Notes under the pieces: model-generated | Told to the model about the DNA's origin: nothing | Seen by the model: only the letters and a program-made list of their open reading frames with translations | The model's database searches: none | Made by a program: the position numbers and the translations under genes | Source of the DNA: Halobaculum sp. MBLA0147 | GTDB lineage: Archaea; Halobacteriota; Halobacteria; Halobacteriales; Haloferacaceae | Length of the DNA stretch: 64,000 bases | NCBI RefSeq assembly: GCF_041361345.1 | Contig: NZ_JBGKAD010000001.1 | Span: 1,116,001-1,180,000 of the forward strand | Reading direction: 5' to 3' | In this document: positions 1-64,000 of the stretch, piece by piece | How positions within the stretch are numbered: position 1 is the stretch's first letter | Layout of the letters: every line of letters begins with the position of its first letter

Positions 1-151
1 CGGCGTCGAGACGCGGAAACGGCTCGCTGCGGACAGACGACCGGAGCGCCGTGGTACCGCGCCACGGAGCTACCGGTTGCGTCTCCGACAGCGGGACACT
101 GGGGCGGACCACACGGTTGAAATGCCACCGGGTCGAGACGGACGAGTGTCT
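1..151. other. Window edge, no gene assigned
   Basis: The first 117 bases are open in one forward frame that ends in TGA at 118-120. This could be the tail of a gene lying mostly outside the window, but the translated piece shows no recognisable motif. The remaining bases are the upstream region of the kinase gene. Confidence 0.3.
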
Positions 152-211
152 ATGACTGAGAGTGCACGGTGGGGGCGTGGGGCCAGTTCGACCCGGGGGT
201 GGCGAGCGTGA
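152..211 (+). CDS. Possible 19-codon leader ORF ahead of the kinase
   Basis: An ATG at 152 opens a 19-codon ORF (MTESARWGRG...) whose TGA at 209-211 overlaps a GTG at 208 as GTGA. That GTG is in frame with the kinase and lies just before its conserved part, so the short ORF could feed ribosomes into the kinase by stop/start coupling. The peptide has no recognisable domain. Chance is a real alternative, because GTGA overlaps are easy to obtain in GC-rich DNA. It is listed because better-supported coupled short ORFs occur at 43726 and 47919-48013. Confidence 0.25.
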   Translation: MTESARWGRGASSTRGWRA

Positions 212-843
212 CCGACGGACCGGACGCGAGCGACACGGGCGACGCGAGTGTGACACCGGTCCTCGACGGCGGATCGGCACTGTCGGGCGACGCCCCGACC
301 GCGACGCTGGTCGACGACTCACTCACGAGTGTCACGTCGGCCGCGGCGACGACGGCCTCGCTGGTCGTCGTCTGCGGCCCGCCGGGCGTCGGGAAGACGA
401 CGGTCGCCGAGACGGCCGCGGAGCGACTCGACGCCACGCTCCTCCGGACGGACGTGGTCCGGAAGGATCTCTTCCCGGCGCCCACCTACAGCGACGAGGA
501 GACCACGCGCGTCTACACGGAACTCTTGGAGCGCGCCCGGTCGCGGCTGGCTCGCGAGGAGTCGGTCGTCCTCGACGGTACGTTCCGGACCCGCGACACC
601 CGCCGTCGTGCGGCCGGCGTCGCCGAGACGACAGACACCCCGGCTCGCCTCGTCCGCGTCGCCTGCGAGGAACCGGTGGTCCGCCGCCGCCTCGCCGACC
701 GCGAGGACGACGCCAGCGACGCCGACTTCGCGGTCCACCGCTCGATCCGCGAGCAGTTCGAACCGCTGGAGTTGGCCCACGCCCGGATCGACAACTCCGG
801 GACTGCGGCGGCGACGCGGCGACAGGTCGAGGAGCGGCTCTAG
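208..843 (+). CDS. P-loop small-molecule kinase (AAA_33 / COG0645-like)
   Basis: This is a predicted ATP-dependent kinase of the small P-loop fold that includes gluconokinase- and zeta-toxin-like enzymes; its substrate is unknown. Counting from GTG 208, a Walker A motif GPPGVGKT lies at about residues 57-64. It is followed by the substrate-side stretch LLRTDVVRKDLF and a second strand, VVLDGTF, typical of the family. An arginine-rich lid-like segment (VVRRRLADRED) follows. The first 45 residues are an acidic, low-complexity haloarchaeal extension. GTG 169 is an alternative start in the same frame; an in-frame TGA at 157 bars anything further upstream. The gene is convergent with the UspA gene, with a hairpin/T-run element between them. 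Confidence 0.72.
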   Translation: MTDGPDASDTGDASVTPVLDGGSALSGDAPTATLVDDSLTSVTSAAATTASLVVVCGPPGVGKTTVAETAAERLDATLLRTDVVRKDLFPAPTYSDEETTRVYTELLERARSRLAREESVVLDGTFRTRDTRRRAAGVAETTDTPARLVRVACEEPVVRRRLADREDDASDADFAVHRSIREQFEPLELAHARIDNSGTAAATRRQVEERL

Positions 844-844
844 A

Positions 845-1130
845 ACCGACCTTTTTCACTCCTCGGGTGGCGCGCGGCGCGCGCCACCCGAGGAAAAAAG
901 CTCGATCAAAAAGGGCCGCGAGCGCGCCGTTCGGCGCGCTCGCGGTGGATTGCGGTGCCGCGACCGCACCGCTCCGCGACCGCATCGCCGCCGCACCGCT
1001 CCGCCACCGCACCGCCACAGCACCGCACCGCCCGCTCCGCTATCGCACCGTCACAGCACCACCCGCCCCACTCCCCCACCGCTACAGCACCGCACCACAC
1101 CGCCCCACGCCGCCACCGCTCCGCTCTCGC
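845..1130. repeat. Element A copy 1: two hairpins, T-runs and a degenerate GC-rich repeat
   Basis: This region fills the 335-base gap between the convergent kinase and uspA genes. A perfect 16-bp inverted repeat lies at 861-893 and a 12-13-bp one at 916-944. Between and beside them are TTTTT at 852-856 on the plus strand, and A-runs at 894-899 and 908-912 that read as T-runs on the minus strand. The remainder, 945-1130, is a degenerate repeat of CCGCACCGC-like units. The same arrangement recurs inverted at 37337-37442. T-runs on both strands suit a bidirectional archaeal terminator, but the conserved hairpins go beyond a plain T-tract. Confidence 0.75.
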
Positions 1131-1178
1131 ACCCGATACTGTCTCGTCACGTCGACACACTCGAACTCGCTCACGGGG

Positions 1179-1607
1179 TCAGTCGACGACGACCGTCGTC
1201 ACCGGCACCGCCGCGGCCTTCCCGACGTGGTCCGCAACGCTCCCCGTCACGAGGCGGTCCAACCCCTGCCGCCGGTGGGTCCCCATGACGACGAAGTCAC
1301 AGTCTCGCGCCTCGACCTGCTCGACGATCACGTCACCCGGCTCTCCCTCGACGGTCGCACGCTCCAACGACACGTCGCCGATCCGGTCGGCGACCGCCTC
1401 GAACACCGCCTCCGGCGACCGCGGGTTCTCGACCGTCCCCGCCTCGCCGGCGGGCGCCGTCTCCGTCTCGTCTGCATCCGGGTCCACGACGTGGAGCGCC
1501 ACCAGTTCCGCGTCCAACGCCGCCGCGAGTGTGTGTGCGTGATCGACCACCGTCTCCACGTCGCCGTCCCCGGCGACCGGCAGGAGGATTCGCTCGTAGT
1601 CGGCCAT
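1179..1607 (-). CDS. Universal stress protein, UspA family
   Basis: This 142-residue cytoplasmic protein has the single-domain UspA fold, which in many members binds ATP. The start MADYERILLPV is the usual first beta strand. Near the C terminus, VVMGTHRRQGLDRLVTGSVAD carries the Gly-Thr/His...Gly...Gly-Ser pattern of ATP-binding UspA proteins, and the protein ends in the usual VPVTTVVV strand. ATG 1607 is chosen because it opens directly into strand 1; an in-frame upstream start would add only seven untypical residues. Haloarchaea carry many paralogues, so no specific stress role can be assigned. It is monocistronic and convergent with the kinase. Confidence 0.9.
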   Translation of the reverse strand: MADYERILLPVAGDGDVETVVDHAHTLAAALDAELVALHVVDPDADETETAPAGEAGTVENPRSPEAVFEAVADRIGDVSLERATVEGEPGDVIVEQVEARDCDFVVMGTHRRQGLDRLVTGSVADHVGKAAAVPVTTVVVD

Positions 1608-1733
1608 ACGCGTCCGTCGTGACACCACGGAGTTAACTCCTCGTGTTCGCCGCTCGCAGGGGGCGCCCCGGCTCCCGTTCCCACACCACCGGTGCCCGTA
1701 GCTTTACCCGACCCTGGTGGGAAGTGGTGGCAC

Positions 1734-2912
1734 ATGAGTACACTCGTACTCCGTGACGGCACCGTCGCCGACGCCGACGGCACCGTCGCGGCCGACGTGG
1801 CGGTCGACACGACGAACGGGGAGATCACGGCGGTCGGCGACGTGAGCGACGCCGTCGCCGCCGCGGACGACCTCACCGAGATCGACGCGAGCGACGACTA
1901 CGTCGCGCCGGGGCTGATCGACAGCCACGTCCACATCCAGATGGACGGCCGCGCCGACACCGAGTCGGTCCACGGCGAAGCCACGGAGTCACTCGCGCTG
2001 ACGGCCGCCGGGAACGCACGCAGCGTGGTCGAGCGCGGCGTCACCACCGTCCGGGACCTCGGCTCCGCGAACGGGTTGGCCGTCCACGTCCGCGACGCCG
2101 TCGCGGAGGATCGGATCGTTGGCCCGCGCGTCCGCGCCTGTGGGCGAGCCATCACGATGACCGGCGGCCACGGCCACTGGTTCGGGCGCGAGGCCGACGG
2201 CGCCGCCGAGATCCGCACCGCCGTCCGCGAACAGCTGAAGCTCGGCGCGGACGTTGTGAAGTGCATGGCGACCGGCGGCGTCCTCACCGCCGGTGCCGAC
2301 ACGGGTGCCGTCGAACTCACCCGCGAGGAACTCGAGGTGCTCGTCGACACCGCCGCCGCGAAGGGTGTCCCGACCGCGGCACACGCCCACGGGAAGGCCG
2401 GGATCGTCAACGCCAGCGAGGCCGGGATCACCAGCGTCGAACACGGCACCTACATGGACCGCGAGGCCGCCGAGATCATGGCCGAGAACGGCACCTACTG
2501 GGTGCCCACCGCCAGCGCACTGCGGGGGATCGTCGACAATCCCGACGCCGGCATCCCCGCGGAGGCGATGGCGAAGGCCGAAGACGCCGCCGAGGAGTTC
2601 GCCTCCTCGTTCGAGCACGCCGTCGCGGCGGGGGTGCCGATCGCGATGGGGACCGACGCCGGCACCCCGTTCAACTACGCCGACCAGATCCCCGCGGAGT
2701 TGGGGTACATGCTGGAGTACGGGATGGAGCCGGAGGCGGTACTGGAGGCGGCGACGGTGAACGCCGCCGACCTACTCGGGCTCGAGGACGTGGGTCTCGT
2801 GGAGGCGGGGTACGCCGCCGACCTCGTCGTCGTCCCGGAGAACCCACGCGAGGATCCGACGACGTACGAGGACGCCGCCGTGGTCGTCGCCGACGGCGAT
2901 CGGATCGTCTGA
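1734..2912 (+). CDS. Metal-dependent amidohydrolase (Xaa-Pro dipeptidase/imidazolonepropionase-like)
   Basis: This is a 393-residue cytoplasmic hydrolase of the amidohydrolase superfamily, subgroup COG1228, whose members hydrolyse prolyl dipeptides or cyclic amides. The full metal site is visible: DSHVHIQM (His65, His67), a probable carboxylated lysine in DVVKCMATGG (Lys176), AAHAHG (His217/His219), SVEHG (His237) and GTDAGTP (Asp308). The N-terminal beta-sandwich strand and the C-terminal LGLEDVG...AGYAADLVVV segment are normal for the family. ATG 1734 follows a TTTACC box at about 1702 and a GGTGG purine run. The true substrate cannot be read from sequence. Confidence 0.87.
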   Translation: MSTLVLRDGTVADADGTVAADVAVDTTNGEITAVGDVSDAVAAADDLTEIDASDDYVAPGLIDSHVHIQMDGRADTESVHGEATESLALTAAGNARSVVERGVTTVRDLGSANGLAVHVRDAVAEDRIVGPRVRACGRAITMTGGHGHWFGREADGAAEIRTAVREQLKLGADVVKCMATGGVLTAGADTGAVELTREELEVLVDTAAAKGVPTAAHAHGKAGIVNASEAGITSVEHGTYMDREAAEIMAENGTYWVPTASALRGIVDNPDAGIPAEAMAKAEDAAEEFASSFEHAVAAGVPIAMGTDAGTPFNYADQIPAELGYMLEYGMEPEAVLEAATVNAADLLGLEDVGLVEAGYAADLVVVPENPREDPTTYEDAAVVVADGDRIV

Positions 2913-3012
2913 CGGGGAACGAGTCGCCCGCCGGAGTGACCCGCAGCCACCGCCTGCCGACGGGCTGCGACGGCCCCGTCGACGGCCCGCAACGGCCTCG
3001 TCGACGGCTCGG

Positions 3013-3019
3013 ATTTAAG
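3013..3019 (+). promoter_or_regulatory. TATA box of the pilB-pilC-methyltransferase operon
   Basis: The sequence ATTTAAG is the only AT-rich stretch in the 139-base gap and lies 33 bases before the ATG at 3052. This fits an archaeal TATA box with a very short leader. The next two genes overlap their predecessors, so it probably serves all three. Confidence 0.55.
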
Positions 3020-3051
3020 GCTTCGCGTACCAGAGTAGTCGACAGACCAGT

Positions 3052-5130
3052 ATGGCGGGGGACATCGCGGAGGTGTTGGACCACGGGCCGGGAGCCGACG
3101 CCGAGGAGTTGTCGCTGCGCGAGCGGATCGTCCGCACCGTCGAGATGCTGCGTGGCTCCGACGTGAACGCGCGGCCACTCCGCCCGTCGGACGGCGTCCT
3201 CGCCACCTTCGACCTACCGGAGGGCCAGACGGAGGTCGAACGCTACTGGGTGAACGCGCCGTACGCGTACGTCGTGATCACCCACGACCCGGAGGCCGCC
3301 GAACACTACTACCACGTCGTCGAGCCGGACCTCGACGCCTTCGAGCGGGAACTGCTCGCCCGCGTCGTCGAGGACATCCGCGACCCACTGTTGTTCCGAG
3401 AGGGTGTCGGCCGCGCCGGCGAGGAGACGTTGGAGGCGGAACTCGCGCGGCTGCTCGAACAGTACGGCGCGGAGTTGGACATGAACAGCTTCCACTCGCT
3501 GTTGTACTACCTCGCGCGCGACTTCCGCCGGTACGGGAAGGTGGACCCGTTGTTCTACGACGGCCACATCGAGGACATCTCCTGTGACGGCTACGACCTG
3601 CCGATCTTCGTCTACCACGACCGCTACACGGACATCGAGACCAACGTCGTGTTCGCTCAAGAGGAGTTGGACAACTACGTCACGCGGCTCGCACAGCGGT
3701 CGGGGAACCACGTCTCCGTCGGGGAGCCCATCGTCGGGACGACGCTGCCGAACGGCGCCCGCGTGGAGTTGACGCTCGGGAAGGAGGTGACGCCACGCGG
3801 GTCCGCGTTCACGATCCGGAAGTACGCCGACGAGCCGTTCACGCCGATCGACCTGATGAACTACGGGACGTTCTCCGTCGAGCAGATGGCGTACTTCTGG
3901 CTGTGTATCGAGCACAACAAGAGTCTCATCTTCGCCGGGGGGACCGCCTCGGGGAAGACAACCTCGATGAACGCGGTGTCGATGTTCATCCCGCCGCGCT
4001 CGAAGGTGCTCACCATCGAGGACACCCGCGAGCTGTCGCTGTACCACGACAACTGGCTCTCGTCGGTCACGCGCGAGCAGAGCGGCGAGGGGTCGGACAT
4101 CGACATGTACGACCTCCTGCGGTCGGCGCTGCGTCACCGGCCGGAGTACATCATCGTCGGGGAGGTGCGTGGCAACGAGGCCGTCACGCTGTTCCAGGCG
4201 ATGAACACGGGTCACACGACGTTCTCGACGATGCACGCCGACTCCATCGAAACCGTCATCAACCGGCTGGAGAACGAGCCCATCAACGTCCCGCGGGCGA
4301 TGGTCCAGAGTCTCGACATGCTGTCGATCCAGACGCTCACCCGGTTCGAGGGCGAGCGCGTCCGGCGAGCGAAGACCATCGGCGAGATCGGCGGGATCGA
4401 CCAGCGGACGGAGGAGCTCAACTACGCCTCCTCGTTCAAGTGGCTCCCGGACTCCGACGAGTTCCAGCGCAACGACTCCTCGCTGCTCGACGAGATCCAA
4501 GAGGAGCGCGGCTGGAGTCGCTCGGAGCTGCTCTCGGAGATGGACGACCGCGAGGAGTTCCTCACCTACCTCCAAGACGAGGGGGTCACCGACTACCGGA
4601 AGTTCACGGCGCTGGTCAACGAGTACTACGCAGATCCCGAGGAGACGATGAGACGCGTCGAGGAGGACCGGCTGCTGGACGCACTCGCGGACGAGGACGT
4701 GGGCGACGACGGCGGTGGACTCGGGGGCGAGAGCACCGGTGGGGGCGGCGAAGACGACGGTGGTGACGGCGACGGCGGGTTCGCCGACGGCAACGCCGGG
4801 GACGAGGGTGGCGAGGACGACGACCTGGGAACTGGCGGAGGGGGCGACGAGGAGACGACGGCCGACGGTGACGACGGAGCGACGGGCGACGACGGCGACG
4901 GACTCGGTGACGGCCCCGCCGACTTCGACACGGAGCCGAGTGGGGACACGGACGGCAGGAGATCGGACGACGACCCGAGCGTGGGCGGAACCGAGTCGGA
5001 CGGCGGCGCGGGTGCCGACGGAACCGGGTCGGATGGCGACACGATCGACGGGGACGACCCGGAGACGGACGGGGGAACGGACGACGACCACACCCGCTAC
5101 GAGCCGAGTGAGGACCTCGGGCTGGAGTGA
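3052..5130 (+). CDS. Type IV pilus / TadA-type secretion ATPase (PilB-like)
   Basis: This hexameric cytoplasmic ATPase would power pilin assembly in an archaeal type IV pilus-like machine. Visible motifs are a Walker A GGTASGKT at about 296-303, an Asp box EDTRE (323-327), a Walker B strand YIIVGEVRG (366-374) and a His box GHTTFSTMHAD (387-397). The N-terminal domain up to about residue 280 is conserved in haloarchaeal PilB proteins. From about residue 555 to 692 the protein becomes a run of Gly, Asp, Ser, Glu and Thr with no hydrophobic core, a tail that family members usually lack or have much shorter. The stop overlaps the next gene by GTGA, so the ATPase and its membrane partner are probably made together. 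No pilin gene is adjacent, so the pilus type is not determined. Confidence 0.9.
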   Translation: MAGDIAEVLDHGPGADAEELSLRERIVRTVEMLRGSDVNARPLRPSDGVLATFDLPEGQTEVERYWVNAPYAYVVITHDPEAAEHYYHVVEPDLDAFERELLARVVEDIRDPLLFREGVGRAGEETLEAELARLLEQYGAELDMNSFHSLLYYLARDFRRYGKVDPLFYDGHIEDISCDGYDLPIFVYHDRYTDIETNVVFAQEELDNYVTRLAQRSGNHVSVGEPIVGTTLPNGARVELTLGKEVTPRGSAFTIRKYADEPFTPIDLMNYGTFSVEQMAYFWLCIEHNKSLIFAGGTASGKTTSMNAVSMFIPPRSKVLTIEDTRELSLYHDNWLSSVTREQSGEGSDIDMYDLLRSALRHRPEYIIVGEVRGNEAVTLFQAMNTGHTTFSTMHADSIETVINRLENEPINVPRAMVQSLDMLSIQTLTRFEGERVRRAKTIGEIGGIDQRTEELNYASSFKWLPDSDEFQRNDSSLLDEIQEERGWSRSELLSEMDDREEFLTYLQDEGVTDYRKFTALVNEYYADPEETMRRVEEDRLLDALADEDVGDDGGGLGGESTGGGGEDDGGDGDGGFADGNAGDEGGEDDDLGTGGGGDEETTADGDDGATGDDGDGLGDGPADFDTEPSGDTDGRRSDDDPSVGGTESDGGAGADGTGSDGDTIDGDDPETDGGTDDDHTRYEPSEDLGLE

Positions 5131-7649
5131 CCGTGGTCTCGGTCGTCTGGTTCCTCCCGCTGGTGCTCGCGCTCGGACTGTTGGCCCCCATCGCGCTCGT
5201 CGCGGTCGACGACAGGATCGACCTGGCGGTCACGCGCGTGGCCGTGACGTTCTTCGGGCAGTACGTCGCCGAGGAGAGCGAACAGAAGGTGAACCAACAG
5301 CGGCGGATGCGGGCGGCACACGTCGGCGACACCCACCGCTCGTTCGCGGCTCGTACCCTGTTGTTCTCGACGCTCGCGGGGTTGGCCGGGAGTATCCTCG
5401 GCGTGTACGTCATCGCCGGCGTCCTGGCGGCGCTCCAACTCGGCAGCGACACGGTGGCGTCTGCGCTCCCGCCGCAACTGTCCTTCCTCGCGGCGCTGAC
5501 GGACGTGTCGTCGCTCGGGGTCCTCGAGCTGTTCCCGCTGTTGTTGCTCTCCTCGGGGACGTTCGGTGCCGGGCTCGGACTGGGTGCCTACTACGGTCGG
5601 TGGATCGTGATGGACCAGCGTGCGTACGCCCGCGCCGGACGGATCGAGGCGACGCTGCCGCGGACGGTGGCGTTCGTCTACGCGCTCTCGCGGTCCGGGA
5701 TGTCGTTCCCGAAGGTGATGACGACGCTGGCGGAGAACGAGGACGTGTACGGGGAGGCTGCACGGGAGTTGGGCGTGGCGGTCCGCGAGATGGAGACGCT
5801 GGGTGCCGACCCGCTGACGGCGATGGATCGGCTCTCGAACCGTACGCCGGCCGACAACATGGCGGAGTTCGCCGGCAACCTCTCGTCGGTGTTGGGCAGC
5901 GGGCGGAACCTCTCGGAGTTCCTCCGGAACCAGTACCACCGCTTCCAGGACGAGGCGGAGTCACAACAGGAGCAGTACCTCGAGATCCTCTCGACGATGG
6001 CGGAGGCGTACGTCACCGTCCTCGTCGCCGGCCCGTTGTTCCTCATCACGATCCTCGTCGTGATCGGACTCGTGTTGAGTTCGAACACGATCGGACTCCT
6101 CCGACTGATGGTGTACATGGCGATCCCACTGGCGACGTTCGCGTTCGTCGTCTACGTCGACTCCATCTCGCAGGGGAACGCCGACGGGACGACGGACGCC
6201 GGCGGGTTCACGGACCCACGGAAGGCGCTGGTCGCCGGCACCCTCGACGAGTCCGAGACGGACGGCGACGCGCTCGTCGGCGCCGTCGCCGTCGACACGG
6301 GCGACGAGGGTGGCGACACCGGTGGAGAAATTGGCGGGGGAGGTGGCGGCGGTGGCGGAACCGGCGGAACGGGTGGTGGTGACGGAGCTGCTGGGACGAG
6401 TGGCGACGGTCGTTCGACGCCCGACGGCGCCGCCGCGACGACGGACGGAGGAACGGTGGACGGTGACGACGGACTCGGTGGCAGTGGCGGCGACGGAGGA
6501 CTCGGCAGTGGCGGCGACGGAGGACTCGGCAGTGGCGGCGACGGAGGACTCGGCGGTGGTGGCGACGGAAGACTCGGCGGTGGTGGGCTCGGTGGCGACA
6601 CCGACGTCAGCGGTGACGGCGACGGCGGCGGGCTCGGTGGCGGAGACGAGAGATACGGCGACGGCGGCGGACACGCGTCGGCGGCGGACCCGTGGCAGAC
6701 GAGCCGGGAGCGGCTGGCGGCGTACGACACACTGTCGACGTACCTGGAGAAGCTCAGAGAGCCGAGTCGACTCGTCCGCGACAACCCGGGCGTGACCGCG
6801 TACGTCACCCTCCCGGTCGCGCTCGTGTGGATCGTGGTACGCGCCGGGACGCTCCCGCTAGAGGTGTTCCCGGCGATCCGGACACTCGACAGTCCGATCG
6901 TGGAGGGGACCGTGTTCGTCCTCGCGGCGTACGCGGTCGCCTACGAGTACGAGAAGCGGCGGACACGCGGCGTCGAGAAGGCGGTCCCCGACTTCCTCGA
7001 CCGGATGGCCAGCGTCAACGACGCCGGGATGTCCGTCGTCGAGAGCGTGGAGACGTTGGCAGACGACGACGTGGGTGCGCTCACACCCGAACTCGAGCGG
7101 ACGTGGCGCGACATGCAGTGGGGTGCCGATCTCGTCACCGCGCTCCACCGGTTGAAGGACCGCGTCGACTCCGTGCTGGTGACGCGGGCGGTCGCCCTGA
7201 CGACGAACGCCGTCGCCGCCAGCGGGGACGTGGCACCCGTCCTGGAGATCGCCGCCGACGAGGCGCGGTCGACACAACAACTCCGGAGAGAGCGCCGGCA
7301 GGTGATGTTGACGTACCTCGTCGTCATCTACGTCTCCTTCTTCGTCTTCCTCGGGATCGTCGCCGCACTGACCACGTCGTTCCTCCCGGCGATCGAGGGC
7401 GCGGAGTTGGGTGGCTCGCTGGGCGGGAGTGTCCCCGGTGTCGGTGGCGGCGCGGGCGCGCTCGGCGGGATTCAGAACGTCAACACCGACCAGTACGTGG
7501 TGTTGTTCTTCCACGCCTCCGCGATCCAGGGGATCGCCTCCGGTGTCGTCGCCGGACAACTCGGCGAGGGCAACGTTCGCGACGGCGTCAAACACGTCAC
7601 GTTGATGTTGTTCGTCACCTACGTCGCGTTCACACTGGTGGGTGCCTGA
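5127..7649 (+). CDS. Pilus assembly platform protein with two T2SSF domains (PilC/TadC-like)
   Basis: This 840-residue inner platform protein would be the membrane partner of the PilB-like ATPase upstream. It has an N-terminal hydrophobic segment (residues 3-25), more near 60-90 and 125-160, and a first T2SSF-type domain around 170-350 ending in paired membrane helices. A low-complexity linker of about 150 residues follows (roughly 380-530), rich in Gly and Asp. The second T2SSF-like half spans about 540-840, with helices near its start and end. Duplicated T2SSF halves are normal in archaeal PilC; the long Gly/Asp linker is not. It contains a 24-base tandem repeat at 6480-6575. The GTG start overlaps the pilB stop by four bases. 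Confidence 0.88.
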   Translation: MTVVSVVWFLPLVLALGLLAPIALVAVDDRIDLAVTRVAVTFFGQYVAEESEQKVNQQRRMRAAHVGDTHRSFAARTLLFSTLAGLAGSILGVYVIAGVLAALQLGSDTVASALPPQLSFLAALTDVSSLGVLELFPLLLLSSGTFGAGLGLGAYYGRWIVMDQRAYARAGRIEATLPRTVAFVYALSRSGMSFPKVMTTLAENEDVYGEAARELGVAVREMETLGADPLTAMDRLSNRTPADNMAEFAGNLSSVLGSGRNLSEFLRNQYHRFQDEAESQQEQYLEILSTMAEAYVTVLVAGPLFLITILVVIGLVLSSNTIGLLRLMVYMAIPLATFAFVVYVDSISQGNADGTTDAGGFTDPRKALVAGTLDESETDGDALVGAVAVDTGDEGGDTGGEIGGGGGGGGGTGGTGGGDGAAGTSGDGRSTPDGAAATTDGGTVDGDDGLGGSGGDGGLGSGGDGGLGSGGDGGLGGGGDGRLGGGGLGGDTDVSGDGDGGGLGGGDERYGDGGGHASAADPWQTSRERLAAYDTLSTYLEKLREPSRLVRDNPGVTAYVTLPVALVWIVVRAGTLPLEVFPAIRTLDSPIVEGTVFVLAAYAVAYEYEKRRTRGVEKAVPDFLDRMASVNDAGMSVVESVETLADDDVGALTPELERTWRDMQWGADLVTALHRLKDRVDSVLVTRAVALTTNAVAASGDVAPVLEIAADEARSTQQLRRERRQVMLTYLVVIYVSFFVFLGIVAALTTSFLPAIEGAELGGSLGGSVPGVGGGAGALGGIQNVNTDQYVVLFFHASAIQGIASGVVAGQLGEGNVRDGVKHVTLMLFVTYVAFTLVGA
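6480..6575 (+). repeat. Four 24-bp in-frame tandem repeats in the pilC linker
   Basis: Three near-identical 24-base units (GGCAGTGGCGGCGACGGAGG...) and one diverged unit encode repeats of the octapeptide GSGGDGGL. The array lies inside the linker between the two T2SSF halves. Arrays of this kind can gain or lose units by slippage without shifting the frame. Confidence 0.9.
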
Positions 7650-8517
7650 GACCGTGACCGACACCGAGGACGATGCAGAGACGGCGGCCGAGACGGACAC
7701 ACGCGAGCGCGGCGAGACCGGCGAGACGACGGAGGTCGGTGGCGGCACCGAGACCGACGAGACGGAACGGGAGAACGACACCGCAGCCGAGTCCGGCGAG
7801 ACGGGTGCGTCGGCGAGCGTCGCGGGTGTCGCTGCCACGTACGACGAGATCGCGGAGCACTTCGCGGAGACGCGGGCACACCCCTGGCCGGAGGTCGTCG
7901 ACTTCGTGGAGACACACGGGGCAGGTGGCGACGACCCCGCACCGGCGGTCGGACGCGGAGACACCGCGGTCGGACACTCTGGGGCCGCCGTCGGGCTGGA
8001 CCTCGGCTGTGGCAACGGCCGCCACGCGGAACTGTTGGCCGGGGCGACGGACCGCGTGGTCGGCGTCGACGCGAGTCGCGCGCTGCTGGTGACCGCACGC
8101 GAGCGCGCCGCCGAACGGGGGTACGCGGACAGTCTCACGACCGTCGTAGGCGACGCCGGGGCACTCCCGCTCGCGTCCGACCGCGTCGCGCTCGTCGTCT
8201 ACGTCGCCACGCTCCACCACCTCCCGACGCGAGCCGCGCGGGTCGCGTCGCTCTCGGAGGTGGCACGGGTGCTCGCGCCGGGCGGCCGGGCGCTGGTGAG
8301 CGCGTGGAGCACGGCCCACGACCGCTTCGACCGGACGGACGGGTTCGACACCGAGATCGACTGGACGCTGCCGGGCGGCGAGACCGTCCCGCGGTTCTAC
8401 CACGTCTACGATCCCGACGAGTTCCGTGCGGACCTGCGCGCGAGCGACCTGGCGGTCGTCTCCACGCGGGTGTCCAGCGGCAACTGCTACGCCGTCGTCG
8501 CGCCGGCCGACGAGTGA
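7642..8517 (+). CDS. Class I SAM-dependent methyltransferase, Trm9-like
   Basis: This is a predicted S-adenosylmethionine methyltransferase. Motif I is GLDLGCGNGRH at about residues 118-128, followed by GVDASRAL and GDAGALPLASD. Two features point to the Trm9/ALKBH8 group, which methylates 5-carboxymethyluridine at tRNA position 34: the segment YDEIAEHFAETRAHPWPEV just before the fold, and the C terminus with FYHVYDPDEF and SGNCYAVV. Residues 1-60 are an acidic Thr/Glu/Asp-rich extension. GTG 7642 overlaps the pilC stop; GTG 7654 is an equally good start. The position behind two pilus genes suggests co-transcription rather than a pilus role. The methyltransferase call is secure; the Trm9 subgroup is an inference from these two segments. 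Confidence 0.75.
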   Translation: MPETVTDTEDDAETAAETDTRERGETGETTEVGGGTETDETERENDTAAESGETGASASVAGVAATYDEIAEHFAETRAHPWPEVVDFVETHGAGGDDPAPAVGRGDTAVGHSGAAVGLDLGCGNGRHAELLAGATDRVVGVDASRALLVTARERAAERGYADSLTTVVGDAGALPLASDRVALVVYVATLHHLPTRAARVASLSEVARVLAPGGRALVSAWSTAHDRFDRTDGFDTEIDWTLPGGETVPRFYHVYDPDEFRADLRASDLAVVSTRVSSGNCYAVVAPADE

Positions 8518-8714
8518 CTCCCGGCGAGTGAGTGCCGTCGAGTGGAGCAGGTGGCGTCGCAGGACGGACGACCGTGTTCGGATACGTCGACAGTTCCGAG
8601 TGACGCGCGAGAGACACGCGAGAGACACGCGAGTGAGACGTGCGTCTCGACTGCGAACGGGGGGTGAAGCGACCCGTGAGCCGCGCGGGGCCTCGCGAAC
8701 GGAGTGAGTGCGGC

Positions 8715-8792
8715 CTCGTCAGAGCGTGCTCTGACGGAGGCGGAGCGAGCAGAACACGTGAGGTGCGGCTCCGCCGCGCCTCGATCGGAGGC
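8715..8792. repeat. Element B copy 1 in a 490-base non-coding gap
   Basis: No gene is convincing between 8518 and 9007. The gap holds a perfect 9-bp inverted repeat around 8718-8737 (CGTCAGAGC/GCTCTGACG), then a GC-rich segment that matches 29277-29358 at roughly 70 percent by eye. Short CG-rich tandem units (GGCGACGGCGTGGCC twice) follow at about 8858-8900. The match spans the inverted repeat and the following GTGAGGT.CGGC block. Function is unknown. Confidence 0.6.
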
Positions 8793-9007
8793 CGAGCGAG
8801 ACCGGCGGTCTCGCCGGCAGCCGGTTCTGTGGAGCGAAGTTCCCGCTACCGGCCGCGCGGCGACGGCGTGGCCGCGTGGCGACGGCGTGGCCGCCCGGCG
8901 ACGGATCTGGGCTTCCCGACTCCTCTCATCTACACGGTCGTTTCTGGTCTGAACACGACCCTGCCGAGAGCCGAAAGGGTGAGGTGGCCGCGCGTCCCCG
9001 GGTGTGT

Positions 9008-9388
9008 GTGAACGACACGGAGGTCGCTCCCCAGGAGGCCACCCACCTCGTCGACCAGAACGGGTTGTCGCAGTTGTTCGCCAACCGAGTCCGTGCGCGT
9101 GTGCTCGTGACGCTCTCGTACGCCGACGAGCCGTTGACACCTGCGGCGGTCGCCGACGCCGCCGGTGTCACGGAGAGCGCCGTCTACGAGGCACTCGACC
9201 CGCTCGCCGACTTCGAACTGTTCGACACGACGCCGGTGGAGGGGACCGACGACTCGACTGGACGTGGCGACGACGAGCCGCTGCGGTACGCCCTCGCGAG
9301 CGACGACGAACTCGTCGCGGCACTCGAACGTGTGGCGCGGCTGGCGACCGAACGGCTCCACCCCGAGGACGGAGAGGAGTCGAACTGA
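9008..9388 (+). CDS. Winged-helix DNA-binding regulator
   Basis: This 126-residue haloarchaeal transcription factor has a helix-turn-helix segment reading RVRARVLVTLSYADEPLTPAAVADAAGVTESAVYEALDPL, about residues 21-60, with the spacing of a winged helix. The opening VDQNGLSQLFANR is a phrase I associate with haloarchaeal regulators of this type. The C-terminal half is acidic. GTG 9008 is preferred because sequence further upstream reads as non-coding repeat. It is convergent with the 9435-9968 gene, 46 bases away. Its target genes are unknown. Confidence 0.75.
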   Translation: MNDTEVAPQEATHLVDQNGLSQLFANRVRARVLVTLSYADEPLTPAAVADAAGVTESAVYEALDPLADFELFDTTPVEGTDDSTGRGDDEPLRYALASDDELVAALERVARLATERLHPEDGEESN

Positions 9389-9434
9389 CCGGGCTACCGG
9401 CGGTACGTGGTCCCCGCCGAGGCGGCGTCGACAC

Positions 9435-9968
9435 TCACTCCAGCGAGACCGTCGTCTCGGCGGCGAGCCCGACGGCGTCTGGGTCGGCGACGTTGACCGC
9501 GACCGAGAGGGTGTACTCGCCGGCCGTCGCCGGCTCCCACTCGGCCTCGGAGACACGGAACTGACCGTCCCAACCACGCGAGAAGCGTTTGCGTTCGCCG
9601 CGGTCGAAGACGAACCGGTGCGGCTCCTCCGGCGGCTCCTCCGGGTGGTGGACCGCCTCGCGGTGACCGTCGATCGCCCACGTCCACCGCAGCGGCGAGA
9701 CCGTCTGGACCGACAGCGGCACCGGGAGTGGGTTGGTGAACTCGACCGCGAACGGCACGCGGTCGCCGACGGCGAACGGTCCCTCCGGTGTGTGGACCGC
9801 GACACCGAGTGCGCGACACCGCAGCGAGTGCGTCGTCAGCGCGCGGGTGATCCGTTCGACCGGGAGCGTGCGGGCCGCGCGTGGCTCGCGCCGGGCGTCG
9901 TCTTCGGCCGGCGAGAACGGGTCGTCGTCGTCTCGCGAGAGCGCGTCCGACTCGTAGATTCGGCGCAT
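9435..9968 (-). CDS. Conserved haloarchaeal protein, probable beta-sandwich domain
   Basis: I do not recognise a characterised family. The 177-residue product starts MRRIYESDALSRDDD with an acidic, Arg-containing N terminus. About 130 residues then alternate short beta-prone strands: GVAVHTP, VPFAVEFTNPLPVPLSV, RFVFDRGERKRF, GEYTLSVAVNV. The phrasing (a function word for added or subtracted tone in strands, a 'WDGQFRV' turn and a terminal 'AGEYTLSVAVNV') resembles extracellular-type Ig or protease-inhibitor beta sandwiches, but there is no signal peptide or membrane helix. ATG 9968 is preferred because upstream sequence in frame is Arg/Pro-rich shadow. Confidence 0.65.
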   Translation of the reverse strand: MRRIYESDALSRDDDDPFSPAEDDARREPRAARTLPVERITRALTTHSLRCRALGVAVHTPEGPFAVGDRVPFAVEFTNPLPVPLSVQTVSPLRWTWAIDGHREAVHHPEEPPEEPHRFVFDRGERKRFSRGWDGQFRVSEAEWEPATAGEYTLSVAVNVADPDAVGLAAETTVSLE

Positions 9969-10119
9969 CGACTGTGTGTTACGTGGGCGCGGCGCGTGGT
10001 TGACTCTTCCGATGACCGGGGTAGGGACGCGGGTGACCCCTCCGATGACGGGGTAGAGCGGGAGAGTCGACCGAGTGGGTGAGAGTGGAGCGACGGAGAC
10101 GCGACAGCGGAGCGACCGC

Positions 10120-11520
10120 TCAGTCGTCGCCGCTGGTGCGTTGTCCCTCCACGTCCCCGTTCGCGACCTGCCGCGGTGCGGCGGTGGGCGACGGGTCGGC
10201 GTACTCCGGATCGAAGAGGTGACAGGCGGCGTGTCCGGCCGCCGTCTCTCGGAGTTCCGGCTCGGCGGTCGTACACGGGCTGGCGAACGTCTCGCCGACA
10301 CCCGTCTCCGTCGGGTCGCCGTCGTCGGCGACGACCGCCCCGACGGCGTCGGCCAACGCCCGGTCGGCGTCCGGGTCCGACAGCGTCTCCGGCACGTCGT
10401 ACTCCTGGCGGATGGCGGTCGGTAGGTCCGGCGCGTCCCCGTTCTCGACGAGCGTCTCCGCCGTCGACACGTCCACGTCGGCCGCCTCGATCCGCGTCAC
10501 CAGGTCCAACACCGCCCGCCACTCCGACTGCTCCAACTCGAAGTCCGCGGGCGGGATCACCCGCGGACACCGAGTGTGGAACTTACACCCCGACGGCGGG
10601 TCGATGGGCGAGGGGACACTCCCCTCCAGGATGATCCGGTCGGCGTCCCACCCGGGGTCTGGCTCCGGAATCGCCGACAGCAACGCCTCCGTGTACGGGT
10701 GCTGTGGCGGAGTGAACAGCTCCTCTGGGGTGCCCAGCTCGGCCAGTTCGCCGAGGTACATCACCGCGATGCGGTCGGAGATGTGCTCGACGACCGAGAG
10801 GTCGTGTGCGATGAACAGGTACGACAGCCCCAGGTCCTCCTGGAGGTCCTCCAACAAGTTGAGGATCTGTGCCTGGACGGACACGTCCAGTGCCGACACC
10901 GGCTCGTCACAGACGATGAAGTCCGGGTCGACGGCGAGTGCGCGGGCGATGCCGATCCGCTGGAGTTGCCCGCCGGAGAACTCGTTGGGGTAGCGGTTGG
11001 CGTGACTCGCCGAGAGCCCGACCCGTTCGAGCAGTTCCTTGATCCGCTCGTCGCGGGTGGTCCCCTCGGCGAGCCCGTGGATGTCCAGCGCCTCGCCGAT
11101 GATGTCGTTGATCGTCAGGCGCGGATTGAGACTCGACTGTGGGTTCTGGAAGACGACCTGCATCTCCTTGCGGAGGTCGCGCAGTTCGTCCTCCGGCAGT
11201 CCGGTGATCTCGCGGCCGCGGTAGTACACCGACCCGCCGGTCGGCTCGTCCAACTGCAGCACCGTCCGCCCGACGGTACTCTTCCCACAGCCGGACTCCC
11301 CGACGAGCCCCAGCGTCTCCCCCTCGTAGATCTCGAAGGAGACGCCGTCGACCGCCTTCACGTACTGCTGGCGGCCGAGCAGGCGGTCGAAGAACCCGCT
11401 CTCGGACTCGTAGTACTTCTGGAGGTTCTCGACGCGGAGCAGCGGCTCCTCACCCGGACGGCGACCACCCTCTGTGGGTGTCTCCGTCCCGGCGCCGGTG
11501 GCGCCGTCGGCGTCGCTCAC
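10120..11520 (-). CDS. dppF: Peptide ABC transporter ATPase, DppF/OppF-like, extended C terminus
   Basis: This is the second ATPase of a dipeptide/oligopeptide importer, acting on the cytoplasmic face of the two permeases. It has a Walker [10 protein letters not shown] (74-82), a signature [15 protein letters not shown] (181-195) and a Walker [13 protein letters not shown] (201-212). The HPY segment [17 protein letters not shown] and GCKFHTRCP mark the peptide-transporter C-terminal domain. That domain is then interrupted by about 100 acidic residues before [21 protein letters not shown] completes it, giving 466 residues against the usual 320-340. The start overlaps the dppD stop as ATGA. It is the last gene of the operon. 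The substrate could be peptides or another family 5 ligand. Confidence 0.9.
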
Positions 11521-12617
11521 GCGTCACCACCTCCGTCTCCGGAGACGGAGCCGTCCGTCGTCCCGCCGTCGGTGGCCGTCGCGCCGTCGTCGACGGTGAC
11601 GGTGTAGTCGAGTTCCCCGCGGAGTTCGCCCGTGTGGGCGAGACACGCCGCCGACCGCTCCGCGTGATCGGCCGCGTTCGCGACTTCGCCCGTCTCGACG
11701 TTCACCAGTTCCGGCTCGCGGCGAGTACACGCCTCCTCGGCGTACGGACACCGCGGGTGGAAGTTACACCCCGAGGGCATCTCGATCAGATCCGGCATCC
11801 GCCCGGGGATCGTCTGGAGCCGGTCTCGGTCGTCGCCGATCCGCGGGATCGAACTCATCAACCCGACGGTGTAGGGGTGTTGTGGGTCGTAGTACACGTC
11901 CTCGACTGGGGCCATCTCCACGGGGTGTCCGGCGTACATCACCATCACGCGGTCACAGAACTCCGCCACGACGCCGAGGTCGTGGGTGATGAGCTGGATC
12001 GCGGTGTCGAACTCCTCGGTGATCCGCTCCAGCAAGTCGAGGATCTGTGCCTCGATGGTCACGTCCAGTGCCGTCGTCGGCTCGTCGGCGATGATCAGGT
12101 CCGGGTCACACGACAGCGCCATCGCCACGACGGCGCGCTGTTGCATCCCGCCGGAGAACTGGTGGGGGTAGTCGGAGTACCGCTCGACCGGGTCGGGGAT
12201 ACCGACCTGTTCGAGCAACTCGATGGTCCGGTCGCGTGCCGCATCCTCGTCGTAGTCCAGGTGGAGGCGGATCGCCTCCGCGATCTGTTCGCCGACGGTG
12301 TAGGCGGGGTTCAGGGCGGTCTCGGCGTCCTGGAAGATCATCGAGATCTCGTTGCCGCGGATCTCGCGCATCTCCTCGCGGTCCAACTCCAGGAGGTCCT
12401 GGCCCTTGAACCGGATCGAGCCGCTCTCGATCACGCCGGGGTCGTCGATCAGTCGCATCACTGCGAGACTGGTGACGGACTTGCCCGCCCCACTCTCGCC
12501 GACGACGCCGAACCGCTCGCCGGCCTCGATCTGGTACGAGAGGTCGTTGGTCGCCTTGACGACGCCGTCTTCCGTGTAGAACCTGACGTTCAGGTCCTCC
12601 ACTTCGAGCATCGCCAT
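11517..12617 (-). CDS. dppD: Peptide ABC transporter ATPase, DppD/OppD-like
   Basis: This first ATPase of the importer is 366 residues. It shows a Walker A GESGAGKS (40-47), a Q loop [12 protein letters not shown], a signature [15 protein letters not shown] (154-168) and a Walker [14 protein letters not shown] (173-185). The C-terminal peptide-transporter motif [15 protein letters not shown] is intact, unlike in DppF. The start codon lies directly against the dppC stop with no gap. It would pair with DppF as a heterodimeric motor. The last 30 residues are a Thr/Asp/Gly-rich acidic tail. Confidence 0.92.
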
Positions 12618-13694
12618 CTAGCGGAACCCTCCGGAACCGGTCTGGTCACCGTGTGGGTCGAAGGCGTCGCGGATGCCGTCGCCCACGAGGTTGATCGCCA
12701 TCACGAACAGGAAGATGGCGAGTCCGGGGAACACCCCGGCCCACCACCGCCCGCGGGCGATGGAGTCCTGTTCGACGTTCAACATCACGCCCCACTCGGC
12801 GGTCGCCGGCGACAGGCCGAGTCCGATGAACCCCAGGGCGGCGGCCGTCAGGACGGTCGTCCCGACGGACAGCGTCGCCTGGACGATCACCGGCGCCATC
12901 GCGTTCGGGAGGATGTGCCGGACGATCACGGAGCGGTCCCGCGCACCCAGCGCGCGGGCGGCGGTGACGTACTCGTTCTGTTTCACGCTCAACACCTCCC
13001 CGCGGATGATCCGGGCGTACGAGAGCCACCCGACGGCGACGAGCGCGAAGACGAGTTCCCAGTACCCACGCCCGAGGATCGCGATCACCGCGATCGCCAG
13101 GACGATGAACGGGAACGCGTACAGCATGTCGACGAGCCGCATGATCGCGCTGTCGACGTAGCCGCCGTAGTAGCCCGCGATGGCACCCAGCGGGACGCCG
13201 ACAAGTAAGGCGACGGTGACGGCGATGAAGCCCAAGGAGAGACTCCACCGGCCGCCGAACATGATCCGCGAGAGGATGTCGCGGCCGGCCCAGTCGGTCC
13301 CGAGTAGGTGCATCCCGATCGGTTCGTCGTTGCCGAAGCTGTCGAGCGACGGCGGGGAGTGGCCGGTGAGGATGTCCTGTTCGGCCGGGTCGGCCGGTGC
13401 CAGCGAGAACGGCTGGATCGTCTGGCCGGCCAACACCGGGAACTCCGAGGGGAGACTGATCGGGCGGGCGAAGATCGCGGTGAACACCATCACCCCGATG
13501 ATCGCCGCGCCGACCAGCGCCAGTCGGTTGCGTTTGAACCGTCGCCACGCGTAGTAGAGCCGGCCCTTGCCGGCCTCCTCGCGGAACGACGGCGTCCACG
13601 AGGAGAGGTCGTCGCGGTTCAACACGCTGTCCACGTCGAACCCCTCGACGGTGATACGTCCGCGTTCGGTCGATCGTCTGCGTTCTGTCGACAT
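12618..13694 (-). CDS. dppC: Peptide ABC transporter permease, DppC/OppC-like
   Basis: This is one of two membrane-spanning subunits forming the import channel. About 358 residues include a first helix near 62-80 (LVGAAIIGVMVFTAIFA), then five or so helices in the C-terminal half. The coupling loop is SYARIIRGEVLSVKQNEYVTAARALGA..RSVIVRHILPNAMAPVIV, which contains the EAA motif that docks onto the ATPases. The periplasmic-side loop LLGTDWAGRDILSRIMFGGR is the family hallmark. A 60-residue acidic, cytoplasmic N terminus precedes helix 1. It is separated from dppB by two bases and abuts dppD. Confidence 0.92.
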   Translation of the reverse strand: MSTERRRSTERGRITVEGFDVDSVLNRDDLSSWTPSFREEAGKGRLYYAWRRFKRNRLALVGAAIIGVMVFTAIFARPISLPSEFPVLAGQTIQPFSLAPADPAEQDILTGHSPPSLDSFGNDEPIGMHLLGTDWAGRDILSRIMFGGRWSLSLGFIAVTVALLVGVPLGAIAGYYGGYVDSAIMRLVDMLYAFPFIVLAIAVIAILGRGYWELVFALVAVGWLSYARIIRGEVLSVKQNEYVTAARALGARDRSVIVRHILPNAMAPVIVQATLSVGTTVLTAAALGFIGLGLSPATAEWGVMLNVEQDSIARGRWWAGVFPGLAIFLFVMAINLVGDGIRDAFDPHGDQTGSGGFR

Positions 13695-13696
13695 TG

Positions 13697-14647
13697 TCAG
13701 TACCTGATCCGTGGGTCGAGGTAGGCGTACAACACGTCCGCGAGCAGGTTGGCGAAGATCACCGCCACCCCGATCATCAACACCACCGCCTGGATCACCG
13801 GGAAGTCACGGTTCCCGACGCGGCTGACGAGCAGCCGGCCGAGCCCGGGGTAGGCGAACACGATCTCCACCACGACGGAGCCGCTGATGATGAACGCGAT
13901 CTGGATCGCCGCCACGGTGACGACGGAGATCAGCGAGTTCCGCAGGACGTGTTTCGTGACGACCGTCCGCTCGGGCAACCCCTTCGCGCGAGCGGTCCGG
14001 ACGTAGTCTTTGTCCATCTCTTCGACCATCGACGACCGCATCAGCCGCATCAGGAGTGCGGTCGAACCCGTGCCGATGGCGAGTGCCGGGAGGATCGTGT
14101 AGGTGAGCATCGCCGGGCTGAACAGTCCCTTCTCCGTCGGCGGGAGGATCGAGAACAGGTCCAGCCAGTTGCCGAACACGAGGATGAGGATCAGCCCCAG
14201 CCAGAAGTTCGGCAGGGCGATCCCGACCAGCGCGAACACCCGCGAGAACTGGTCGACCAGCGTGTTGCGGTAGTAGGCGGCCGCGATCCCCGCCGGGAGG
14301 GCGGTGACGATCGCGACGGCGAACGCCATGATCCCCATCACCAGCGTGTACGGCAGCCGGTCGAGGATCTCGGCGCTGACGGGGCGGCGCGTGATGATCG
14401 ACTTCCCGAAGTCGAACTGCGCGGCGTCGACGACCCAGTTGACGTACTGGAGCCACACCGGGTCGTCGAGCCCGTACTGTGCGCGGATCTCCGCCTTCGT
14501 CTCTGGATCGAGGTCCGTGAACAGCGTGATGAAGTCGATGGGGTCACCCGGGATGATGTGGACCATCCCGAAGGTGATCATCGTGATCCCCAACAGCAGG
14601 GGGATCGTGATCAGCACGCGTTTCACGACGAACCGTTGCAGACTCAT
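13697..14647 (-). CDS. dppB: Peptide ABC transporter permease, DppB/OppB-like
   Basis: This second permease subunit is 316 residues. It starts with a membrane helix (FVVKRVLITIPLLLGITMITFGMVH), then a large external loop with PGDP and the family phrase AQYGLDDPVWLQYVNWV, then five more helices. The EAA coupling loop is DYVRTARAKGLPERTVVTKHVLRNSLISVV. It is the first of the four tightly packed transporter genes and follows the binding-protein gene after a 293-base gap. Confidence 0.92.
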   Translation of the reverse strand: MSLQRFVVKRVLITIPLLLGITMITFGMVHIIPGDPIDFITLFTDLDPETKAEIRAQYGLDDPVWLQYVNWVVDAAQFDFGKSIITRRPVSAEILDRLPYTLVMGIMAFAVAIVTALPAGIAAAYYRNTLVDQFSRVFALVGIALPNFWLGLILILVFGNWLDLFSILPPTEKGLFSPAMLTYTILPALAIGTGSTALLMRLMRSSMVEEMDKDYVRTARAKGLPERTVVTKHVLRNSLISVVTVAAIQIAFIISGSVVVEIVFAYPGLGRLLVSRVGNRDFPVIQAVVLMIGVAVIFANLLADVLYAYLDPRIRY

Positions 14648-14860
14648 CGTGCGTAGGTGTCGGTAGTGTGTGACACGGTATGTATGTTGTCGGTGTGTCT
14701 GTCGTGTGTTCGGACGGCCGTAGGCACGTCGAGAGCGAGTGTCACGCTCGGATCACCCGCGAACCGCAAAGAGCGGCCGAGTGTGGACGCGTCGCCGCGA
14801 GTCGGCGGGCCGTGCGACACGGACCGCCGGGGGCCGCGGCGCAGTGGTCGGCAGGTTGCC

Positions 14861-14904
14861 GCGGGTCGCCAGTGCGTGTGGCCGTCGCGGGTCGCCAGTG
14901 CGTG
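14861..14904 (-). repeat. Two direct 18-bp repeats between the binding-protein and dppB genes
   Basis: GCGGGTCGCCAGTGCGTG occurs at 14861-14878 and 14887-14904, period 26. The surrounding gap (14648-14940) has no gene. Such a gap after a binding-protein gene often holds mRNA structure that sets the excess of binding protein over permease, but no clear hairpin was found here. Confidence 0.55.
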
Positions 14905-14940
14905 CGGTGTGGCCGTCACGCGGTCACCGTCGCGACGCGA

Positions 14941-16680
14941 TCACTGCGGCGGGTACGTCACCTGGTCGAGGTGCGGGCTGTACAGCGTGTCGTAGCGGTT
15001 GCTGGAGTTCGGGTGCGGCTGCCAGTTGGTCACGTCGTTGACTGCGTCGGCGTTGACCACGTCGATCTTCTGGGCGGTCCACATGTTCGCCTGCGGCAGG
15101 TCGTCGGCGACCAACTCTTGGATGTCGTCGTAGATGGGTCGCCGGTCCTCGACGCCGACGGTCGTCTGGCCCTCGGAGATCAACTGGTCCATCTCCTCGC
15201 TCTCGTAGAGGTTCCAATTGAACCCGTCCGGCACGTGGTTGTCGGAGGCGAGCAGCCCCTCGACGTGGCCGTTGGGGTCCGAGCCGCCGGTCCACCCGAT
15301 CCCGACCACGTCCGAGGACTGTGCGGCCCCCTCGGGGTCGAGCAGGAACGGGACGAGGTCGTCGAACGAGCGGACGTCCAACTCCGCCGACAACACGTCC
15401 GTGTCGTCGAACGACTGCTGGATGACCTCCATCCAGCGCTCGCGGGTCCGGTTGACGTTCGTGATCAGCGACATCTCGAAGGGCGGCTCGATCCCCTCCT
15501 CGTCCAGTGCCTCCTCGATGAGCGAGACGGCCTCCTCCTGGTTCTCGGCGACGTACTCCTCGATCAACTCCTGCTCGCGCTCGGCGTCGAAGTACGCACC
15601 CAGTCCGGGGCTGATCGGACCGGCCAACCCGGTGGCACGCCCACCGAAGATCGCGTCGATGATCTCCGCCCGCGGGATGAGCTTCGTCAGGCCGCGCCGG
15701 AACTTGTTGTTGCTGTACGGCGACACCTGCACCGGGTACGAGAGGAAGTCGAACCCGACGGCGCTGTCGGCGACGACCGTCCCCGTCTGGCCCTCCCACT
15801 GCTGGAGTTCGAACGGCGCCGCGTTGTCGATCATGTCCAGTTCGCCGGAGGCCATCGCCTCCTCCTGGGTCACCTGCTCGGTGATCACGCGGATCGTCAC
15901 CTGGTCCCACGGCGCCGTCGACGGGTAGTCGTCGCCGTCGTACCAGTAGTCCTCGTACGGCGTGAAGACGACCCGGTCCTCCGCGGAGAACTCGTCGAGT
16001 ACGAACGGCCCCGTCCCGATCGACTCCTCGGTGAACGTGAAGTCGTCTTCGCCCGGACTCGTCGAGACGCCGTCCACGTCACTCGGGAGGATGGGCACCG
16101 CCGAGAGGTTCGTGAGGTACGGAGCGTGTGGCTCCGGTGCCTGGAGTTCGATCTCGTAGTCGCCGAGGACGTTCGTCGACTCGATCCACGCTACGTCGGA
16201 GCCGTTGGCCGTCCCACGGGTCCGTTCGATCGAGAAGGCCACGTCCTCCGCGGTCATCTCCTTCCCGGTGTGGAAGGTGACACCCTCACGCAGTTGGAAG
16301 GTGTACGTCGAGCCGTCGACGCTCCAGTCCGTGGCCAGTTCCCCGCGGAACTCCGAGAGGTCGAACAGCGGCGCGACCAGCCGGTCGTACGAGAACGCGC
16401 CGATGGTGGAGTTCGACGTGGCGTCCGTGATCACCGTCGGGTCGAACGTACCGGGGTTCGCCCCCGCGGAGGCGACGAACTCGCCCGTCTCCACGTTGTC
16501 CGGATCGATGTCCTCCGACGTGGGCGTCGGTGTGCCGTCGTCGCCGCCACCGCCGTCGCCGTCCGTCTCCGTGCCGTCCCCACCGGTCGAACAGCCGGCG
16601 AGGCCGACGACGGTCCCGCTCCCCATCGCCGCGAGAATCCGTCGCCGTGTACTACGCGTGTGATTGTCGTCCTGTGACAT
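14941..16680 (-). CDS. dppA: Peptide-type solute-binding lipoprotein (SBP family 5), Tat-exported
   Basis: This extracytoplasmic ligand-binding subunit of the transporter encoded downstream is about 579 residues. The N terminus has a twin-arginine motif (STRRRILAAMG) followed by a hydrophobic stretch and the lipobox VGLAGC, so it is exported folded and lipid-anchored, as usual in haloarchaea. A Gly/Asp/Thr linker follows. Family 5 landmarks are visible: PTVITDATSNSTIGAFSYDRLV, TFQLREGVTFHTGKEMTAEDVAFSIERT and a late VNVNRTRERWMEVIQQSF segment. ATG 16680 is chosen because it opens directly onto the signal peptide. The ligand may be peptides, but family 5 also includes sugar and nickel binders. 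Confidence 0.9.
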   Translation of the reverse strand: MSQDDNHTRSTRRRILAAMGSGTVVGLAGCSTGGDGTETDGDGGGGDDGTPTPTSEDIDPDNVETGEFVASAGANPGTFDPTVITDATSNSTIGAFSYDRLVAPLFDLSEFRGELATDWSVDGSTYTFQLREGVTFHTGKEMTAEDVAFSIERTRGTANGSDVAWIESTNVLGDYEIELQAPEPHAPYLTNLSAVPILPSDVDGVSTSPGEDDFTFTEESIGTGPFVLDEFSAEDRVVFTPYEDYWYDGDDYPSTAPWDQVTIRVITEQVTQEEAMASGELDMIDNAAPFELQQWEGQTGTVVADSAVGFDFLSYPVQVSPYSNNKFRRGLTKLIPRAEIIDAIFGGRATGLAGPISPGLGAYFDAEREQELIEEYVAENQEEAVSLIEEALDEEGIEPPFEMSLITNVNRTRERWMEVIQQSFDDTDVLSAELDVRSFDDLVPFLLDPEGAAQSSDVVGIGWTGGSDPNGHVEGLLASDNHVPDGFNWNLYESEEMDQLISEGQTTVGVEDRRPIYDDIQELVADDLPQANMWTAQKIDVVNADAVNDVTNWQPHPNSSNRYDTLYSPHLDQVTYPPQ

Positions 16681-16702
16681 GCGAACTGTATGCGAGGGGT
16701 GA

Positions 16703-16712
16703 CTACTAAAAG
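16703..16712 (-). promoter_or_regulatory. TATA box of the peptide transporter operon
   Basis: Read on the minus strand this is CCTTTTAGTAG. It lies about 25-30 bases before the ATG of the binding-protein gene, the spacing for a leaderless or nearly leaderless haloarchaeal transcript. Confidence 0.6.
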
Positions 16713-16994
16713 GCGTCGCCGTCGTGTATCGTGGGTTCGGGTGGAGATCGCTCGACAACACAGTTCACTCGGTCTGTCAGAAACTGTCGGATCGAGGCCG
16801 GTGAGAAGATCTAACCGAGACGACACGAGCGGAGACGGTGAAGCGGGGACTTCCTCGCAGATTCGTATCGTACGAGTGGTAGGTCTCTCGTCGTACTCGT
16901 GGTCGCTGTCGAGGGAGCGTCGTATCGTGTGCTCCGGCGGCGGTCTCGCGAGACTGGCGGACGTGGGTGCCGCGTGTCAGCGATCCGACGACCG

Positions 16995-17052
16995 TGGCGA
17001 GCTCGGAGTGGCACTTGGGGGTGTGGCGAGCTCGGAGTGGCACTTGGGAGTG
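16995..17052. repeat. Two 29-bp tandem repeats in a 544-base non-coding gap
   Basis: The gap 16681-17224 between the transporter promoter and tRNA-Glu has no convincing gene. It contains a 29-base unit (TGGCGAGCTCGGAGTGGCAC...) twice in a row with one difference. Each unit carries GAGCTC. No protein or RNA role is evident. Confidence 0.7.
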
Positions 17053-17224
17053 TAGCGCTGTGAGGAGCGACACCGGGACGTGTGGTGTTGTGGAGACCGT
17101 GACTGCGACGTGTCGTACTGTGTGGAGTGAGGCGTCGGGAGCCGCTGGTACCCCCGAGAGTGGACCGTACCCAGTACAGCGTGACGGGGAGTCGGTCGCG
17201 GCTGGTCGTGTGAGGACGAGAGGA

Positions 17225-17299
17225 TGCTCCGGCCGGGATTCGAACCCAGGTCATTGCCTCGAGAGGGCAATATGATTGGCCGGACTACACTACCGGAGC
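17225..17299 (-). tRNA. tRNA-Glu (CTC anticodon)
   Basis: On the minus strand the acceptor arms GCTCCGG and CCGGAGC pair, with discriminator A and no encoded CCA. The T arm contains GGTTCGAATCC. The anticodon arm is TTGCC-CTCTCGA-GGCAA, so the anticodon is CTC, reading GAG. Length is 75 bases with no intron. A highly biased GC genome is expected to use this isoacceptor heavily. Confidence 0.95.
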
Positions 17300-17460
17300 G
17301 TGCACTGACAGGTACTGGTGTGACACTCAAAACGGTGTCGTTTCGGCCGCGCCGTGGTGCGGTGTGGCGTGTCGACCGGCCGGGTGGCGGGTGAGCGCTC
17401 ACCGGGTAGTCCGTCGCCCTCCAGACGAGGAGTGAGCGCTCGCCGGGAGATTCGGCGCCG

Positions 17461-20400
17461 TCACTCGCGTCGCAGTGCGAGCAGTGCCGCGGCGAGCAGC
17501 GCGACGACGGCGACGAGTGATCCGAAGCCGGGGCCCCGTGCGGCCGTCGTCTCCGCGGGTGCGGTCGTCGCGGTCCCAGTCCCGGCGGTCGTCGGCGGTG
17601 ACACCGTGGACGTGGCGGTGTCCGTCGCCGTGGTCGGCGTCGTCGACGCGTCCGAGTCCGCCGACTCGTCCGGCGTCGAGGTCGGCGTCTCACCCGTCTC
17701 GTCCGGCGTGGACGGTGCTGGCGTCGCGGTCTCCGTCGGCCCCTCACCGCTCGGGCTCGGCGTCTCTCCCGTCGGGGTCGGTGTCGTCGTCTCCCCCGTC
17801 GGTGCACCCCCACTGCCTCCGCTACCGGCGGTGACCCGGACCTCGCGCGAGACGGTGTCCGCGAGGTCGACACCGTCGACCACTCGGAGGGTGACAGTGA
17901 CGGTCCCCGTCTCGGTGAAGGTGTACGAGGTAGTCGGAACGGTCGTCGTCCGCTCGAACGTCCCGTCGCCGTCGAAGTCCCACTCGTACGTCTCGATCCC
18001 GGCGTTGTCCGAGGAGTTCCCGGCGTCGAGCGTCACTGTCTCCCCCGCGGTGACGGTCTCGGCCGTCGCGAAGGCGGCGGTGGGCGGCTGGATCGGATCA
18101 CCACCACCACCACCGCCGAACGAGACCGAGCCGACGTCGAACGTCCGACTGACCGTCCGGCTGTTACCGGCCGTGTCGACCAGCGTCGCCTCCAACACGT
18201 ACCGCGTGTCGTTCTGGAGACTCGTCTCCGTGTAGGTGATCTGGTCGGCGGTCACCGTCGCTGCGCTCGTCACGTCGGCCAGATTGCCCTGAGGACCGAA
18301 CCGCACCGTGATCGCCGACGGGTCGACCGCGTCGAGGTTGTCCGTCAGGGAGAGTTGCGCCGAGACACCGTCGACGTCGTTGTCGAACGGCGGCTGGGTC
18401 GTCCCCGCGACGTTCGTCACGGAGACACTCGTCGCCCGCGGCGCGGTCGTGTCCGGCTGGACCGTCACCGTCCGCGAGACGGTCCGGGTGTTCCCCTCGC
18501 CGTCGACCAGCGTGGCCTCCAGCTCGTAGGTCGTCCCCGGCGTGAGACTCGTCGCCGTGTAGTTCACGGTCGAACTCGTCACCAGCGACGAGCTCGTCAC
18601 GTCCGTGAGCGATCCGCCCGCGGGCCCGAACCGCACGGTGATCGCGGCGGAGTCGACGCCGTTGAAGTCGTCGGAGATCGACAACTCGACCGACGCACGA
18701 CTCGTCTCGGCCGGGTACGTCGTCCCACTCACCGGGCTCGTGTCCGCCGTGTAGGTCGTGTCGTCGACCGTCGGGCCGGACTCGTCGGTCGCGACCGAGA
18801 CCGTGCCGACGGTCTTCGTCCGCTCGTTGCCGGCGGCGTCGCGCACCGTCACCTCGACGTTCCGGCTGTCGCCCGGCGAGAGCAGCCCGTTCTTCGTGTC
18901 ACCGACCGTGAACGAGACGCCGGTGTCGTCGACGGTGACGTTGGCCGCGTCCAGCGTCGTCCCGGCGACCGTCACCGACACCGTCGCGGTGTCGACGCCG
19001 GACAGCGGGTCGGTGTAGTCGACGGTGACGGGCACGCGGCGCGTGTCGGGCGCCTGCCCCGTCGCCGGGAGGTCCGTCGACGAGACGGTCGGCGCGGTGT
19101 CGTCCGTCTCGACGGTGAACGACCGCGTGACCGTCGTCGACTTGCCCGTCTCGTCGACCACCGTGACGGTCACGTCCGTCGTCCCCGCGCCCGTGACGCC
19201 CGTCACCGTCACGGCCGCCTGGTCGTCGGTGATCGACGCCGACGCGTTCGACAGCGTGTCCACGTCGTTGCCGTTCACCTTCACGACCACGGCACTCGCG
19301 TCGACGCCAGACACGTCGTCGGAGTAGCTGACGGTGGTAGTGACCTCGGTCGTGTCGTACGGGAACGTCCCCGTGCTCACCGCGGTCGTGTCCGCGGTGT
19401 AGCTGGTGGCGTCGACCGTCGGTGCCTCCGTGTCCGGCTGGACGGCCCCGTACGTCGAGAACTTCGTCACCGTGACGAGGAGGTACTCACCCGCCGAGAC
19501 GCCGCCGGGACCGTCCGGGTCGAAGTTCTGGACCACGCGCGTCGTCCCGCGCTGGTTCCAGGTGTTCGTCGTCTCGTTGTACCGCCGGATCTGGAGCTGG
19601 TCGGCCGGCACCGTGTCCAGCAGTCCGATCTGGTCCGTCGGAATCCCGATGGTCGCGCTCGTGAGGTTCTCGTTGGAGAGGTCCCCGCCGAACTCGCCCT
19701 CGATGAACTGGTCGCCAGAGACGTTCTCCGTCAGGGCGGCCAGCGGCGTGTCACTGCTGGTCAGCGACGCCAGCGACGTGCCGGAGGCCGTGTCCGCGTC
19801 GGGGTTCAACTCGACGAACGTCCCGCCGCCGGTCTCGATGGTGACGTTACCGTCCGCGCCGAACTGTGCGACGGTGCTGATGTTCGTCGTGGAGCTGACC
19901 GTGTCCGCGTTCCCGGCCGGGTCCTGCACCGTCACCGTCCCGGTGTAGGTGCCGTCCGTGCCGTCGGTCGTGGTAGTGGCGTCGTACCGGCCGTCGGCGT
20001 TCCCGTCGGTGACTTGGACTCTCTGCGTCGATCCGTCGGGCTCACCGAGCGTCACGTTCGGCTTCCCGGAGATCGTCTCGTTGCTGGTGACGACCAGACG
20101 CACCTGGTTCGCGCCGGTGGCGATCACCGACACGCCGGCGCTGGGTGCCGCGTCGTCGAACGTGAAGTCGTCGCCGCTGTCGACCTCTGCGGCGTTGCCC
20201 ACCGTGTCGCTCGCGGTGACGTTCACGTCGTAGGCACCCCGCGGGAGCGACAGCGACCCCACGTCGACGTCCGCGTCGAAGCTCCCGCCGCTCGCGTCGA
20301 CGGTGACCGTCTCCGCGAACGCCTGGTTCTGCGCGACGAGGACGACCTCGACGCTCCCGACGGACGCGGCACCGCCGTCGGAGACGGAGCCGGTCACCGA

Positions 20401-23400
20401 CAGCGTGTCCGAGCCGTTCAGGTACGTCGTCCCGTCGCTCGTGGTCCCGCCGGTCACCGAGGAGACCGTCACCGACGGCGCCGTCGTGTCGATCTCGACC
20501 TCGCTGGTCGCCGTACTACTCCGTCCCAGCGAGTCGTTGGCGACCACTTCGAGCGTGTACGTTCCGTCCAACTCGGTGTTCCCGGCGACCGCGTCGACCG
20601 GGACGGTCGCCGTACCGTCCGCGAGCCGATCGGTGAGGTCCGTCGTCTCGACCGGCGTGCCGCTCGTGTCCGTGCCGGCGTACAGCCGCGCGGTCGCGTT
20701 CGCGTACGCGGTGTCGGAGGTAGTGGCGTTCAGCGTGACCTCGTCGTCCGGCCCGACGACCGCACTCGTGGACTCCAGCGTCACGTCCGGCGCCTCGGTG
20801 TCGAGGACGACCGTCCGCTCGACGGTCGCGACCCGGCTCCCGAAGTTGTCGACCAGCGACACGGCGAGGGTGTGCTCGCCGTCGTCCAGCCCGGAGAGGT
20901 CGACGGTCGTCGTCCCGTTCGCGAGAGCGATCGTCCGGGGCGGCCCGCCGTCGACCGACACGATTGCACTGGCGATCCCGGTGTCGACGTTCGTCACGTT
21001 GTACGCCAGCGACACGCTGGCGTCCGTGGCCGTCCCGGTGCGGGGCGAGCGGACGGAGAGCGTCGCGTTCGGATTCGTCGGGGCCCGCACCGTGATCGCG
21101 GTCGGCCGGTCGCTCCCGGCACGGACGAGCTTCGTCGACGGGTCGGCGCTGTCGAACCGGGTCGTCACCGAGACCGTCCGCGTCTCGCCGCCGGGGACGG
21201 AGACCGTCCGTTCGATCTGCTCGCCGTCGACCACGAACGGCACCGTCGTCGTCCCAGACGCGCCGCCGGTGTTCGTCACCCGCGCCGTCACCGTCACCGG
21301 CTCGCCGGTGAACACCGTCGTCGGTCCGGCGGTGACGTTCACCGCGAACGTCGCCGGCTGGAGCACCGTGACCTCGCGTGGCGGCCGCTCGTTCACCGTG
21401 ACGTTGTGGGCGCCCGCGCTCAGCGACCGGTTGAACAAGACGGTCTCCGTCGTGTCGGCACCGACCGACACCGTCCGCTCCGCGACCACGGCGCCGTCGA
21501 CGCGCAGCGCGACCGTCCGCTCGGCCGCCACGTCGCCGTCGTTCGTCACCGTCGCCGCGACCACCAGCGGCTCGTCGGGTGCGAGTTCACCCGCGACCAC
21601 GCTCGGGAGCGTGAAGTCGTACCGCACGTCGGCCGGCTGTCGCACGTCGACGGTCGTCTGCGTGCTGTTCGTGTTGCCGGCGCGATCGGTGACGGACAGC
21701 GTCACCGTGTACTCGCCCGACTGACTCGGGGTGAACGTCACGTTCGACCGCTGGAACCGGATCGTCTCGCCGTCCGGGGTCGTGACCGTGATCGCGCCGG
21801 TCGCGATCCGGTCGTCGTCCGTCGAGGTGCTCGCGTCGAAGCGAACCGCCTGCCCGGCCAGCGGGTTCGAGCGGTTCGTCGCCAGCCGTGCGGTCGGCGG
21901 CTCGTCCTCCTCGTCGAGTTCGAACCGGAGACTCCGGTTCTCGTCCATCGTCACCGCGCGCCGCAGCGTCTGGTTCGTGAACCGTGTCCCCTCGCGTGGC
22001 TCGACGGTGACACTCACGTTGCCGGCCAACTCCCAGCCGGTCGCCCCGTCGGCCGAGACGAGTTGGCCGTCTTCGAGGAGTGGCCCCTGGATCGTCCAGC
22101 CACCGCCCTCGACGGGTGGCCCGAGCGGACCGGCCTCGTGAGTGATCCGCACTCGGGCGTTCGCGACGGAGACCGGATCGCCGTCCTCGTCGACGACGGT
22201 CACGTCGAGCACGGACGGGGCGGGGAACTGCTCGTCCAGCGTCCGGTTCGTCTCCGGCGCGTACAGTCCGGCTCCGACGGCGTAGATGTCCGGCACGCCG
22301 TCACGGACCGGACCGAAGTCGACGCCACCACTCGCGTTACCCTGGTAGTACGTCACTGCGATCGGCTCCCCCGGCGGCGTCGTGAAGCCGAACTGGCCGT
22401 TCCGAACCGAGGTGACCTCGAAGCCACCACCGATCGACCTCGCGACGAACCCGTCGACGGGGGAGCCGTCTGCGGCGGTCAGGCTGCCGTCGATCCGGAC
22501 GTCCTGGAGCGCGACCGGGCCGGCGAAGCTGCTGGACACGTCGAACTGTCCGTCGCCGGGCGTCGCGAACGACACGCGGTAGCCGTACGCGTTCTCGCTC
22601 AGGGTCGCACGCGCGACCGTCGTCCGGTAGGTGTCCGTCGCCGCGTCGTACCGCAGGGGCTCGCCGTCGAGCACCGCCTCGCTCTCGAACGGTTCGCCGG
22701 TGAACAGGTCGAGGCGGGCGGTCGCGGCGTCGCCGAGCGAACTCCGCGGGATCGAGAACGTCACCGTGTCGCCGTCGACAGTCGCGTTCAACTCGCCCGC
22801 GTAGTCGAACACCATCGGGGTCCCGGTCGTGCTCGCGACCGTCGCGTCCGTGCTGGCGTTGCGCAGCGTCACGGAGTAGTTCGAGACGCCCGGGCCAGTG
22901 ACGGCCTGTGACTCGTTCGGGATCGAGCCCGAGACGACGGACAGCGGCACTTCGACGCGCTGTCCGTCTCGGAAGGTCGTGAGCAGCGGTTGGATCGGCT
23001 CACCCTCGGGGTCGTGCAGCTCCAGCGCGAACCGCGAGAACGCCTCGACGGAGACGGTCTCGGTCGCGACCAGCGAGACCGCGTCCTGGCTCTCTCGGTC
23101 CACGTCGATCACGTACCGGTCGCCCCGGTCGAACGTGATCGGCTTCGTCGCGAGCAGCGTCAGATCGTTCGAGAGTCGCTGTGGATCGACGCCGCTCCCG
23201 ATCGTCCCGAGTTCGTCCGGGTGGCGGACGTCCAGCGTCGCGCCGGTTACGCGGAACTCGGTCGTGGTGTCGACGAATCGACCGCCTTCGTCTCGCAGAC
23301 CGAGGACCACGGTGTACTCGTCTGGAGTCTGCGGCGTGAACTGGATCGAGGGCCCGCGTCCCTCCGCCACGGGGCCCTCCTGCCCGCGTCTGGTGACGCT

Positions 23401-25218
23401 CCAGAAGTACTCCGTGACGCCGGTGTCGTCGCTGACGTTCACCGCGTCGAGTTGGACCGTCTCGCCGACCGTCGGCTCGGTGACGTTCACCGCCACGTCG
23501 GCGGTCGGAGGAGTCACGTCGGCACGGAACGTGGTCGTGTTCCGCGCGACGACGGTCCCGTCGGCGCCGACGGTCTCGTCGACGAGTTCGGCGGCGAGCT
23601 CCACGTCACCCGACAGCAGCCCAGCGGGAATCTCGAACGTTACCGACCCGTCGGTTCCGGCTAACGAGGTGTTCCGAGCCACGACGGTGCCGTTCCCGTT
23701 CGTCGCGTTGATCACGCGGAGTTCGTAGTTCGCCGGATCGTCGCCTCCGGTCGTGTACGCCAGCCCCAGCCCCAGCGGCCGGTCGTCGGCGTACGTCTCG
23801 GTCGTCTCCGGACCGAAGACGGCGGGCTGTGGTCCGGTCTCGCCGCCACCACCGCCGCTGCTGGCGAGGAACGTGGTGGAGTTCCGTGCGACGACGGTCC
23901 CGTTGACGAGCTCGGCGTCGAGCGTCACGTTACCGGACAACGACCCGACAGGGATCTCGAACGTCACCGACCCGCCGGTTCCGGCCAGCGAGGCGTTCCG
24001 TGCCACGACCGTGCCGTTCCCGTTCGTCGCGTTGACCACCCGGAAGACGTAGTTGGCCGGGTCGCGCCCACCCGTCGAGTAGCCGAGTCCGAGCGTCAAC
24101 GGCTCGGTGTCCACGTACTCCTGTGTCGTCTCCGGACCGAAGACGGCGGGTGGCGGTGCGGTCTCACCACCGCCAGCGGCCGTGTCACCGAAGCTCGCGG
24201 TGTCGGTGGCGATCACGTCGTCGGTCCCGTTCCGCAGGCGCACCGCAACGGTGGTGTCACCGACTACCGCACCCACCGGGAGCGTGAACTCGACCGACGC
24301 TGCGGTGGCGATCAGCGTGGTGTTGGCCGCGACGACGGTGCCGTTCCCGCTCGTCGCGTTCACCAACTCGACCGTCAGGTCCGACGGCGTTCGACTGCCC
24401 CCGTCGTAGAACGCCGAGACGAGCGTCGGCGTACTCGAGTTGTACGTCGTGTCGGACAGTGAGACGTCCGCCGGACCGGGGGCCGTCGCGGCGGTGTACG
24501 ACGCGGTCGTCGACGCGATCACCCCGTTCGACCCGTTCAACAGTCGGAACGCGAGTGTCACGTCTCCTGCCAACGCGCCGCTGGGGACGACGGCGGTCAC
24601 GGGAACGGTCGTGTCGGTCAACGTGGTGTTCGTCGCGACGACGGTGTCGTTTCCGCCGGTCACGTTCGCGACCTCCACTGTCAGTGTCGTCGGGTCACGC
24701 TCGCCCGCGTCGTAACTCGCCGCGACACCGGTCGGCGTCGCCGGGTCGTACCCCTCGCCCGTCGCCGAGATCGAAGCCGGCGGTGGTGCGGTCGAGACGT
24801 TCGTCACCGTCACGGCGAAACTGTCGGTGGCCTCAACCGAACCGTTCCGGTTCAACAACACCGTGGCGGTGAAGTTCGTCGACACCCCAGCCGGGACGGT
24901 GAGGTTCACCGTCCCCTGTTGACCGTCGGACGGCGTCGTCTGGTCGAGCGGACCGACGCCACTGTCTCCGCGTAGCCCCACCGTGTAGTCGCCCGCCGGT
25001 CGGTTCCCGACGTTGTACGCGACCTGAAGCGTGGAGTCGGTCGCCACGTCCAGTGTCGCGTCGTTCCCGGCGACGGCAGGTGCGTTGCCCGCCGTGTTCG
25101 CCGCCGCAGCTCCACCCGCGATCACCTGTCCACCGACGGGCTGGACGGCGACCGACAACACGACCATCGTCGCCAACACCAGCGCCCGCATCTTCTGCCC
25201 CGTGTCAACAGTCCCCAT
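17461..25218 (-). CDS. Giant secreted surface protein, Ig/PKD repeats, PGF-CTERM anchor
   Basis: This exported protein of 2,585 residues is anchored at the cell surface. An N-terminal Sec-type signal lies within residues 10-45 (MRALVLATMVVLSVAV..). Residues about 150-560 hold four related beta-domains with the phrase ANYVFRVVNATNGNGTVVARN. PKD- or CARDB-like modules follow (for example PTARLATNRSNPLAGQAVRF and VVAATVTNDGDVAAERTVAL), then a string of bacterial Ig-like domains starting APTVD.TSYTADT or similar, and a final PKD domain with YEWDFDGDGTF. The C terminus is a Thr/Pro/Ser stalk, then PGFGSLVAVVALLAAALLALRR, the PGF-CTERM signal cut by archaeosortase A. Many N-x-T/S sites suggest N-glycosylation. 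It may be an adhesin or S-layer-associated protein; no enzymatic domain was seen. ATG 25191 is an alternative start. Confidence 0.88.
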   Translation of the reverse strand: MGTVDTGQKMRALVLATMVVLSVAVQPVGGQVIAGGAAAANTAGNAPAVAGNDATLDVATDSTLQVAYNVGNRPAGDYTVGLRGDSGVGPLDQTTPSDGQQGTVNLTVPAGVSTNFTATVLLNRNGSVEATDSFAVTVTNVSTAPPPASISATGEGYDPATPTGVAASYDAGERDPTTLTVEVANVTGGNDTVVATNTTLTDTTVPVTAVVPSGALAGDVTLAFRLLNGSNGVIASTTASYTAATAPGPADVSLSDTTYNSSTPTLVSAFYDGGSRTPSDLTVELVNATSGNGTVVAANTTLIATAASVEFTLPVGAVVGDTTVAVRLRNGTDDVIATDTASFGDTAAGGGETAPPPAVFGPETTQEYVDTEPLTLGLGYSTGGRDPANYVFRVVNATNGNGTVVARNASLAGTGGSVTFEIPVGSLSGNVTLDAELVNGTVVARNSTTFLASSGGGGGETGPQPAVFGPETTETYADDRPLGLGLAYTTGGDDPANYELRVINATNGNGTVVARNTSLAGTDGSVTFEIPAGLLSGDVELAAELVDETVGADGTVVARNTTTFRADVTPPTADVAVNVTEPTVGETVQLDAVNVSDDTGVTEYFWSVTRRGQEGPVAEGRGPSIQFTPQTPDEYTVVLGLRDEGGRFVDTTTEFRVTGATLDVRHPDELGTIGSGVDPQRLSNDLTLLATKPITFDRGDRYVIDVDRESQDAVSLVATETVSVEAFSRFALELHDPEGEPIQPLLTTFRDGQRVEVPLSVVSGSIPNESQAVTGPGVSNYSVTLRNASTDATVASTTGTPMVFDYAGELNATVDGDTVTFSIPRSSLGDAATARLDLFTGEPFESEAVLDGEPLRYDAATDTYRTTVARATLSENAYGYRVSFATPGDGQFDVSSSFAGPVALQDVRIDGSLTAADGSPVDGFVARSIGGGFEVTSVRNGQFGFTTPPGEPIAVTYYQGNASGGVDFGPVRDGVPDIYAVGAGLYAPETNRTLDEQFPAPSVLDVTVVDEDGDPVSVANARVRITHEAGPLGPPVEGGGWTIQGPLLEDGQLVSADGATGWELAGNVSVTVEPREGTRFTNQTLRRAVTMDENRSLRFELDEEDEPPTARLATNRSNPLAGQAVRFDASTSTDDDRIATGAITVTTPDGETIRFQRSNVTFTPSQSGEYTVTLSVTDRAGNTNSTQTTVDVRQPADVRYDFTLPSVVAGELAPDEPLVVAATVTNDGDVAAERTVALRVDGAVVAERTVSVGADTTETVLFNRSLSAGAHNVTVNERPPREVTVLQPATFAVNVTAGPTTVFTGEPVTVTARVTNTGGASGTTTVPFVVDGEQIERTVSVPGGETRTVSVTTRFDSADPSTKLVRAGSDRPTAITVRAPTNPNATLSVRSPRTGTATDASVSLAYNVTNVDTGIASAIVSVDGGPPRTIALANGTTTVDLSGLDDGEHTLAVSLVDNFGSRVATVERTVVLDTEAPDVTLESTSAVVGPDDEVTLNATTSDTAYANATARLYAGTDTSGTPVETTDLTDRLADGTATVPVDAVAGNTELDGTYTLEVVANDSLGRSSTATSEVEIDTTAPSVTVSSVTGGTTSDGTTYLNGSDTLSVTGSVSDGGAASVGSVEVVLVAQNQAFAETVTVDASGGSFDADVDVGSLSLPRGAYDVNVTASDTVGNAAEVDSGDDFTFDDAAPSAGVSVIATGANQVRLVVTSNETISGKPNVTLGEPDGSTQRVQVTDGNADGRYDATTTTDGTDGTYTGTVTVQDPAGNADTVSSTTNISTVAQFGADGNVTIETGGGTFVELNPDADTASGTSLASLTSSDTPLAALTENVSGDQFIEGEFGGDLSNENLTSATIGIPTDQIGLLDTVPADQLQIRRYNETTNTWNQRGTTRVVQNFDPDGPGGVSAGEYLLVTVTKFSTYGAVQPDTEAPTVDATSYTADTTAVSTGTFPYDTTEVTTTVSYSDDVSGVDASAVVVKVNGNDVDTLSNASASITDDQAAVTVTGVTGAGTTDVTVTVVDETGKSTTVTRSFTVETDDTAPTVSSTDLPATGQAPDTRRVPVTVDYTDPLSGVDTATVSVTVAGTTLDAANVTVDDTGVSFTVGDTKNGLLSPGDSRNVEVTVRDAAGNERTKTVGTVSVATDESGPTVDDTTYTADTSPVSGTTYPAETSRASVELSISDDFNGVDSAAITVRFGPAGGSLTDVTSSSLVTSSTVNYTATSLTPGTTYELEATLVDGEGNTRTVSRTVTVQPDTTAPRATSVSVTNVAGTTQPPFDNDVDGVSAQLSLTDNLDAVDPSAITVRFGPQGNLADVTSAATVTADQITYTETSLQNDTRYVLEATLVDTAGNSRTVSRTFDVGSVSFGGGGGGDPIQPPTAAFATAETVTAGETVTLDAGNSSDNAGIETYEWDFDGDGTFERTTTVPTTSYTFTETGTVTVTLRVVDGVDLADTVSREVRVTAGSGGSGGAPTGETTTPTPTGETPSPSGEGPTETATPAPSTPDETGETPTSTPDESADSDASTTPTTATDTATSTVSPPTTAGTGTATTAPAETTAARGPGFGSLVAVVALLAAALLALRRE

Positions 25219-25245
25219 GATACCGGGTGGTGAAACGTCGATGAA

Positions 25246-25254
25246 TCATAATAC
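25246..25254 (-). promoter_or_regulatory. TATA box of the giant surface-protein gene
   Basis: Minus-strand TATTATGA lies about 28-36 bases before the ATG at 25218, in the most AT-rich patch of the 227-base gap shared with the divergent ahcY gene. Confidence 0.6.
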
Positions 25255-25445
25255 TGTTCACCGAGTATCAGATTCGATACTCTAGAGGGTAGTTGTGAGA
25301 AAAGGTCACACGTCCGTTCGGTGAAACGGACCGGTTCGGCCGCGACGGATCACACCGGAGACCGGTCGGTGGCGGTCGGAGGCGACACGCGACCGGGAGA
25401 GCGACTCCGGCGCGTTCAAGAGGCGCCCGGTCGTACCGAGAGTCG

Positions 25446-26735
25446 ATGAGTACACAGACGTACGCGCCGGTCGACCACCACGTCGACGACCCGGAGACGG
25501 CCGTCGCGTCGGGCGACCGGAAGATCGAGTGGGCGCGCCAACACATGCCGATCCTCGCCGAACTCCGCGAGCAGTTCCGCGAGGACCGGCCGTTCGAGGG
25601 CGAGACGATCGGGATGGCGATGCACGTCGAGGCGACGACGGCGAACCTCGTCACGCTGCTGGCGGACGGCGGCGCGGAGGTCGCGATCACCGGCTGTAAC
25701 CCGCTGTCGACCCACGACGACGTGAGCGCCGCGTTGAACGCCCGCGAGTCGATCACCTCCTACGCGGTCCGTGGCGTGGGTGACGATGACTACTACGCTG
25801 CCATCGAGGCCGTCATCGACCACGAGCCGACCGTCACCGTCGACGACGGGATGGACATGGTCGCGGCGATCCACGAGGACTACCCGGATCTGATCGACAC
25901 CATCGTCGGCGGGTGCGAGGAGACGACGACGGGCGTCCACCGCCTGCGAGCGATGGACGCGGACGGAGAACTCGACTACCCCGTCTTCGCGGTCAACGAC
26001 ACGCCGATGAAGCGGCTGTTCGACAACGTTCACGGGACGGGCGAGTCCGCGCTGTCGACCATCGTCCAGACGACGAACCTCTCGTTGGCCGCGAAGAACG
26101 TCGTCGTCGCCGGCTTCGGCGACTGTGGCCGCGGCGTCGCGAAGAAGGCCGCGGGGCAGAACGCCGACGTGATCGTCTGCGAGGTCGACCCCCGGAAGGC
26201 GCTGGAGGCGCACATGGAGGGGTACGACGTGCTCCCGATAGCGGAGGCCGCCGAGATCGGCGACGTGTTCGTCACGACGACCGGCAACCGCGACGTGATC
26301 ACCCGCGAGCACTTCGAGGTGATGGACGACGGCGTCCTGCTCGCCAACGCGGGCCACTTCGACGTGGAGGTGAACGTCGAGCACCTCGACGACCTCGCCG
26401 TGGACCGGTACGAGGCACGCGAGGGTGTCGAGGCGTTCGAGATGCCGGACGGCCGCCGGCTGAACCTGCTGGCGGAGGGGCGGCTGGTCAACCTCGCCGC
26501 GCCGCTCGGGCAGGGCCACCCGGTCGAGGTGATGGACCAGAGCTTCGGCGTGCAGGCCGTCTGTGTCCGCGAACTCGTCGCGAACGCCGACGACTACGAC
26601 GCCGGCGTCCACGAGGTCCCCGACGAACTGGACCGCGAGGTCGCCGACGTGAAACTGACCGCCGAGGGCGTCGCCTACGACGAGCTCACCGACGAACAGC
26701 GCGAGTACATGGGCTCGTGGCAACACGGGACCTGA
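25446..26735 (+). CDS. ahcY: Adenosylhomocysteinase
   Basis: This cytoplasmic NAD-dependent enzyme hydrolyses S-adenosylhomocysteine to adenosine and homocysteine, removing the inhibitory product of methyltransferases. The 429-residue length matches archaeal enzymes. Visible segments are MHVEATTANLVTLL (cofactor-domain start), ITGCNPLSTHDDV, TVDDGMDM, EETTTGVHRL, FAVNDTPMKRLFDN..GTG with the catalytic Lys/Asp pair, and the Rossmann motif VVAGFGDCGRGVAKKA (about 221-236). The C-terminal HPVEVMDQSFGVQ is also typical. Divergent from the giant surface protein, it would serve the methyltransferase at 7642 and others. Confidence 0.96.
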   Translation: MSTQTYAPVDHHVDDPETAVASGDRKIEWARQHMPILAELREQFREDRPFEGETIGMAMHVEATTANLVTLLADGGAEVAITGCNPLSTHDDVSAALNARESITSYAVRGVGDDDYYAAIEAVIDHEPTVTVDDGMDMVAAIHEDYPDLIDTIVGGCEETTTGVHRLRAMDADGELDYPVFAVNDTPMKRLFDNVHGTGESALSTIVQTTNLSLAAKNVVVAGFGDCGRGVAKKAAGQNADVIVCEVDPRKALEAHMEGYDVLPIAEAAEIGDVFVTTTGNRDVITREHFEVMDDGVLLANAGHFDVEVNVEHLDDLAVDRYEAREGVEAFEMPDGRRLNLLAEGRLVNLAAPLGQGHPVEVMDQSFGVQAVCVRELVANADDYDAGVHEVPDELDREVADVKLTAEGVAYDELTDEQREYMGSWQHGT

Positions 26736-26835
26736 TCGGCACCGGAATCGAACCCGATCCGCGCTCGACCACCGGTCTCGGCGCCACTCTGTTCGTCTCG
26801 ACCGCTCCGTGCTGTCTGCTGCGACCACCGCCAGG

Positions 26836-27795
26836 TCACTCCACGGCGTCCCAGCCCGGGGTCGACGGCGCGCCACGCGCCTCCTCGACCACACTCGGGT
26901 CCGGCGGATCGGTCGCGAGGTGTCCACGGCCGTCGCCGTCGACCGCTCGGTCCCGGTCGGCCGCCCGTTCCCAGTCGGCCGCCGCCGCGGCGGCCCACGA
27001 CTCATCGGCAGTCTCGCGGATCCGTTCGGTCGCCCGTTCGCGGCGCGACTCGTCGACCGCCAGCGACCCCGGTGTGGAGGCGGCCGCGACACCCACGAAC
27101 GTCGCGCAGTCGGCGGGCGTCGGCTCCTCGTTCGCGACGCGGGCGACGGTGCCGGCGAGGGCGTCCGGTTCCGGGTGGGCGAACACCGTCCCGCCGAGCG
27201 CCTGCGGGCCGAACGGCGACGGGGGCCGCTCGGCGGGTGGCTCGCCGTCGACGAGTCGCTCGCCGGGCGTCCCGTGGGCGCGTTCGACGCGTCCACACTC
27301 CGTCTCCGTCTCGAGGGCGAGGTTGTGACCGGGGTACGTCCGACACGTCCGCGGGTACTCCGCGGTGTCGTGGATCCGGCACTGGAGCGTCTCCGGGTCG
27401 AGGAACACACACGTCTCCAGCCACCGTGTCGGCGTGTCGAACGGCGCGACCGGCTTGGGTACCGTCCGGAGTCCGACGGCGAACAGCGGTCGCCCGTCCG
27501 CCGCCGGGAGGCGGTAGTCGTCGACCTCGACGGTCGGGACTGTCGGTGTGTCGCCGTCGGAGGTGTCCGTGTCGGAGTCGTCGCTCTCGTCACTCCCGAC
27601 GACGAACAACCGCGGCGCGAGAGCGTCGACGAGACCGGCCGCGAGGAACGCTCGCACCTCGTCGCTCGTCAGTGGCACGAGGTTGTACGTGTCGTCGAGC
27701 GCCCGGTACCGGCCCCGACGCTCGTGGTCCGGCGCGCCACCGAGCGGTCGCCAGTCGACACAGCAGCCGGCACACCCCTCGCAGTTCGTCTGCAC
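26836..27795 (-). CDS. YkgJ-family cysteine cluster protein
   Basis: The 319-residue product starts with the cluster NCEGCAGCCVDW and continues with CVFLDPETLQCRIHDTAEYPRTCRTYPG. These match the CxxCxxCC plus downstream cysteines of the YkgJ (UPF0153/zinc- or Fe-S-cluster) family. These proteins are thought to bind a metal centre, but their reaction is not established. The central part is rich in Asp and Pro. ATG 27795 is chosen as it lies four residues before the cluster. It is convergent with ahcY and followed upstream by the TnpB element end. Confidence 0.82.
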   Translation of the reverse strand: MQTNCEGCAGCCVDWRPLGGAPDHERRGRYRALDDTYNLVPLTSDEVRAFLAAGLVDALAPRLFVVGSDESDDSDTDTSDGDTPTVPTVEVDDYRLPAADGRPLFAVGLRTVPKPVAPFDTPTRWLETCVFLDPETLQCRIHDTAEYPRTCRTYPGHNLALETETECGRVERAHGTPGERLVDGEPPAERPPSPFGPQALGGTVFAHPEPDALAGTVARVANEEPTPADCATFVGVAAASTPGSLAVDESRRERATERIRETADESWAAAAAADWERAADRDRAVDGDGRGHLATDPPDPSVVEEARGAPSTPGWDAVE

Positions 27796-27871
27796 GGAGC
27801 GTGGTACGCCGTCACACTGGAAAGCCGTGTCGCCGGTCGCAGCGACCGCGAGGTGTGAGTGGGTAAGTTAA

Positions 27872-27891
27872 CCCACGGCTAAAGCCGTGGG
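27872..27891 (-). repeat. Right-end hairpin of the TnpB element / likely omega-RNA terminus
   Basis: CCCACGGC and GCCGTGGG form a perfect 8-bp stem with loop TAAA. It overlaps the TnpB stop codon at 27879-27881. In characterised TnpB systems the guide RNA scaffold comes from the 3' end of the gene plus the right end, and the guide is the flanking host DNA. If that holds here, the guide would be encoded just left of about 27862. Confidence 0.6.
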
Positions 27892-29117
27892 CTTTCACCA
27901 TGGACTCCCGCTCTGGCCGAATCCGGCAGGGGTTTGACCCCGTTCGCGTTCAGCATCCCGGTGTTCAAGCGCACACCTACGGGTGCGCCTCCTTCGCCCC
28001 CGGTTTGGTTGCGAAGGAGTCGATAGCCGATATTCTTGGCCGCGTTGTAGTCCGCGTGGTTCTCGTACCCGCAGGACTGACAGCAAAACGTGTCCCGTAC
28101 CGGGCGGTTGTTCTCGTGGGTGAATCCACACGACGAACACCGTCGCGACGTGTTCTTCGGGTTCACCTGCTCGACTCGGATACCGCGCTCTTTAGCCTTG
28201 TACGAGACGTACTCGTACAGGCGACGGAACGCCCACTCGTGGAATCGCCGGGTGTTGGGCATCCGGTCGCGGATGTCTGTCAAGTCCTCGAAGGCTATCA
28301 CCGTACAGCCGTTCTCGACGGCTTCCACGACGAGTTCGTTCGCCACGCGGTGAAGATACTGCTCGAAGCGGCCCGTCTCCTTGCGTCCGACCGCTTGGAC
28401 GCTCTCGTGTGCCCACCGCGACCCGCACTCTTGGAGGGATTTGCGGCGCTCGACGTACTCCGTCCGCCAGTGGTTCAATTCGTCGGCAGACCAGAACACG
28501 CCGGTCGAAGTGACGGCGATGTTCTCGACCCCGAGGTCCACGCCGAGAACCGTTCCGTTCTCGACTGGTTCTGGGTCGCCCACGTCCGCCTTTGTTCGGA
28601 CGTGAAGGTAGAAGTCGCCACGACGGTAGTGGAGTGTCGCGCCGGTCGTTTCCCACTCCTCGGAGTGCAGGTACTCCGAGTGGGGCGTGTCACGGGTTTC
28701 GCCGGGCAAGACGTACTCGGCGGTGACGCGCCCATCGACGGTGGACAGCGAAGCGTGGTCGTCGTGGAACGTGGCGTTGCGCTGGTTGTATTCGCAAAAC
28801 GGTGTGGTGAACGTCGGCAACGAGGCATATTCGCCCTTCGACCACTTGGCGACCACACTATCAAGTGCACCGACAGCACGGTCACGAGCCGATTGGACGT
28901 GATTGCTGTGGAGTCGGGTCTGCTCGCGTACCTCGTCGTAGGTTATGTCGTGGAGGACCGACGAGCGGGTTTCGACCCACTCGCCCTCCCATGCGGCGTC
29001 TACGACGTAGTTGGCGGCCCACAGGAACTCGTCAATCGTCTCGTGAAGCAGGTCCGCCTGTTCGTCGGTCACGTCGAGTTTAACCGGGACCGTGCGGCGG
29101 ACCCCCATATTCATCAT
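27879..29117 (-). CDS. tnpB: TnpB, RNA-guided RuvC-like nuclease of IS200/IS605 family
   Basis: This protein is of the TnpB class, ancestral to Cas12. It has about 412 residues from ATG 29117 ([16 protein letters not shown]); an upstream in-frame ATG at 29141 would place the start before the TTTTAAG box, so it is disfavoured. The RuvC-like catalytic triad is intact: Asp in [12 protein letters not shown], Glu in [13 protein letters not shown] and Asp in [12 protein letters not shown]. The zinc ribbon is C-SSC then C-QSC ([12 protein letters not shown]...[11 protein letters not shown]). No TnpA is present. Its GC content and AT-rich upstream sequence differ slightly from neighbours, as expected for a mobile gene. 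With the triad and zinc ribbon complete, the protein is probably active. Confidence 0.93.
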
Positions 29118-29208
29118 GACAAGACTCATACTTAAAACCATTAATATAGTCCAGTGGGGGAGTCAGCCTGCCACCGACAACGGCAGTAGTGTAGCCAAGC
29201 GAACGCGC

Positions 29209-29240
29209 TTCCTCCCACCCCTGAAGGGGTGGGTTTCCGC
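29209..29240 (-). repeat. End-type hairpin upstream of tnpB
   Basis: CCCACCCC and GGGGTGGG (29214-29233) form an 8-bp stem with loop TGAA, flanked on the minus strand by GGAAA and GGAGGAAGC. A diverged copy lies at 58969-59002 on the plus strand. It is either this element's left end or the surviving right end of another element. Confidence 0.55.
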
Positions 29241-29276
29241 GCTGTGGTACCTATGAGTAGACGAGCGCGTGAGACA

Positions 29277-29358
29277 CTCGTCAGAGTGTGCTCGGACGGG
29301 AGAGGGGCGTGCGAAGCGTGTGAGGTACGGCGCAGCCGCCAGGCGACGGATGGAGGCT
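29277..29358. repeat. Element B copy 2
   Basis: This segment aligns with 8715-8792: CTCGTCAGAG.GTGCTC.GACGG at the start, GTGAGGT.CGGC in the middle and GGAGGC at the end. The 9-bp inverted repeat of copy 1 is partly lost here. It lies between the TnpB element and gatE, about 100 bases before the gatE start. Confidence 0.6.
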
Positions 29359-29458
29359 ACCCGAGTGGTAGTCTCACCCGACTGCGCAGCCTCGTCCGAG
29401 TGGCGTCGGGCAGACGACGCGCAAGCTTTTCGACGGCGGCACTCGCAGTCACGGACCG

Positions 29459-31324
29459 ATGACCGACCGCTACGACGACCTGGGCCTCGTCGCCGGGCTG
29501 GAGATCCACCAGCAACTCGACACGGCGACGAAGCTGTTCTGCGAGTCGCCGACGGAGTTGCGCGACCCCGAGGAGGCCGACCGGCGGTTCACCCGCTACC
29601 TCCACCCGACGCGCTCGGAGTTGGGCGAGATCGACGAGGCCGCCCTCGAGGAGTCGCGCGTCGACCGCGAGTTCGAGTACCTCGCGTACGACACCACCTG
29701 TCTCGTCGAGGAGGACGACGAGCCGCCGAGCCGCGTCGACGAGGAGGCGCTCGACGTGGCCGTCCAGATCGCGGCGTTGCTCGACGCCGCCGTCGTCGAC
29801 GAGATCCAGGTGATGCGCAAGATCGTCATCGACGGCTCGAACACCTCCGGCTTCCAGCGGTCGATGCTCGTCGCCCGCGGCGGCGAGATCGAGACCAGCG
29901 AGGGACCCGTCTCGATCGAGGACCTGATGCTCGAAGAGGAGTCCGCCAAGAAGGTCGAGGAGACCGAGGACGGCGTCGTCTACTCGCTGGACCGGCTGGG
30001 GATCCCACTGGTCGAGATCGGCACCGGCCCGGACATCCGGAGTCCGGCACAGGCCCGCGAGGCCGCCGAGCGGATCGGCACTCTCCTGCGCTCGACCGGC
30101 TCCGTGCGGCGCGGGCTCGGCACGATCCGCCAGGACGTGAACGTCTCCATCGAGGAGGGTGCTCGCGTCGAGATCAAGGGTGTCCAGGCGCTCGACCAGA
30201 TCGACGAGATCGTCGCGGGCGAGGTCGACCGGCAGGAGGCACTCGTCGAGATCGCCGCGGAACTCGCGGAGCGGGACGCGAGCGTCGGCGAGCCGGTCGA
30301 GGTGAGCGACGTGTTCGCGGACACCGACTCGGGCGTGATCGGCGGTGCGCTCGCGGACGACGGCGAGGTGCGGGCGGTGCGACTCGCCGGCTTCGACGGG
30401 CTCGTCGGCCGGGAACTCCAGCCGGACCGGCGACTCGGGACGGAGCTGTCGGACCACGCCAAGCGGAACGGCGCCGGCGGCGTGTTCCACACCGACGAGT
30501 TGCCCGCCTACGGCGTCACCGAGTCGGAGGTCGCGGCGCTGCGCGAAGCCGTCGACGCCGACGCGGACGACGCCGTCGTACTCGTCGCCGACGAGCCGAG
30601 CGTCGCACGCAACGCGATCGAGGCGGTCAGCGAGCGCGCCGAAGCCGCCATCGAGGGTGTCCCCGAGGAGACGCGCGGCGCGAACGACGACGGGACGACC
30701 CAGTACCTCCGTCCGCTCCCGGGTGCGGCGCGTCTCTACCCGGAGACGGACGTGCCACCCGTCGAGCCGGACACCGAGGACGTGTCCGTCCCGGAACTGC
30801 TCGACGAGAAGGCGGCGCGGTACGCCGACGAGTACGGTCTCGACGAGGGCCTCGCCGAGCAGGTGGCGTTCGGCCGGCGGTGGCCGCTGTTCGAGTCCGT
30901 CGTCGCCGACGGCGTCGACCCGACGCTGGCCGCGACGACGCTGGAGTCGACGCTGACGGAACTGCGCCGCGACGACGTGCCGGTCGCGGACCTCTCCGAC
31001 GAGGCGCTCCGTGGCACGCTGGAGTTGGTCGCGGCCGACGACCTCGCCAGCGAGGGGGTCGAACAGGTGTTGACCGTCCTCGCCGAGCAGCCCTCGCTCT
31101 CGCCCGAGGAGGCGGTCGAGGAGGCCGGACTCTCCGGCGTCGGCGAGGCCGAGGTGCGCGAGGCGGTCGTCGAGGTCGTCGAGCGCAACGAGGCGCAGGT
31201 CGCCGAGGAGGGGATGGGTGCCTTCTCCGGACTGATGGGCGAGGCGATGGGCGCACTCCGCGGGAAGGCCGACGGCGACCTCGTGAGCGACGTGCTCCGC
31301 GAGGAGATCCAGAAGCGCGCCTGA
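29459..31324 (+). CDS. gatE: Glutamyl-tRNA(Gln) amidotransferase subunit E
   Basis: This is the tRNA-binding subunit of the archaeal GatDE amidotransferase, which converts Glu-tRNA(Gln) to Gln-tRNA(Gln); GatD is not in this window. The 621-residue length is right. The kinase-like core opens with LGLVAGLEIHQQLDT and carries KLFCESPTELR, RKIVIDGSNTSGFQRS and LGTIRQDVNVSIEEGARVEIKGVQ. A GAD insertion, as in bacterial AspRS, spans about residues 280-400, and the YqeY-like helical tail ends GEAMGALRGKADGDLVSDVLREEIQKR. ATG 29459 follows a CAAGCTTTTCG box. The nearby tRNA-Glu(CTC) is not its substrate. Confidence 0.95.
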   Translation: MTDRYDDLGLVAGLEIHQQLDTATKLFCESPTELRDPEEADRRFTRYLHPTRSELGEIDEAALEESRVDREFEYLAYDTTCLVEEDDEPPSRVDEEALDVAVQIAALLDAAVVDEIQVMRKIVIDGSNTSGFQRSMLVARGGEIETSEGPVSIEDLMLEEESAKKVEETEDGVVYSLDRLGIPLVEIGTGPDIRSPAQAREAAERIGTLLRSTGSVRRGLGTIRQDVNVSIEEGARVEIKGVQALDQIDEIVAGEVDRQEALVEIAAELAERDASVGEPVEVSDVFADTDSGVIGGALADDGEVRAVRLAGFDGLVGRELQPDRRLGTELSDHAKRNGAGGVFHTDELPAYGVTESEVAALREAVDADADDAVVLVADEPSVARNAIEAVSERAEAAIEGVPEETRGANDDGTTQYLRPLPGAARLYPETDVPPVEPDTEDVSVPELLDEKAARYADEYGLDEGLAEQVAFGRRWPLFESVVADGVDPTLAATTLESTLTELRRDDVPVADLSDEALRGTLELVAADDLASEGVEQVLTVLAEQPSLSPEEAVEEAGLSGVGEAEVREAVVEVVERNEAQVAEEGMGAFSGLMGEAMGALRGKADGDLVSDVLREEIQKRA

Positions 31325-31408
31325 CGCCCCGGTTCTGGGTCGTCCGTCGCGGTACCGTCGGGGCTGGACGCACCCACCCAGTGTGATTCATCTGCCACAT
31401 TCGAGGAA

Positions 31409-31416
31409 TTTATACG
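31409..31416 (+). promoter_or_regulatory. TATA box of the zinc-ribbon HTH gene
   Basis: TTTATACG lies 23-30 bases before the GTG at 31439, in an otherwise GC-rich gap behind gatE. The spacing fits a leaderless transcript starting at the GTG. Confidence 0.65.
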
Positions 31417-31438
31417 ATCGAGTGGCGAACTGTGCTGC

Positions 31439-32383
31439 GTGTCGGGGGAGACGGCGGCGCAGGCGGCGGCGTTCGGTGCGTTGAGCGACGAGACGCGGGT
31501 GTCGATCCTGCGGGAGCTGTACACAGTGGTCCGGGCGGAGCGGGGCCGAGAGACGGCGGTGTCGTACTCCGACCTCCAACGAGCCGTGGGCGCCGAGGAC
31601 AGCGGACGGTTCAACTACCACCTCGAACAGTTGGTCGGGCGGTTCGTCGAGCGGACCGACGAGGGCTACGAACTCAGGGAGGCCGGACGGGCGGTCGCAC
31701 GACTCCTCCACCGTGGGACGCTCACCGGCGGTGCCGAGTTCGAGCCACGACCGATCGAGACGACGTGTCGACTGTGTGGGGGGCCGTTGCGGGTGGCGTA
31801 CGACGACCAACACCTCGTCGTCACCTGCGAGAACTGCTCGGGGGTGTTCGGCGACGGAGGCGCCGGCGGACTCCACGCGGCGATGGACGTGCCGCCGTCG
31901 GCCGTCGAGGCGCGCGACGCGGCGGCGCTGCTGGCGGTGGCAGTGCGGCGCTTCGAACACCGGGCGGCGATGAGCGGTGGCGGCACGTGTCCGGAGTGTT
32001 GTGGCCGCGTCCGGACGGAGTTACAGGTGTGTGCGGCGCACGACCCGGCGCCGGAGACGTGGGACTACGAGCCGCGACCCACCGAGCCGTGCGCGGCGTG
32101 CGGCCGCGTCGTCCCGGTGGTGGCGGTGACGACCTGCGAGTCGTGTGACCGGTGGCGGTTCGGACCGCCGGTCGTCGCCGCGGCGGACGACCAGACGGTA
32201 CGGCGGCTCCTAGCCGAGCGGCTCCCGGCCGGCGGTTGGGAGCGGTTCGCGGCCACGCGGTGGCTCCCGACCGGACTGCGACGCAGCGAGGACGGGTGGC
32301 TCGTCGAACTCCCGTCGCCGGACGGCGACGGCACGGTTGCGGTCGACGACACGCTGTCCGTAGTCGAGGAGTCCGCAGACTGA
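31439..32383 (+). CDS. ArsR-type HTH protein with zinc ribbons
   Basis: This probable haloarchaeal transcription factor has 314 residues. Residues about 8-75 form an ArsR-like winged helix (FGALSDETRVSILRELY...VSYSDLQRAVGAEDSGRFNYHLEQL). Several zinc-knuckle pairs follow: CRLCGGPL with CENCSG, CPECCG, CAACGRVV with CESCDRW. These may be structural zinc ribbons. The protein then ends in a region with LLAERLPAGGWERFA and no obvious DNA-binding features. It is convergent with the 32420-32854 membrane protein. Target genes are unknown. Confidence 0.78.
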   Translation: MSGETAAQAAAFGALSDETRVSILRELYTVVRAERGRETAVSYSDLQRAVGAEDSGRFNYHLEQLVGRFVERTDEGYELREAGRAVARLLHRGTLTGGAEFEPRPIETTCRLCGGPLRVAYDDQHLVVTCENCSGVFGDGGAGGLHAAMDVPPSAVEARDAAALLAVAVRRFEHRAAMSGGGTCPECCGRVRTELQVCAAHDPAPETWDYEPRPTEPCAACGRVVPVVAVTTCESCDRWRFGPPVVAAADDQTVRRLLAERLPAGGWERFAATRWLPTGLRRSEDGWLVELPSPDGDGTVAVDDTLSVVEESAD

Positions 32384-32419
32384 CAGCCTGCCTCCTGCCG
32401 TTCGTTCCCGGCGTCCGGC

Positions 32420-32854
32420 TCACTCCTCGGGAGCGTCCCGGTCGGGCGGGCGCTCGTTCGGGTGGACGACGGTGAACTGGTCGAGGTCCGTCGTACACCA
32501 GTGACAGAAGTCGAGCGAGGGGTCGAGGTCGTTGCCACAGGCCGGACAGGTCAACAACTCGCCGTCGGCGGAGACGGAGAGGGTCCGCTGGCCGCGGTCC
32601 GCGGTGCGGGCGGCGTCGAGTGCGCCCGCCAGCGTGACGAGGTACACCGGCGCGAGTTCGATCACGTCGACGGTCCCCCCATCGAGGAGTCCGCGGGCGG
32701 CCTCGGGCGAGACCAACAGGGCGCTCGTCGCGACCGTCAGGAGCAGCCAGCCGGCCGCACGGCGGTAGCGTCGCAGGTAGAGGTGGCCGGCACCGGCCAC
32801 GAGCAGACTCAACACGCCCGCGATCAGCGGCCGTCGGAGTCGGGCGAGGTTCAC
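32420..32854 (-). CDS. Small membrane protein with C-terminal zinc ribbon
   Basis: The 144-residue product has two or three hydrophobic segments: PLIAGVLSLLVAGAGHLYL (about 9-27), AAGWLLLTVATSALLV (about 33-48) and a weaker third at VIELAPVYLVTLAGAL (about 64-79). The tail has one zinc ribbon, CPACGNDLDPSLDFCHWC. Similar small membrane/zinc-ribbon proteins are common in haloarchaea; their function is unknown. The start is at 32854, at the first Met of the hydrophobic domain. Confidence 0.7.
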   Translation of the reverse strand: MNLARLRRPLIAGVLSLLVAGAGHLYLRRYRRAAGWLLLTVATSALLVSPEAARGLLDGGTVDVIELAPVYLVTLAGALDAARTADRGQRTLSVSADGELLTCPACGNDLDPSLDFCHWCTTDLDQFTVVHPNERPPDRDAPEE

Positions 32855-33046
32855 GCCTCCAGAGTGGAGAGAGGCGGGTTTGAACGTTGTGGCACCGTCT
32901 CACCGGTGTCGGTGGGGTCGCTCGTGGACGGGTGGTGGCGGCTCGCTGCCGGGTCGCGTCGCCACGAGTCACCCCCTGCCGCGGCACGTCTCCGTGGGTT
33001 ACACCCCTGCCACGTCACGTCTCCGCGAGTCGCCCGCTCCGACACG

Positions 33047-33055
33047 CTTATTCGC
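33047..33055 (+). promoter_or_regulatory. TATA box of elp3
   Basis: GCTTATTCG lies 23-31 bases upstream of the elp3 ATG at 33078. The preceding 100 bases carry a short imperfect direct repeat (CCCCTGCC...CACGTCTCCG twice). Confidence 0.6.
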
Positions 33056-33077
33056 GTCTCGTGCCGACCGGAGAGTG

Positions 33078-34784
33078 ATGAGTGAGGCCGCGAGCGACGG
33101 GGAGCCCGAGGAGTCGGCGGCGTTCCGACGCGTCTGCGAGGAGCTCGTCGACCGGATCCTCGACGGGGAGGTGGACCGCGAGAACTTGGAGTCCGCCAAG
33201 CTGTCGGTGTGTTCCGACTACTCCTCCCCGAAGGTGCCCAAGAACACGGACATCCTCCAGCGGGCGCCCGACGACCGCCGCGAGGACGTGAAGGAGGTCG
33301 TCCAGCGCAAACCCGTCCGGACCGCCTCCGGCGTCTCGCCGGTGGCGATCATGACCTCCCCGCACATGTGTCCCCACGGGAAGTGTCTCTACTGTCCCGG
33401 CGGCCCCGCCTCGGAGTTCTCCAGCGCACAGAGCTACACGGGCCACGAGCCGGCGGCGGCCCGCGGCAAACAGAACGACTACGACCCGTACGGACAGGTG
33501 ACGCTGCGGCTCGAACAACTGCGCCACATCGGCCACCCGGTGGACAAGGTGGAGCTGATCCTGATGGGCGGGACGATGACCGCCCGGAGTCACGACTACC
33601 AGGAGTGGTTCGTCAAGCGGGCGCTGCAGGCGATGAACGAGTACGACACGGACTCGGACCCGGCGCCCGCCGAGGGGGAGTCGTTCGCGCAGGCTCCCGA
33701 CGAGTACGACTTCGAGTACCTCGAAGACGTGAAGCGGCGCAACGAGACGGGCGACGTGCGCTGTGTCGGGATCACCTTCGAGACGAAGCCAGACTGGTGT
33801 GACCCCGAGCAGATCGACCGGATGTTGCGTCTCGGCGGGACGAAGGTGGAGGTCGGTGTCCAGACCACCTACGAGCGGATCAACCGCGAGATGCACCGCG
33901 GCCACGGCGTCGGTGCCTCGCGGGACGCCAACCGGCGGCTGCGCGACGCGGCGTTCAAAGTCGGCTTCCACATGATGCCGGGCCAGCCCGGGATGACCGA
34001 ACAGATGGTGCGGGAGGACTTCCGACGCCTGTTCGAGAACCCGGACTGGCGGCCGGACTACCTGAAGATCTACCCGACGCTCGTCGTCCGCGGGACGCGC
34101 GTGTACGACCAGTGGCGCCGCGACGACTTCGACCCGCTGGACAACGAGCAGGCGGCGGACCTGCTGGCGGACGTGATGGACCGTATCCCCAAGTACTGTC
34201 GGCTCCAGCGCGTCCAACGCGACATCCCGGCGGACTTCATCGACGCGGGCGTCTGGAAGTCGAACCTCCGGCAGTTGGCCGCCCAGCGCGCCGCGGACAA
34301 GGGGTACACGCTCTCGGACATCCGGGCACGCGAGGTGGGCCACAACGACGCGACGCCGGACCCCGACGACGTGGAACTGCAGGTGCTGGAGTACGAGTCC
34401 GGCGGCGGACTCGAACAGTTCCTCTCGTTCGAGGACACCGAACGAGACCTGCTGGTCGGGTTCTGCCGGCTGCGGTTCCCGTCGTACTCGCACGCGGCAC
34501 CGGGGACGGACCGGATCGAGACAGACCCGGTCAGGCGGGAACTGCGCGACGCCGCCCTCGTGCGGGAGCTCCACGTCTACGGCTCGCCGGCGACGTTCGG
34601 CGACGAGGAGGGTGACTGGCAACACCGCGGCTACGGCCGGCGACTGTTGGAGGCCGCCGAGGAGCGGGCCCGCGACGCCGGCTTCGAGAAGCTGTCGGTT
34701 ATCTCCGGGATCGGCGTCCGCGAGTACTACCGCGAGAAGCTGGGCTACTACCAGGACGGTCCGTACGTCAGTCGCCGGCTGTGA
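33078..34784 (+). CDS. elp3: Elp3-type tRNA uridine-34 modification enzyme
   Basis: This radical-SAM/acetyl-CoA enzyme makes 5-carboxymethyl-type side chains on wobble uridine of tRNA; archaea have Elp3 without the other Elongator subunits. It is 568 residues from ATG 33078. The 4Fe-4S cluster motif is MCPHGKCLYC (Cys98, Cys103, Cys106). SAM-domain segments include LILMGGTMTARS, GITFETKPDWCD and VEVGVQTTYERI. The C-terminal GNAT (KAT) domain, about 400-568, has QHRGYGRRLLEAAEERAR and SGIGVREYYREKLGY. Longer in-frame starts upstream read through the promoter and are rejected. A Trm9-like methyltransferase at 7642 could act on its product. Confidence 0.95.
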   Translation: MSEAASDGEPEESAAFRRVCEELVDRILDGEVDRENLESAKLSVCSDYSSPKVPKNTDILQRAPDDRREDVKEVVQRKPVRTASGVSPVAIMTSPHMCPHGKCLYCPGGPASEFSSAQSYTGHEPAAARGKQNDYDPYGQVTLRLEQLRHIGHPVDKVELILMGGTMTARSHDYQEWFVKRALQAMNEYDTDSDPAPAEGESFAQAPDEYDFEYLEDVKRRNETGDVRCVGITFETKPDWCDPEQIDRMLRLGGTKVEVGVQTTYERINREMHRGHGVGASRDANRRLRDAAFKVGFHMMPGQPGMTEQMVREDFRRLFENPDWRPDYLKIYPTLVVRGTRVYDQWRRDDFDPLDNEQAADLLADVMDRIPKYCRLQRVQRDIPADFIDAGVWKSNLRQLAAQRAADKGYTLSDIRAREVGHNDATPDPDDVELQVLEYESGGGLEQFLSFEDTERDLLVGFCRLRFPSYSHAAPGTDRIETDPVRRELRDAALVRELHVYGSPATFGDEEGDWQHRGYGRRLLEAAEERARDAGFEKLSVISGIGVREYYREKLGYYQDGPYVSRRL

Positions 34785-34855
34785 GTTCACCCGGTGGTCT
34801 GCGCGCGGTTCGTCGGAGGCTCGGTGCGAGCACTCGCAGCGCTACGGCAGCCGAG

Positions 34856-34863
34856 TTTATACG
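34856..34863 (+). promoter_or_regulatory. TATA box of the mscS gene
   Basis: TTTATACG lies 22-29 bases before the GTG start at 34885, identical to the box before the zinc-ribbon HTH gene at 31409. This is consistent with a leaderless transcript. Confidence 0.65.
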
Positions 34864-34884
34864 TGACGGCGACCGAGTGGACGT

Positions 34885-36411
34885 GTGACGCAGGAGAGTC
34901 CGACGCCCACGCCGACGGGGTCGGGAGCGACGGGTGGCGGAGCGGGCGGCGGAGGAGCGACGGGTGGCGGACCGAGCGGCGTCGGTCCCGAGACCGGCGG
35001 GCTCTTGGCGCGAGTGGGTGCGGAACTGTTGGCGGTCGCACGCGACCTCTTCGGCGGGCTGGCGAGTACGGAGTCGCGGGTACTCGCCACGCTGGCGGTG
35101 CTACTCGTCGCCGTCGGCGGCGGCCTGGTCGTGTTGCCGCGCGGGCTCCGGCTGCTCGGGCGGGTCGTCGCCCGCGTCGGGTTCGGCCGGGAGTTCTCGG
35201 ACGAGGAGCAGGCGGCGTACGACTACGTCCTCGCGGAGTCGCTGGCACTCCGGACGCTCCAGGTCGTGCTCGGGGTGAGCGCGCTGGTGTCGACGCTGTT
35301 GATCTGGGGGTTCGCGGGCGTGGCGAGCGATCTGGCGACGCTGTTCGGGAGCGCCGCGCCGACCGTCGGCCGGGTGGTCGTCACCGTCGTGCTGTTCGCG
35401 GCGGCACTCGTCGCCGCGGACCTCCTAGAGGCGAAGATGGAGGAGTTCGCGGAGGCGTCGACGCTGATCAACCGCCACCAGCAGGGGATCGCCTTCCAGG
35501 TGGTGCGCGTCTCGCTGCTGATCGCGGTCGGGTTGACGACGCTGTCCGTCTGGGACTTCTCGCTGGACGGCCTGCTCGTCGGGGCCGGGTTCCTCGGGAT
35601 CGTCGTCGGGATCGCCGCCCAACAGACGCTGTCGTCGCTGATCGCCGGGTTCGTCATCATGTTCTCGCGGCCGTTCGAGTTGGGCGACTGGGTCGAGATC
35701 GACGACACGGAGGGCGTGGTGACGGACATCACGATCATGAACACCCGGCTGCGGACGGCGTGGGGTGACACCGTCGTGTTGCCCAACGACCAGGTGAGCA
35801 ACGCGACGGTCGCGAACCACACCGAACAGAACCGGCTGCGACTCTCCGTGGACGTGGGTGTCGACTACGGGACGGACCTGGATCTGGCACGCGAGACGGC
35901 GCTGACGGCCATCGGCACCGCCGACAAGGTGGAGTCGGTGCCGACCCCGCAGGTGTTGCCGAAGGCGTTCGGCGACTCGGCGGTCGTGTTGGAGTGTCGC
36001 TTCTGGATCAAGAACCCGAGTGCCCGGACCCGCGCGTTGGCGACGGCGTCGGTGGTCCAGGCGATCCGGAACCACTTCGCGGCCGCGGACGTGAAGATCC
36101 CGTTCCCGCAGCGGGAACTCTCCGGGCGGCCGGAGACCGGCGGGCTCGCCGTGCGCGACCGCGCCGAGGCGTCCGTCTCCGTCGCGGAGGAGGGTGTCCG
36201 CGAGGGTGACACGAGGCGAGACGGCGAGACGGGCGGAGACGGCGACCCGAGACGAGACGGTGCCGACGGGACCCACCACGGCGAGGAGACACGGCGGCGG
36301 CCGCCCGTCGACGGGAGCGACCCCGAGCCGGCGACGGACGGCTCCGGGACGGCCGCGAGCGACCGGAGTGAAGACTCGGAGTCCGGGCGCCGGTCCAGAT
36401 CGGACGAGTGA
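34885..36411 (+). CDS. Mechanosensitive channel, MscS family
   Basis: This integral membrane channel opens under membrane tension and releases solutes on hypo-osmotic shock. The 508-residue product has a Gly-rich N terminus, then helices near 65-85, 120-140 and 155-175. The pore helix region GAGFLGIVVGIAAQQTLSSLIAGFVI is the MscS signature; next are FSRPFELGDWVEI and GVVTDITIMNTRL, the beta domain, and the C-terminal lateral-portal domain (SVDVGVDYGTDLD...). About 120 final residues are an acidic, disordered tail with Arg/Asp/Gly repeats (DTRRDGETGGDGDPRRDG), which most MscS proteins lack. GTG 34885 is the only start giving the full-length N terminus. Confidence 0.92.
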   Translation: MTQESPTPTPTGSGATGGGAGGGGATGGGPSGVGPETGGLLARVGAELLAVARDLFGGLASTESRVLATLAVLLVAVGGGLVVLPRGLRLLGRVVARVGFGREFSDEEQAAYDYVLAESLALRTLQVVLGVSALVSTLLIWGFAGVASDLATLFGSAAPTVGRVVVTVVLFAAALVAADLLEAKMEEFAEASTLINRHQQGIAFQVVRVSLLIAVGLTTLSVWDFSLDGLLVGAGFLGIVVGIAAQQTLSSLIAGFVIMFSRPFELGDWVEIDDTEGVVTDITIMNTRLRTAWGDTVVLPNDQVSNATVANHTEQNRLRLSVDVGVDYGTDLDLARETALTAIGTADKVESVPTPQVLPKAFGDSAVVLECRFWIKNPSARTRALATASVVQAIRNHFAAADVKIPFPQRELSGRPETGGLAVRDRAEASVSVAEEGVREGDTRRDGETGGDGDPRRDGADGTHHGEETRRRPPVDGSDPEPATDGSGTAASDRSEDSESGRRSRSDE

Positions 36412-36501
36412 TCGGTACCGTCGTCTGGACTCGTGTACGGGCGGCCCGACGGCGGTGTCCGGTGTCGGAGCGGTGTGGTGCAGTGTCGTCGAGAGCGGCA
36501 G

Positions 36502-36509
36502 ACTTTAGC
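36502..36509 (+). promoter_or_regulatory. TATA box of the peroxiredoxin gene
   Basis: ACTTTAGC lies 23-30 bases before the ATG at 36532, the leaderless spacing seen for several genes in this window. Confidence 0.55.
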
Positions 36510-36531
36510 GGTTCACGACCCTGCCGAGTGT

Positions 36532-37017
36532 ATGATCCAGGCGGGTGAGGACGCGCCGGACTTCACGGCGTCCGTGGCGACGGCGGGGGGCGAACTAGAG
36601 ACACTGACGCTGTCGGACCGACTCGAGGACGCACCGGTGGTGCTGGCGTTCTTCCCGGCGGCGTTCTCGGGGACGTGTACCGACGAGGTCGGCGCGATTC
36701 AAGACGACGCGGACCGGTTCGCGGACGCGGGCGGGACGGTCGTGGGTGTCAGCACCGACCTCCCGTGGGCGTTGCGTGCGTTCGCGGAGGCGGAGGGGTT
36801 GTCGTTCCCGTTGGTGGGCGACCACGACCGCACGGCCGTGGAGGCGTACGGCGTCACGGCGGACTTCGAGGATCTGGCGATCCACGACGTGGCGCGTCGG
36901 TCCGTGTTCGTGATCGACGGGAGCGGAACCGTGACGTACGCGTGGGCCGCCGACCACCCTGGACAGGAGCCGCCGTACGAGGACGTGCTCGCCGCGACGC
37001 GCGCCGCCGAGAGTTGA
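36532..37017 (+). CDS. Peroxiredoxin, AhpC/TSA family, single cysteine
   Basis: This 161-residue cytoplasmic thiol peroxidase reduces peroxides. The peroxidatic site is FFPAAFSGTCTDEV with Cys49. No other cysteine occurs anywhere in the protein, so it must act as a one-cysteine enzyme needing an external reductant, like AhpE-type peroxiredoxins. Strands VVGVSTDLPWALRAFAEAEGLSFPLVGDH and SVFVIDGSGTVTYAW complete the thioredoxin fold. ATG 36532 is chosen over an upstream in-frame ATG at 36433, which would precede the TATA box. A tandem-repeat array and element A follow its stop. Confidence 0.88.
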   Translation: MIQAGEDAPDFTASVATAGGELETLTLSDRLEDAPVVLAFFPAAFSGTCTDEVGAIQDDADRFADAGGTVVGVSTDLPWALRAFAEAEGLSFPLVGDHDRTAVEAYGVTADFEDLAIHDVARRSVFVIDGSGTVTYAWAADHPGQEPPYEDVLAATRAAES

Positions 37018-37069
37018 TCCGTCTGCGGAGCGGTGCGGTGGCGGAGGTGCTCGTGGTGGATGCAGTGCG

Positions 37070-37310
37070 GACGCGGTCGCGGGGCGGTGCAGTGTGGTGC
37101 GGAGCGGTCGCGGGGGGTGCGGTGTGGTGTTGGGCGGTCGCGGGGCGGTGCAGTGTGGTGCGGAGCGGTCGCGGGGGGTGCGGTGTGGTGTTGGGCGGTC
37201 GCGGGGCGGTGCAGTGTGGTGCGGAGCGGTCGCGGGGGGTGCGGTGTGGTGTTGGGCGGTCGCGGGGCGGTGCAGTGTGGTGCGGGGCGGTTGCGGAGGC
37301 GGTCGCGGTG
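37070..37310 (+). repeat. Tandem array, 61-bp unit, about 3.5 copies
   Basis: This array fills most of the 469-base gap between the peroxiredoxin and mrpA genes. The motif GGGGCGGTGCAGTGTGGTGC recurs at 37081, 37142, 37203 and, slightly changed, 37264, giving an exact 61-base period. Copies are almost identical. Each unit contains smaller GCGGTCGCGGGG and GCGGTGTGGTG blocks. All six frames stay largely open because of the composition, but no codon pattern argues for a protein. Confidence 0.92.
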
Positions 37311-37336
37311 CTGGGCGGTCACCGCCAGCACACCCA

Positions 37337-37442
37337 CCGCGAGCGCGCCAGCGGCGCGCTCGCGGCCCTTTTTGATCGAGCTTTTTTCCTCGGGGTGGCC
37401 GGCGCAGGGCGCCGGCCACCCCGAGGAGTGAAAAAGGTCGGT
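37337..37442. repeat. Element A copy 2 (inverted relative to copy 1)
   Basis: Reading left to right: a 13-bp hairpin (37337-37365), TTTTT (37369-37373), a GATCGAGC spacer, TTTTTT (37382-37387), an 18-bp perfect hairpin (37388-37426), then AGTGAAAAAGGTCGGT. Copy 1 at 845-944 is the same series on the opposite strand. The flanks and spacer are nearly identical, while the long hairpin arms differ in sequence and length yet remain perfectly paired. T-runs in the direction of the peroxiredoxin transcript would terminate it before mrpA. Confidence 0.85.
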
Positions 37443-37486
37443 GCGCTTGACAACACTCAAGTCTGCGTCGGGACCACTCTCCGGGT

Positions 37487-39934
37487 GTGATAGAGATCGT
37501 CCTGGCCGTCGTCTTCCTGCCGTTCGTGGGGGCGGCGCTGGCCCCGGCAGTGTACAGACTGCTGGGCGAGCGCACCGCCTACTACGCGGCCGGCGTGGCG
37601 GCGATCTGTCTGGCGCTCGTCGGGCGGCTGTACACCGCCGGTGTGGGACTCGACGGCGGCACCCGGTACGCGGTCGAGTGGGTGCCCTCGTTGGGGATCT
37701 CGCTGGCGCTGTACGTCGACGGGCTGGCGTTGTTGATCGCCTTCCTCGCCTCCGGGGTCGGCGTCCTCGTGTTGGTGTACTCCGGGGGGTACATGCACGG
37801 GGAGCCGGGGCAGGCGAAGTACTACGCGACGATGCTGGCGTTCATGGGGTCGATGCTGGGCGTCGCGCTCGCGGGCGACCTGTTCGCGCTGTTCACCTTC
37901 TGGGAGTTGACGAGTCTCTCGTCGTTCCTGTTGATCGGCCACTACACGAGCGCCGACGACTCCCAGTACGCGGCCCGGAAGTCGATGCTGATCACCGTCG
38001 CCGGCGGGCTGTTCATGCTCGCCGGGTTCCTCCTGCTCGGGTGGGCCGGTGGGACGACGCTGATCGCGGGCGAGGGGTCGCTGGTCGCCACGGCGGCGGA
38101 GACGACCGCGACGCTGCGGGCGGCGGGGCTGCTCGTCCCCGCGTTGGTGCTCGTGGGGGTCGGCGCGGCGACGAAGTCCGCGCAGGTGCCGTTCCACGTC
38201 TGGCTGCCGAACGCGATGGAGGCGCCGACGCCGGTGTCGGCGTTCCTCCACTCCGCGACGATGGTGAAGGCCGGCGTCTACCTCCTCGGGCGGTTCCGGC
38301 CGTTCTTCCTCGGCGAGGGGGGCACCGGCACCGCGGCGTTCGAGGCGGCCGAGACCACCGCCGCCGAGACGGCCGCGCTGCTCCCGGAGTGGTCGGTGGT
38401 CGTCCTCTCGCTGGGACTGCTGACGATGACCGTCGCGGCCGTGCTCGCGGTGGCGGCGACGGACATCAAGGAGCTGTTGGCGTACTCGACCGCCTCGCAC
38501 CTCGGGTTGATCGCGGCCGGGTTCGGCGCGGCGAACGCGCTGGGTGCGGAGACGGGCGCGTTCCACGTGCTCAACCACGCGACGTTCAAGGCGACGCTGT
38601 TCCTCGTCGCCGGGATCGTCGCCCACGAGGCCGGTACGCGGCAGATCGACCGGCTGCGTGGGCTGCGCCACGACCTCCCCGTGACGGCGGTGATGGCCGG
38701 GGTCGCGTCGCTGTCGATGGCAGGACTCCCACCGTTCAACGGGTTCTACTCGAAGGAGTTGCTGTTCGAGGCGACCTACGAGGTGGGCCACGCACTCGGC
38801 GGCGCGGCGTGGGTGTTCCCCGTCGTCGCCGTGCTCGGGAGCGTGTTCACCTTCCTCTACTCCGTGAAGTTCCTCTCGCTGTTCCTCGGGGACCGCCCCG
38901 AGGGACTGGGCCACGTCCACCGGCCGCCACTCGCGATGCTCGCGCCGCCGGCCGTCCTGACCGTCCTGGTGGCCGTGATCAGTGTCGACCCGCAGTTGGC
39001 GATCGACGTGCTCGTCGGCGACGTGTACGCCAGCGCGGTGCCGGGGGAGGCACACTCCTTCTCCATCGGGCTGCCGACGAAGCTGAAGCCGGCGGTGATT
39101 ATGAGCGCGATCACCATCGCCGTCGGGGCGGTCCTCTGGCCGCAGTACGACCGGCTCCACCACGGCGTGCGGCGGCTCCTCTCGGGGCCGGTGCGGGCGA
39201 ACTGGTGGTACGACAACGGCGTCGACGGGGTGACGACGAGCGGCCGGCGTGTGGTCGCGTGGGCACAGACGGGGCTCGTCCGGACGTACGCGACGTGGGC
39301 GATGGCCGGGACGGCGGTGCTGGCGCTCGGTGGCTACCTGTTCGCCGCGGCGACGCTGCCGGCCGTCTCCGTTCCCGGCGGAACGACGCCGGCGGTCGTG
39401 TTGGTGTTGCTCGTCGCGGTGATCGGTGCGGCGGCCGTCACCGGCGCGCCGTCGCACGTCGCCGGCGTGCTCACGCTGTCGATCCTCGGGTTCATGGTCG
39501 CGATCTTCTACATCTTGGCGGACGCGCCGGACCTGGCGTTGACGCAGTTGGTCGTCGAGACGCTGGTGCTCGTGATCTTCCTGTTGGTGTTGGACCGGCT
39601 GCCGGCGTTCTACGGCGAGGCGTCGCGGCTGCGGACGCTGCGGGACGGCGCGGTGGCGGCGTTGGTCGGCGGCACCGTGTTCGTCACGGTGGCGCTGTCG
39701 ACGGCGGCGTCGCCGGCCGACCCGCTGGCGGACGTGCTCGTCGAGCGGGCGAACCTCCCGCCGGGCGAGCACGGGGTGTTCTTCACGAACTACGGCGGCG
39801 GGTCGAACGTCGTCAACGTGATCCTGGTCGACCTCCGTGCGACGGACACGCTCGGGGAGATCGCCGTCGTGGCGATGGCCGCACTGGCCGTGTTGACACT
39901 GATCCGGATGCGGACGCGAGGTGAGTCTTCGTGA
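37487..39934 (+). CDS. mrpA: Mrp-type Na+/H+ antiporter subunit A
   Basis: This is the largest subunit of the multisubunit sodium/proton antiporter, related to complex I subunit NuoL/NuoM-like proton channels. It has 815 residues and about 20 membrane helices. Recognisable segments: LVLVYSGGYMHGEPGQAKYYATML, LFALFTFWELTSLSSFLLIGHY with the conserved helix-5 Glu, KSAQVPFHVWLPNAMEAPTPVSAFLHSATMVKAGVYLLGRF, and LNHATFKATLFLVAG with the conserved Lys. The C terminus carries the usual MrpA extension including NYGGGSNVVNVILVDLRATDTLGEIAVV. GTG 37487 heads a seven-gene operon with almost all genes overlapping. Confidence 0.95.
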   Translation: MIEIVLAVVFLPFVGAALAPAVYRLLGERTAYYAAGVAAICLALVGRLYTAGVGLDGGTRYAVEWVPSLGISLALYVDGLALLIAFLASGVGVLVLVYSGGYMHGEPGQAKYYATMLAFMGSMLGVALAGDLFALFTFWELTSLSSFLLIGHYTSADDSQYAARKSMLITVAGGLFMLAGFLLLGWAGGTTLIAGEGSLVATAAETTATLRAAGLLVPALVLVGVGAATKSAQVPFHVWLPNAMEAPTPVSAFLHSATMVKAGVYLLGRFRPFFLGEGGTGTAAFEAAETTAAETAALLPEWSVVVLSLGLLTMTVAAVLAVAATDIKELLAYSTASHLGLIAAGFGAANALGAETGAFHVLNHATFKATLFLVAGIVAHEAGTRQIDRLRGLRHDLPVTAVMAGVASLSMAGLPPFNGFYSKELLFEATYEVGHALGGAAWVFPVVAVLGSVFTFLYSVKFLSLFLGDRPEGLGHVHRPPLAMLAPPAVLTVLVAVISVDPQLAIDVLVGDVYASAVPGEAHSFSIGLPTKLKPAVIMSAITIAVGAVLWPQYDRLHHGVRRLLSGPVRANWWYDNGVDGVTTSGRRVVAWAQTGLVRTYATWAMAGTAVLALGGYLFAAATLPAVSVPGGTTPAVVLVLLVAVIGAAAVTGAPSHVAGVLTLSILGFMVAIFYILADAPDLALTQLVVETLVLVIFLLVLDRLPAFYGEASRLRTLRDGAVAALVGGTVFVTVALSTAASPADPLADVLVERANLPPGEHGVFFTNYGGGSNVVNVILVDLRATDTLGEIAVVAMAALAVLTLIRMRTRGESS

Positions 39935-40608
39935 CGACAGACGACACGACACGGACGACCGCGGGCGTATCGGAACGGGCTACGGAGTCGGACGAGGCGT
40001 CCACCGGACGAGTCGCGGCCGACGGCCGGGCGCCGGCGGGGGCGCCCGACGGCGGGACACCCACTGCCGCGCCCGACGGCGGGACGCCCGCCGGCACGGC
40101 CGACGACGCCGATACGGTCCGGTCGGGCCGCTCCGGACAGGGGTTCGACCTCCGGACGACCGTCATCGCGCGGACCGTCGTCCGGCTGATCGTGCCCATC
40201 GTGATCGTCACGGCACTGGCGCTGTTGTTCCAGGGCCACAACCGCCCGGGCGGCGGGTTCATCGGCGGGGTGTTGACCGTCACCGCCGCGATCCTCGTGT
40301 ACGTGATCTTCGGGGTGGAGTTCCTCCAGTCACAGCTGTTCGACCTCTCGCCGACGGACGGAGAGTCGCACGGACCGACCGGCTGGTACCGGTGGCTGTT
40401 CGCCGGGGGGCTGGCGCTGGCGGCCGGCAGCGGCGCGGTGCCGATCCTGTTCGGGTTGCCGTTCCTCACGCAGGGCGTCGCGTTCCCCCACGGCATCCCG
40501 ATCTACGGGGAGTTGGAGGTGGCCTCGGCGCTCGCGTTCGACCTCGGGGTGTACGGCGTCGTCGTCGGGGGGATCCTCACCGTCGTCGCGGAGGTGGGTG
40601 AGGAATGA
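39931..40608 (+). CDS. mrpB: Mrp antiporter subunit B
   Basis: This 225-residue membrane subunit has about four helices after a 65-residue acidic/Gly/Pro-rich N-terminal region that bacterial MrpB lacks. Family features are LALLFQGHNRPGGGFIGGVLTVTAAILVYVIFG and LTQGVAFPHGIPIYGELEVASALAFDLGVYGVVVGGILTVV. GTG 39931 overlaps the mrpA stop as GTGA, so the pair is probably coupled in translation. Confidence 0.92.
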   Translation: MTTDDTTRTTAGVSERATESDEASTGRVAADGRAPAGAPDGGTPTAAPDGGTPAGTADDADTVRSGRSGQGFDLRTTVIARTVVRLIVPIVIVTALALLFQGHNRPGGGFIGGVLTVTAAILVYVIFGVEFLQSQLFDLSPTDGESHGPTGWYRWLFAGGLALAAGSGAVPILFGLPFLTQGVAFPHGIPIYGELEVASALAFDLGVYGVVVGGILTVVAEVGEE

Positions 40609-40946
40609 CCCAGTGGCTGCTCGCGGGCGTGCTCGGACTGCTGTTCGCACTGGGGACGTTCCTCGTGCTCCGGCGCGACGTTGTCCGGGTCGTGTGGGGC
40701 GTCGCCATCGTCTCGCAGGCCGCGAACGTCTACCTCGTGACGATGGGGGGACTCGTCGGCCCGGCACCCATCGGCGACTTCCGCGGCGAGTTGGGGCCGC
40801 CGACGGACCCGCTCGTCCAGGCGCTGGTGCTCACCGCCATCGTGATCGGGTTCGGCACCACCGCGCTGGCGCTGGTGTTGACCTACCGCGTCTACGAGGA
40901 ACACGGCACCATCGACGTGTACGACCTGGGAGGTGAGGGACTGTGA
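40605..40946 (+). CDS. mrpC: Mrp antiporter subunit C
   Basis: This 113-residue protein has three helices and is homologous to complex I subunit NuoK. It begins MTQWLLAGVLGLLFALGTFLVLRRDVVRVVWG. The helix LVLTAIVIGFGTTALALVLTYRVYEEHGT closes the fold and carries the usual central Glu/Ala pattern only partly. ATG 40605 overlaps the mrpB stop as ATGA, and its stop overlaps mrpD as GTGA. Confidence 0.93.
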   Translation: MTQWLLAGVLGLLFALGTFLVLRRDVVRVVWGVAIVSQAANVYLVTMGGLVGPAPIGDFRGELGPPTDPLVQALVLTAIVIGFGTTALALVLTYRVYEEHGTIDVYDLGGEGL

Positions 40947-42769
40947 CGACCGTCAACGACCCGCTCGTCGTCGCCCCGCTGCTGGTCGCGCTCGGGACGG
41001 CGATCGCGTCGTTGCTGGCGCGGTTCGACCTCCGGGTCGAGCGAGCGGTGAGTCTCGTCGGCGCCGTCGGCTACACCGCGGCGACGCTGCTGTTGTTCGA
41101 GCGCGTGGTGGTCGACGGCAGCGGCGTGTTGCCGTACTACCTCTCGAACTGGCCGGCGCCGTACGGGATCACACTGGTCGCGGACGCACTGTCGGCGTCG
41201 CTGCTCGGGCTGGCGGGTGTGGTGACGCTACCGGCGCTCGTCTTCGCCGTCGTGAACGTCGACGAGTTCGGACAGCGGCTCTCCTTCCACCCGCTGTACC
41301 ACTTCATGGTCGCGGGGGTCTCGGGGGCGTTCCTCACCGGCGACGTGTTCAACCTCTTCGTCTGGTTCGAGGTGATGCTGATGTCGAGTTACGTGCTGGT
41401 GACGTTCTACTCCGGTCCGAAACACACCCGCGCGGCGCTCACCTACGTCGTGTTGAACCTGCTGGGCAGCGCGGTGATGCTCGTCGCCATCGGTGGGCTG
41501 TACGCCACGACGGGGACACTGAACATGGCCGCGATGGCGCGGCGACTCGCGGAGCCGGCCGCCTACGACGTGGCCGTCGCCCCGACGCTGGGGCTCGCGG
41601 CACTCCTGCTCGCGGTGTTCGCGCTGAAGGCGGGGATCGTCCCGTTCCACTTCTGGGTGCCCGCGGCGTACGACGCCGCCCCCGCACCGGTGACGGCGGT
41701 GCTGGCCGGCGCGGTGAAGAAGGTGGGGGTCTACGCCGTGATCCGGCTGTTCTTCACCGTCTTCGCCGCCGCCGAGTACGCGGGTGGGACGGCGCTGGAC
41801 TACGTCGGGCCGGTGTTGCTCGCGACCGGCGCCGCCTCCGCGGTGTACGGCGGCCTCGCGGCCGTCGGACGCGACCGCGTCGAGGAACTGCTGGCGTTCT
41901 CCTCGGTCGCACAGATCGGGTTCGTCGTCGTCCCGCTGGGCGTCGCCGCGCTGGCACCCGCCGCCGCCGTGCCGGAGACGGTGCCCGGCGAGACGCTGGC
42001 GGCGTTCGGCGTCGCGGCGGCGTTGGTGTACTCGTTCAACCACGCGGTCGCGAAGGGCCTGTTGTTCCTCGTCGCCGGGACGCTCGCGGACGCCGTCGGC
42101 TCCACGCGGTTCGCGGATCTGGGCGGGCTCGCCCGCCGGACCCCGGTGCTCGCGACGGCGTTCCTGCTCGGCGGCCTGTCGCTGATCGGCGTCCCGCCGC
42201 TGATCGGCTTCTTCGGGAAACTGCTCGTGTTCCGCGTCTCCGTCGTCGCCGGGGCGGTCGGTGCCGGGACGGCGGCGACACTCGCGTGGCTCGGACTCGC
42301 GGCGACACTGCTCGGTGCGGTGTTCACCATCGCGTACGTCACTCGCGCCTGGAACGCGGTCTTCTGGGGCGAGCCGTCGACGCTCGTCGAGACGGCCGTC
42401 CCCGAGCGGTGGGCGGCCGGGCGGCGAGAGCCGACGGCCACCGCCGCGGACGGCGGCGAGTCCGCGGGCGCGACGGCGGAGGCGGCAGGGGCAGCGGGCG
42501 ACGACCACGCGGGCGCGGACGCCGACGCCGGCGGGAGCGTCGCGACGGCGAGTCGGACGACGCTGGCCGTCGAGACGGTCGTGGTGGCGACGCTGGCGGT
42601 GTCGCTGGTCGGACTCGGCCTCGGCGCAGACGTGATCGTCGACGCCGCCGCCGCGGCCGGCGAGGCGGCGACGGACACGACCGGCTACGTCGAGGCGGTC
42701 GTACCGGAGGGTGGTGTCGACGGCGTGCCGGCCGACGAGACGGCCGCGGCCGACGGGGGTGACGGCTGA
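40943..42769 (+). CDS. mrpD: Mrp antiporter subunit D
   Basis: This second NuoM/NuoN-like proton channel subunit has 608 residues and about 14 helices. It shows LFVWFEVMLMSSYVLVTFY with the conserved Glu in helix 5, GIVPFHFWVPAAYDAAPAPVTAVLAGAVKKVGVYAVIRLFF, and FNHAVAKGLLFLVAGTLAD with the conserved Lys. After about residue 490 it carries an Ala/Gly/Asp-rich loop, then one further helix and a disordered tail, more than a bacterial MrpD has. GTG 40943 overlaps mrpC by four bases. Confidence 0.93.
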   Translation: MTTVNDPLVVAPLLVALGTAIASLLARFDLRVERAVSLVGAVGYTAATLLLFERVVVDGSGVLPYYLSNWPAPYGITLVADALSASLLGLAGVVTLPALVFAVVNVDEFGQRLSFHPLYHFMVAGVSGAFLTGDVFNLFVWFEVMLMSSYVLVTFYSGPKHTRAALTYVVLNLLGSAVMLVAIGGLYATTGTLNMAAMARRLAEPAAYDVAVAPTLGLAALLLAVFALKAGIVPFHFWVPAAYDAAPAPVTAVLAGAVKKVGVYAVIRLFFTVFAAAEYAGGTALDYVGPVLLATGAASAVYGGLAAVGRDRVEELLAFSSVAQIGFVVVPLGVAALAPAAAVPETVPGETLAAFGVAAALVYSFNHAVAKGLLFLVAGTLADAVGSTRFADLGGLARRTPVLATAFLLGGLSLIGVPPLIGFFGKLLVFRVSVVAGAVGAGTAATLAWLGLAATLLGAVFTIAYVTRAWNAVFWGEPSTLVETAVPERWAAGRREPTATAADGGESAGATAEAAGAAGDDHAGADADAGGSVATASRTTLAVETVVVATLAVSLVGLGLGADVIVDAAAAAGEAATDTTGYVEAVVPEGGVDGVPADETAAADGGDG

Positions 42770-43440
42770 TGCGTCGCTGGCTCGTCAACGGCCTCCTGCT
42801 GGCCGTGTTGTGGCTGTTCGTCCGCGGCGTCCCCGTGTCGCCGCCGGTCCGGCTGGTCGAGGAGGGACTGATCGGCCTCGGTGTCGGCCTCCCCGTCGCG
42901 TACGGCCTCCGGCGGTTCTACGGGGAACAGGTCACCGAGCGGACGCTGCGAGTCGCGCCGGCAGCGGCGCTGTACGTGGCGACGTTCCTGAAGGAGCTGC
43001 TCGTCGCGAACCTCGCCGTGGCGCGGATCGTGTTGTCGCCGTCGCTGCCGATCCGGCCGGACGTGGTGGCGGTGCCGCTGCGGGTGCGGTCGGACGCGGC
43101 GATCACCACCATCGCCAACAGTATCACGCTCACGCCGGGGACACTCACGATGGACTACGACGCCGAGACCAACACGCTGTACGTCCACAGTATCGACCTC
43201 GAAGACGCCGCCGACCTGCTGGACACGATCCGGACCTGGGAGGACTACGCGCTGGCGATCTTCGACGAAGACCTGAAACCCGGTGACCCCGTCCCCGAAC
43301 GCGAGGGTGCCACCGACGGCGGTCGACCGGTCGGGGACGACACGACGGACGGTGAGTCCGCCGACAGTCGGGCCACGGACGGCGGCGCCACGCCGGACGA
43401 CTCACACGACGCGGCCGACGGAGGTGAGACGGATGGCTGA
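42769..43440 (+). CDS. mrpE: Mrp antiporter subunit E
   Basis: This 223-residue subunit of the antiporter has two or three N-terminal helices, then the conserved PAAALYVATFLKELLVANLAVARIVLSPSLPIRPDVV. The soluble domain AAITTIANSITLTPGTLTMDYDAETNTLYVHSID is the MrpE hallmark. Residues after about 165 are a 58-residue acidic Asp/Gly/Thr tail. ATG 42769 shares its A with the mrpD stop (TGATG). Its own 3' end overlaps the start of mrpF by eight bases. Confidence 0.92.
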   Translation: MRRWLVNGLLLAVLWLFVRGVPVSPPVRLVEEGLIGLGVGLPVAYGLRRFYGEQVTERTLRVAPAAALYVATFLKELLVANLAVARIVLSPSLPIRPDVVAVPLRVRSDAAITTIANSITLTPGTLTMDYDAETNTLYVHSIDLEDAADLLDTIRTWEDYALAIFDEDLKPGDPVPEREGATDGGRPVGDDTTDGESADSRATDGGATPDDSHDAADGGETDG

Positions 43441-43729
43441 TCCGTTGCCGGGGCCGGTGAGTCTGGAACTCCTCTTGACCGCGGCGCTGGCGCTGTCGGC
43501 GCTGTTGACGCTCGTCGCGAGCTACCGGGTGATCGTCGGGCCGACGACGCCGGATCGCGTGGTCGCGCTCGACACCATCGGGACGAACGTCGTCGCGGTC
43601 GCCGTCGTCTACGCGATGGCGAGCGGTCGGGGGTACTTCCTCGACGTGGGGCTCGTCTTGGCGATCATCGGCTTCATCAGCACCGTCACCGTGGCGCGGT
43701 ACGTCACGGAGGGGGACATCGTCGAATGA
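43433..43729 (+). CDS. mrpF: Mrp antiporter subunit F
   Basis: This 98-residue membrane protein has three helices. The phrase LVASYRVIVGPTTPDRVVALDTIGTNVVAVAVVYAM is diagnostic for MrpF, and LVLAIIGFISTVTVARYVT ends the fold. ATG 43433 lies within the end of mrpE. The stop TGA at 43727-43729 overlaps an ATG (43726) that opens a small ORF leading to mrpG. Confidence 0.94.
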   Translation: MADPLPGPVSLELLLTAALALSALLTLVASYRVIVGPTTPDRVVALDTIGTNVVAVAVVYAMASGRGYFLDVGLVLAIIGFISTVTVARYVTEGDIVE

Positions 43730-43854
43730 CACGACACACACACTGCGATCGAGGGAGTCGTCGGGACGGAGCCACGGACACGGGCACGGACACAGACACG
43801 GACACGGCGGGGACACCGGCGAGAACCGCCACACTCACCGGAGGTGGTCGCTGA
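43726..43854 (+). CDS. 42-codon ORF bridging mrpF and mrpG
   Basis: An ATG at 43726 overlaps the mrpF stop as ATGA. The ORF runs 42 codons without interruption to a TGA at 43852-43854, which shares its A with the mrpG ATG (TGATG). The product MTRHTHCDRGSRRDGATDTG... is basic at its start and then a Thr/Asp/Gly repeat (DTGTDTDTDT), hydrophilic and without a fold signal. GGAGG-like purines precede both starts. In most Mrp operons mrpF and mrpG are adjacent or overlap, so a dedicated coupled ORF is unusual. It may be translated only to carry ribosomes across the 125-base gap. Confidence 0.55.
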   Translation: MTRHTHCDRGSRRDGATDTGTDTDTDTAGTPARTATLTGGGR

Positions 43855-44240
43855 TGGCGGGGGGAGGCGTCGAGACCGCCCCACCCGGTCTCCTCGGGGC
43901 GGTGTTGATCGTCGTGTTGCTCGCCGTCGGCGCGTTGTTCCTCGTCTCGGGGACCGTCGGGCTCGTGCGACTGCCGAACGTCTACAACCGGCTGCACGCC
44001 ACCTCGAAGGCGACGACGCTCGGTGCGGCGTCGATGGCGCTGGCGGCGTGGGTGTACTTCGGCCCCGCCGGCAACGGCCTGAAGGCGCTCGTGACGGTGT
44101 TCTTCCTCTTCGTCACAGCCCCGACCGGCGGTCACCTGATCTCGCGGGCGGCCGAACGGATGGGCGTCGAGTTCGAACCGGGCGTCACCTGGCCGGGCGA
44201 CGACGACGTGGAGTCCGGGCCGCCCGCCGACGGCGACTGA
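43854..44240 (+). CDS. mrpG: Mrp antiporter subunit G
   Basis: This 128-residue subunit has three helices. VGALFLVSGTVGLVRLPNVYNRLHATSKATTLG is the MrpG signature, followed by LVTVFFLFVTAPTGGHLISRAAERMG. A GGAGGTGG Shine-Dalgarno-like run lies just upstream inside the bridging ORF. It completes the A-to-G set, so the operon can encode a full Mrp complex that exchanges sodium for protons across the membrane. Confidence 0.94.
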   Translation: MAGGGVETAPPGLLGAVLIVVLLAVGALFLVSGTVGLVRLPNVYNRLHATSKATTLGAASMALAAWVYFGPAGNGLKALVTVFFLFVTAPTGGHLISRAAERMGVEFEPGVTWPGDDDVESGPPADGD

Positions 44241-44283
44241 GCCGGCCGACAACCTCTCGTCGCTGCGGTCCCTTCTCCCCTCC

Positions 44284-44496
44284 GTGCAGAAGAACCTGAG
44301 TCGACGCGACAGCCGGATCAGGATCGTGCTCGGCGCACTCGCCGGTCTGCTCGCGGTCGCCGTGCTGGTCGACGCCGTCGCCGTCCCGGATCGGTACGCG
44401 TCCTACGCCGGCGTCGCCGCCGTCGCGCTGCTCGCGAACGGGTTGACCTGTCGGTGTGGGCTCTACCGACTGCTCGGCGTGAGCACGCGAGACTGA
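44284..44496 (+). CDS. Small two-helix membrane protein, DUF2892/YgaP-like
   Basis: This 70-residue protein has two hydrophobic segments (GALAGLLAVAVLVDAVAV and YAGVAAVALLANGLTCRCGLYRLLG) and the family phrase LTCRCGLYRLLGVST. DUF2892 domains are found alone or after rhodanese domains; their function is not established. GTG 44284 is the only start before the RDSRIRIVLG opening. It is 43 bases behind mrpG and may be the last gene of that transcript. Confidence 0.78.
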   Translation: MQKNLSRRDSRIRIVLGALAGLLAVAVLVDAVAVPDRYASYAGVAAVALLANGLTCRCGLYRLLGVSTRD

Positions 44497-44548
44497 GGTC
44501 GCGACGGGCGAACGGTCCGTTCGGCCACGATCACGTCCGGCCGGGGCG

Positions 44549-45952
44549 TCACTCGGCGTCACCACGGAACTCGCGGGCCAGTTCGGCGGCGACGCGAGTG
44601 CCGAGTGCCCCCTTCGTGCCGACGAACTCCGCGACGGGCGTCTCCGGGTCGCGGACGAACAGCGTCCGCGTCTCCGCCTCCCGCATGACGCTCGCGTCGT
44701 TGGCGACGACGAACGCCAACTCGGCGCGCGTCAGCGTCTCGCGGGCCCGTGCGACCAGCGCCTCGTCGTCCCCCTCCGTCTCGGCTTTGAAGCCGACGAT
44801 CGGCAGCGACGGGTGCCGGTCGCGGACCTCGTCGATCAGCTTCGGCGTCGGTGCCAGTTCGAGTGTCAGCGACGCCTGGCCGGAGCGGATCTTCTCGTCG
44901 GCCGCCGTCGGGGTGTAGTCGGCGATCGCCGCCGCCGAGACGAGCGCGTCGACGGCTCGCTCGTCGCAGGCGTCGAGTACCGCCGCCGTCATCTCCGCCG
45001 CCGACTCCACCCGTCTGGTGTCGGCCCACTGGACCGCCGGGCCGTCGTGGACCAGTGTCACCGTCGCGCCCGCCGCGTAGCAGGCGCGCGCCACCGCACG
45101 CCCCGTCCGGCCGGAGGCGCGGTTCGTCAACACCCGGATCGGGTCGACGGACTCGCTCGTCGCGCCGGCCGTGACGACGACGTGCCGCCCCGCGAGTGGC
45201 CCGCGTCCGGCGCTCGGTGGAGCCTCGCTCGGCGCCGTCTCTCCTGCAGTCGTCCCCGACCCAGTGTCAGAACCCGTCTCGGTCGCGTCGTCGCCGCGCG
45301 CCGACGGGACAGTGGCACCGACGCCGGCGCCGACGGTCGCGGCGGCGCGTGCCGTCTCCGTCACCACGTCCGCCTCGCTCGCGATCTTCGCCTTCCCCTC
45401 CTCGATCCGCGGGTCGACGAACCGGACGCCCCACGAGCCGAGGGTGTCAAGCGCCTCGCTCACGCCGGGGTGGTCGTACATCGGCTCGTGCATCGCCGGC
45501 ACGACCACCGTCGGGACGCCCGCGCCGAGTGCGGTCGTCGCACACGTCGTCACCGGCGAGTCGTCGATCGCGGCGGCGATCTTCCCGACGGTGTTGGCCG
45601 TCGCCGGCGCGACGAGCAACACGTCCGCCCAGCCGTCGCGCCCACACAACTCGACGTGTTCGACCGCACCGGTGATCTCCGTCACGACCGGCCGGTCGGT
45701 GGCGAACTCGACCGCCCACGGGTGGAGGATGCCACGCGCCGACTCCGTCGTCACCCCACGGACCGCGGCGCCGTGGCGTCTGAGTTCGTGGGCCAACTCG
45801 ACCGTCTTCACCGCCGCGATACTCCCCGTGATCCCCAAGGCGACGTTCGTGTCCGCGAGCAGGTCGCTCGCCCGATTGGGGGCGTCCGCAGCGGCCGGCG
45901 AGTCGTCACGGTCTACCCCCTCCGCGTTCTCCGCGTCCTCGCCGCCCGTCAT
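44549..45952 (-). CDS. coaBC: Bifunctional CoaBC (phosphopantothenate-cysteine ligase / decarboxylase)
   Basis: This coenzyme A pathway enzyme joins 4'-phosphopantothenate to cysteine and decarboxylates the product to 4'-phosphopantetheine. The N-terminal flavin decarboxylase shows LGITGSIAAVKTVEL, IVEHVEL-type His in VEHVELCGRDGWADVLLVAPATANTVGKIA, and VVPAMHEPMYDHP. The C-terminal ligase has VVTAGATSESVDPIRVLTNRASGRTG, SAAIADYTP and LAPTPKLIDEVR. A 90-residue acidic/Ser/Thr linker joins them. The start overlaps the end of the upstream eIF2B-like gene as ATGA, so the two are co-translated. The total of 467 residues is slightly long for the family. Confidence 0.93.
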   Translation of the reverse strand: MTGGEDAENAEGVDRDDSPAAADAPNRASDLLADTNVALGITGSIAAVKTVELAHELRRHGAAVRGVTTESARGILHPWAVEFATDRPVVTEITGAVEHVELCGRDGWADVLLVAPATANTVGKIAAAIDDSPVTTCATTALGAGVPTVVVPAMHEPMYDHPGVSEALDTLGSWGVRFVDPRIEEGKAKIASEADVVTETARAAATVGAGVGATVPSARGDDATETGSDTGSGTTAGETAPSEAPPSAGRGPLAGRHVVVTAGATSESVDPIRVLTNRASGRTGRAVARACYAAGATVTLVHDGPAVQWADTRRVESAAEMTAAVLDACDERAVDALVSAAAIADYTPTAADEKIRSGQASLTLELAPTPKLIDEVRDRHPSLPIVGFKAETEGDDEALVARARETLTRAELAFVVANDASVMREAETRTLFVRDPETPVAEFVGTKGALGTRVAAELAREFRGDAE

Positions 45953-46875
45953 CCGTCCGACCCTGGTGGCTCCGCCGCGGCGGCGTCCGTCTCCGCCAGC
46001 GGCGTCGGCTCGCTCAACCCGTCCTCGGTCGGGACGCGCACGCCCTCGTCGGTGAGCACGCGGTCCAGCAGGTCGATCGGCGTCGCCTCGTAGGCGGGAT
46101 TCTCGATCGTCACGTCCTCGACGGGTTCCCGCATCACCTCGTACGGGGGTCGGAACTCGTTCTCGAACCGGAACCCGTCGCCGACCACCTTCGTCCCCGA
46201 GCCGACCACGTCCACCGGCACGTCCCGCCGGTCGGCGGCCGTCGCCACCGGGAACGTCCCGATCCGGTTGTAGAAGTCCCCGCCGACGACACAGTCCATC
46301 CCGACGAGCACACGATCACACTCCGGCAGGACGTACCCCGCACCGGCGTCCGTCGTCAGGTGGACTTCGATCGGGTCGATCGCCGCGAGGTGGCGCGCCG
46401 TCTTCCGTCCGAGGTACCGCGGCCGCGCCTCGGATACGTACACCGTCAGGTGTGCCCCCTCCGTCACGGCCGTCTCGATCGCCTCCAGCACGGTCGAGGA
46501 GTAGTCGTGTGTGAAGATCGTCTCCCCGTCGGCGATCGTCTCCGCGGCGACGGCCGCCGCACCCCGCTTGCCCGCCTCGATCCGCTCGGTGACCCGCTCG
46601 ACGGTCTCTTCGAGGAGCTCCTTCGCCTCGGCCGTCGTGTCTGCGACGCCCGCGACGCTGTCGGACACCTCCCGCATCGCCCGGTGGAGCGAGGCGTGCG
46701 AGGGGTTCGCCCGCCGGAGCACCCCGGTGTTGTGTTCGAGGTCCCGCTCGAACTCCTCTAAGGTCGCGTACTCCCGCTCGACGAGCTCCGTCAGCGCCCG
46801 CGTCGCCTTCACCGCGACCACCGACGAGGAGTGGGTCTGCATCTCGCGAATCTCCGCGACCGTCTCGTCGATCAT
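45949..46875 (-). CDS. eIF2B-alpha/R15P-isomerase superfamily protein
   Basis: This 308-residue protein belongs to the family that includes eIF2B regulatory subunits, ribose-1,5-bisphosphate isomerase and MtnA. Motifs seen are NPSHASLHRAM, IFTHDYSSTVLEAI, VYVSEARPRYLGRKTARHLA and DRVLVGMDCVVGGDFYNRIGTFPVA. The site that is TxCxS in the R15P isomerases reads THDYS here, closer to the THGYS of eIF2B alpha, so isomerase activity is doubtful. It is upstream of and overlaps coaBC by four bases. Either a translation-related or a metabolic role is possible. Confidence 0.75.
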   Translation of the reverse strand: MIDETVAEIREMQTHSSSVVAVKATRALTELVEREYATLEEFERDLEHNTGVLRRANPSHASLHRAMREVSDSVAGVADTTAEAKELLEETVERVTERIEAGKRGAAAVAAETIADGETIFTHDYSSTVLEAIETAVTEGAHLTVYVSEARPRYLGRKTARHLAAIDPIEVHLTTDAGAGYVLPECDRVLVGMDCVVGGDFYNRIGTFPVATAADRRDVPVDVVGSGTKVVGDGFRFENEFRPPYEVMREPVEDVTIENPAYEATPIDLLDRVLTDEGVRVPTEDGLSEPTPLAETDAAAAEPPGSDG

Positions 46876-46900
46876 GGTCGCCGTTCGACAGCGACCGTCT

Positions 46901-46922
46901 TCACTCCTCGGGTGGCGCGCGG
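46901..46922. repeat. Fragment of element A
   Basis: Twenty-two consecutive bases here match 856-877 of element A copy 1 (T, CACTCC, then the left arm of the long hairpin). The right arm and T-runs are missing, so it is a truncated copy. It sits 25 bases upstream of the eIF2B-like start, in a position where the full element would block its own gene. Confidence 0.55.
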
Positions 46923-46968
46923 GGTAGTGTTCAGATACGGGTGAGCCACTGGACGAGACTGTCTCTCA

Positions 46969-46986
46969 GGAAGCCCCGAGGCTTCC
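46969..46986 (-). terminator. Hairpin behind the small zinc-finger gene
   Basis: GGAAGCC and GGCTTCC form a perfect 7-bp stem with a CCGA loop, six bases beyond the stop codon of the zinc-finger gene in its direction of transcription. There is no T-run after it, so a simple terminator is uncertain; mRNA 3'-end protection is the alternative. Confidence 0.4.
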
Positions 46987-46992
46987 CGTAAT

Positions 46993-47235
46993 CTAGTAGA
47001 ACGTGTCCGAACAGTCCATGATCACGCCGTGGTTCGGACAGACGTACTCGCAGTGGCGGTGGACCAACGTCGCGCCACACTGCGGACAGGGCCGCCCGTG
47101 GTCCTCGCGCGCCGCCGCACTCTCCTCGCCGACACGCGCACACACGTCACTACCCCCAGCGTCCCCGCCGGCCACACCCCCGTCGGACTCGGAACCCTCC
47201 TCGGTCACACACTCACACAGAACGCCCGCCGACAA
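46993..47235 (-). CDS. Small zinc-finger protein
   Basis: The 80-residue product ends in a compact zinc-binding domain: CPQCGATLVHRHCEYVCPNH followed by GVIMDCSDTFY, which offers Cys/Cys-His-Cys-Cys-His-Cys ligands. Similar short proteins ending in DCSDTFY are widespread in haloarchaea, possibly the HVO_2523 family. The first 45 residues are acidic Gly/Asp/Glu filler. The stop is TAG at 46993-46995. Function is unknown. Confidence 0.7.
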   Translation of the reverse strand: MSAGVLCECVTEEGSESDGGVAGGDAGGSDVCARVGEESAAAREDHGRPCPQCGATLVHRHCEYVCPNHGVIMDCSDTFY

Positions 47236-47256
47236 GTGGGTGTCGCCCCGCGCCGG

Positions 47257-47922
47257 CTACGACCCGCTGCGGTAGCGATCCAACCGCGCCGCCACCTCGC
47301 CGGAGAGGTCCGTGAGGTGGGCCGTCCCGTACAGGCCGACGGCGACGCCGCCGACCAGGTCGAACAGCAGGTCGAGCATCGTGTCGCCGAGGCCGTACTG
47401 CGTCAACACCTGTCCGGAGCCGGTGAGCGAGGAGAGGCCACCGAGCGCGAACTCGATCACCTCCCAGAAGACGCCGAAGGCGGCGACGAAGACGACGACG
47501 AAGACGAACGTGAACCGCGGCGGGAGGGAGATCGACTCCGTGTGTTCGTCGATCCCGCGGACGACGGTGTAGCCGACGCCGGCGACGACGGACGACGACA
47601 GCGCGTGGGTGAGGTGGTCCCACCACCAGAGGTCGCGGTAGAAACTCCCCTCGGTACCGGGGATGCCGACGACGCCGAAGGCGTGGAGGAAGACGGCGGC
47701 GGTGATCCACAGCGTCAACCCGGCGTCCATCGGCACCTCGTAGTCGCGTTCGAGGATCGCCGGGACGTACGTCACCGCCAGCGCGACGCCGGCGTTGACG
47801 ACGATCCCGAGACTCCGCCGGTCGAGCCCGATGAACACGATTCCCACCAGCGCCAACTGCATCGCCCGGGACAGCTGCCGCTGGCGACGTGGCGAGACCC
47901 CGAGGCGGTCGCGAACTCTCAC
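47257..47922 (-). CDS. YjdF/DUF2238-like membrane protein
   Basis: This integral membrane protein of 221 residues has about six helices. The motif WWWDHLTHALSSSVVAGVGYTVVRG, then FGVFWEVIEFALGG and YGLGDTMLDLLFDLVGGVAVGL, is the conserved core of the DUF2238 family; the aligned Asp/His/Glu suggest a site within the membrane, but the function is unknown. GTG 47922 overlaps the stop of the short ORF at 47919-47966 as GTGA, with GGAGGTGGTGG just before it. It forms a coupled unit with the 48010 gene. Confidence 0.8.
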   Translation of the reverse strand: MRVRDRLGVSPRRQRQLSRAMQLALVGIVFIGLDRRSLGIVVNAGVALAVTYVPAILERDYEVPMDAGLTLWITAAVFLHAFGVVGIPGTEGSFYRDLWWWDHLTHALSSSVVAGVGYTVVRGIDEHTESISLPPRFTFVFVVVFVAAFGVFWEVIEFALGGLSSLTGSGQVLTQYGLGDTMLDLLFDLVGGVAVGLYGTAHLTDLSGEVAARLDRYRSGS

Positions 47923-47966
47923 GCCACCACCTCCACTCGTGGGCGGGAGAACGGGAGACGACTCAC
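47919..47966 (-). CDS. Relay ORF 2, 15 codons
   Basis: On the minus strand a GTG at 47966-47964 overlaps the stop of relay ORF 1 as GTGA. The peptide is MSRLPFSRPRVEVVA, then TGA at 47921-47919 overlaps the YjdF-like GTG at 47922. It repeats relay ORF 1 with changes at three middle positions and at the end. GGAGGTGGTG lies 5-7 bases before its start. It is too short for a folded product; a coupling role in translation is more likely. Confidence 0.5.
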   Translation of the reverse strand: MSRLPFSRPRVEVVA

Positions 47967-48013
47967 GACTCCACCACCTCCACCCGTTGGCGAGAGGACG
48001 GGAGACGACTCAC
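47963..48013 (-). CDS. Relay ORF 1, 16 codons
   Basis: The GTG at 48013-48011 overlaps the stop of the upstream membrane-protein gene (TCGTGA) as GTGA. The peptide is MSRLPSSRQRVEVVES, ending TGA at 47965-47963, which overlaps relay ORF 2. Its last residues, EVVES, repeat the end of the upstream protein. This ORF arises from a 31-base direct repeat (47951-47981 and 47998-48028) that carries both the Shine-Dalgarno-like GGAGGTGGTGG and the stop/start overlap. Confidence 0.5.
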   Translation of the reverse strand: MSRLPSSRQRVEVVES

Positions 48014-48648
48014 GACTCCACCACCTCCGGGGGGAGGCGCTCGGAGCCACCCGCGCGGCGGCGGAAGTACACCTCGAACGCGACGCCGGCGAGGAGCCCG
48101 ACGAACGTCGCGGCGACGAAGTCCCACATCAGCGCCGTCTCGACGGCGTGCTCCGGCCGGCCGTCCAACAGGAGTCGCGTTCCCAGCAGGGTGTCCGAGA
48201 GCCACCGCGCCAACGCCCACAGGCCGGCGGCGGCAGTCGTAGTCAACACGACGAAGAACACCGCGAACGGTTCGTTCATGCGGACGGGTGTGAACACGTC
48301 CAGTTCCACCGCGACGACGAGTGCGACGGCGGCGACGGCGAAGAACGTCGTCACCCGTCCGGACAGCGGGAGTCCGAACAGCCTCTCTCCGGCGACGAGT
48401 GTCCGCCCGACCACCGGCAGCGCCGCCAGCGCGAGCACCTCCCACGGGAGCATCGCCAGCGGGTGCCGCGTCGCGACGGGCGGGACGGCAGCCAGCGCCG
48501 CGACGAGGGCGACGAACCCACCCGAGACCAGGTCCCCGCGCAGTGTCGTGACGACCGCCGCACCACCGAGGAACGCGACCACCACCCACGCGAGCGCGGC
48601 GTTGACTCGCCGTCGTTCCACCACGTCGCGCAGTGTCGACCGAGCCAT
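48010..48648 (-). CDS. Six-helix membrane protein, unknown function
   Basis: I do not recognise a named family. The 212-residue product has hydrophobic segments at about 19-37, 41-58, 66-80, 90-108, 124-143 and 172-190. Only a short basic loop (MARSTLRDVVERRRVN) precedes helix 1, so the N terminus is probably inside. No motif with conserved charged residues within a helix stands out apart from MWDFVAATFVG. It is the first gene of a unit with the YjdF-like gene; the two ORFs in between are linked by GTGA overlaps, which suggests that both membrane proteins are needed together. Confidence 0.7.
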   Translation of the reverse strand: MARSTLRDVVERRRVNAALAWVVVAFLGGAAVVTTLRGDLVSGGFVALVAALAAVPPVATRHPLAMLPWEVLALAALPVVGRTLVAGERLFGLPLSGRVTTFFAVAAVALVVAVELDVFTPVRMNEPFAVFFVVLTTTAAAGLWALARWLSDTLLGTRLLLDGRPEHAVETALMWDFVAATFVGLLAGVAFEVYFRRRAGGSERLPPEVVES

Positions 48649-48803
48649 ACCACACCGTACCGCGGCGCCCGGGCAAAACGGTTCCCCACGACCACCACTA
48701 CCACCACCTCTCCGCCGGTCCCGTTCGCCGCCTCCGGCACCGCCACGAACCGCTCCGGACGGGTACGTTCCACTACCGAACGTTCACACAACTCGTACAC
48801 AGA

Positions 48804-48811
48804 CTTATTAC
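48804..48811 (+). promoter_or_regulatory. TATA box of the Tat-exported protein gene
   Basis: CTTATTAC lies 29-36 bases before the ATG at 48840, in the AT-richest part of the gap shared with the divergent membrane-protein gene. Confidence 0.6.
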
Positions 48812-48839
48812 ACTCGTCACCGTGCAGTCCGTCGCTGGC

Positions 48840-49952
48840 ATGACGGACGACACGACCGAGCCGACGAGCGGTGGCGAGCCGAGTCGAACGGACGACGACC
48901 GCGAGCGGAGCCGAGCGGAGCGCGGGCGGGCGGGCGAGTCGCGACGAGACGGACGGCAGCGGACCCGACGGGACGTACTGGCGACCACGGCGGGACTCGT
49001 CGCGACGGCGGGCGTCGCGAGCCAGACGGCACTCGCGAGCCGGGCGAGCGTCGTCGGGAGCCGTGGGAACGACGGCGAGCGACCGCCTCACCCGCACGAG
49101 CGGTTCCGCGTAGAGGGACGACAGGCACAGCAGACGAAGGTCCGGCGAGACCACGTCGACGTGAAGCTGGTGAAGTCGGCACCCGCACTGAAGCGCCGCT
49201 ACGGGATCGACCGCGGGACGATCCAGCGACGGATCACCTTCGACCGCCCGGAGCCGGAGGCGGACGACCTCCCGGAACGGCGGACACTCACCCGCAACGA
49301 CGACTGGTCGGCACCGATCGCGAAGCCGGGCGAGTGGCGCGAGGCGTTCCGTCGCGACGCGGCGAGTCGCGACACCGCGCCCGCAGTCGTACCCGACGAC
49401 CCCTCTGCCGGAGGAGTCGTCGTCCCGGACGGCGAGTCGCCTCGGCGAGAGACGGCGATCGACGTGACCGCAGCGAGCGACGGGCTGGCCCGGGAGTCAG
49501 ACTACGCGTTCGGCGTGTACGAGTACGAGCAGATCGACGGGTTGTTCGAGCGGACCGCGCCGATGAACGTGATCAGCGACGAGCCGATGGCGGACGTGGT
49601 CGGGACGCTCACGTCGAACGGCTACACCGGGTACGTGATCCAGTACGACCGGTACGGCTACGACAGCAGCCGCGAGGCGTTCCGGACCCAAGACGACTCC
49701 GCCGCCACCGGTACGTTCGGCTTCCTCGGACGGAAACACGCCAAGTTCTGGGAGTTCGGCGGCCACACCTCCTGTTCGGCACACGTCGACGACGCCGTCC
49801 CTCACGACGCGGTCTCCCACGAGGACGCCGAAGAGCACGTCGAGGGTGTGTTCGACGACGCGAGCGGCTGGTCCGGCTACGACGACTACTACGCGTTGGA
49901 GAACGGCTCGTACCTCGACCACGACGGCTCCGCCACCGCGCTGTTCCGCTGA
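48840..49952 (+). CDS. Tat-exported protein, unknown function
   Basis: This is a predicted secreted protein of 370 residues. After an acidic and Arg-rich 38 residues comes the twin-arginine signal TRRDVLATTAGLVATAGVASQTALA. No lipobox follows, so the protein is probably released or held by other means. The mature part has an Arg-rich segment (KRRYGIDRGTIQRRITF). A C-terminal half of about 170 residues has no tight match I can name: APMNVISDEPMADVVGTLTSNGYTGYV, then KFWEFGGHTSCSAHVDDAVPHDAVSHEDAEEHV. The His/Ser/Cys-containing segment could be a metal or catalytic site. The first domain weakly recalls LssY-type C-terminal domains. ATG 48840 is used because upstream in-frame sequence precedes the TATA box. 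Confidence 0.7.
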   Translation: MTDDTTEPTSGGEPSRTDDDRERSRAERGRAGESRRDGRQRTRRDVLATTAGLVATAGVASQTALASRASVVGSRGNDGERPPHPHERFRVEGRQAQQTKVRRDHVDVKLVKSAPALKRRYGIDRGTIQRRITFDRPEPEADDLPERRTLTRNDDWSAPIAKPGEWREAFRRDAASRDTAPAVVPDDPSAGGVVVPDGESPRRETAIDVTAASDGLARESDYAFGVYEYEQIDGLFERTAPMNVISDEPMADVVGTLTSNGYTGYVIQYDRYGYDSSREAFRTQDDSAATGTFGFLGRKHAKFWEFGGHTSCSAHVDDAVPHDAVSHEDAEEHVEGVFDDASGWSGYDDYYALENGSYLDHDGSATALFR

Positions 49953-49997
49953 GTCGGGTGGAGGGGTTCGTCTCGCGTCGAGCGAGTGAGCACCGCG

Positions 49998-50711
49998 TCA
50001 CGGCCCCGAGCCGTCGAGTTCGTCCAGGGCGTCGACGACTCGTTCGAGCATCTTCCGCTGTCCGCGCCGGAGGTTCTTCGAGACGGCCGGCTTGGACACG
50101 TCGAACTCGTCGGCGAGCGTCCCCAGCGTCGCCGAACGCGGGCTCTCGAAGTACCCCTCGCTGGCGGCCGTCTCCAGTGTCTCGCGTTCGACCGTCGAGA
50201 GGTCCCGACACCCCTCGACGAGCGTCATCGCCGCCCCGGCGTTCTGGACGAACTCCTGGAGCTCCGGGAGCTCCGGCTCCTCGCGGTCGACCACGTCGAA
50301 CTCGTTGTGCCGGTCCAGCCGGGAGAGGGTCCCGTCCTCGTCCGCGCGGTCGTCGAACCCGACGTGCCACAGTTCGCTGCCGTCCTCGACGTAGAACGGC
50401 CCGGTGATGTAGCCGCCGCCGTCGCGGATCGTCTCCATCGCCGCCGTCTGTTCGATCACGGTCCGGATCTGAGCCACCCCACCGGTCTTCCGCAGGAGTT
50501 CGTACTCTCCCATGTTGTCGTGGTCGCGCAGCGAGGCGAGCCCCGACGCCAACGCCTCGCGTCCCTCCCCCTCGACGACCATCCGCGTCTCCAACGACTC
50601 CGTCGCGGTGTCGAAGTCCCACTGGACGGCGGAGAAGGCGACCTCGTGGTCCGCCGTCGTGTCGATGAACGGACAGTCGTACTGCTCCATGTCCAGTGTC
50701 GTGTCGATCAT
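49998..50711 (-). CDS. Bat-type HTH_10 transcription regulator
   Basis: The 237-residue product has the layout of haloarchaeal Bat-like regulators: an N-terminal beta-rich sensor domain (about 1-120), a short linker, then a C-terminal HTH_10 domain. The DNA-binding helix reads ETLETAASEGYFESPRSATLGTLADEFDVSKPAVSKNLRRGQRKML. ATG 50711 is used because upstream frame content is low-complexity and the TATA box lies at 50751. The signal sensed is unknown. Neighbours: convergent with the Tat protein gene and read the same way as cetZ. Confidence 0.82.
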   Translation of the reverse strand: MIDTTLDMEQYDCPFIDTTADHEVAFSAVQWDFDTATESLETRMVVEGEGREALASGLASLRDHDNMGEYELLRKTGGVAQIRTVIEQTAAMETIRDGGGYITGPFYVEDGSELWHVGFDDRADEDGTLSRLDRHNEFDVVDREEPELPELQEFVQNAGAAMTLVEGCRDLSTVERETLETAASEGYFESPRSATLGTLADEFDVSKPAVSKNLRRGQRKMLERVVDALDELDGSGP

Positions 50712-50805
50712 ACCCGTACCCTCGCGAGCTAATCCGACGCGTGACGGAGAGATAAACGCTTTGCCCGGCTGTGACACGGAGCGGCCCACTCGGCCGGGCG
50801 AGCGG

Positions 50806-51885
50806 TCAGATCAGGTCGTCCAACTCCTCGGTCTGGAACCGCTCGGCCGGGTCCTCGTCGGGTTCGTCGTCTCGTTCCTGTGCCTCGCGAGCCCGCTCCA
50901 TGAACTCCTCGACCCGTTGGGAGCGTTCGACGCCGCCGAGCAACACCAACGCGGCGATTCGCTCGGAGTCGAGCGGGAAGTCGCCGCCGCGAACGCGCAT
51001 GCTCCCGGTCTCGTCTTCCACCCACGACCGGGCGCGCTCGACACCCTTCCGAGAGATGTTCTCCGGCTGCCCCGCGAGCACGACCAACCCGGTCTCGGCG
51101 GCGCGCGCGCCGGGCAGCGACGCACCCGTCATGAGCGCGTTGCGGGTGACGCTCGTGACGACGTTGACGTTGTCGTCGGCGTCGGCGGCGGCCTGCGCGC
51201 TGGCGTAGCCGAGCGACGCGATCCCGCCCGCTCGCAGCGTGTTGATGATCTCGCTGGTGTCGACGACGGACTCGCCGACGCCCTCGACGGCCTCGCCGGA
51301 GGCCATCAACAGGCCGACCCGCTGTGCGATCGCGTCGTTGATCGACTGGAACCCCTCCTCGACGCTCTCCCCGCTGGAGTGCCAGGCGTCGTTGTCGATC
51401 AACAGCGTCGCGTCGGCCTCGCGGACGAGCGTCTTCAGCGAGCGCCCGGCGTTGACCTGGTACATCGACCCCTCGCCACTCCCGGGGAGGATGCCGAGTC
51501 CGTACACTGGCACGTCGTACACGCGGCTCAGTTCCTTCGCGAGGACGGGGGCACCGCCGGAGCCGGTCCCGCCGCCGAGGCCGGCGACGACGAAGATCGC
51601 CTCCGCCTCTGCGGTGATCCGGCCGTCGAGTGCCGCCATCACCTCGCCGGCGTCGGCCTCCATCACCTCGGCACCGAGTTCGTTGTCGCCGCCGACGCCG
51701 TGTCCGTTCACACGATCCTGTCCGACGAGGACGGTGTCCAGTGGGAGGGGCTCGAGGTCTGCCTGTGCGGTGTTCACGGCCAGGGCGCCGCGGATGGCGT
51801 CGAAACCCATCTCGCGGTCGAACTCGACCAACGCGGAGGTCACCTTCCCTCCGGCCTGACCGACACCGATGAGGACCGTCTTCAT
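50806..51885 (-). CDS. cetZ: CetZ-family tubulin-like GTPase
   Basis: This 359-residue archaeal tubulin/FtsZ relative belongs to a family that in Haloferax controls cell shape and motility rather than division. The GTP site is intact: N-terminal GVGQAGGKVT, the tubulin signature GLGGGTGSGGAPVLAKEL, and GILPGSGEGSMYQVNAGRSLKTL. The T7-loop region reads QSINDAIAQRVGLLM; AGLPENISRKG-type text (VVLAGQPENISRKGVERARSW) is typical of CetZ. The C-terminal 35 residues are an acidic tail. ATG 51885 is chosen because it opens at MKTVLIGVG. Which CetZ number this is cannot be told. Confidence 0.92.
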   Translation of the reverse strand: MKTVLIGVGQAGGKVTSALVEFDREMGFDAIRGALAVNTAQADLEPLPLDTVLVGQDRVNGHGVGGDNELGAEVMEADAGEVMAALDGRITAEAEAIFVVAGLGGGTGSGGAPVLAKELSRVYDVPVYGLGILPGSGEGSMYQVNAGRSLKTLVREADATLLIDNDAWHSSGESVEEGFQSINDAIAQRVGLLMASGEAVEGVGESVVDTSEIINTLRAGGIASLGYASAQAAADADDNVNVVTSVTRNALMTGASLPGARAAETGLVVLAGQPENISRKGVERARSWVEDETGSMRVRGGDFPLDSERIAALVLLGGVERSQRVEEFMERAREAQERDDEPDEDPAERFQTEELDDLI

Positions 51886-51910
51886 ACCACCCACTGCGGG
51901 TTCGGGTGGC

Positions 51911-51920
51911 TTGTATTTTC
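51911..51920 (-). promoter_or_regulatory. TATA box of cetZ
   Basis: On the minus strand GAAAATACAA lies 26-35 bases upstream of the cetZ ATG at 51885, and a GGGTGGT run just before the ATG may be a ribosome site. Confidence 0.6.
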
Positions 51921-52041
51921 CCACTCACACGGTGCGTTCACACGACCCTGGATCCACCCTAAACACCGCCGTGTCGACTCCGAGGCGGTCCGCTCCGAGC
52001 GAGTCCGACGGTTCATACGTGATGACGGGCCCACTGTCTCC

Positions 52042-52506
52042 GTGCCGGACCACACCGATCACACCGACGACACCGACCACACCGACCACGCGGTGAGTGC
52101 GGCGAACGTGACCAGCACGACGAGTACGACGAGCACGACGACGGAGGCGGAGCCAGACGCGGCAGCGTTGGAACGGCGTGTCGACGCGCTGTCGGCGCGG
52201 GTCGACGAGTTGAGCGACTCGGTGGTCGAGTTGCGCGACTCGCTGACAGAGGTGACGGCGGCCACCCGCGCGCTCCGCGGGTACGTCGGCGGCGTCCGAG
52301 CGGTCGACCGGACGGTCGAGCGGCGCGCCGACGCCGCACTCGCGACGGCGGAGGCCGCTCTCGCAGAGACAGACACGTCGGCAGACGAGACGAGCCCACC
52401 TCCCGACACCGACGCGGCGTCCGAGGCCGACGGGTCCCTCGCGGACGACGACCACGCCGACGGGGACGACTCCTCCCACGTCCGTCGACTCCGCGAACAG
52501 TCGTGA
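52042..52506 (+). CDS. Short coiled-coil protein of the second pilus locus (DUF7310-like)
   Basis: This 154-residue product consists of an N-terminal His/Thr/Asp repeat (DHTDHTDDTDH), a Thr/Ser stretch and a coiled coil, LERRVDALSARVDELSDSVVELRDSLTEVTAATRALRGYV (about 55-95), with an acidic tail. It matches small coiled-coil proteins that precede a pilus-type ATPase in haloarchaea. GTG 52042 is taken as start because TTCATACG at about 52012 gives TATA spacing; GTG 52093 or 52108 would remove the repeat. The stop overlaps the next gene as GTGA. Its role may be in assembly or localisation of the machine. Confidence 0.62.
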   Translation: MPDHTDHTDDTDHTDHAVSAANVTSTTSTTSTTTEAEPDAAALERRVDALSARVDELSDSVVELRDSLTEVTAATRALRGYVGGVRAVDRTVERRADAALATAEAALAETDTSADETSPPPDTDAASEADGSLADDDHADGDDSSHVRRLREQS

Positions 52507-53189
52507 TCCGTCTCGTCGTCGCCGTCGCGCTGGCCGTCGGGTTGCTCGCACTCGCCGCGCCGGCGGTCGAGCGGGCGACCGTCCAGCGGACTACGGGGGC
52601 ACTCGACCGCGGCGCGACGGCGCTCGCGTCGGCGAGCGACGAGTTGACCGCGACCGCGCCGCCGGTCCCGCTCGCGACCCCTGGCGCACGACGACTCGTC
52701 GAGGTCCGACTCCCGTCACCCGGGCCGACGGCCGCGCCGGTCCACCACCTGCGACTCCGGTGTCACGGCCCCAAGCGGCTCCAGTTCGTCGGGAGCGTCG
52801 GCGGGCGACGCCACACCACGAGCGTCGCGATCGACTGGCCGGTCGCACTCGTGACCGGAGCGAGCGGGAGGATCGGAGCGACCGGACCGACTGGATCGGA
52901 GCGCGACCCGGAGCGCGGCGGTCTCGGCCTCGAGAACGACGCCTCGGGAGACACCGCCGTGGACACGACCCTCGCGGTCGGGCTCCACAGAGTCGCCGGG
53001 CGACCGACCGTCGTCGTCGGACGAGCTTCCGGCGGCCACGTCCGGGGTGACGGACGAGCAGCGCGCAGAGCGGGGAGCGAGAACGGAGTCGATGGGGGAG
53101 AGCGACGCCGAAGTTCAAGTACGGAGACGGAACCACCCACGGTGTGTTCGACGACAGCGAGTGGGGTGTCCCGTCGGTCGACGACCTGA
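52503..53189 (+). CDS. Membrane-anchored accessory protein of the second pilus locus (DUF7311-like)
   Basis: The 228-residue product starts with one N-terminal helix, LVVAVALAVGLLALAAPAVERA, either a signal anchor or a pilin-like helix; no prepilin cleavage site stands out. A domain of about 100 residues follows, with beta-prone text (RRLVEVRLP, HHLRLRCHGPKRLQFVG, TTSVAIDWPVAL). The last 80 residues are Gly/Thr/Arg/Ser-rich. GTG 52503 overlaps its predecessor by four bases, while its 3' end overlaps the ATPase start by 46 bases. I infer its role from its location. Confidence 0.6.
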   Translation: MIRLVVAVALAVGLLALAAPAVERATVQRTTGALDRGATALASASDELTATAPPVPLATPGARRLVEVRLPSPGPTAAPVHHLRLRCHGPKRLQFVGSVGGRRHTTSVAIDWPVALVTGASGRIGATGPTGSERDPERGGLGLENDASGDTAVDTTLAVGLHRVAGRPTVVVGRASGGHVRGDGRAARRAGSENGVDGGERRRSSSTETEPPTVCSTTASGVSRRSTT

Positions 53190-55435
53190 GAGACGAACTG
53201 CGGCGACGGACCGAGGCGTCGAGTAGACGACGTTCGGACCGGAGTGGAGACGCCCCCCAGAGCCACTGTGACTGTACGACGACGGTCGAGTCGGGGGAGG
53301 GCGACGACGACCCGACACTCGTCGTCGACGCGAGCGACTGTCGAGGGTCGTCACCTCCGGCCACCGCAGATCCGGACGGGACTCGACCCGCGACACGAGC
53401 GCCCCGTGGTTGCCTCTGGCGGGCGACCGGGTGTCGGGCGACGGTCGTCGCCGCACTCGCCGACCGTGAGGTGACGACCGTCGCGTGTCGGTCCGACGGG
53501 TGGATCGAGACGTACGCGGGCGACGGACTGACGCTGCTGCTCGCCGCGGGGCGCTTTCACGCGCGAGTCCAGGGGTACGACGACCGACTCGCCGCCCGTG
53601 TCCGTCGGGACCCCGTCGACGCGGCACGCGCGGCGACCGGACGCACCGGTCCGGTCGGACGACTCCTCGGAGAGACGGGGCTCGGACCCGTCGTCGGCGC
53701 CCTCCTCGACGACAGACAAACCGGAGACGAGGGCGACGACGGGGGCGGTGTCGGGTGGACGGCCGCTCTCCCGCCGCCGGCCGAGGGACCGACCTGTGCG
53801 CTCGGTCGCGTCCGTGCACCACCACAACCGGTCGACACGGTCGCCGACCGCCACGAACTCGACACCGGTGCGGTCGTCCGTCGGGTCCAGAACGACGCCG
53901 ACACCGAGCGCCTCCACCTGACGCCGTTCTGTGTCGGACTCACGAACGGTGCACGTCGACTGCTCGCGGCGGCACACGACAGGCTCGCACGTGGCGTGGT
54001 CGACGGCGGGGGTCGTGCCGCCGAGCGGGCCGTCCGAACCGTCGCCGAGTCCGAGGGTGTCGCCACCGACGGCGGTGTCGGTAGCGGCGACACGGTCGCG
54101 TCCGCCGCCGTCGCCGTGGACCCCCCGCTCGACCGGTTGGCCGACGTGCTCGACAGACACACTCGCGGGTTGGGGTTCCTCGGCGACCTCGTCGCGACAC
54201 CAGGTGTGACGGACTGTCTCGTGTCGGCGCCGGTCGTAGAGACGCCGGTGTCGGTCCGCGTGGACGGCGACCGTGCGATCACGAACGTCTGGCTGACGGA
54301 GTCGGACGCGCGGACCCTCGCCTCGCGGGTCCGTGCCGAGAGTGGGCGCGGACTCTCGCGAGCCAGTCCGACCGCAGACGCGACGGTCGACGGCGTCCGG
54401 GTCGCCGCCGTCACCGATCCGCTCAGTGACGGCCCTGGGTTCGCGCTGCGGACGGCGGCACGTGGCGACGACGCGACCGGGCGAGCTGGGAGTCGGACGA
54501 CGAGTCGCGGGTCGGCGGGTGGTGCGACGAGCGGTGACGGGTCGCGGTGGACGCTCGCGCGACTCGTCGCGGCCGACACCCTCCCGCCGCGAGCGGCCGC
54601 ACTCCTCTCGTTGGCAGTCGACCGCGGGGCGGCGGGGCTCGTCGCTGGCCCGCGCGGTGCCGGGAAGACAACGGCCCTGGGGGCGCTCCTGTGGGAACTC
54701 TCGCCGGACGTACGGACGCTCGCGGTGGAGGACACCGCCGAACTCCCACTCGCCGCGCTGCGGGCGGCCGGCCGAGACGTACAACGACTCGCGGTCGGGA
54801 CGGACGACGACGCGGCGGCCTCGCCGACTGCGGCCGTCAGGACCGCACTCCGGCTGGGCGAGGGGGCACTCGTCGTGGGCGAAGTTCGGGGACGAGAGGC
54901 GCAGGCGCTGTACGAGGCGATGCGCGTCGGTGCCGCCGCGGAGACGGTGCTCGGGACGATCCACGGGAGCGACGCCGCGAGTGTGTACGAGCGGGTCGTC
55001 TCCGACTTGGGTGTCGCCGCGTCTGCCTTCGGCGCGACCGACTTCGTCTGCGCGCTCGGTGCGGATCACCGCCTCGTCGAACTCGCCGAAGTTCGGCCCG
55101 TGGAGGAGGGTGATTCGGTCACCTTCGCCACCCTGTTCGACCGGGACGGCGCGACGGGACGCGTCCGGCGTGGCGACAGTCGCCTCCTGGCGACCCTGAC
55201 GCACCCCGAGGACTCCTACGGCGACACACTCGACGAACTCGCCGCTCGCGCGGAGTGTGCGCGGCGACTGGCCGATCTCGGGCGCGGAGAGACCGCGACC
55301 CTTCGCGCCACGGACGCGACTCGACCGGACGCGACTCGACCGGGCGGACGCGCCGACGACCCGACCTGGTCGGACGGGGGCGCCGGCGACTCGACCCGAC
55401 CGGACGAGTTCGGCACGGAAGGGGACGACGCGTGA
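53144..55435 (+). CDS. Second pilus/TadA-type ATPase with cysteine-rich N terminus
   Basis: This 763-residue ATPase is distant from the one at 3052. It has a Walker A GPRGAGKT (502-509), an Asp box VEDTAEL (528-534), a Walker B ALVVGEVRG (575-583) and a His box TVLGTIHGSD (601-610). The first 120 residues carry six cysteines (HCDC, ADC-type DC, GCLW, GC, AC), suggesting a zinc-binding N-terminal domain, which classic PilB does not show in this form. Large Gly/Asp/Arg-rich inserts occupy about 190-215 and 440-466. The stop overlaps the membrane gene at 55432 as GTGA. It probably forms one machine with that gene and the two short ones upstream. Confidence 0.85.
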   Translation: MFDDSEWGVPSVDDLRDELRRRTEASSRRRSDRSGDAPQSHCDCTTTVESGEGDDDPTLVVDASDCRGSSPPATADPDGTRPATRAPRGCLWRATGCRATVVAALADREVTTVACRSDGWIETYAGDGLTLLLAAGRFHARVQGYDDRLAARVRRDPVDAARAATGRTGPVGRLLGETGLGPVVGALLDDRQTGDEGDDGGGVGWTAALPPPAEGPTCALGRVRAPPQPVDTVADRHELDTGAVVRRVQNDADTERLHLTPFCVGLTNGARRLLAAAHDRLARGVVDGGGRAAERAVRTVAESEGVATDGGVGSGDTVASAAVAVDPPLDRLADVLDRHTRGLGFLGDLVATPGVTDCLVSAPVVETPVSVRVDGDRAITNVWLTESDARTLASRVRAESGRGLSRASPTADATVDGVRVAAVTDPLSDGPGFALRTAARGDDATGRAGSRTTSRGSAGGATSGDGSRWTLARLVAADTLPPRAAALLSLAVDRGAAGLVAGPRGAGKTTALGALLWELSPDVRTLAVEDTAELPLAALRAAGRDVQRLAVGTDDDAAASPTAAVRTALRLGEGALVVGEVRGREAQALYEAMRVGAAAETVLGTIHGSDAASVYERVVSDLGVAASAFGATDFVCALGADHRLVELAEVRPVEEGDSVTFATLFDRDGATGRVRRGDSRLLATLTHPEDSYGDTLDELAARAECARRLADLGRGETATLRATDATRPDATRPGGRADDPTWSDGGAGDSTRPDEFGTEGDDA

Positions 55436-57279
55436 GCGACCCACCGCTCCCTCGGGTCTCGCCGTGTCTCCGGCTGCTCCGTGAGGTGTGCCGTCGTCTC
55501 CTCGCTCGCTTCCGCCGGTCTCCGCTCCCGTCTCCGACCCCGCTGCTCGCGACACTCGCGCGGTGGTGGCCGTGGCCCGTCGCCGTCGGGTCGGAACTGA
55601 CGGCCGCGGTTCGACTGTTGGCGTCGCCCGACGACCCGGACCACCGGGCAACGCGCGTGGTCGCGGCGGGGTACACCTGCGGGGTGGTGGCGTGGCTGTT
55701 CGGGACGATAGCGCTCGCCACACTCGCGTCGGTGGACTCGCCGCCAGTCTCCGTCCCGCTCGTCGCCGTCGGCACGCTGCCGCTGGCGGCCGGACTCGGT
55801 GTCACCCACGTCGTCCACAGGCTCCCCGTGTGGCGTGCGACGTTCCGGCGGACACGTGCACTCGGTGCCGTGACGACGGTCGTCGGGCTCGTCGCACTCG
55901 GCGGCCGACTCTCTCCGACGCCGGAGTCCGCGGCGCGGTTCGGTGCGGAGGCCGGTCACGGCCCACTCGCCGACTCGCTCGCACGACACGTCGACGCGGC
56001 CCGTGGGCGGCACACTGCGGGGCTGACGGCGTGGGCGGACGCGTGGCGCGAGTGGTTCCCGGCGCTCGACAGAGCCGCCTCGCTCCTCGTCGCCGGTGTC
56101 GCGGCACCCGAGTCGGACAGAGACCGGACGCTCGACAGAGCCGTCGTGACGGTCGGCGACGCGGTCGAGTCGCGCGCCGCGACGTTCGCCGACGACGTGC
56201 GTGGCCCGCTCACCGCGTTGTACGCGCTCGGCGTGCTGCTCCCACTCGCACTCGTCGGTGCGGTCCCCGCGGCGGCCGTCGCCGGTGTCCCAGTCGGTCC
56301 GGTCACGTTCGTCGTCGTCTACGACCTGCTGTTGCCGCTGTGTGTGGCGGTCGCCGGAGCGCGGGTGGTGCTCGCGCGACCGGTCGCGTTCCCGCCCCCT
56401 GCCGTCTCGCTCGATCACGAGGCGGTGTCCGACCAGACGCGAGTCGCCGTCGTCGCCGGAGTCGCGGCCGCCGTCGTCGCAGCCCTCGCCGGATGGTGGC
56501 TCCTCGACCCGTGGGCTGCGGGTGTCGCCGCAGTCGGGGTCGGTAGCGGGGTGACGCTGACGCTCGTCGCACGGCCCGCCGTCGTACTCCGACAGCGGGT
56601 GCTCGCACTGGAACGCGGACTGCCCGACGCGCTCGCGCTGGTGGGACGACGGGTCGCCGCAGGGGAGACGGTCGAGACTGCGGTCGCCGACGTGGGCGAG
56701 ACGCTGTCCGGCCCCGTCGGCACGGCGTTCACCGCCGCCGGGAGGCGCCAGCGGACACTCGGTGTCGGAATCGAGCGTGCGTTCCTCGGAGACCGGGGTC
56801 CGTTCGTCCGCCTGCCGACGAACCACGGTCGAGCTGTCGCGGCGTTGCTCGCTGCCGCGGTGACCGCCGGGCGTCCCGCCGGTGCCGTCTTGCTCGGCGA
56901 GGCCCAGCGGCTGGAGACGCTCCGCGACCACGAACGGCGAGCGCGACGCGAGGTGTCGTCGGTGACGACGACGCTCTCGAACACCGCCGCCGTGTTCGGT
57001 CCACTCGTCGGTGGTGCGACCGTCGCGCTCGCCGGTCGTCTCGACGGCTCGACCGCGACGGCGGCGCTGGCCGGCGACGGCGGGGTGCTGCCGGTGCCGC
57101 TGCTCGGGACGGCCGTCGGCGGGTACCTGCTCGCCCTCGCGGTCGTGCTCCCGACGCTGGCGACGGCACTGGAGACGGGTCTCGACGGGTACGGTGTCGC
57201 AGTTCGCGTCGGACGGACCACCGCCGTGGCGACGGTGACCTACCTCGCGAGTGTCTGTGCGACGGGTGTGATCCTCTGA
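55432..57279 (+). CDS. Second pilus platform protein, T2SSF type (TadC-like)
   Basis: This 615-residue membrane protein is paired with the ATPase upstream. It has several helices: CGVVAWLFGTIALATLASV (about 78-96), LVAVGTLPLAAGLGVTHVV, another near 140-155, a cluster at 260-310 and 325-380, and two at the end (VLPVPLLGTAVGGYLLALAVVLPTLATAL and VATVTYLASVCATGVIL). Soluble segments with LPDALALVGRRVAAGETVETAVADVGE and VGIERAF are typical of T2SSF cytoplasmic halves. GTG 55432 overlaps the ATPase stop. The next gene is guaB on the other strand 62 bases away; no pilin-like genes follow. Confidence 0.8.
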   Translation: MSDPPLPRVSPCLRLLREVCRRLLARFRRSPLPSPTPLLATLARWWPWPVAVGSELTAAVRLLASPDDPDHRATRVVAAGYTCGVVAWLFGTIALATLASVDSPPVSVPLVAVGTLPLAAGLGVTHVVHRLPVWRATFRRTRALGAVTTVVGLVALGGRLSPTPESAARFGAEAGHGPLADSLARHVDAARGRHTAGLTAWADAWREWFPALDRAASLLVAGVAAPESDRDRTLDRAVVTVGDAVESRAATFADDVRGPLTALYALGVLLPLALVGAVPAAAVAGVPVGPVTFVVVYDLLLPLCVAVAGARVVLARPVAFPPPAVSLDHEAVSDQTRVAVVAGVAAAVVAALAGWWLLDPWAAGVAAVGVGSGVTLTLVARPAVVLRQRVLALERGLPDALALVGRRVAAGETVETAVADVGETLSGPVGTAFTAAGRRQRTLGVGIERAFLGDRGPFVRLPTNHGRAVAALLAAAVTAGRPAGAVLLGEAQRLETLRDHERRARREVSSVTTTLSNTAAVFGPLVGGATVALAGRLDGSTATAALAGDGGVLPVPLLGTAVGGYLLALAVVLPTLATALETGLDGYGVAVRVGRTTAVATVTYLASVCATGVIL

Positions 57280-57341
57280 GCCTCTCCGTCGACCGGTGGA
57301 GACCGCTCGCAGTCAGGTTACTCTACCGGCAGTGCGACCGC

Positions 57342-58838
57342 TCACTCGTTGGGCGAGTAGTTCGGTGCCTCGTCGGTGATCGTCACGTCGTGCGGGTGCC
57401 CCTCGGTCTGGCCGGCCTGCGAGACGCGGACGAACTCCGCCGTCTGCCGGACCTCCTCGAGCGTCTCGGCGCCGACGTAGCCCATCCCCGAGCGCATCCC
57501 GCCGACCAACTGGTGGAGTTCGGAGGCGAGCGGGCCCTTGTACGGTGTCGCCGCCTCGACACCCTCGGGGACGAACTCCTCGCCCTCCTCCTCGTCTTTG
57601 AGGTAGCGGTCGCCGCCGCCCTCGCTCATCGCGCCGACCGACCCCATCCCGCGGTACTGTTTGTACCGCTTGCCGTTCATCGTGATGACGCGACCGGGTG
57701 CCTCCTCCGTGCCGGCGAAGTACGAGCCGAGCATCACTGCGTGTGCGCCGGCGGCGACGGCCTTGATCGCGTCGCCGGAGTACCTGATCCCGCCGTCGGC
57801 GATCACCGGCACGTCGTGTGACTCGGCGACCTCCGCGACCTCCGCGACGGCCGTGATCTGTGGCATCCCGGCACCGGAGACGACGCGCGTGGTACAGATC
57901 GACCCCGGACCGATCCCGACCTTGATCCCGTCCGCGAAGTCGACACAGGCCTCCGCCGCCTCGCGGGTGCCGACGTTCCCGACGACCACGTCCGCGTCGA
58001 CCTCCGCGGTGATCGCCTCCGCGGCGTCCAACACGTTCAGGTTGTGGGCGTGCGCGCAGTCGATGAACAACACGTCGGCGCCGGCCTCGTCGGCCGCGAC
58101 GGCGCGTTCCTCCTCGAACGGGCCGACGGCGACCCCGACGCGCAACGAGCCGGACTCGTCGCGTGCGGCGTCGGTGTGTTCCCGTCGCTGGAGCACACCC
58201 TGCATCGTCACCAGCCCGACGAGGTGATCCTCGTCGTCGACGACCGGGACACGCTCGATCTTGTGGTCGTACATCAGCTCCAGCGCGTCGCGGGGTGTCA
58301 CGTCCTCGGGCGCGGTGATGACCTCGTCGGTCATCGCCTCGCGGACGGCGTCCGACTCGCCGACCTCGAGGTACGGCCGGATGTCCGTGCCGGAGATGAT
58401 CCCGAGCACGCGGTCCTCGTCGTCGACGACCGGCGCACCCGACACCTCCTCGTCCTCCATCATCCCGTCGACCTCTCGGACGGTCTGGTCCGGACTCGCG
58501 GTGACGACGTTCTCGCGACGGATCACGAGTTCGTCGGCTCGCTTGACCCGCTCGACCTCCGCGACCACCTGCTCGACGGTCATGTTGCGGTGGAGGACAC
58601 CGAGTCCTCCGCGTCGAGCCATCTCGATCGCCAACTCGCTCTCGGTGACCGTGTCCATCGCCGCCGACAGCACCGGAACGGTCAACTCGACGTTCTTCGA
58701 CACACGTGTCGACACGTCGGCCTCGTCCGGTTCGACGCGGCTCTCCGCCGGGCGGAGTAACACGTCGTCGAAGGTCAGCGCCTCGGGTACCCGCAGCTTC
58801 TCGGTGAACTGAGCGTCCGAAGGAGCGTCTCTCTCCAT
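57342..58838 (-). CDS. guaB: Inosine-5'-monophosphate dehydrogenase
   Basis: This enzyme catalyses NAD-dependent oxidation of IMP to XMP, the committed step to GMP. It is 498 residues. The TIM-barrel start [27 protein letters not shown] is normal. Two CBS domains are inserted at about 100-215, with [21 protein letters not shown] and the second around [16 protein letters not shown]. The catalytic loop [20 protein letters not shown] contains the active-site Cys, and [14 protein letters not shown]-type [14 protein letters not shown] is also present. The flap [16 protein letters not shown] is intact. ATG 58838 is used as the first residue of the protein; a TATA (ACGTTTTTCA) lies at 58861-58870. 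Confidence 0.96.
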
Positions 58839-58968
58839 GTCGTCGGTCCGAATGGATCGGTGAAAAACGTTGTGTGGTCGACTCGCCTCGAGAAGCCGTG
58901 TCACGCTCGTGTCGACCGTCGGCGCTGGCCGGAGGACGTGGCTATCGGTGGACTGACACGTAGCGAGC

Positions 58969-59002
58969 GGAAGCTCACCTCTTCAGGGGTGGGAGGATGT
59001 CA
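58969..59002 (+). repeat. Solo TnpB-type end hairpin in a non-coding gap
   Basis: The gap 58839-59174 has no convincing gene. It holds GGAAGCTCACCTCTTCAGGG then GTGGGAGGATGTCA. This matches, in order and spacing, the minus-strand sequence at 29240-29209 (GGAAACCCACCCCTTCAGGG then GTGGGAGGAAGC). The stem here is CACCTC/GGGGTG with one G-T pair. No tnpB remains beside it. AT-rich TTTATAATAAAC occurs at 59091-59102. Confidence 0.6.
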
Positions 59003-59174
59003 AACGACTCGTCCAGCCGACACCGAGACGGCGGCCGAGCCGACGATACTACACTACTCGCTCCGGAAATCCGAGAGATCGTAACTCGCCTTTATAATAA
59101 ACGCCGTCGACTGCTCGGTGCGTGCGGGCACTTCTCACACAACGCTTATGATTCCACTCCGGTACTGTTCGTGT

Positions 59175-59387
59175 ATGCAGTCCGAGATCGCTACGCGTTC
59201 GAGCACCGTCGACGAGGAGTGGACCGCCGGCGAGGCGGCGCCGACACTCGCGACGGGATTCGAAGCGTGGCGACCGTTCGGACGGCCGAAATGCGGGAAT
59301 CGGATGACACTCGTAGCCGGTCACGACGAGTCGTCACCGTCACCCCACCACCGTTCGGCCACCGGTGAGGCCCACCGGTATCGCTAG
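59175..59387 (+). CDS. Possible small protein, unrecognised
   Basis: An ATG at 59175 opens a 70-codon ORF (MQSEIATRSSTVDEEWTAGE...). A GCTTATGAT box at about 59146 lies at TATA distance. The product is soluble, with a single Cys (RPKCGNRM), and does not resemble any family I know. It stops four bases before the DUF5794-like start. A non-coding promoter segment is the alternative reading. Confidence 0.3.
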   Translation: MQSEIATRSSTVDEEWTAGEAAPTLATGFEAWRPFGRPKCGNRMTLVAGHDESSPSPHHRSATGEAHRYR

Positions 59388-59390
59388 TCG

Positions 59391-60659
59391 ATGAGCACCT
59401 CACGTCACCCGGTCGCCTACCGACTCGAACAGTTGGTCGGCGGCCCGACGAAGCTGTTGGCGACGGTGATGGCCCTCCCGCTCGTCGACGGCATCTTCCC
59501 GGCACTCGTGTTGGCCGGCACGTTGGAACAGGGCCCGCTGCGGATCGTCGAGACCGGGCTGTTGATCTTCGGCGGCTCGGCGACGATGGCGGTCATCCTC
59601 GCGGAGATGGACGGCTCGCGCCGCGAGCAGGTCGCCTCGATTCTGGTGTTGGCGGCCGTGTTGCTCCCGGTCGCCGCCGTGGAGGCGGCGATGGCCGAGA
59701 CCATCCGGAGTCTGATCGACATGCCGCGGTTCAAGCGGTTCGCCGCGCTGGTGATCCTGGCGGTCGCCGCGAAGACGGCCAGCGCGGAGGTCGGCGAACT
59801 GCTGCCACGTCCCGCCGCGATCATCGGATTGGGGCTGTTGGCGAGTGTCTCGCCGGCCGGGTTCCAGTTGGTCGTCGAGTTGGACCCGGGGTTGATGGTA
59901 CGCGCGGCGGCCGCCGCGGGTGTCGGCGTCGCCTTCGCGTTGGGCGTGGCGCTCACCGGACCGAAGCTCCGCGGGCGGGTCGACATCGACCGCTTCCGGT
60001 TCGGCTCGGCGGTCGCCTTGGGTGTGCTCGGGTTGTCGATCCTCGAGTTGGGGATCGTCGGCTCCGAGCACCCGGTCGCGCTGGGTGTCCTGCTCGTCAC
60101 GATGGTGTTCTCGTACGACCCCAGCGGGGACGGAGTGGTCGACGCCGCGGACGGGTCCGACGACGACTCCGACGGCTCGGACGACGCGGGCGCCGACGGC
60201 GACGAGACGGCGGTCGACGAGGGGACGACGGAGAGCGGTCGGACGGACCCCTACGAGTACCTGGACGACGACCCGGACACGCTCCCGGACGGCGTGGCCG
60301 GTGCCGAGAGCGACCCGGACCGCACGCCCGTGCCGACCGTCGACGAGGACGCGACCGTCGTCGCGGACGGCGAGGGGCACGACGTCGGCGCGCGTGGCGT
60401 CGTCTCGGCCCGCGAGAGTTGGGGCACCGAGGCGGCCATCGACCCCGTCGACGCCGAGAGCGAGGCGAGCGAGCGGACGGACGCCGACGGGGTTGCGCGG
60501 CCGGCTGCGAACGGATCGTCGGCCGACAGCGAGCGCCGGACCGATGCGGACGTGGAGCCGGAGTCGGATGAGGAGACGGAGTCCGGCGCGGAGTCGGACG
60601 CAGACCCGGAGTCCACGGAGTCCGCGGATCCGGTGGACGAGCGGGCGCCGTGGCTGTGA
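59391..60659 (+). CDS. DUF5794-like membrane protein
   Basis: The 422-residue product carries about seven hydrophobic segments within its first 240 residues (TKLLATVMALPLVDGIFPALVLAG, LLIFGGSATMAVILAE, ASILVLAAVLLPVAAVEA, FAALVILAVAAKTASAEVGELLPRPAAIIGLGLLA, and more). It resembles the haloarchaea-specific DUF5794 family, whose function is unknown. The last 190 residues are Asp/Glu/Ser-rich and disordered, with DPYEYLDDDPDTLPDG. ATG 59391 starts MSTSRHPVAYRLEQLVGGP. Confidence 0.72.
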   Translation: MSTSRHPVAYRLEQLVGGPTKLLATVMALPLVDGIFPALVLAGTLEQGPLRIVETGLLIFGGSATMAVILAEMDGSRREQVASILVLAAVLLPVAAVEAAMAETIRSLIDMPRFKRFAALVILAVAAKTASAEVGELLPRPAAIIGLGLLASVSPAGFQLVVELDPGLMVRAAAAAGVGVAFALGVALTGPKLRGRVDIDRFRFGSAVALGVLGLSILELGIVGSEHPVALGVLLVTMVFSYDPSGDGVVDAADGSDDDSDGSDDAGADGDETAVDEGTTESGRTDPYEYLDDDPDTLPDGVAGAESDPDRTPVPTVDEDATVVADGEGHDVGARGVVSARESWGTEAAIDPVDAESEASERTDADGVARPAANGSSADSERRTDADVEPESDEETESGAESDADPESTESADPVDERAPWL

Positions 60660-60834
60660 CGAGTGCCGTTGCTGTGACGGATGCCGGGTAGTGGCCGTTC
60701 TGGCGTCGACCGTCGGGTTTCGAGTCGGAGTAGTTCGGTGGGGGAGGTCTGGATCGTTCCTCGTGTGTCCAGCGTCGTCTCCCGCGTCGTCGCGCGACCG
60801 GGGGGTTTACCTCTCGGACGGCCGTCGTCGCGGT

Positions 60835-61056
60835 ATGAGCAACCGCGTGGTGCAGGGGCGGATGGTGACGCCCGAACGGCTGGCGGAGCTGGTGGAAGGG
60901 GAGTCCGTGATGGACGCCGAGGACATCGAGGACGCCGACCGCGACTGTCCCGACTGCGGCGGCGACGTGCTCTCCGTCGGCTACATGCCCGACGTGACCG
61001 CGTTCGTCACCGGCTACAAGTGTCAGGACTGCGACTGGAGCGAGCGCGAGGCGTGA
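60835..61056 (+). CDS. DUF5795-like small zinc-binding protein
   Basis: This 73-residue protein has two CxxC pairs (DCPDCGGDVL and YKCQDCDWSEREA) that should bind one zinc. Its N-terminal half reads MSNRVVQGRMVTPERLAELVEGESVMDAEDIEDADR. The pattern matches the haloarchaeal family DUF5795; its role is not known. ATG 60835 follows a GTTTACC box about 26 bases upstream, so the transcript is probably leaderless. It is the last chromosomal-type protein gene before tRNA-Trp. Confidence 0.75.
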   Translation: MSNRVVQGRMVTPERLAELVEGESVMDAEDIEDADRDCPDCGGDVLSVGYMPDVTAFVTGYKCQDCDWSEREA

Positions 61057-61123
61057 CGCCGTCGGGCGGGGCGTGGGGTGAATCGTAACCCCTTTACGCG
61101 ATTCTGTCGTGGACTCAGAGTGT

Positions 61124-61298
61124 GGGGTCGTGGCCCAGTCCGGTAGGGCGACTGACTCCAGAGGCACGCGCCCGGTGACGAGATCCAGACTGGTATACCG
61201 AGCGGTCGTCTGATCAACGCCCGCGATGACGACCCTCTGGAGAACCGAGGCGTCCCGGAGATATCAGTCGATCGGGGGTTCAAATCCCTCCGACCCCA
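61124..61298 (+). tRNA. tRNA-Trp (CCA anticodon) with 101-base intron
   Basis: Exon 1 is 61124-61161 and exon 2 is 61263-61298, with the acceptor arms GGGGTCG/CGACCCC pairing, discriminator A and T arm GGTTCAAATCC. The anticodon loop reads CTCCAGA after joining, so the anticodon is CCA. The intron lies after position 37, the standard archaeal site, and its flanks can form the bulge-helix-bulge cut by the tRNA splicing endonuclease. A TTTACGCG box at 61093 may be the promoter. Its 3' end borders foreign-looking DNA, so it is also the probable attachment site. Confidence 0.95.
61175..61248 (+). ncRNA. C/D-box guide RNA within the tRNA-Trp intron
   Basis: Boxes: C GTGACGA (61175-61181), D' CCGA (61198-61201), C' ATGACGA (61226-61232), D CCGA (61245-61248). 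The stretch CTCTGGAG before D pairs with the anticodon loop CTCCAGA, and the base five positions upstream of D faces C34. The stretch GACTGG before D' pairs with the exon-2 strand, and the base five upstream of D' faces U39 by a G-U pair. These are the two known 2'-O-methylation targets of this intron in Haloferax. Both D boxes are CCGA rather than CTGA. Confidence 0.85.
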
Positions 61299-61351
61299 TT
61301 CGAATTAAAAGCTTTGGGGAGCCGTAGCGCCGTTTCTGGGAGGTGGTCTGC

Positions 61352-61477
61352 GTGAGCAGCCACCCGCGTGACCCCGACGCGGAGGAGCTACCGCTCATCT
61401 GCGAGTTCTGCGGTGGGGTCATCGAGGACGACGAGCAGCGGTGTCCGGCGCTGGAGACGGGGAGGTGCCGCCCATGA
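61352..61477 (+). CDS. 41-residue zinc-finger-like protein
   Basis: A GTG at 61352 after the ribosome site GGAGGTGG encodes MSSHPRDPDAEELPLICEFC then GGVIEDDEQRCPALETGRCRP. The CEFC and later C-PALETGRC offer four cysteines for one zinc. The stop TGA overlaps the next gene's ATG as ATGA. Small proteins of this type are common in haloarchaeal viruses and plasmids. A TATA-like TTAAAAG at about 61306 precedes it. Confidence 0.65.
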   Translation: MSSHPRDPDAEELPLICEFCGGVIEDDEQRCPALETGRCRP

Positions 61478-62298
61478 CGGACGACGTGGAGGCGCGCCTA
61501 GACGCTCTCGCCGACCGTCTCGACGAACTCGAGGCGGAGAACGAGCGGCTGCGCGAGGAGAACGAGGAACTGCGCGGTCGCGTCGACCAACTCCAACGAG
61601 ACAACGCTGAACTGCGGTCGACTGTTGCCGAGATCGAGTCTCGGCCCCGCGTTGGCTGGGACGACGCTCCGGACCCCAGCGGGATCAGCGTCGTCGCTCC
61701 GGAGGGTGACCACGAGTGGGACCTCTTCGGAGCGATCCACGCGAGTGCGTCGAAGGATGTCGTCGCCGATCTGGACGAGAGAGTCCAGACGGTGATGGAT
61801 GCCGTCGAGTCTGGTGAACTCGAAGATCAGGGAGAGACGAAGCTCGGTCTGGAACCCGAGACGCCGCTCGAAGAACTCTGTGCCTGTCCCGACACGATCC
61901 AGCGACAGGCGACGCGGAAGGTCGACGTGTATCGTGCGGTGAAGTTCGCCGAGGAACTCTGGAACCGGTCTGAGAAACTGCCGAACGGCGACCGACACAT
62001 CAACTCGTCCGACCTGTCACGGTGGTTGGCGTCTCGGTTCGACGAGATCGCGACGACCGCCACGGGTGAGCGGGCGAACTCGACCACCGTCGGGAGGGTG
62101 AGACGGGCGCTGTCGAAGTTCGGTAAGGATCGGATCGAGGTGACGGAGAAGAAGGGACGCGGCCACGAGACGAAGATCGTCGTCAACGCCGAACTCGCGG
62201 ACCGGTGCCAGAAGTTCGGGAACGCGAACGTCGACGCCAGCATCGTGAACGAGTTGAACGCCGTCGACGCCGGGAATCACGACCCGGTGACGGGCTGA
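61474..62298 (+). CDS. Coiled-coil, probable winged-helix DNA-binding protein of the integrated element
   Basis: The 274-residue product opens with a leucine/glutamate coiled coil, MTDDVEARLDALADRLDELEAENERLREENEEL, about residues 1-50. A middle stretch includes ELCACPDTIQRQATRKVDVYRAVKFAEELW, and a putative winged helix follows: INSSDLSRWLASRFDEIATTATGERANSTTVGRVRRALSKFG then KDRIEVTEKKGRGHETKIVV. This arrangement fits replication or transcription control proteins of haloarchaeal plasmids and viruses. GGAGGTG lies before the ATG, which overlaps its upstream neighbour. The precise role is unknown. Confidence 0.65.
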   Translation: MTDDVEARLDALADRLDELEAENERLREENEELRGRVDQLQRDNAELRSTVAEIESRPRVGWDDAPDPSGISVVAPEGDHEWDLFGAIHASASKDVVADLDERVQTVMDAVESGELEDQGETKLGLEPETPLEELCACPDTIQRQATRKVDVYRAVKFAEELWNRSEKLPNGDRHINSSDLSRWLASRFDEIATTATGERANSTTVGRVRRALSKFGKDRIEVTEKKGRGHETKIVVNAELADRCQKFGNANVDASIVNELNAVDAGNHDPVTG

Positions 62299-62413
62299 CC
62301 ACGGAGGCCCCGTGATACCCCCCCATCCCAGCCGGGACACCAGGCTAACCCACCACTAACCACCGCACCGCAGGCCGCTGTAAGTTTGTTCGCTGTAGCA
62401 ACAGCAGGCGGGA

Positions 62414-62462
62414 GCCGTTCTCTCGATTCAGTAGTGCTACACGGAAGAATCGCGAGAACGGC
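62414..62462. repeat. Long inverted repeat, 16-bp arms with one mismatch
   Basis: GCCGTTCTCTCGATTC (62414-62429) pairs with GAATCGCGAGAACGGC (62447-62462) across a 17-base loop. It lies in the 399-base non-coding gap 62299-62697, which has no convincing gene. It could be a transcribed hairpin, a terminator core for the coiled-coil gene or part of a plasmid origin. Confidence 0.75.
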
Positions 62463-62583
62463 TCTGATTCAGATTCTGGACGGTCACGGGTTCGTGATTC
62501 TCGTATCCTGCCCCTCCGCGGCGCGGGGGTGGGGTCGACTGGTGCCGATCGGCTCGTCAGCTTCGTTCTGGTGCGCGCGGCCG

Positions 62584-62603
62584 TCGACGACGATCGTCGT
62601 CGA
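62584..62603. repeat. Perfect 20-base palindrome
   Basis: The 20 bases TCGACGACGA and its exact complement TCGTCGTCGA form one perfect palindrome. GCGCGCGG and CGCGCGG-type flanks extend it imperfectly. It directly abuts the direct repeat at 62601. Confidence 0.75.
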
Positions 62604-62623
62604 GGCGCGCGGCGACCAGGAGG
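62601..62623 (+). repeat. 23-bp direct repeat, left copy, flanking vapBC
   Basis: CGAGGCGCGCGGCGACCAGG then AGG is repeated at 63408-63430 with one difference (a G-to-A at the eighth base or nearby). The interval 62624-63407 holds exactly the vapBC pair and its promoter. Confidence 0.75.
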
Positions 62624-62670
62624 ACCCCGTGTTCGCGCTCGCGCTGGGAGTAAATTCGGACGCAAATTTC

Positions 62671-62685
62671 TTCACTGTCGGTGAA
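62671..62685 (+). promoter_or_regulatory. Possible operator of vapBC
   Basis: TTCAC and GTGAA are spaced by five bases as an inverted repeat, 13 bases before the vapB ATG. VapB-type antitoxins usually autoregulate by binding such dyads. TAAATTCG and CAAATTTC just upstream supply a TATA-like stretch. Confidence 0.45.
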
Positions 62686-62697
62686 GAACTGAGGTGT

Positions 62698-62937
62698 ATG
62701 CAAGAAGTCAGTGAGACGAAGGTGAACGACAGCGGTTCAGTGGCGATCCCGGCGGCGGTGCGGGAGGAGGCGGAGATCGAAGCGGGTGACAAACTGAGGT
62801 GGACAGTAGACGAGGGCGGAAATCTGTCGGTGGAGGTGATTAGAGAGCGGTTCGGAGCGTTCGACGACTTCGAGCCATTCGAGACGGAGGAGCCGGTGGA
62901 CGGGGTCGAGGCGAAGCACACTGCTGGTGTGGAGTGA
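62698..62937 (+). CDS. vapB: AbrB/VapB-type antitoxin
   Basis: The 79-residue product has an N-terminal swapped-hairpin domain: SETKVNDSGSVAIPAAVREEAEIEAGDKLRWTVDEGGNLSVEVI, the AbrB-like fold of many VapB antitoxins. The acidic C-terminal tail, DDFEPFETEEPVDGVEA, is the usual toxin-binding region. ATG 62698 follows the TTCAC/GTGAA dyad. The stop is three bases before vapC, so they form one operon. The AT content is above that of neighbouring DNA, suggesting acquisition. Confidence 0.82.
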   Translation: MQEVSETKVNDSGSVAIPAAVREEAEIEAGDKLRWTVDEGGNLSVEVIRERFGAFDDFEPFETEEPVDGVEAKHTAGVE

Positions 62938-62940
62938 CGA

Positions 62941-63378
62941 ATGCAGCAGGCGTTGGTAGACACGTCGGTTCTGATTGCGGGTACGTTCGAGAAGGACGAT
63001 AACCACGAGAGGGGGTTAGAGCTACTGCGGGGGTTCGACAGGGGGAAACTACCGAGGGGAGTCGTCCCGACGCCGATGCTGAAGGAATTGTTGGATTTCA
63101 CGCTGGAACGGAAGTCACCAGAGGACGCGGAGGACGTGCTGGATCGACTTCAGGAGAGCGGTGGATTCGAGATCGTGTACCCTGCGCGAGGTGACTTCGA
63201 GCGGGGGAAATTGCTGTTCCGTAAGCACGCCGACTTGGGGCTGGCGGACGGGATGTTGGTAGGGTTGGCAGAGCGAACAGAGACGAGGTACGTGTTCTCT
63301 TTCGACGATGATTTTGATGATCCGGGTGGAGTGACCCGTCTAAATTCGGCTGTAAATCCGTACGACAGTAGTGAGTAG
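62941..63378 (+). CDS. vapC: PIN-domain ribonuclease toxin
   Basis: The 145-residue PIN-domain protein shows the four acidic active-site positions: LVDTSVLIAG (Asp7), MLKELLDF (a Glu), LADGMLVG (Asp) and FSFDDDFDD (Asp). It is the ribonuclease toxin of a VapBC module, expected to cut tRNA or other RNA unless bound by VapB. ATG 62941 begins two codons before the VDTS strand. The gene is flanked with its partner by the 23-bp direct repeats. Its target is unknown. Confidence 0.88.
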   Translation: MQQALVDTSVLIAGTFEKDDNHERGLELLRGFDRGKLPRGVVPTPMLKELLDFTLERKSPEDAEDVLDRLQESGGFEIVYPARGDFERGKLLFRKHADLGLADGMLVGLAERTETRYVFSFDDDFDDPGGVTRLNSAVNPYDSSE

Positions 63379-63407
63379 TGTCGAGGGGTTCAGGGGTGCG
63401 GCGTGAT

Positions 63408-63430
63408 CGAGGCGAGCGGCGACCAGGAGG
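63408..63430 (+). repeat. 23-bp direct repeat, right copy, flanking vapBC
   Basis: CGAGGCGAGCGGCGACCAGG then AGG matches 62601-62623 at 22 of 23 positions. The 197-base gap 63379-63575 around it shows no gene. Confidence 0.75.
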
Positions 63431-63575
63431 CGAGCGTCGACGACTGATTCACTGGGGCGGTCTTACCGACGTAGGGTACGACAGCGTGCCACCTGCCGAC
63501 AGTCGTCGCACCGGTCTCGATGCCCGGAGACCGAGCTTCGACTCCTGTGTCGTCAGCGACCAGGGGTGTCGCCGA

Positions 63576-63863
63576 CTACTCCGGCGCTGTTTCCGGTGCT
63601 ACGTCCGTCTCGGAGTGCTGGGGGATATCTAAACGAGAGTCCGCTAGCGCCGTCCTGTGCTCCTCTGTTCGTCGCTCGACCCGTCGGAGGCGCGGGATCA
63701 CGCCGTCACCTTCTACCTCTTCCTCACCCGTCAGGAGTCGGACCGCCTTGTGGGCGTCACGGCGCGTGTCGAGCAGCGCCTTCGCGACCGGGATCGCGAT
63801 GGTCACCAGCGCACCGAGGAACCCGGCGATCGCGCCGAGTACCCCAGGAGGGACGGGAGCCAT
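63576..63863 (-). CDS. Small one-helix protein of the integrated element
   Basis: This 95-residue product has one N-terminal helix, VLGAIAGFLGALVTIAIPVAKALL (about 8-31), and a charged, soluble tail (RRDAHKAVRLLTGEEEVEGDGVIPRLRRVERRTEEH) that may form a coiled coil. Such proteins are typical of haloarchaeal viral structural or lysis cassettes. The start ATG at 63863 shares a base with the stop of the upstream gene (TGATG). Confidence 0.6.
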   Translation of the reverse strand: MAPVPPGVLGAIAGFLGALVTIAIPVAKALLDTRRDAHKAVRLLTGEEEVEGDGVIPRLRRVERRTEEHRTALADSRLDIPQHSETDVAPETAPE

Positions 63864-63985
63864 CAGACCACACCCGCCGAGATGTCGCTGTCCGACTGCG
63901 CGTACAGCAGTAGGACCCCGGCGACCACGGCCGCCACGAGGTACGCGCTCGAGCCGCCCAGCAACTCGTCCCAGGGACCCGCCAT
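63863..63985 (-). CDS. 40-residue one-helix membrane protein
   Basis: The sequence starts MAGPWDELLGGSSAYLVAAV at an ATG at 63985-63983 and ends VVAGVLLLYAQSDSDISAGV with a TGA at 63863. It is a small membrane protein with one helix of about 20 residues. The reading frame continues open to the window edge, so a longer protein starting beyond 64000 cannot be excluded. The TGA shares one base with the ATG of the next gene, as expected for a compact viral operon. Confidence 0.5.
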   Translation of the reverse strand: MAGPWDELLGGSSAYLVAAVVAGVLLLYAQSDSDISAGVV

Positions 63986-64000
63986 GTCGTCCGCCACCGC

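Follow-up and report, generated by a model that had tools for sequence, protein, structure and literature searches.

The mrp operon of Halobaculum sp. MBLA0147 raises the question of how mrpG is translated together with mrpF when a spacer separates the two genes. Mrp is a multi-subunit complex. In the window, i.e. the whole 64,000-nucleotide stretch of DNA analysed here, the mrpF stop and the mrpG start lie 124 nt apart, and an open reading frame (ORF) of 42 codons runs from one to the other. An earlier note on this DNA proposed that the ORF specifies an eighth, subunit-associated microprotein or else acts as a translated bridge. From the comparison of haloarchaeal mrpF-mrpG junctions described below, we consider it likely that the ORF is a translated bridge linking mrpF to mrpG.

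The mrpF-mrpG junction in the window

The features of the locus, all on the plus strand, are as follows.

39931..43440, +, mrpB-C-D-E, each gene overlapping the next, after mrpA (end 39934) (ORFs, Pfam)
43433..43729, +, mrpF, 98 aa, the upstream partner (Pfam MrpF_PhaF, E 2.9e-19; sequence)
43727-43729, +, mrpF stop codon TGA (sequence)
43726..43854, +, candidate bridge ORF, 42 codons, at -4 (ATGA) to mrpF and -1 (TGATG) to mrpG (sequence; like architecture in relatives)
43773..43807, +, run of the hexamer CACGGA, 5.8 copies, encoding a Thr/Asp/Gly repeat (repeat in sequence)
43840..43846, +, SD-like GGAGGTG for mrpG, within the 3' end of the bridge ORF (sequence; SD counts)
43854..44240, +, mrpG, 128 aa, the downstream partner (Pfam PhaG_MnhG_YufB, E 2.3e-25)

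The ATG of the bridge ORF (43726-43728) shares ATGA with the mrpF stop (overlap -4), and its stop TGA (43852-43854) shares TGATG with the mrpG ATG (43854-43856; overlap -1), in agreement with the architecture and length described in the earlier note. Stop/start overlaps of the type that marks termination-reinitiation (-4 or -1) are thus present at both ends of the ORF, and the flanking genes, identified by Pfam, encode partners within one heteromeric complex. The other mrp junctions of the window, from mrpA/B through mrpE/F, all overlap directly, by 1 to 8 nt (A/B, GTGA at 39931; B/C, ATGA at 40605; C/D, GTGA at 40943; D/E, TGATG at 42769; E/F, 8 nt at 43433). The mrpF/mrpG junction is therefore, as had been noted, the only one here with an inserted ORF.

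The product of the ORF, MTRHTHCDRGSRRDGATDTGTDTDTDTAGTPARTATLTGGGR (42 aa), has a basic part followed by a Thr/Asp part. Its description as a peptide without a membrane helix was confirmed: no hydrophobic stretch was seen in it by inspection, and it had no match in the Pfam search, in which mrpB, C, D, E, F and G each matched a family. The family match and membrane helices of an Mrp subunit are both missing from it. The period of the CACGGA run is a multiple of three, so that growth of the repeat leaves the frame intact.

Elsewhere in the operon, the Pfam domain of MrpE stops at residue 162 of 223 and is followed by a long C-terminal tail (window 43250-43440) that is hydrophilic, acidic and repeat-like. 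At its N-terminus, MrpB has a comparable hydrophilic extension.

In H. volcanii, gaps of 22-23 nt have been reported to abolish termination-reinitiation at three gene pairs, and in E. coli the last 15 nt of the upstream gene are reported to suffice (PMC10666635). Removal of the SD sequence in H. volcanii is reported to alter reinitiation variably, upward in one of seven pairs, and never to abolish it (PMC6728339). Since a gap removes reinitiation in H. volcanii, a bridge from the mrpF stop to the mrpG start would restore it. In the proposed mechanism, a ribosome finishing mrpF would reinitiate at the overlapping ATG of the bridge ORF, read its 42 codons, stop in TGATG and reinitiate there on mrpG, aided by the SD within the bridge ORF. 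In this way mrpG would stay coupled to mrpF over a 124-nt gap that would otherwise break the coupling, and the output of MrpG would depend on the bridge. Selection would act on the open frame and the two junctions, not on the peptide. Among the points against the bridge, SD-like sites could permit de novo initiation at mrpG, and ORF starts at +7 or +8 would couple less well than -4 overlaps.

Bridging ORFs at haloarchaeal mrpF-mrpG junctions

Searches with MrpG were carried out in the window genus (4 genomes, 3 matched), the family (170 genomes, 42 matched at E 1e-20) and the order (392 genomes, 176 matched at E 1e-25). A DNA search with mrpF-mrpG covered 60 relatives (46 matched), and 52 loci were sampled from named genome contigs. 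Forty-five methanogen, bacterial or Thermococcus loci (L068-L112) were dropped before the first count, and L139 and L321 were dropped as no mrpF-mrpG pair was found in them. The first set consisted of 198 haloarchaeal loci, 197 with the pair, of which 178 were distinct after removal of same-genome duplicates. A hold-out set was drawn from 32 unread genomes of the order search, from 18 genomes in the genus of G222, from 146 genomes (63 matched) in the family of G397 and from 14 stretches, and was scored with the rule fixed. Of its 71 loci, 70 had the pair; 17 of these 70 repeated earlier loci and were removed likewise, leaving 53 new ones. For mrpG, a start codon lying -12 to +2 from the mrpF stop was used where present; otherwise the first ATG after that stop was chosen or, where there was no ATG, another start codon.

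Of the junctions in the first set, 140 were direct, the offset being -4 in 119; gaps measured 3-11 nt in three and 22-275 nt in 34, and one junction was unclear (L140, in which the mrpF end was not found and which was left out of the trees). The hold-out contributed 41 direct junctions and 12 gaps. Over all sets, 181 of the 231 distinct haloarchaeal junctions were overlapping or at most 2 nt apart, with three gaps of 3-11 nt, 46 gaps of 22-275 nt and the one unclear case. The mrpE/mrpF junction was overlapping or abutting in 177 of 178 loci of the first set; gaps are thus characteristic of mrpF/mrpG.

A gap was scored as bridged if an ORF started at -4 to +8 of the mrpF stop and ended at -2 to +7 of the mrpG start. 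These limits were chosen after the first loci had been seen, and therefore the 12 hold-out gaps alone are free of that bias. Bridges were found in 33 of the 34 gaps of the first set, with 8.7 expected from spacer shuffles. In the exception, L155, an ORF of 19 codons runs 13 nt into mrpG; with the limit widened to +13 after L155 had been seen, the score becomes 34 of 34 with 9.2 expected. In the hold-out, 11 of 12 gaps were bridged, with 6.0 expected from shuffles (P(>=11) 4.4e-7, kinship not taken into account); in the remaining gap, that of L278, the ORF starts at -4 and stops 8 nt before mrpG. Both exceptions were retained in the counts. At the original limits, a bridging ORF was present in 44 of the 46 gaps of at least 22 nt over all sets, and the other two miss by a few nucleotides. 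The bridge half of the earlier proposal is well supported by these counts, those of the hold-out included.

As a control, same-strand gaps of 22-300 nt were collected from the window and 400 kb of the same genome; genes were called with a simple codon-score finder, and their starts were chosen by the rule given above. Bridges were scored in 14 of 111 gaps at the +13 limit (11.3 expected) and in 11 of 111 at the +7 limit; an earlier control that chose starts differently scored 10 of 128, mrpF-mrpG itself included. As control gaps are bridged at chance level, bridging is no general property of the gaps of this genome. The bridge frame was open in all 31 mrpF-mrpG gaps of at least 50 nt, against 63 of 100 control gaps (50-300 nt, same genome). 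An open frame by itself is weak evidence, being too frequent among control gaps, and was discarded as a sole argument; the double junction is the signal. Dinucleotide-preserving shuffles of the window spacer reproduce the double junction in 5-7%. Some bridges end inside mrpG (+4, +7), with the stop wholly or partly in mrpG, and are therefore easy to obtain by chance; the shuffle probability is 0.6-1.0 for several junctions.

Two candidate hallmarks of bridged junctions were rejected. SD-like sites were seen at 31 of 34 bridged and 81 of 143 direct junctions, too modest a contrast for a strong SD to qualify. The first 34 bridges were all in one frame relative to mrpG, but this rule was broken by the hold-out, in which L270, L277 and L294 end at -1 in a different frame.

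One control gap, of 112 nt (L247, own genome, C1:520001-540000), is spanned by a 38-codon ORF whose end lies at a GGGAGGTGATG start. This may be a further bridge, although shuffles give it a probability of 0.8.

On a tree built from 177 mrpF+mrpG pairs, bridged junctions were found mainly in the window genus (3/3), in a pair in family f3 and in a large clade distributed over several families. Most of the gapped junctions fall in this one clade and so are not independent of each other. The tree of 230 junctions, hold-out included, has at least 10 changes of state, and bridges are present in 21 of 78 genera and in 8 families. In the window genus, the spacers of the three genomes with a match (3/3) measure 91, 124 and 275 nt and barely align with one another. 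Each is bridged, and the product of their three shuffle probabilities is 4.7e-5. The closest junctions outside this genus (g16, g5, g19) are directly coupled, so that the bridge of the window genus was probably gained independently; it probably derives from a directly coupled ancestor. Within the large clade, the bridges of g8, g10, g22 and g25 end in TGATG. In g13 the former stop reads CGA (CAA in one case), i.e. CGATGA or CAATGA, and the replacement stop one codon later overlaps the mrpG start as ATGA.

The large clade represents a distinct mrpF-mrpG subtype that occurs in several families and on a plasmid of Halostagnicola larsenii XH-48; this distribution is suggestive of horizontal operon transfer. 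The annotation of the Halostagnicola larsenii plasmid NZ_CP007059.1 uses the same mrpG start, and its gene table, which is incomplete, lists no gene in the 103-nt mrpF-mrpG gap.

Constraint on the peptide and alternative explanations

The ORF could instead encode a functional microprotein of the Mrp complex, such as an eighth subunit, a chaperone or a metal-sensing peptide. Relatives in the large clade do share a short peptide, M-x-[HYS]-x-H...GGDR(R), and His accounts for 7.0% in the bridge frame against at most 3.7% in the other frames; the GGDR end, however, is the SD sequence read in that frame. The pN/pS of the bridges in six groups was 0.76, 0.71, 0.73, 1.68, 0.79 and 0.83, while in the corresponding pairs mrpF gave 0-0.19 and mrpG 0.12-0.29. 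The bridge values, near 0.75, were not below those of codon-permuted alignments (untrimmed, three groups, p 0.31, 0.14 and 0.35; trimmed, two of the three, p 0.40 and 0.28). The purifying selection on amino acids expected of a conserved microprotein gene was thus not detected. The bridges are 7 to 89 residues long, and even within a genus there is little conservation of sequence or length. Apart from having no Pfam match, the window ORF is not gene-like in its codon use, with a score of -0.21 per codon against +0.36 for mrpF and +0.33 for mrpG, and with G+C of 0.62, 0.76 and 0.64 at the three codon positions. In addition, mrpG occurs without the segment in 181 of 231 junctions, whereas a subunit should be retained wherever the operon is kept. 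Relatives that keep mrpG but lack the segment were named in the earlier note as evidence against its proposal, and the subunit half of that proposal is not supported. As the ORF is mostly absent and the peptides are near neutral, the microprotein was rejected as the main reading and is considered unlikely.

The conserved element is the frame with its two joints, not the peptide. In L003 the spacer has grown by 21-nt repeats with the frame kept, and the indels that separate L166 from L184, 27 and 12 nt long, are both multiples of three. The frames of the bridges relative to mrpF are mixed (19, 13 and 2 of 34), by which a frameshift extension of MrpF is excluded.

In one mrp subtype (L023, L054-L060, L133-L138, L183, L202), the bridge peptide begins M-x-[HYS]-x-H and the short tail of mrpF codes an SD-like GGAGTGA that includes the stop. 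The recurrent His-rich start (MxHxH) in the large clade may reflect some constraint on the peptide.

It could also be argued that the spacer is untranslated and the double overlap a coincidence in GC-rich, stop-poor DNA. The frequency of open frames in control gaps (63/100) and the low codon score of the window ORF are compatible with this explanation, but bridging of 44/46 gaps against the chance level of 14/111 in the control, the 11/12 of the hold-out and the recurrence from independent origins speak against it, and we regard coincidence as quite improbable. Alternatively, the ORF could be a regulatory uORF, its translation unfolding or sensing something by which mrpG is controlled. A model would be Salmonella mgtQ, which has 8 codons, lies between two operon genes and is reported to promote translation of the second (PMC8092293). 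mgtQ works through an inhibitory stem-loop. By a single fold score the spacer RNA was no more structured than shuffles (z -0.19 for 181 nt), and no common peptide or stall motif is seen across origins. Such a regulatory role is considered very improbable. An internal promoter or RNA structure was rejected on the same fold score and on the lack of a promoter match in a bacterial-type scan, which does not cover archaeal promoters. A longer mrpG was rejected too, since no ATG, GTG or TTG lies upstream in the open frame and the ATG is common to the genus. The translated bridge is well supported by the comparison, with translation of the ORF itself predicted from its layout.

Known coupling systems and a second locus at 48 kb

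The phenomenon belongs to a kind already known from translational coupling, ribosome-delivering short ORFs, MIRU inserts and the mgtQ uORF. The termination-reinitiation pairs of Huber et al. (2019, PMC6728339; 2023, PMC10666635), as reported, resemble the present case in their ATGA/TGATG overlaps, in the SD within the upstream ORF and in encoding subunits of one complex. They differ in being two real genes, whereas here a near-neutral mini-ORF would convey the coupling over a gap; the main text of PMC10666635 makes no mention of small ORF, uORF, unannotated or intervening. MIRUs (mycobacterial interspersed repetitive units, PMC12548453) likewise are reported to contain a short intergenic ORF at -4 to the next gene, a coupling that lets the insert leave expression undisturbed, as is proposed here. 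MIRUs, however, are dispersed, seemingly mobile repeats, and the window spacer is not: among the own-genome matches listed, a single one, of 33 nt, touches the spacer, in the hexamer run. Bridges of different lineages, moreover, have no sequence family in common. mgtQ is likewise a tiny operon ORF whose translation favours the next gene, but it is reported to act by ribosome destabilisation and stem-loop release (PMC8092293), and no such structure was indicated by the fold score here; no overlap chain at mgtQ appears in the abstract or outline of that paper. Searches of open-licence full texts did not turn up a recurrent, sequence-free bridge rebuilt at one operon joint, and those directed at haloarchaeal Mrp operons yielded nothing on such an ORF.

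The comparison over 8 haloarchaeal families provides evidence that selection maintains the coupling of mrpF to mrpG. If the ORFs are bridges, a translated path would be rebuilt whenever the genes separate, in line with reporter assays showing no scanning over gaps by archaeal ribosomes. Some of the short operon ORFs seen in ribosome profiling may accordingly be ribosome carriers and not microproteins, for which conserved junctions combined with a neutral peptide offer a computable test.

A further arrangement of this type is present in the window:

47919..48013, -, two tandem mini-ORFs (48013-47963 and 47966-47919) chained by GTGA overlaps (sequence; genus comparison)

This is probably the 48-kb case alluded to in the earlier note. 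The mini-ORFs, of 16 and 15 codons, are near-copies spaced 47 nt, and join a gene ending at 48010 to a gene starting at 47922 on the minus strand. In the other three genomes of the genus (G001, G002, G003) this gene pair is joined directly by GTGA. The bridge at this locus appears to be specific to the lineage and to have arisen when a coupled joint was duplicated in tandem, which illustrates one way for bridges to originate. It is possible, and suggested here tentatively, that bridge cistrons form a general class in haloarchaeal operons, i.e. mini-ORFs with a near-free peptide that arise from repeat growth or tandem duplication of a coupled junction and are kept solely as ribosome carriers across an insert between genes whose translation must remain coupled. 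The 48-kb locus would then be a second case, caught young.

Follow-up and report, generated by a model that had tools for sequence, protein, structure and literature searches.

Introduction

In Haloferax volcanii, nine of nine tested gene pairs that overlap or are very closely spaced proved to be strictly coupled in translation, and a Shine-Dalgarno (SD) motif does not drive de novo initiation at the downstream gene (PMC6728339). Gaps of 22-23 nt abolish or nearly abolish reinitiation in this organism (PMC10666635), in which reinitiation efficiency ranges widely between pairs upon SD change; in E. coli, reinitiation needs no more of the upstream gene than its last 15 nt. Coupled pairs are usually scored by direct overlap alone, and intervening short ORFs go unannotated. 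The mycobacterial MIRU consists of tandem units located between genes, each with an internal ORF coupled at -4 (PMC12548453), and has been proposed to serve differential translation within operons (PMC2734929). Its copy number varies between strains (PMC9392950), and a promoter was reported in the MIRU-bearing senX3-regX3 spacer of M. tuberculosis (PMC4213456).

Here, we analyze a gene junction in a 64,000-nt stretch of the genome of Halobaculum sp. MBLA0147 (hereafter the window), at which two membrane-protein genes, A and B, are linked by three overlaps in series through two mini-ORFs. The preliminary description of this DNA treated the arrangement as one not known to have been described, a view that does not hold since MIRU is a close precedent (PMC12548453, PMC2734929). 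Our literature search uncovered no account of archaeal mini-ORF relays in series, although this does not prove that none exists.

Results

Anatomy of the A-B junction

The features of the junction, with the basis of each assignment where one applies, are as follows.

48010-48648, minus strand: gene A, the upstream partner, a 212-aa six-helix membrane protein (ORF)
48018-48028, minus strand: GGAGGTGGTGG, SD block preceding mini-ORF 1
48010-48013, minus strand: first GTGA overlap, A stop / mini-ORF 1 start (sequence)
47963-48013, minus strand: mini-ORF 1, MSRLPSSRQRVEVVES, 16 codons plus stop (sequence, link chain)
47971-47981, minus strand: GGAGGTGGTGG preceding mini-ORF 2
47963-47966, minus strand: second GTGA overlap, mini-ORF 1 / mini-ORF 2 (sequence)
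47919-47966, minus strand: mini-ORF 2, MSRLPFSRPRVEVVA, 15 codons plus stop (sequence, link chain)
47924-47934, minus strand: GGAGGTGGTGG preceding B
47919-47922, minus strand: third GTGA overlap, mini-ORF 2 stop / B start (sequence)
47257-47922, minus strand: gene B, a 221-aa DUF2238/YjdF-like membrane protein (ORF)
47921-48028, minus strand: tandem repeat of period 47, two full units plus a partial third copy (TRF, sequence)

Direct reading of the minus strand shows that gene A ends ...GGAGGTGGTGGAGTCGTGA, with its stop at 48010-48012. Mini-ORF 1 starts at the GTG 48013-48011 and mini-ORF 2, whose 3' end is 3 nt shorter, at the GTG 47966-47964. These coordinates bear out the preliminary description, in which two ORFs of 15-16 codons and three GTGA overlaps join A to B. 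The 31-base direct repeat of period 47 that it reported was recovered at the same positions (47951-47981 and 47998-48028, an exact match), within an array detected by TRF with a score of 182. The full 47-nt units are 89% identical, and the partial third copy is a 14-nt GGAGGTGGTGG-containing block inside the tail of gene A. The motif GGAGGTGGTGG occurs four times in the window, three of them at the A-B junction, vs 0.04 expected, and the repeat at this junction exceeds chance.

An SD-type motif at ribosome distance, also noted previously for each junction, is indeed present: GGAGGTG, a 7-nt match to the 16S 3' end GGATCACCTCCT found in this genome, ends 8, 8, and 5 nt before the start codons of mini-ORF 1, mini-ORF 2, and B, respectively. 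All three junctions have the defining geometry of -4 termination-reinitiation pairs, namely co-directed ORFs with an RTGA overlap, and the common but non-essential placement of the SD within the tail of the upstream ORF is also seen at each. The junction region is predicted to fold better than shuffled sequences (z -2.67), with the SD of gene B paired in isolation (unpaired probability 0.05), which would weakly favor a terminating ribosome over free initiation.

Genes A and B

The structural model of gene A contains six predicted helices (pLDDT 79), and that of gene B (pLDDT 81) displays a similar six-helix pattern, both models being of moderate confidence. A search of the PDB for related folds with A and B returned nothing, the best E values being 0.31 and 0.64. 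Gene A was assigned to no family. Gene B matches Pfam DUF2238 (PF09997) at 18.3 bits, below the gathering cut-off of 26.4, and 21 of 25 of its homologues match this family at E<=0.01; on these profile matches, we describe B as DUF2238-like only. There is no in-frame start upstream of that at 47922, a position consistent with the starts in relatives. A profile comparison between A and B (probability 61%, E 8e-5) suggests that the two are distantly homologous, and they may be paralogous subunits of one, possibly heteromeric, membrane complex. The region 47257-48648 has the look of a distant-paralogue pair, nearly always adjacent and linked, with a homologue of A lying upstream of B at all but 3 examined loci. 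The next pair downstream on the minus strand, an eIF2B-like gene (45949-46875) and a CoaBC-like gene (44549-45952), overlaps by 4 nt (45949-45952).

The A-B junction in relatives

Loci carrying A and B were gathered from whole genomes and public contigs, and stop-to-start links were traced from A to B. This yielded 148 distinct haloarchaeal junctions, among which paralogous pairs are included and related genomes are not independent. In 146 of the 148, A connects to B in one direct step, by overlapping or adjacent stop and start codons (128 at -4, 6 at -1, 8 at -8, 2 at -14, and 2 at +1), and 114 of the 128 junctions at -4 have an SD of 5 nt or more. The three-step chain occurs in the window alone. 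The only other non-direct junction, in a Salinirussus MAG (L080), has a 24-nt gap between A and B and a 12-codon ORF, MCRHSRGSHEAP, that starts via TGATG at the A stop and ends 14 nt inside B. At eight loci, B has become longer at its N terminus than B of the window, by 4-52 codons, with the -4 start retained.

The three other species of the genus that were compared, with one genome per species (G001, G002, and G003), all have a plain GTGA overlap (3/3) and no copy of the repeat. Because all three have the plain overlap, this comparison identifies the 91-nt insert as derived, new to this lineage. No relative encodes the mini-ORF peptides.

The tail of mini-ORF 1 copies that of gene A at 19 of 20 nt, vs a background of 0.7%. 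For the 27-nt interior of the unit, no resemblance to the A tail, the B head, or the region upstream of A exceeded what shuffles or genome tiles give. In the ancestor, A would have been joined to B by a single GTGA overlap, the state kept in relatives. A local tandem duplication over the junction, with a unit of 47 nt (2 mod 3), would then have occurred; after a handful of substitutions and the loss of 3 nt, the net insertion would be 91 nt. That the first step spanned the junction is conjectural since the 27-nt interior resembles neither the B head nor the A tail. Each unit carries both an SD block and a GTGA, so that the insert forms two mini-ORFs through which B keeps its connection to A.

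Does the intact chain show selection?

We simulated every 20-80 nt tandem duplication spanning the overlap, in the window minus its insert and in three relatives. Duplications of length 2 mod 3 produced a relay in 97-99% of cases, those of 0 mod 3 almost always extended B in frame, and, for the window and G003, those of 1 mod 3 left B unlinked. In the insert itself, the simulated chain survives four random substitutions in 63% of trials and a 3-nt deletion in 95%.

The base rate was estimated over 464 kb of this genome, taken in stretches, with genes called by codon usage within this analysis. Overlap-linked chains of small ORFs occupy 10-19% of co-directed gaps of 13-300 nt, vs 4-15% in two shifted frames. 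The corresponding counts are 10 vs 4-7 of 101 gaps when the best start is used and 18 vs 9-14 of 96 gaps when all starts are allowed, a relay excess that is suggestive, though the numbers are small. The preliminary description had stressed that every frame and overlap is intact despite changes between copies. The intactness is confirmed, but it proves little as a signal of selection because a 2 mod 3 duplication yields a relay automatically and chance relays are common; at the A-B locus, intact frames are thus weak evidence of selection.

A parallel case at azlC-azlD and other arrays

When 170 genomes of the family were scanned for pairs of SD-RTGA blocks separated by 20-50 nt, further arrays emerged. 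One lies between azlC and azlD, so named by sequence resemblance. In a haloarchaeal genus other than that of the window (g13; 52 genomes/species read), 42 azlC-azlD junctions are direct at -4, 10 contain a mini-ORF, and none is broken. The mini-ORFs (loci L214, L215, L217, L218, L220, L221, L223, L225, L228, and L230) measure 10, 12, 12, 12, 14, 14, 15, 17, 17, and 18 codons, and carry GTGA at both ends in 10/10. All ten belong to a single 18-member clade, and on a FastTree tree the state changes four times or more, two of these changes being forced by well-supported branches.

These ten mini-ORFs differ in length only by whole codons. Under a single origin of the mini-ORF, the six lengths imply at least five indels, and the probability of this outcome, were frame irrelevant, is about (1/3)^5 = 0.4%. 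The mini-ORF tail copies the azlC tail in 8/10 (15-20 of 20 nt, background <=1.3%), and its head resembles the azlD head in some loci only. Whole-codon lengths and copied tails together support a duplication origin and maintenance of the link at this locus. The comparison among relatives proposed in the preliminary description, when run at azlC-azlD, shows a mini-ORF length that varies while the GTGA overlaps persist. By analogy, azlC-azlD provides independent support for relays such as the one proposed for the window's insert.

In G073 (L212 / L204), on the minus strand of the locus, a DJ-1/PfpI-like gene (ending DRRGEVWVS) is followed by three copies of a 62-nt unit. They form two 21-codon mini-ORFs with GTGA overlaps and, after these, a 9-codon ORF that connects to no gene. 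A superoxide-dismutase-like gene lies further on, outside the chain (both genes are named by sequence resemblance). It follows that arrays of this sort can appear without a role in coupling. In the same genus as the window, contig 432 of G003 (L211 / L213) bears a GAGGTG-GTGA tandem repeat of 26-nt period, with chains of 6-12-codon ORFs and no upstream gene. Three further pattern matches (L205-L207) were rejected, as their first 'start' appears inside the upstream ABC-transporter gene. Within the window, another tandem repeat (37065-37310; 61-nt unit, 3.9 copies, 97% matches, GC-rich) has a peroxiredoxin-like gene on one side and a large antiporter/NADH-dehydrogenase-like membrane gene on the other.

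Discussion

Based on the above data, we propose that a relay born by duplication keeps B coupled to A, a reading that we hold to be probable. A ribosome ending A would reinitiate on mini-ORF 1, then on mini-ORF 2, and then on B, with the mini-ORFs acting as connectors rather than as functional peptides. A 15-codon ORF should be long enough for this, given that the last 15 nt suffice in E. coli. If the gap limit of H. volcanii holds here, an unlinked 87-nt spacer would uncouple B, an outcome that the mini-ORFs would avoid. B would probably receive fewer ribosomes than through a single junction, with a possible effect on dosage. The three-step hand-over suggested in the preliminary description thus stands as plausible, being in line with coupling in H. 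volcanii and with the 146/148 direct junctions, whereas the intact frames that it noted do not demonstrate selection and the arrangement is not without precedent. The insert is a real and MIRU-like element that probably preserves connectivity, and by analogy with H. volcanii the relay is the likeliest route by which B stays coupled to A.

The main alternative is a neutral by-product, in which the duplication happened to be 2 mod 3, the mini-ORFs are unused, and B initiates by itself at GGAGGTG-GTG. B's own SD could recruit ribosomes directly, which is a point against the relay. In addition, the relay geometry follows mechanically from such a duplication, survives most of the simulated substitutions and 3-nt deletions, and often occurs in this genome by chance, while the G073 array exists without an overlap-linked recipient gene. 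Against this, the SD does not support downstream de novo initiation in H. volcanii, the SD of B is predicted to be paired, and linkage is unbroken at 148/148 A-B junctions and at 52/52 azlC-azlD junctions, with no broken class. We consider this alternative rather unlikely, though it retains appreciable weight.

A second possibility is a contingency-like dosage device, in which each added junction lowers reinitiation and the repeat copy number tunes the ratio of B to A. Tandem units could gain or lose copies, the efficiency of reinitiation in H. volcanii varies widely on SD change, and MIRU copy number is strain-variable (PMC9392950). However, in the one genome of this species, 11% of sites differ between the two copies, a divergence that speaks against turnover in the very recent past, and we regard such a device as improbable. 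Still less probable is a promoter inside the insert that transcribes B separately: the senX3-regX3 spacer of M. tuberculosis offers a precedent (PMC4213456), but the insert, at 66% GC, is unlike the usual archaeal TATA region. That the mini-ORFs encode functional small peptides is scarcely credible, since frame 0 is the best-scoring of the three in each unit but its codon-usage score is still negative and well below those of A and B, the two peptides differ by two substitutions and a trimmed end, and they are encoded in no relative.

More generally, relay mini-ORFs arising from stop-start tandem duplications could be recurrent, frame-selected translational connectors in haloarchaea. When a coupled junction grows, only those lengths would be kept that either lengthen the downstream gene in its own frame or create a mini-ORF linked by overlaps, and the spacer would be translated to maintain coupling. 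This claim rests mainly on azlC-azlD, and we advance it tentatively, as somewhat less likely right than wrong. If relays do work, some pairs 25-100 nt apart remain coupled through a translated spacer, and stop-start tandem duplication would be a simple route to spacer growth without uncoupling of the operon. The junction in the window offers a clean natural test of several consecutive reinitiations by post-termination ribosomes.

It is instructive to compare this junction with the known systems. The -4 pairs of H. volcanii (Huber et al. 2019, 2023) share with it the RTGA overlap, the SD in the upstream tail, the co-directed arrangement, and the haloarchaeal setting, but they connect two genes in one step, whereas the window has three steps in series via ORFs of 15-16 codons. 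Integron ORF-11/ORF-17, attC short ORFs, the bicistronic design, and the axe-txe minigene likewise involve a short ORF that influences or provides translation of the gene after it (PMC8876359, PMC12548453, PMC8708949); these are bacterial leader or cassette-site ORFs and not tandem copies of a gene junction. The azlC - mini-ORF - azlD arrangement resembles the window in its GTGA at both ends and its copied upstream tail (8/10), and differs in having one step, in 10 species and with varied lengths. The likeness to MIRU, for example in the senX3-regX3 spacer, is one of arrangement: 40-100 bp tandem units between co-directed genes (the period is 47 in the window), each with an ORF that overlaps its neighbors (GTGA at the three junctions of the window). 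The repeat of the window is archaeal and confined to a single locus; in the rest of the genome, no second copy was found, the other matches being fragments of 16-50 nt with E>=0.01, so that it is neither a dispersed family nor a MIRU member. It is a repeat that would work like MIRU without belonging to it.
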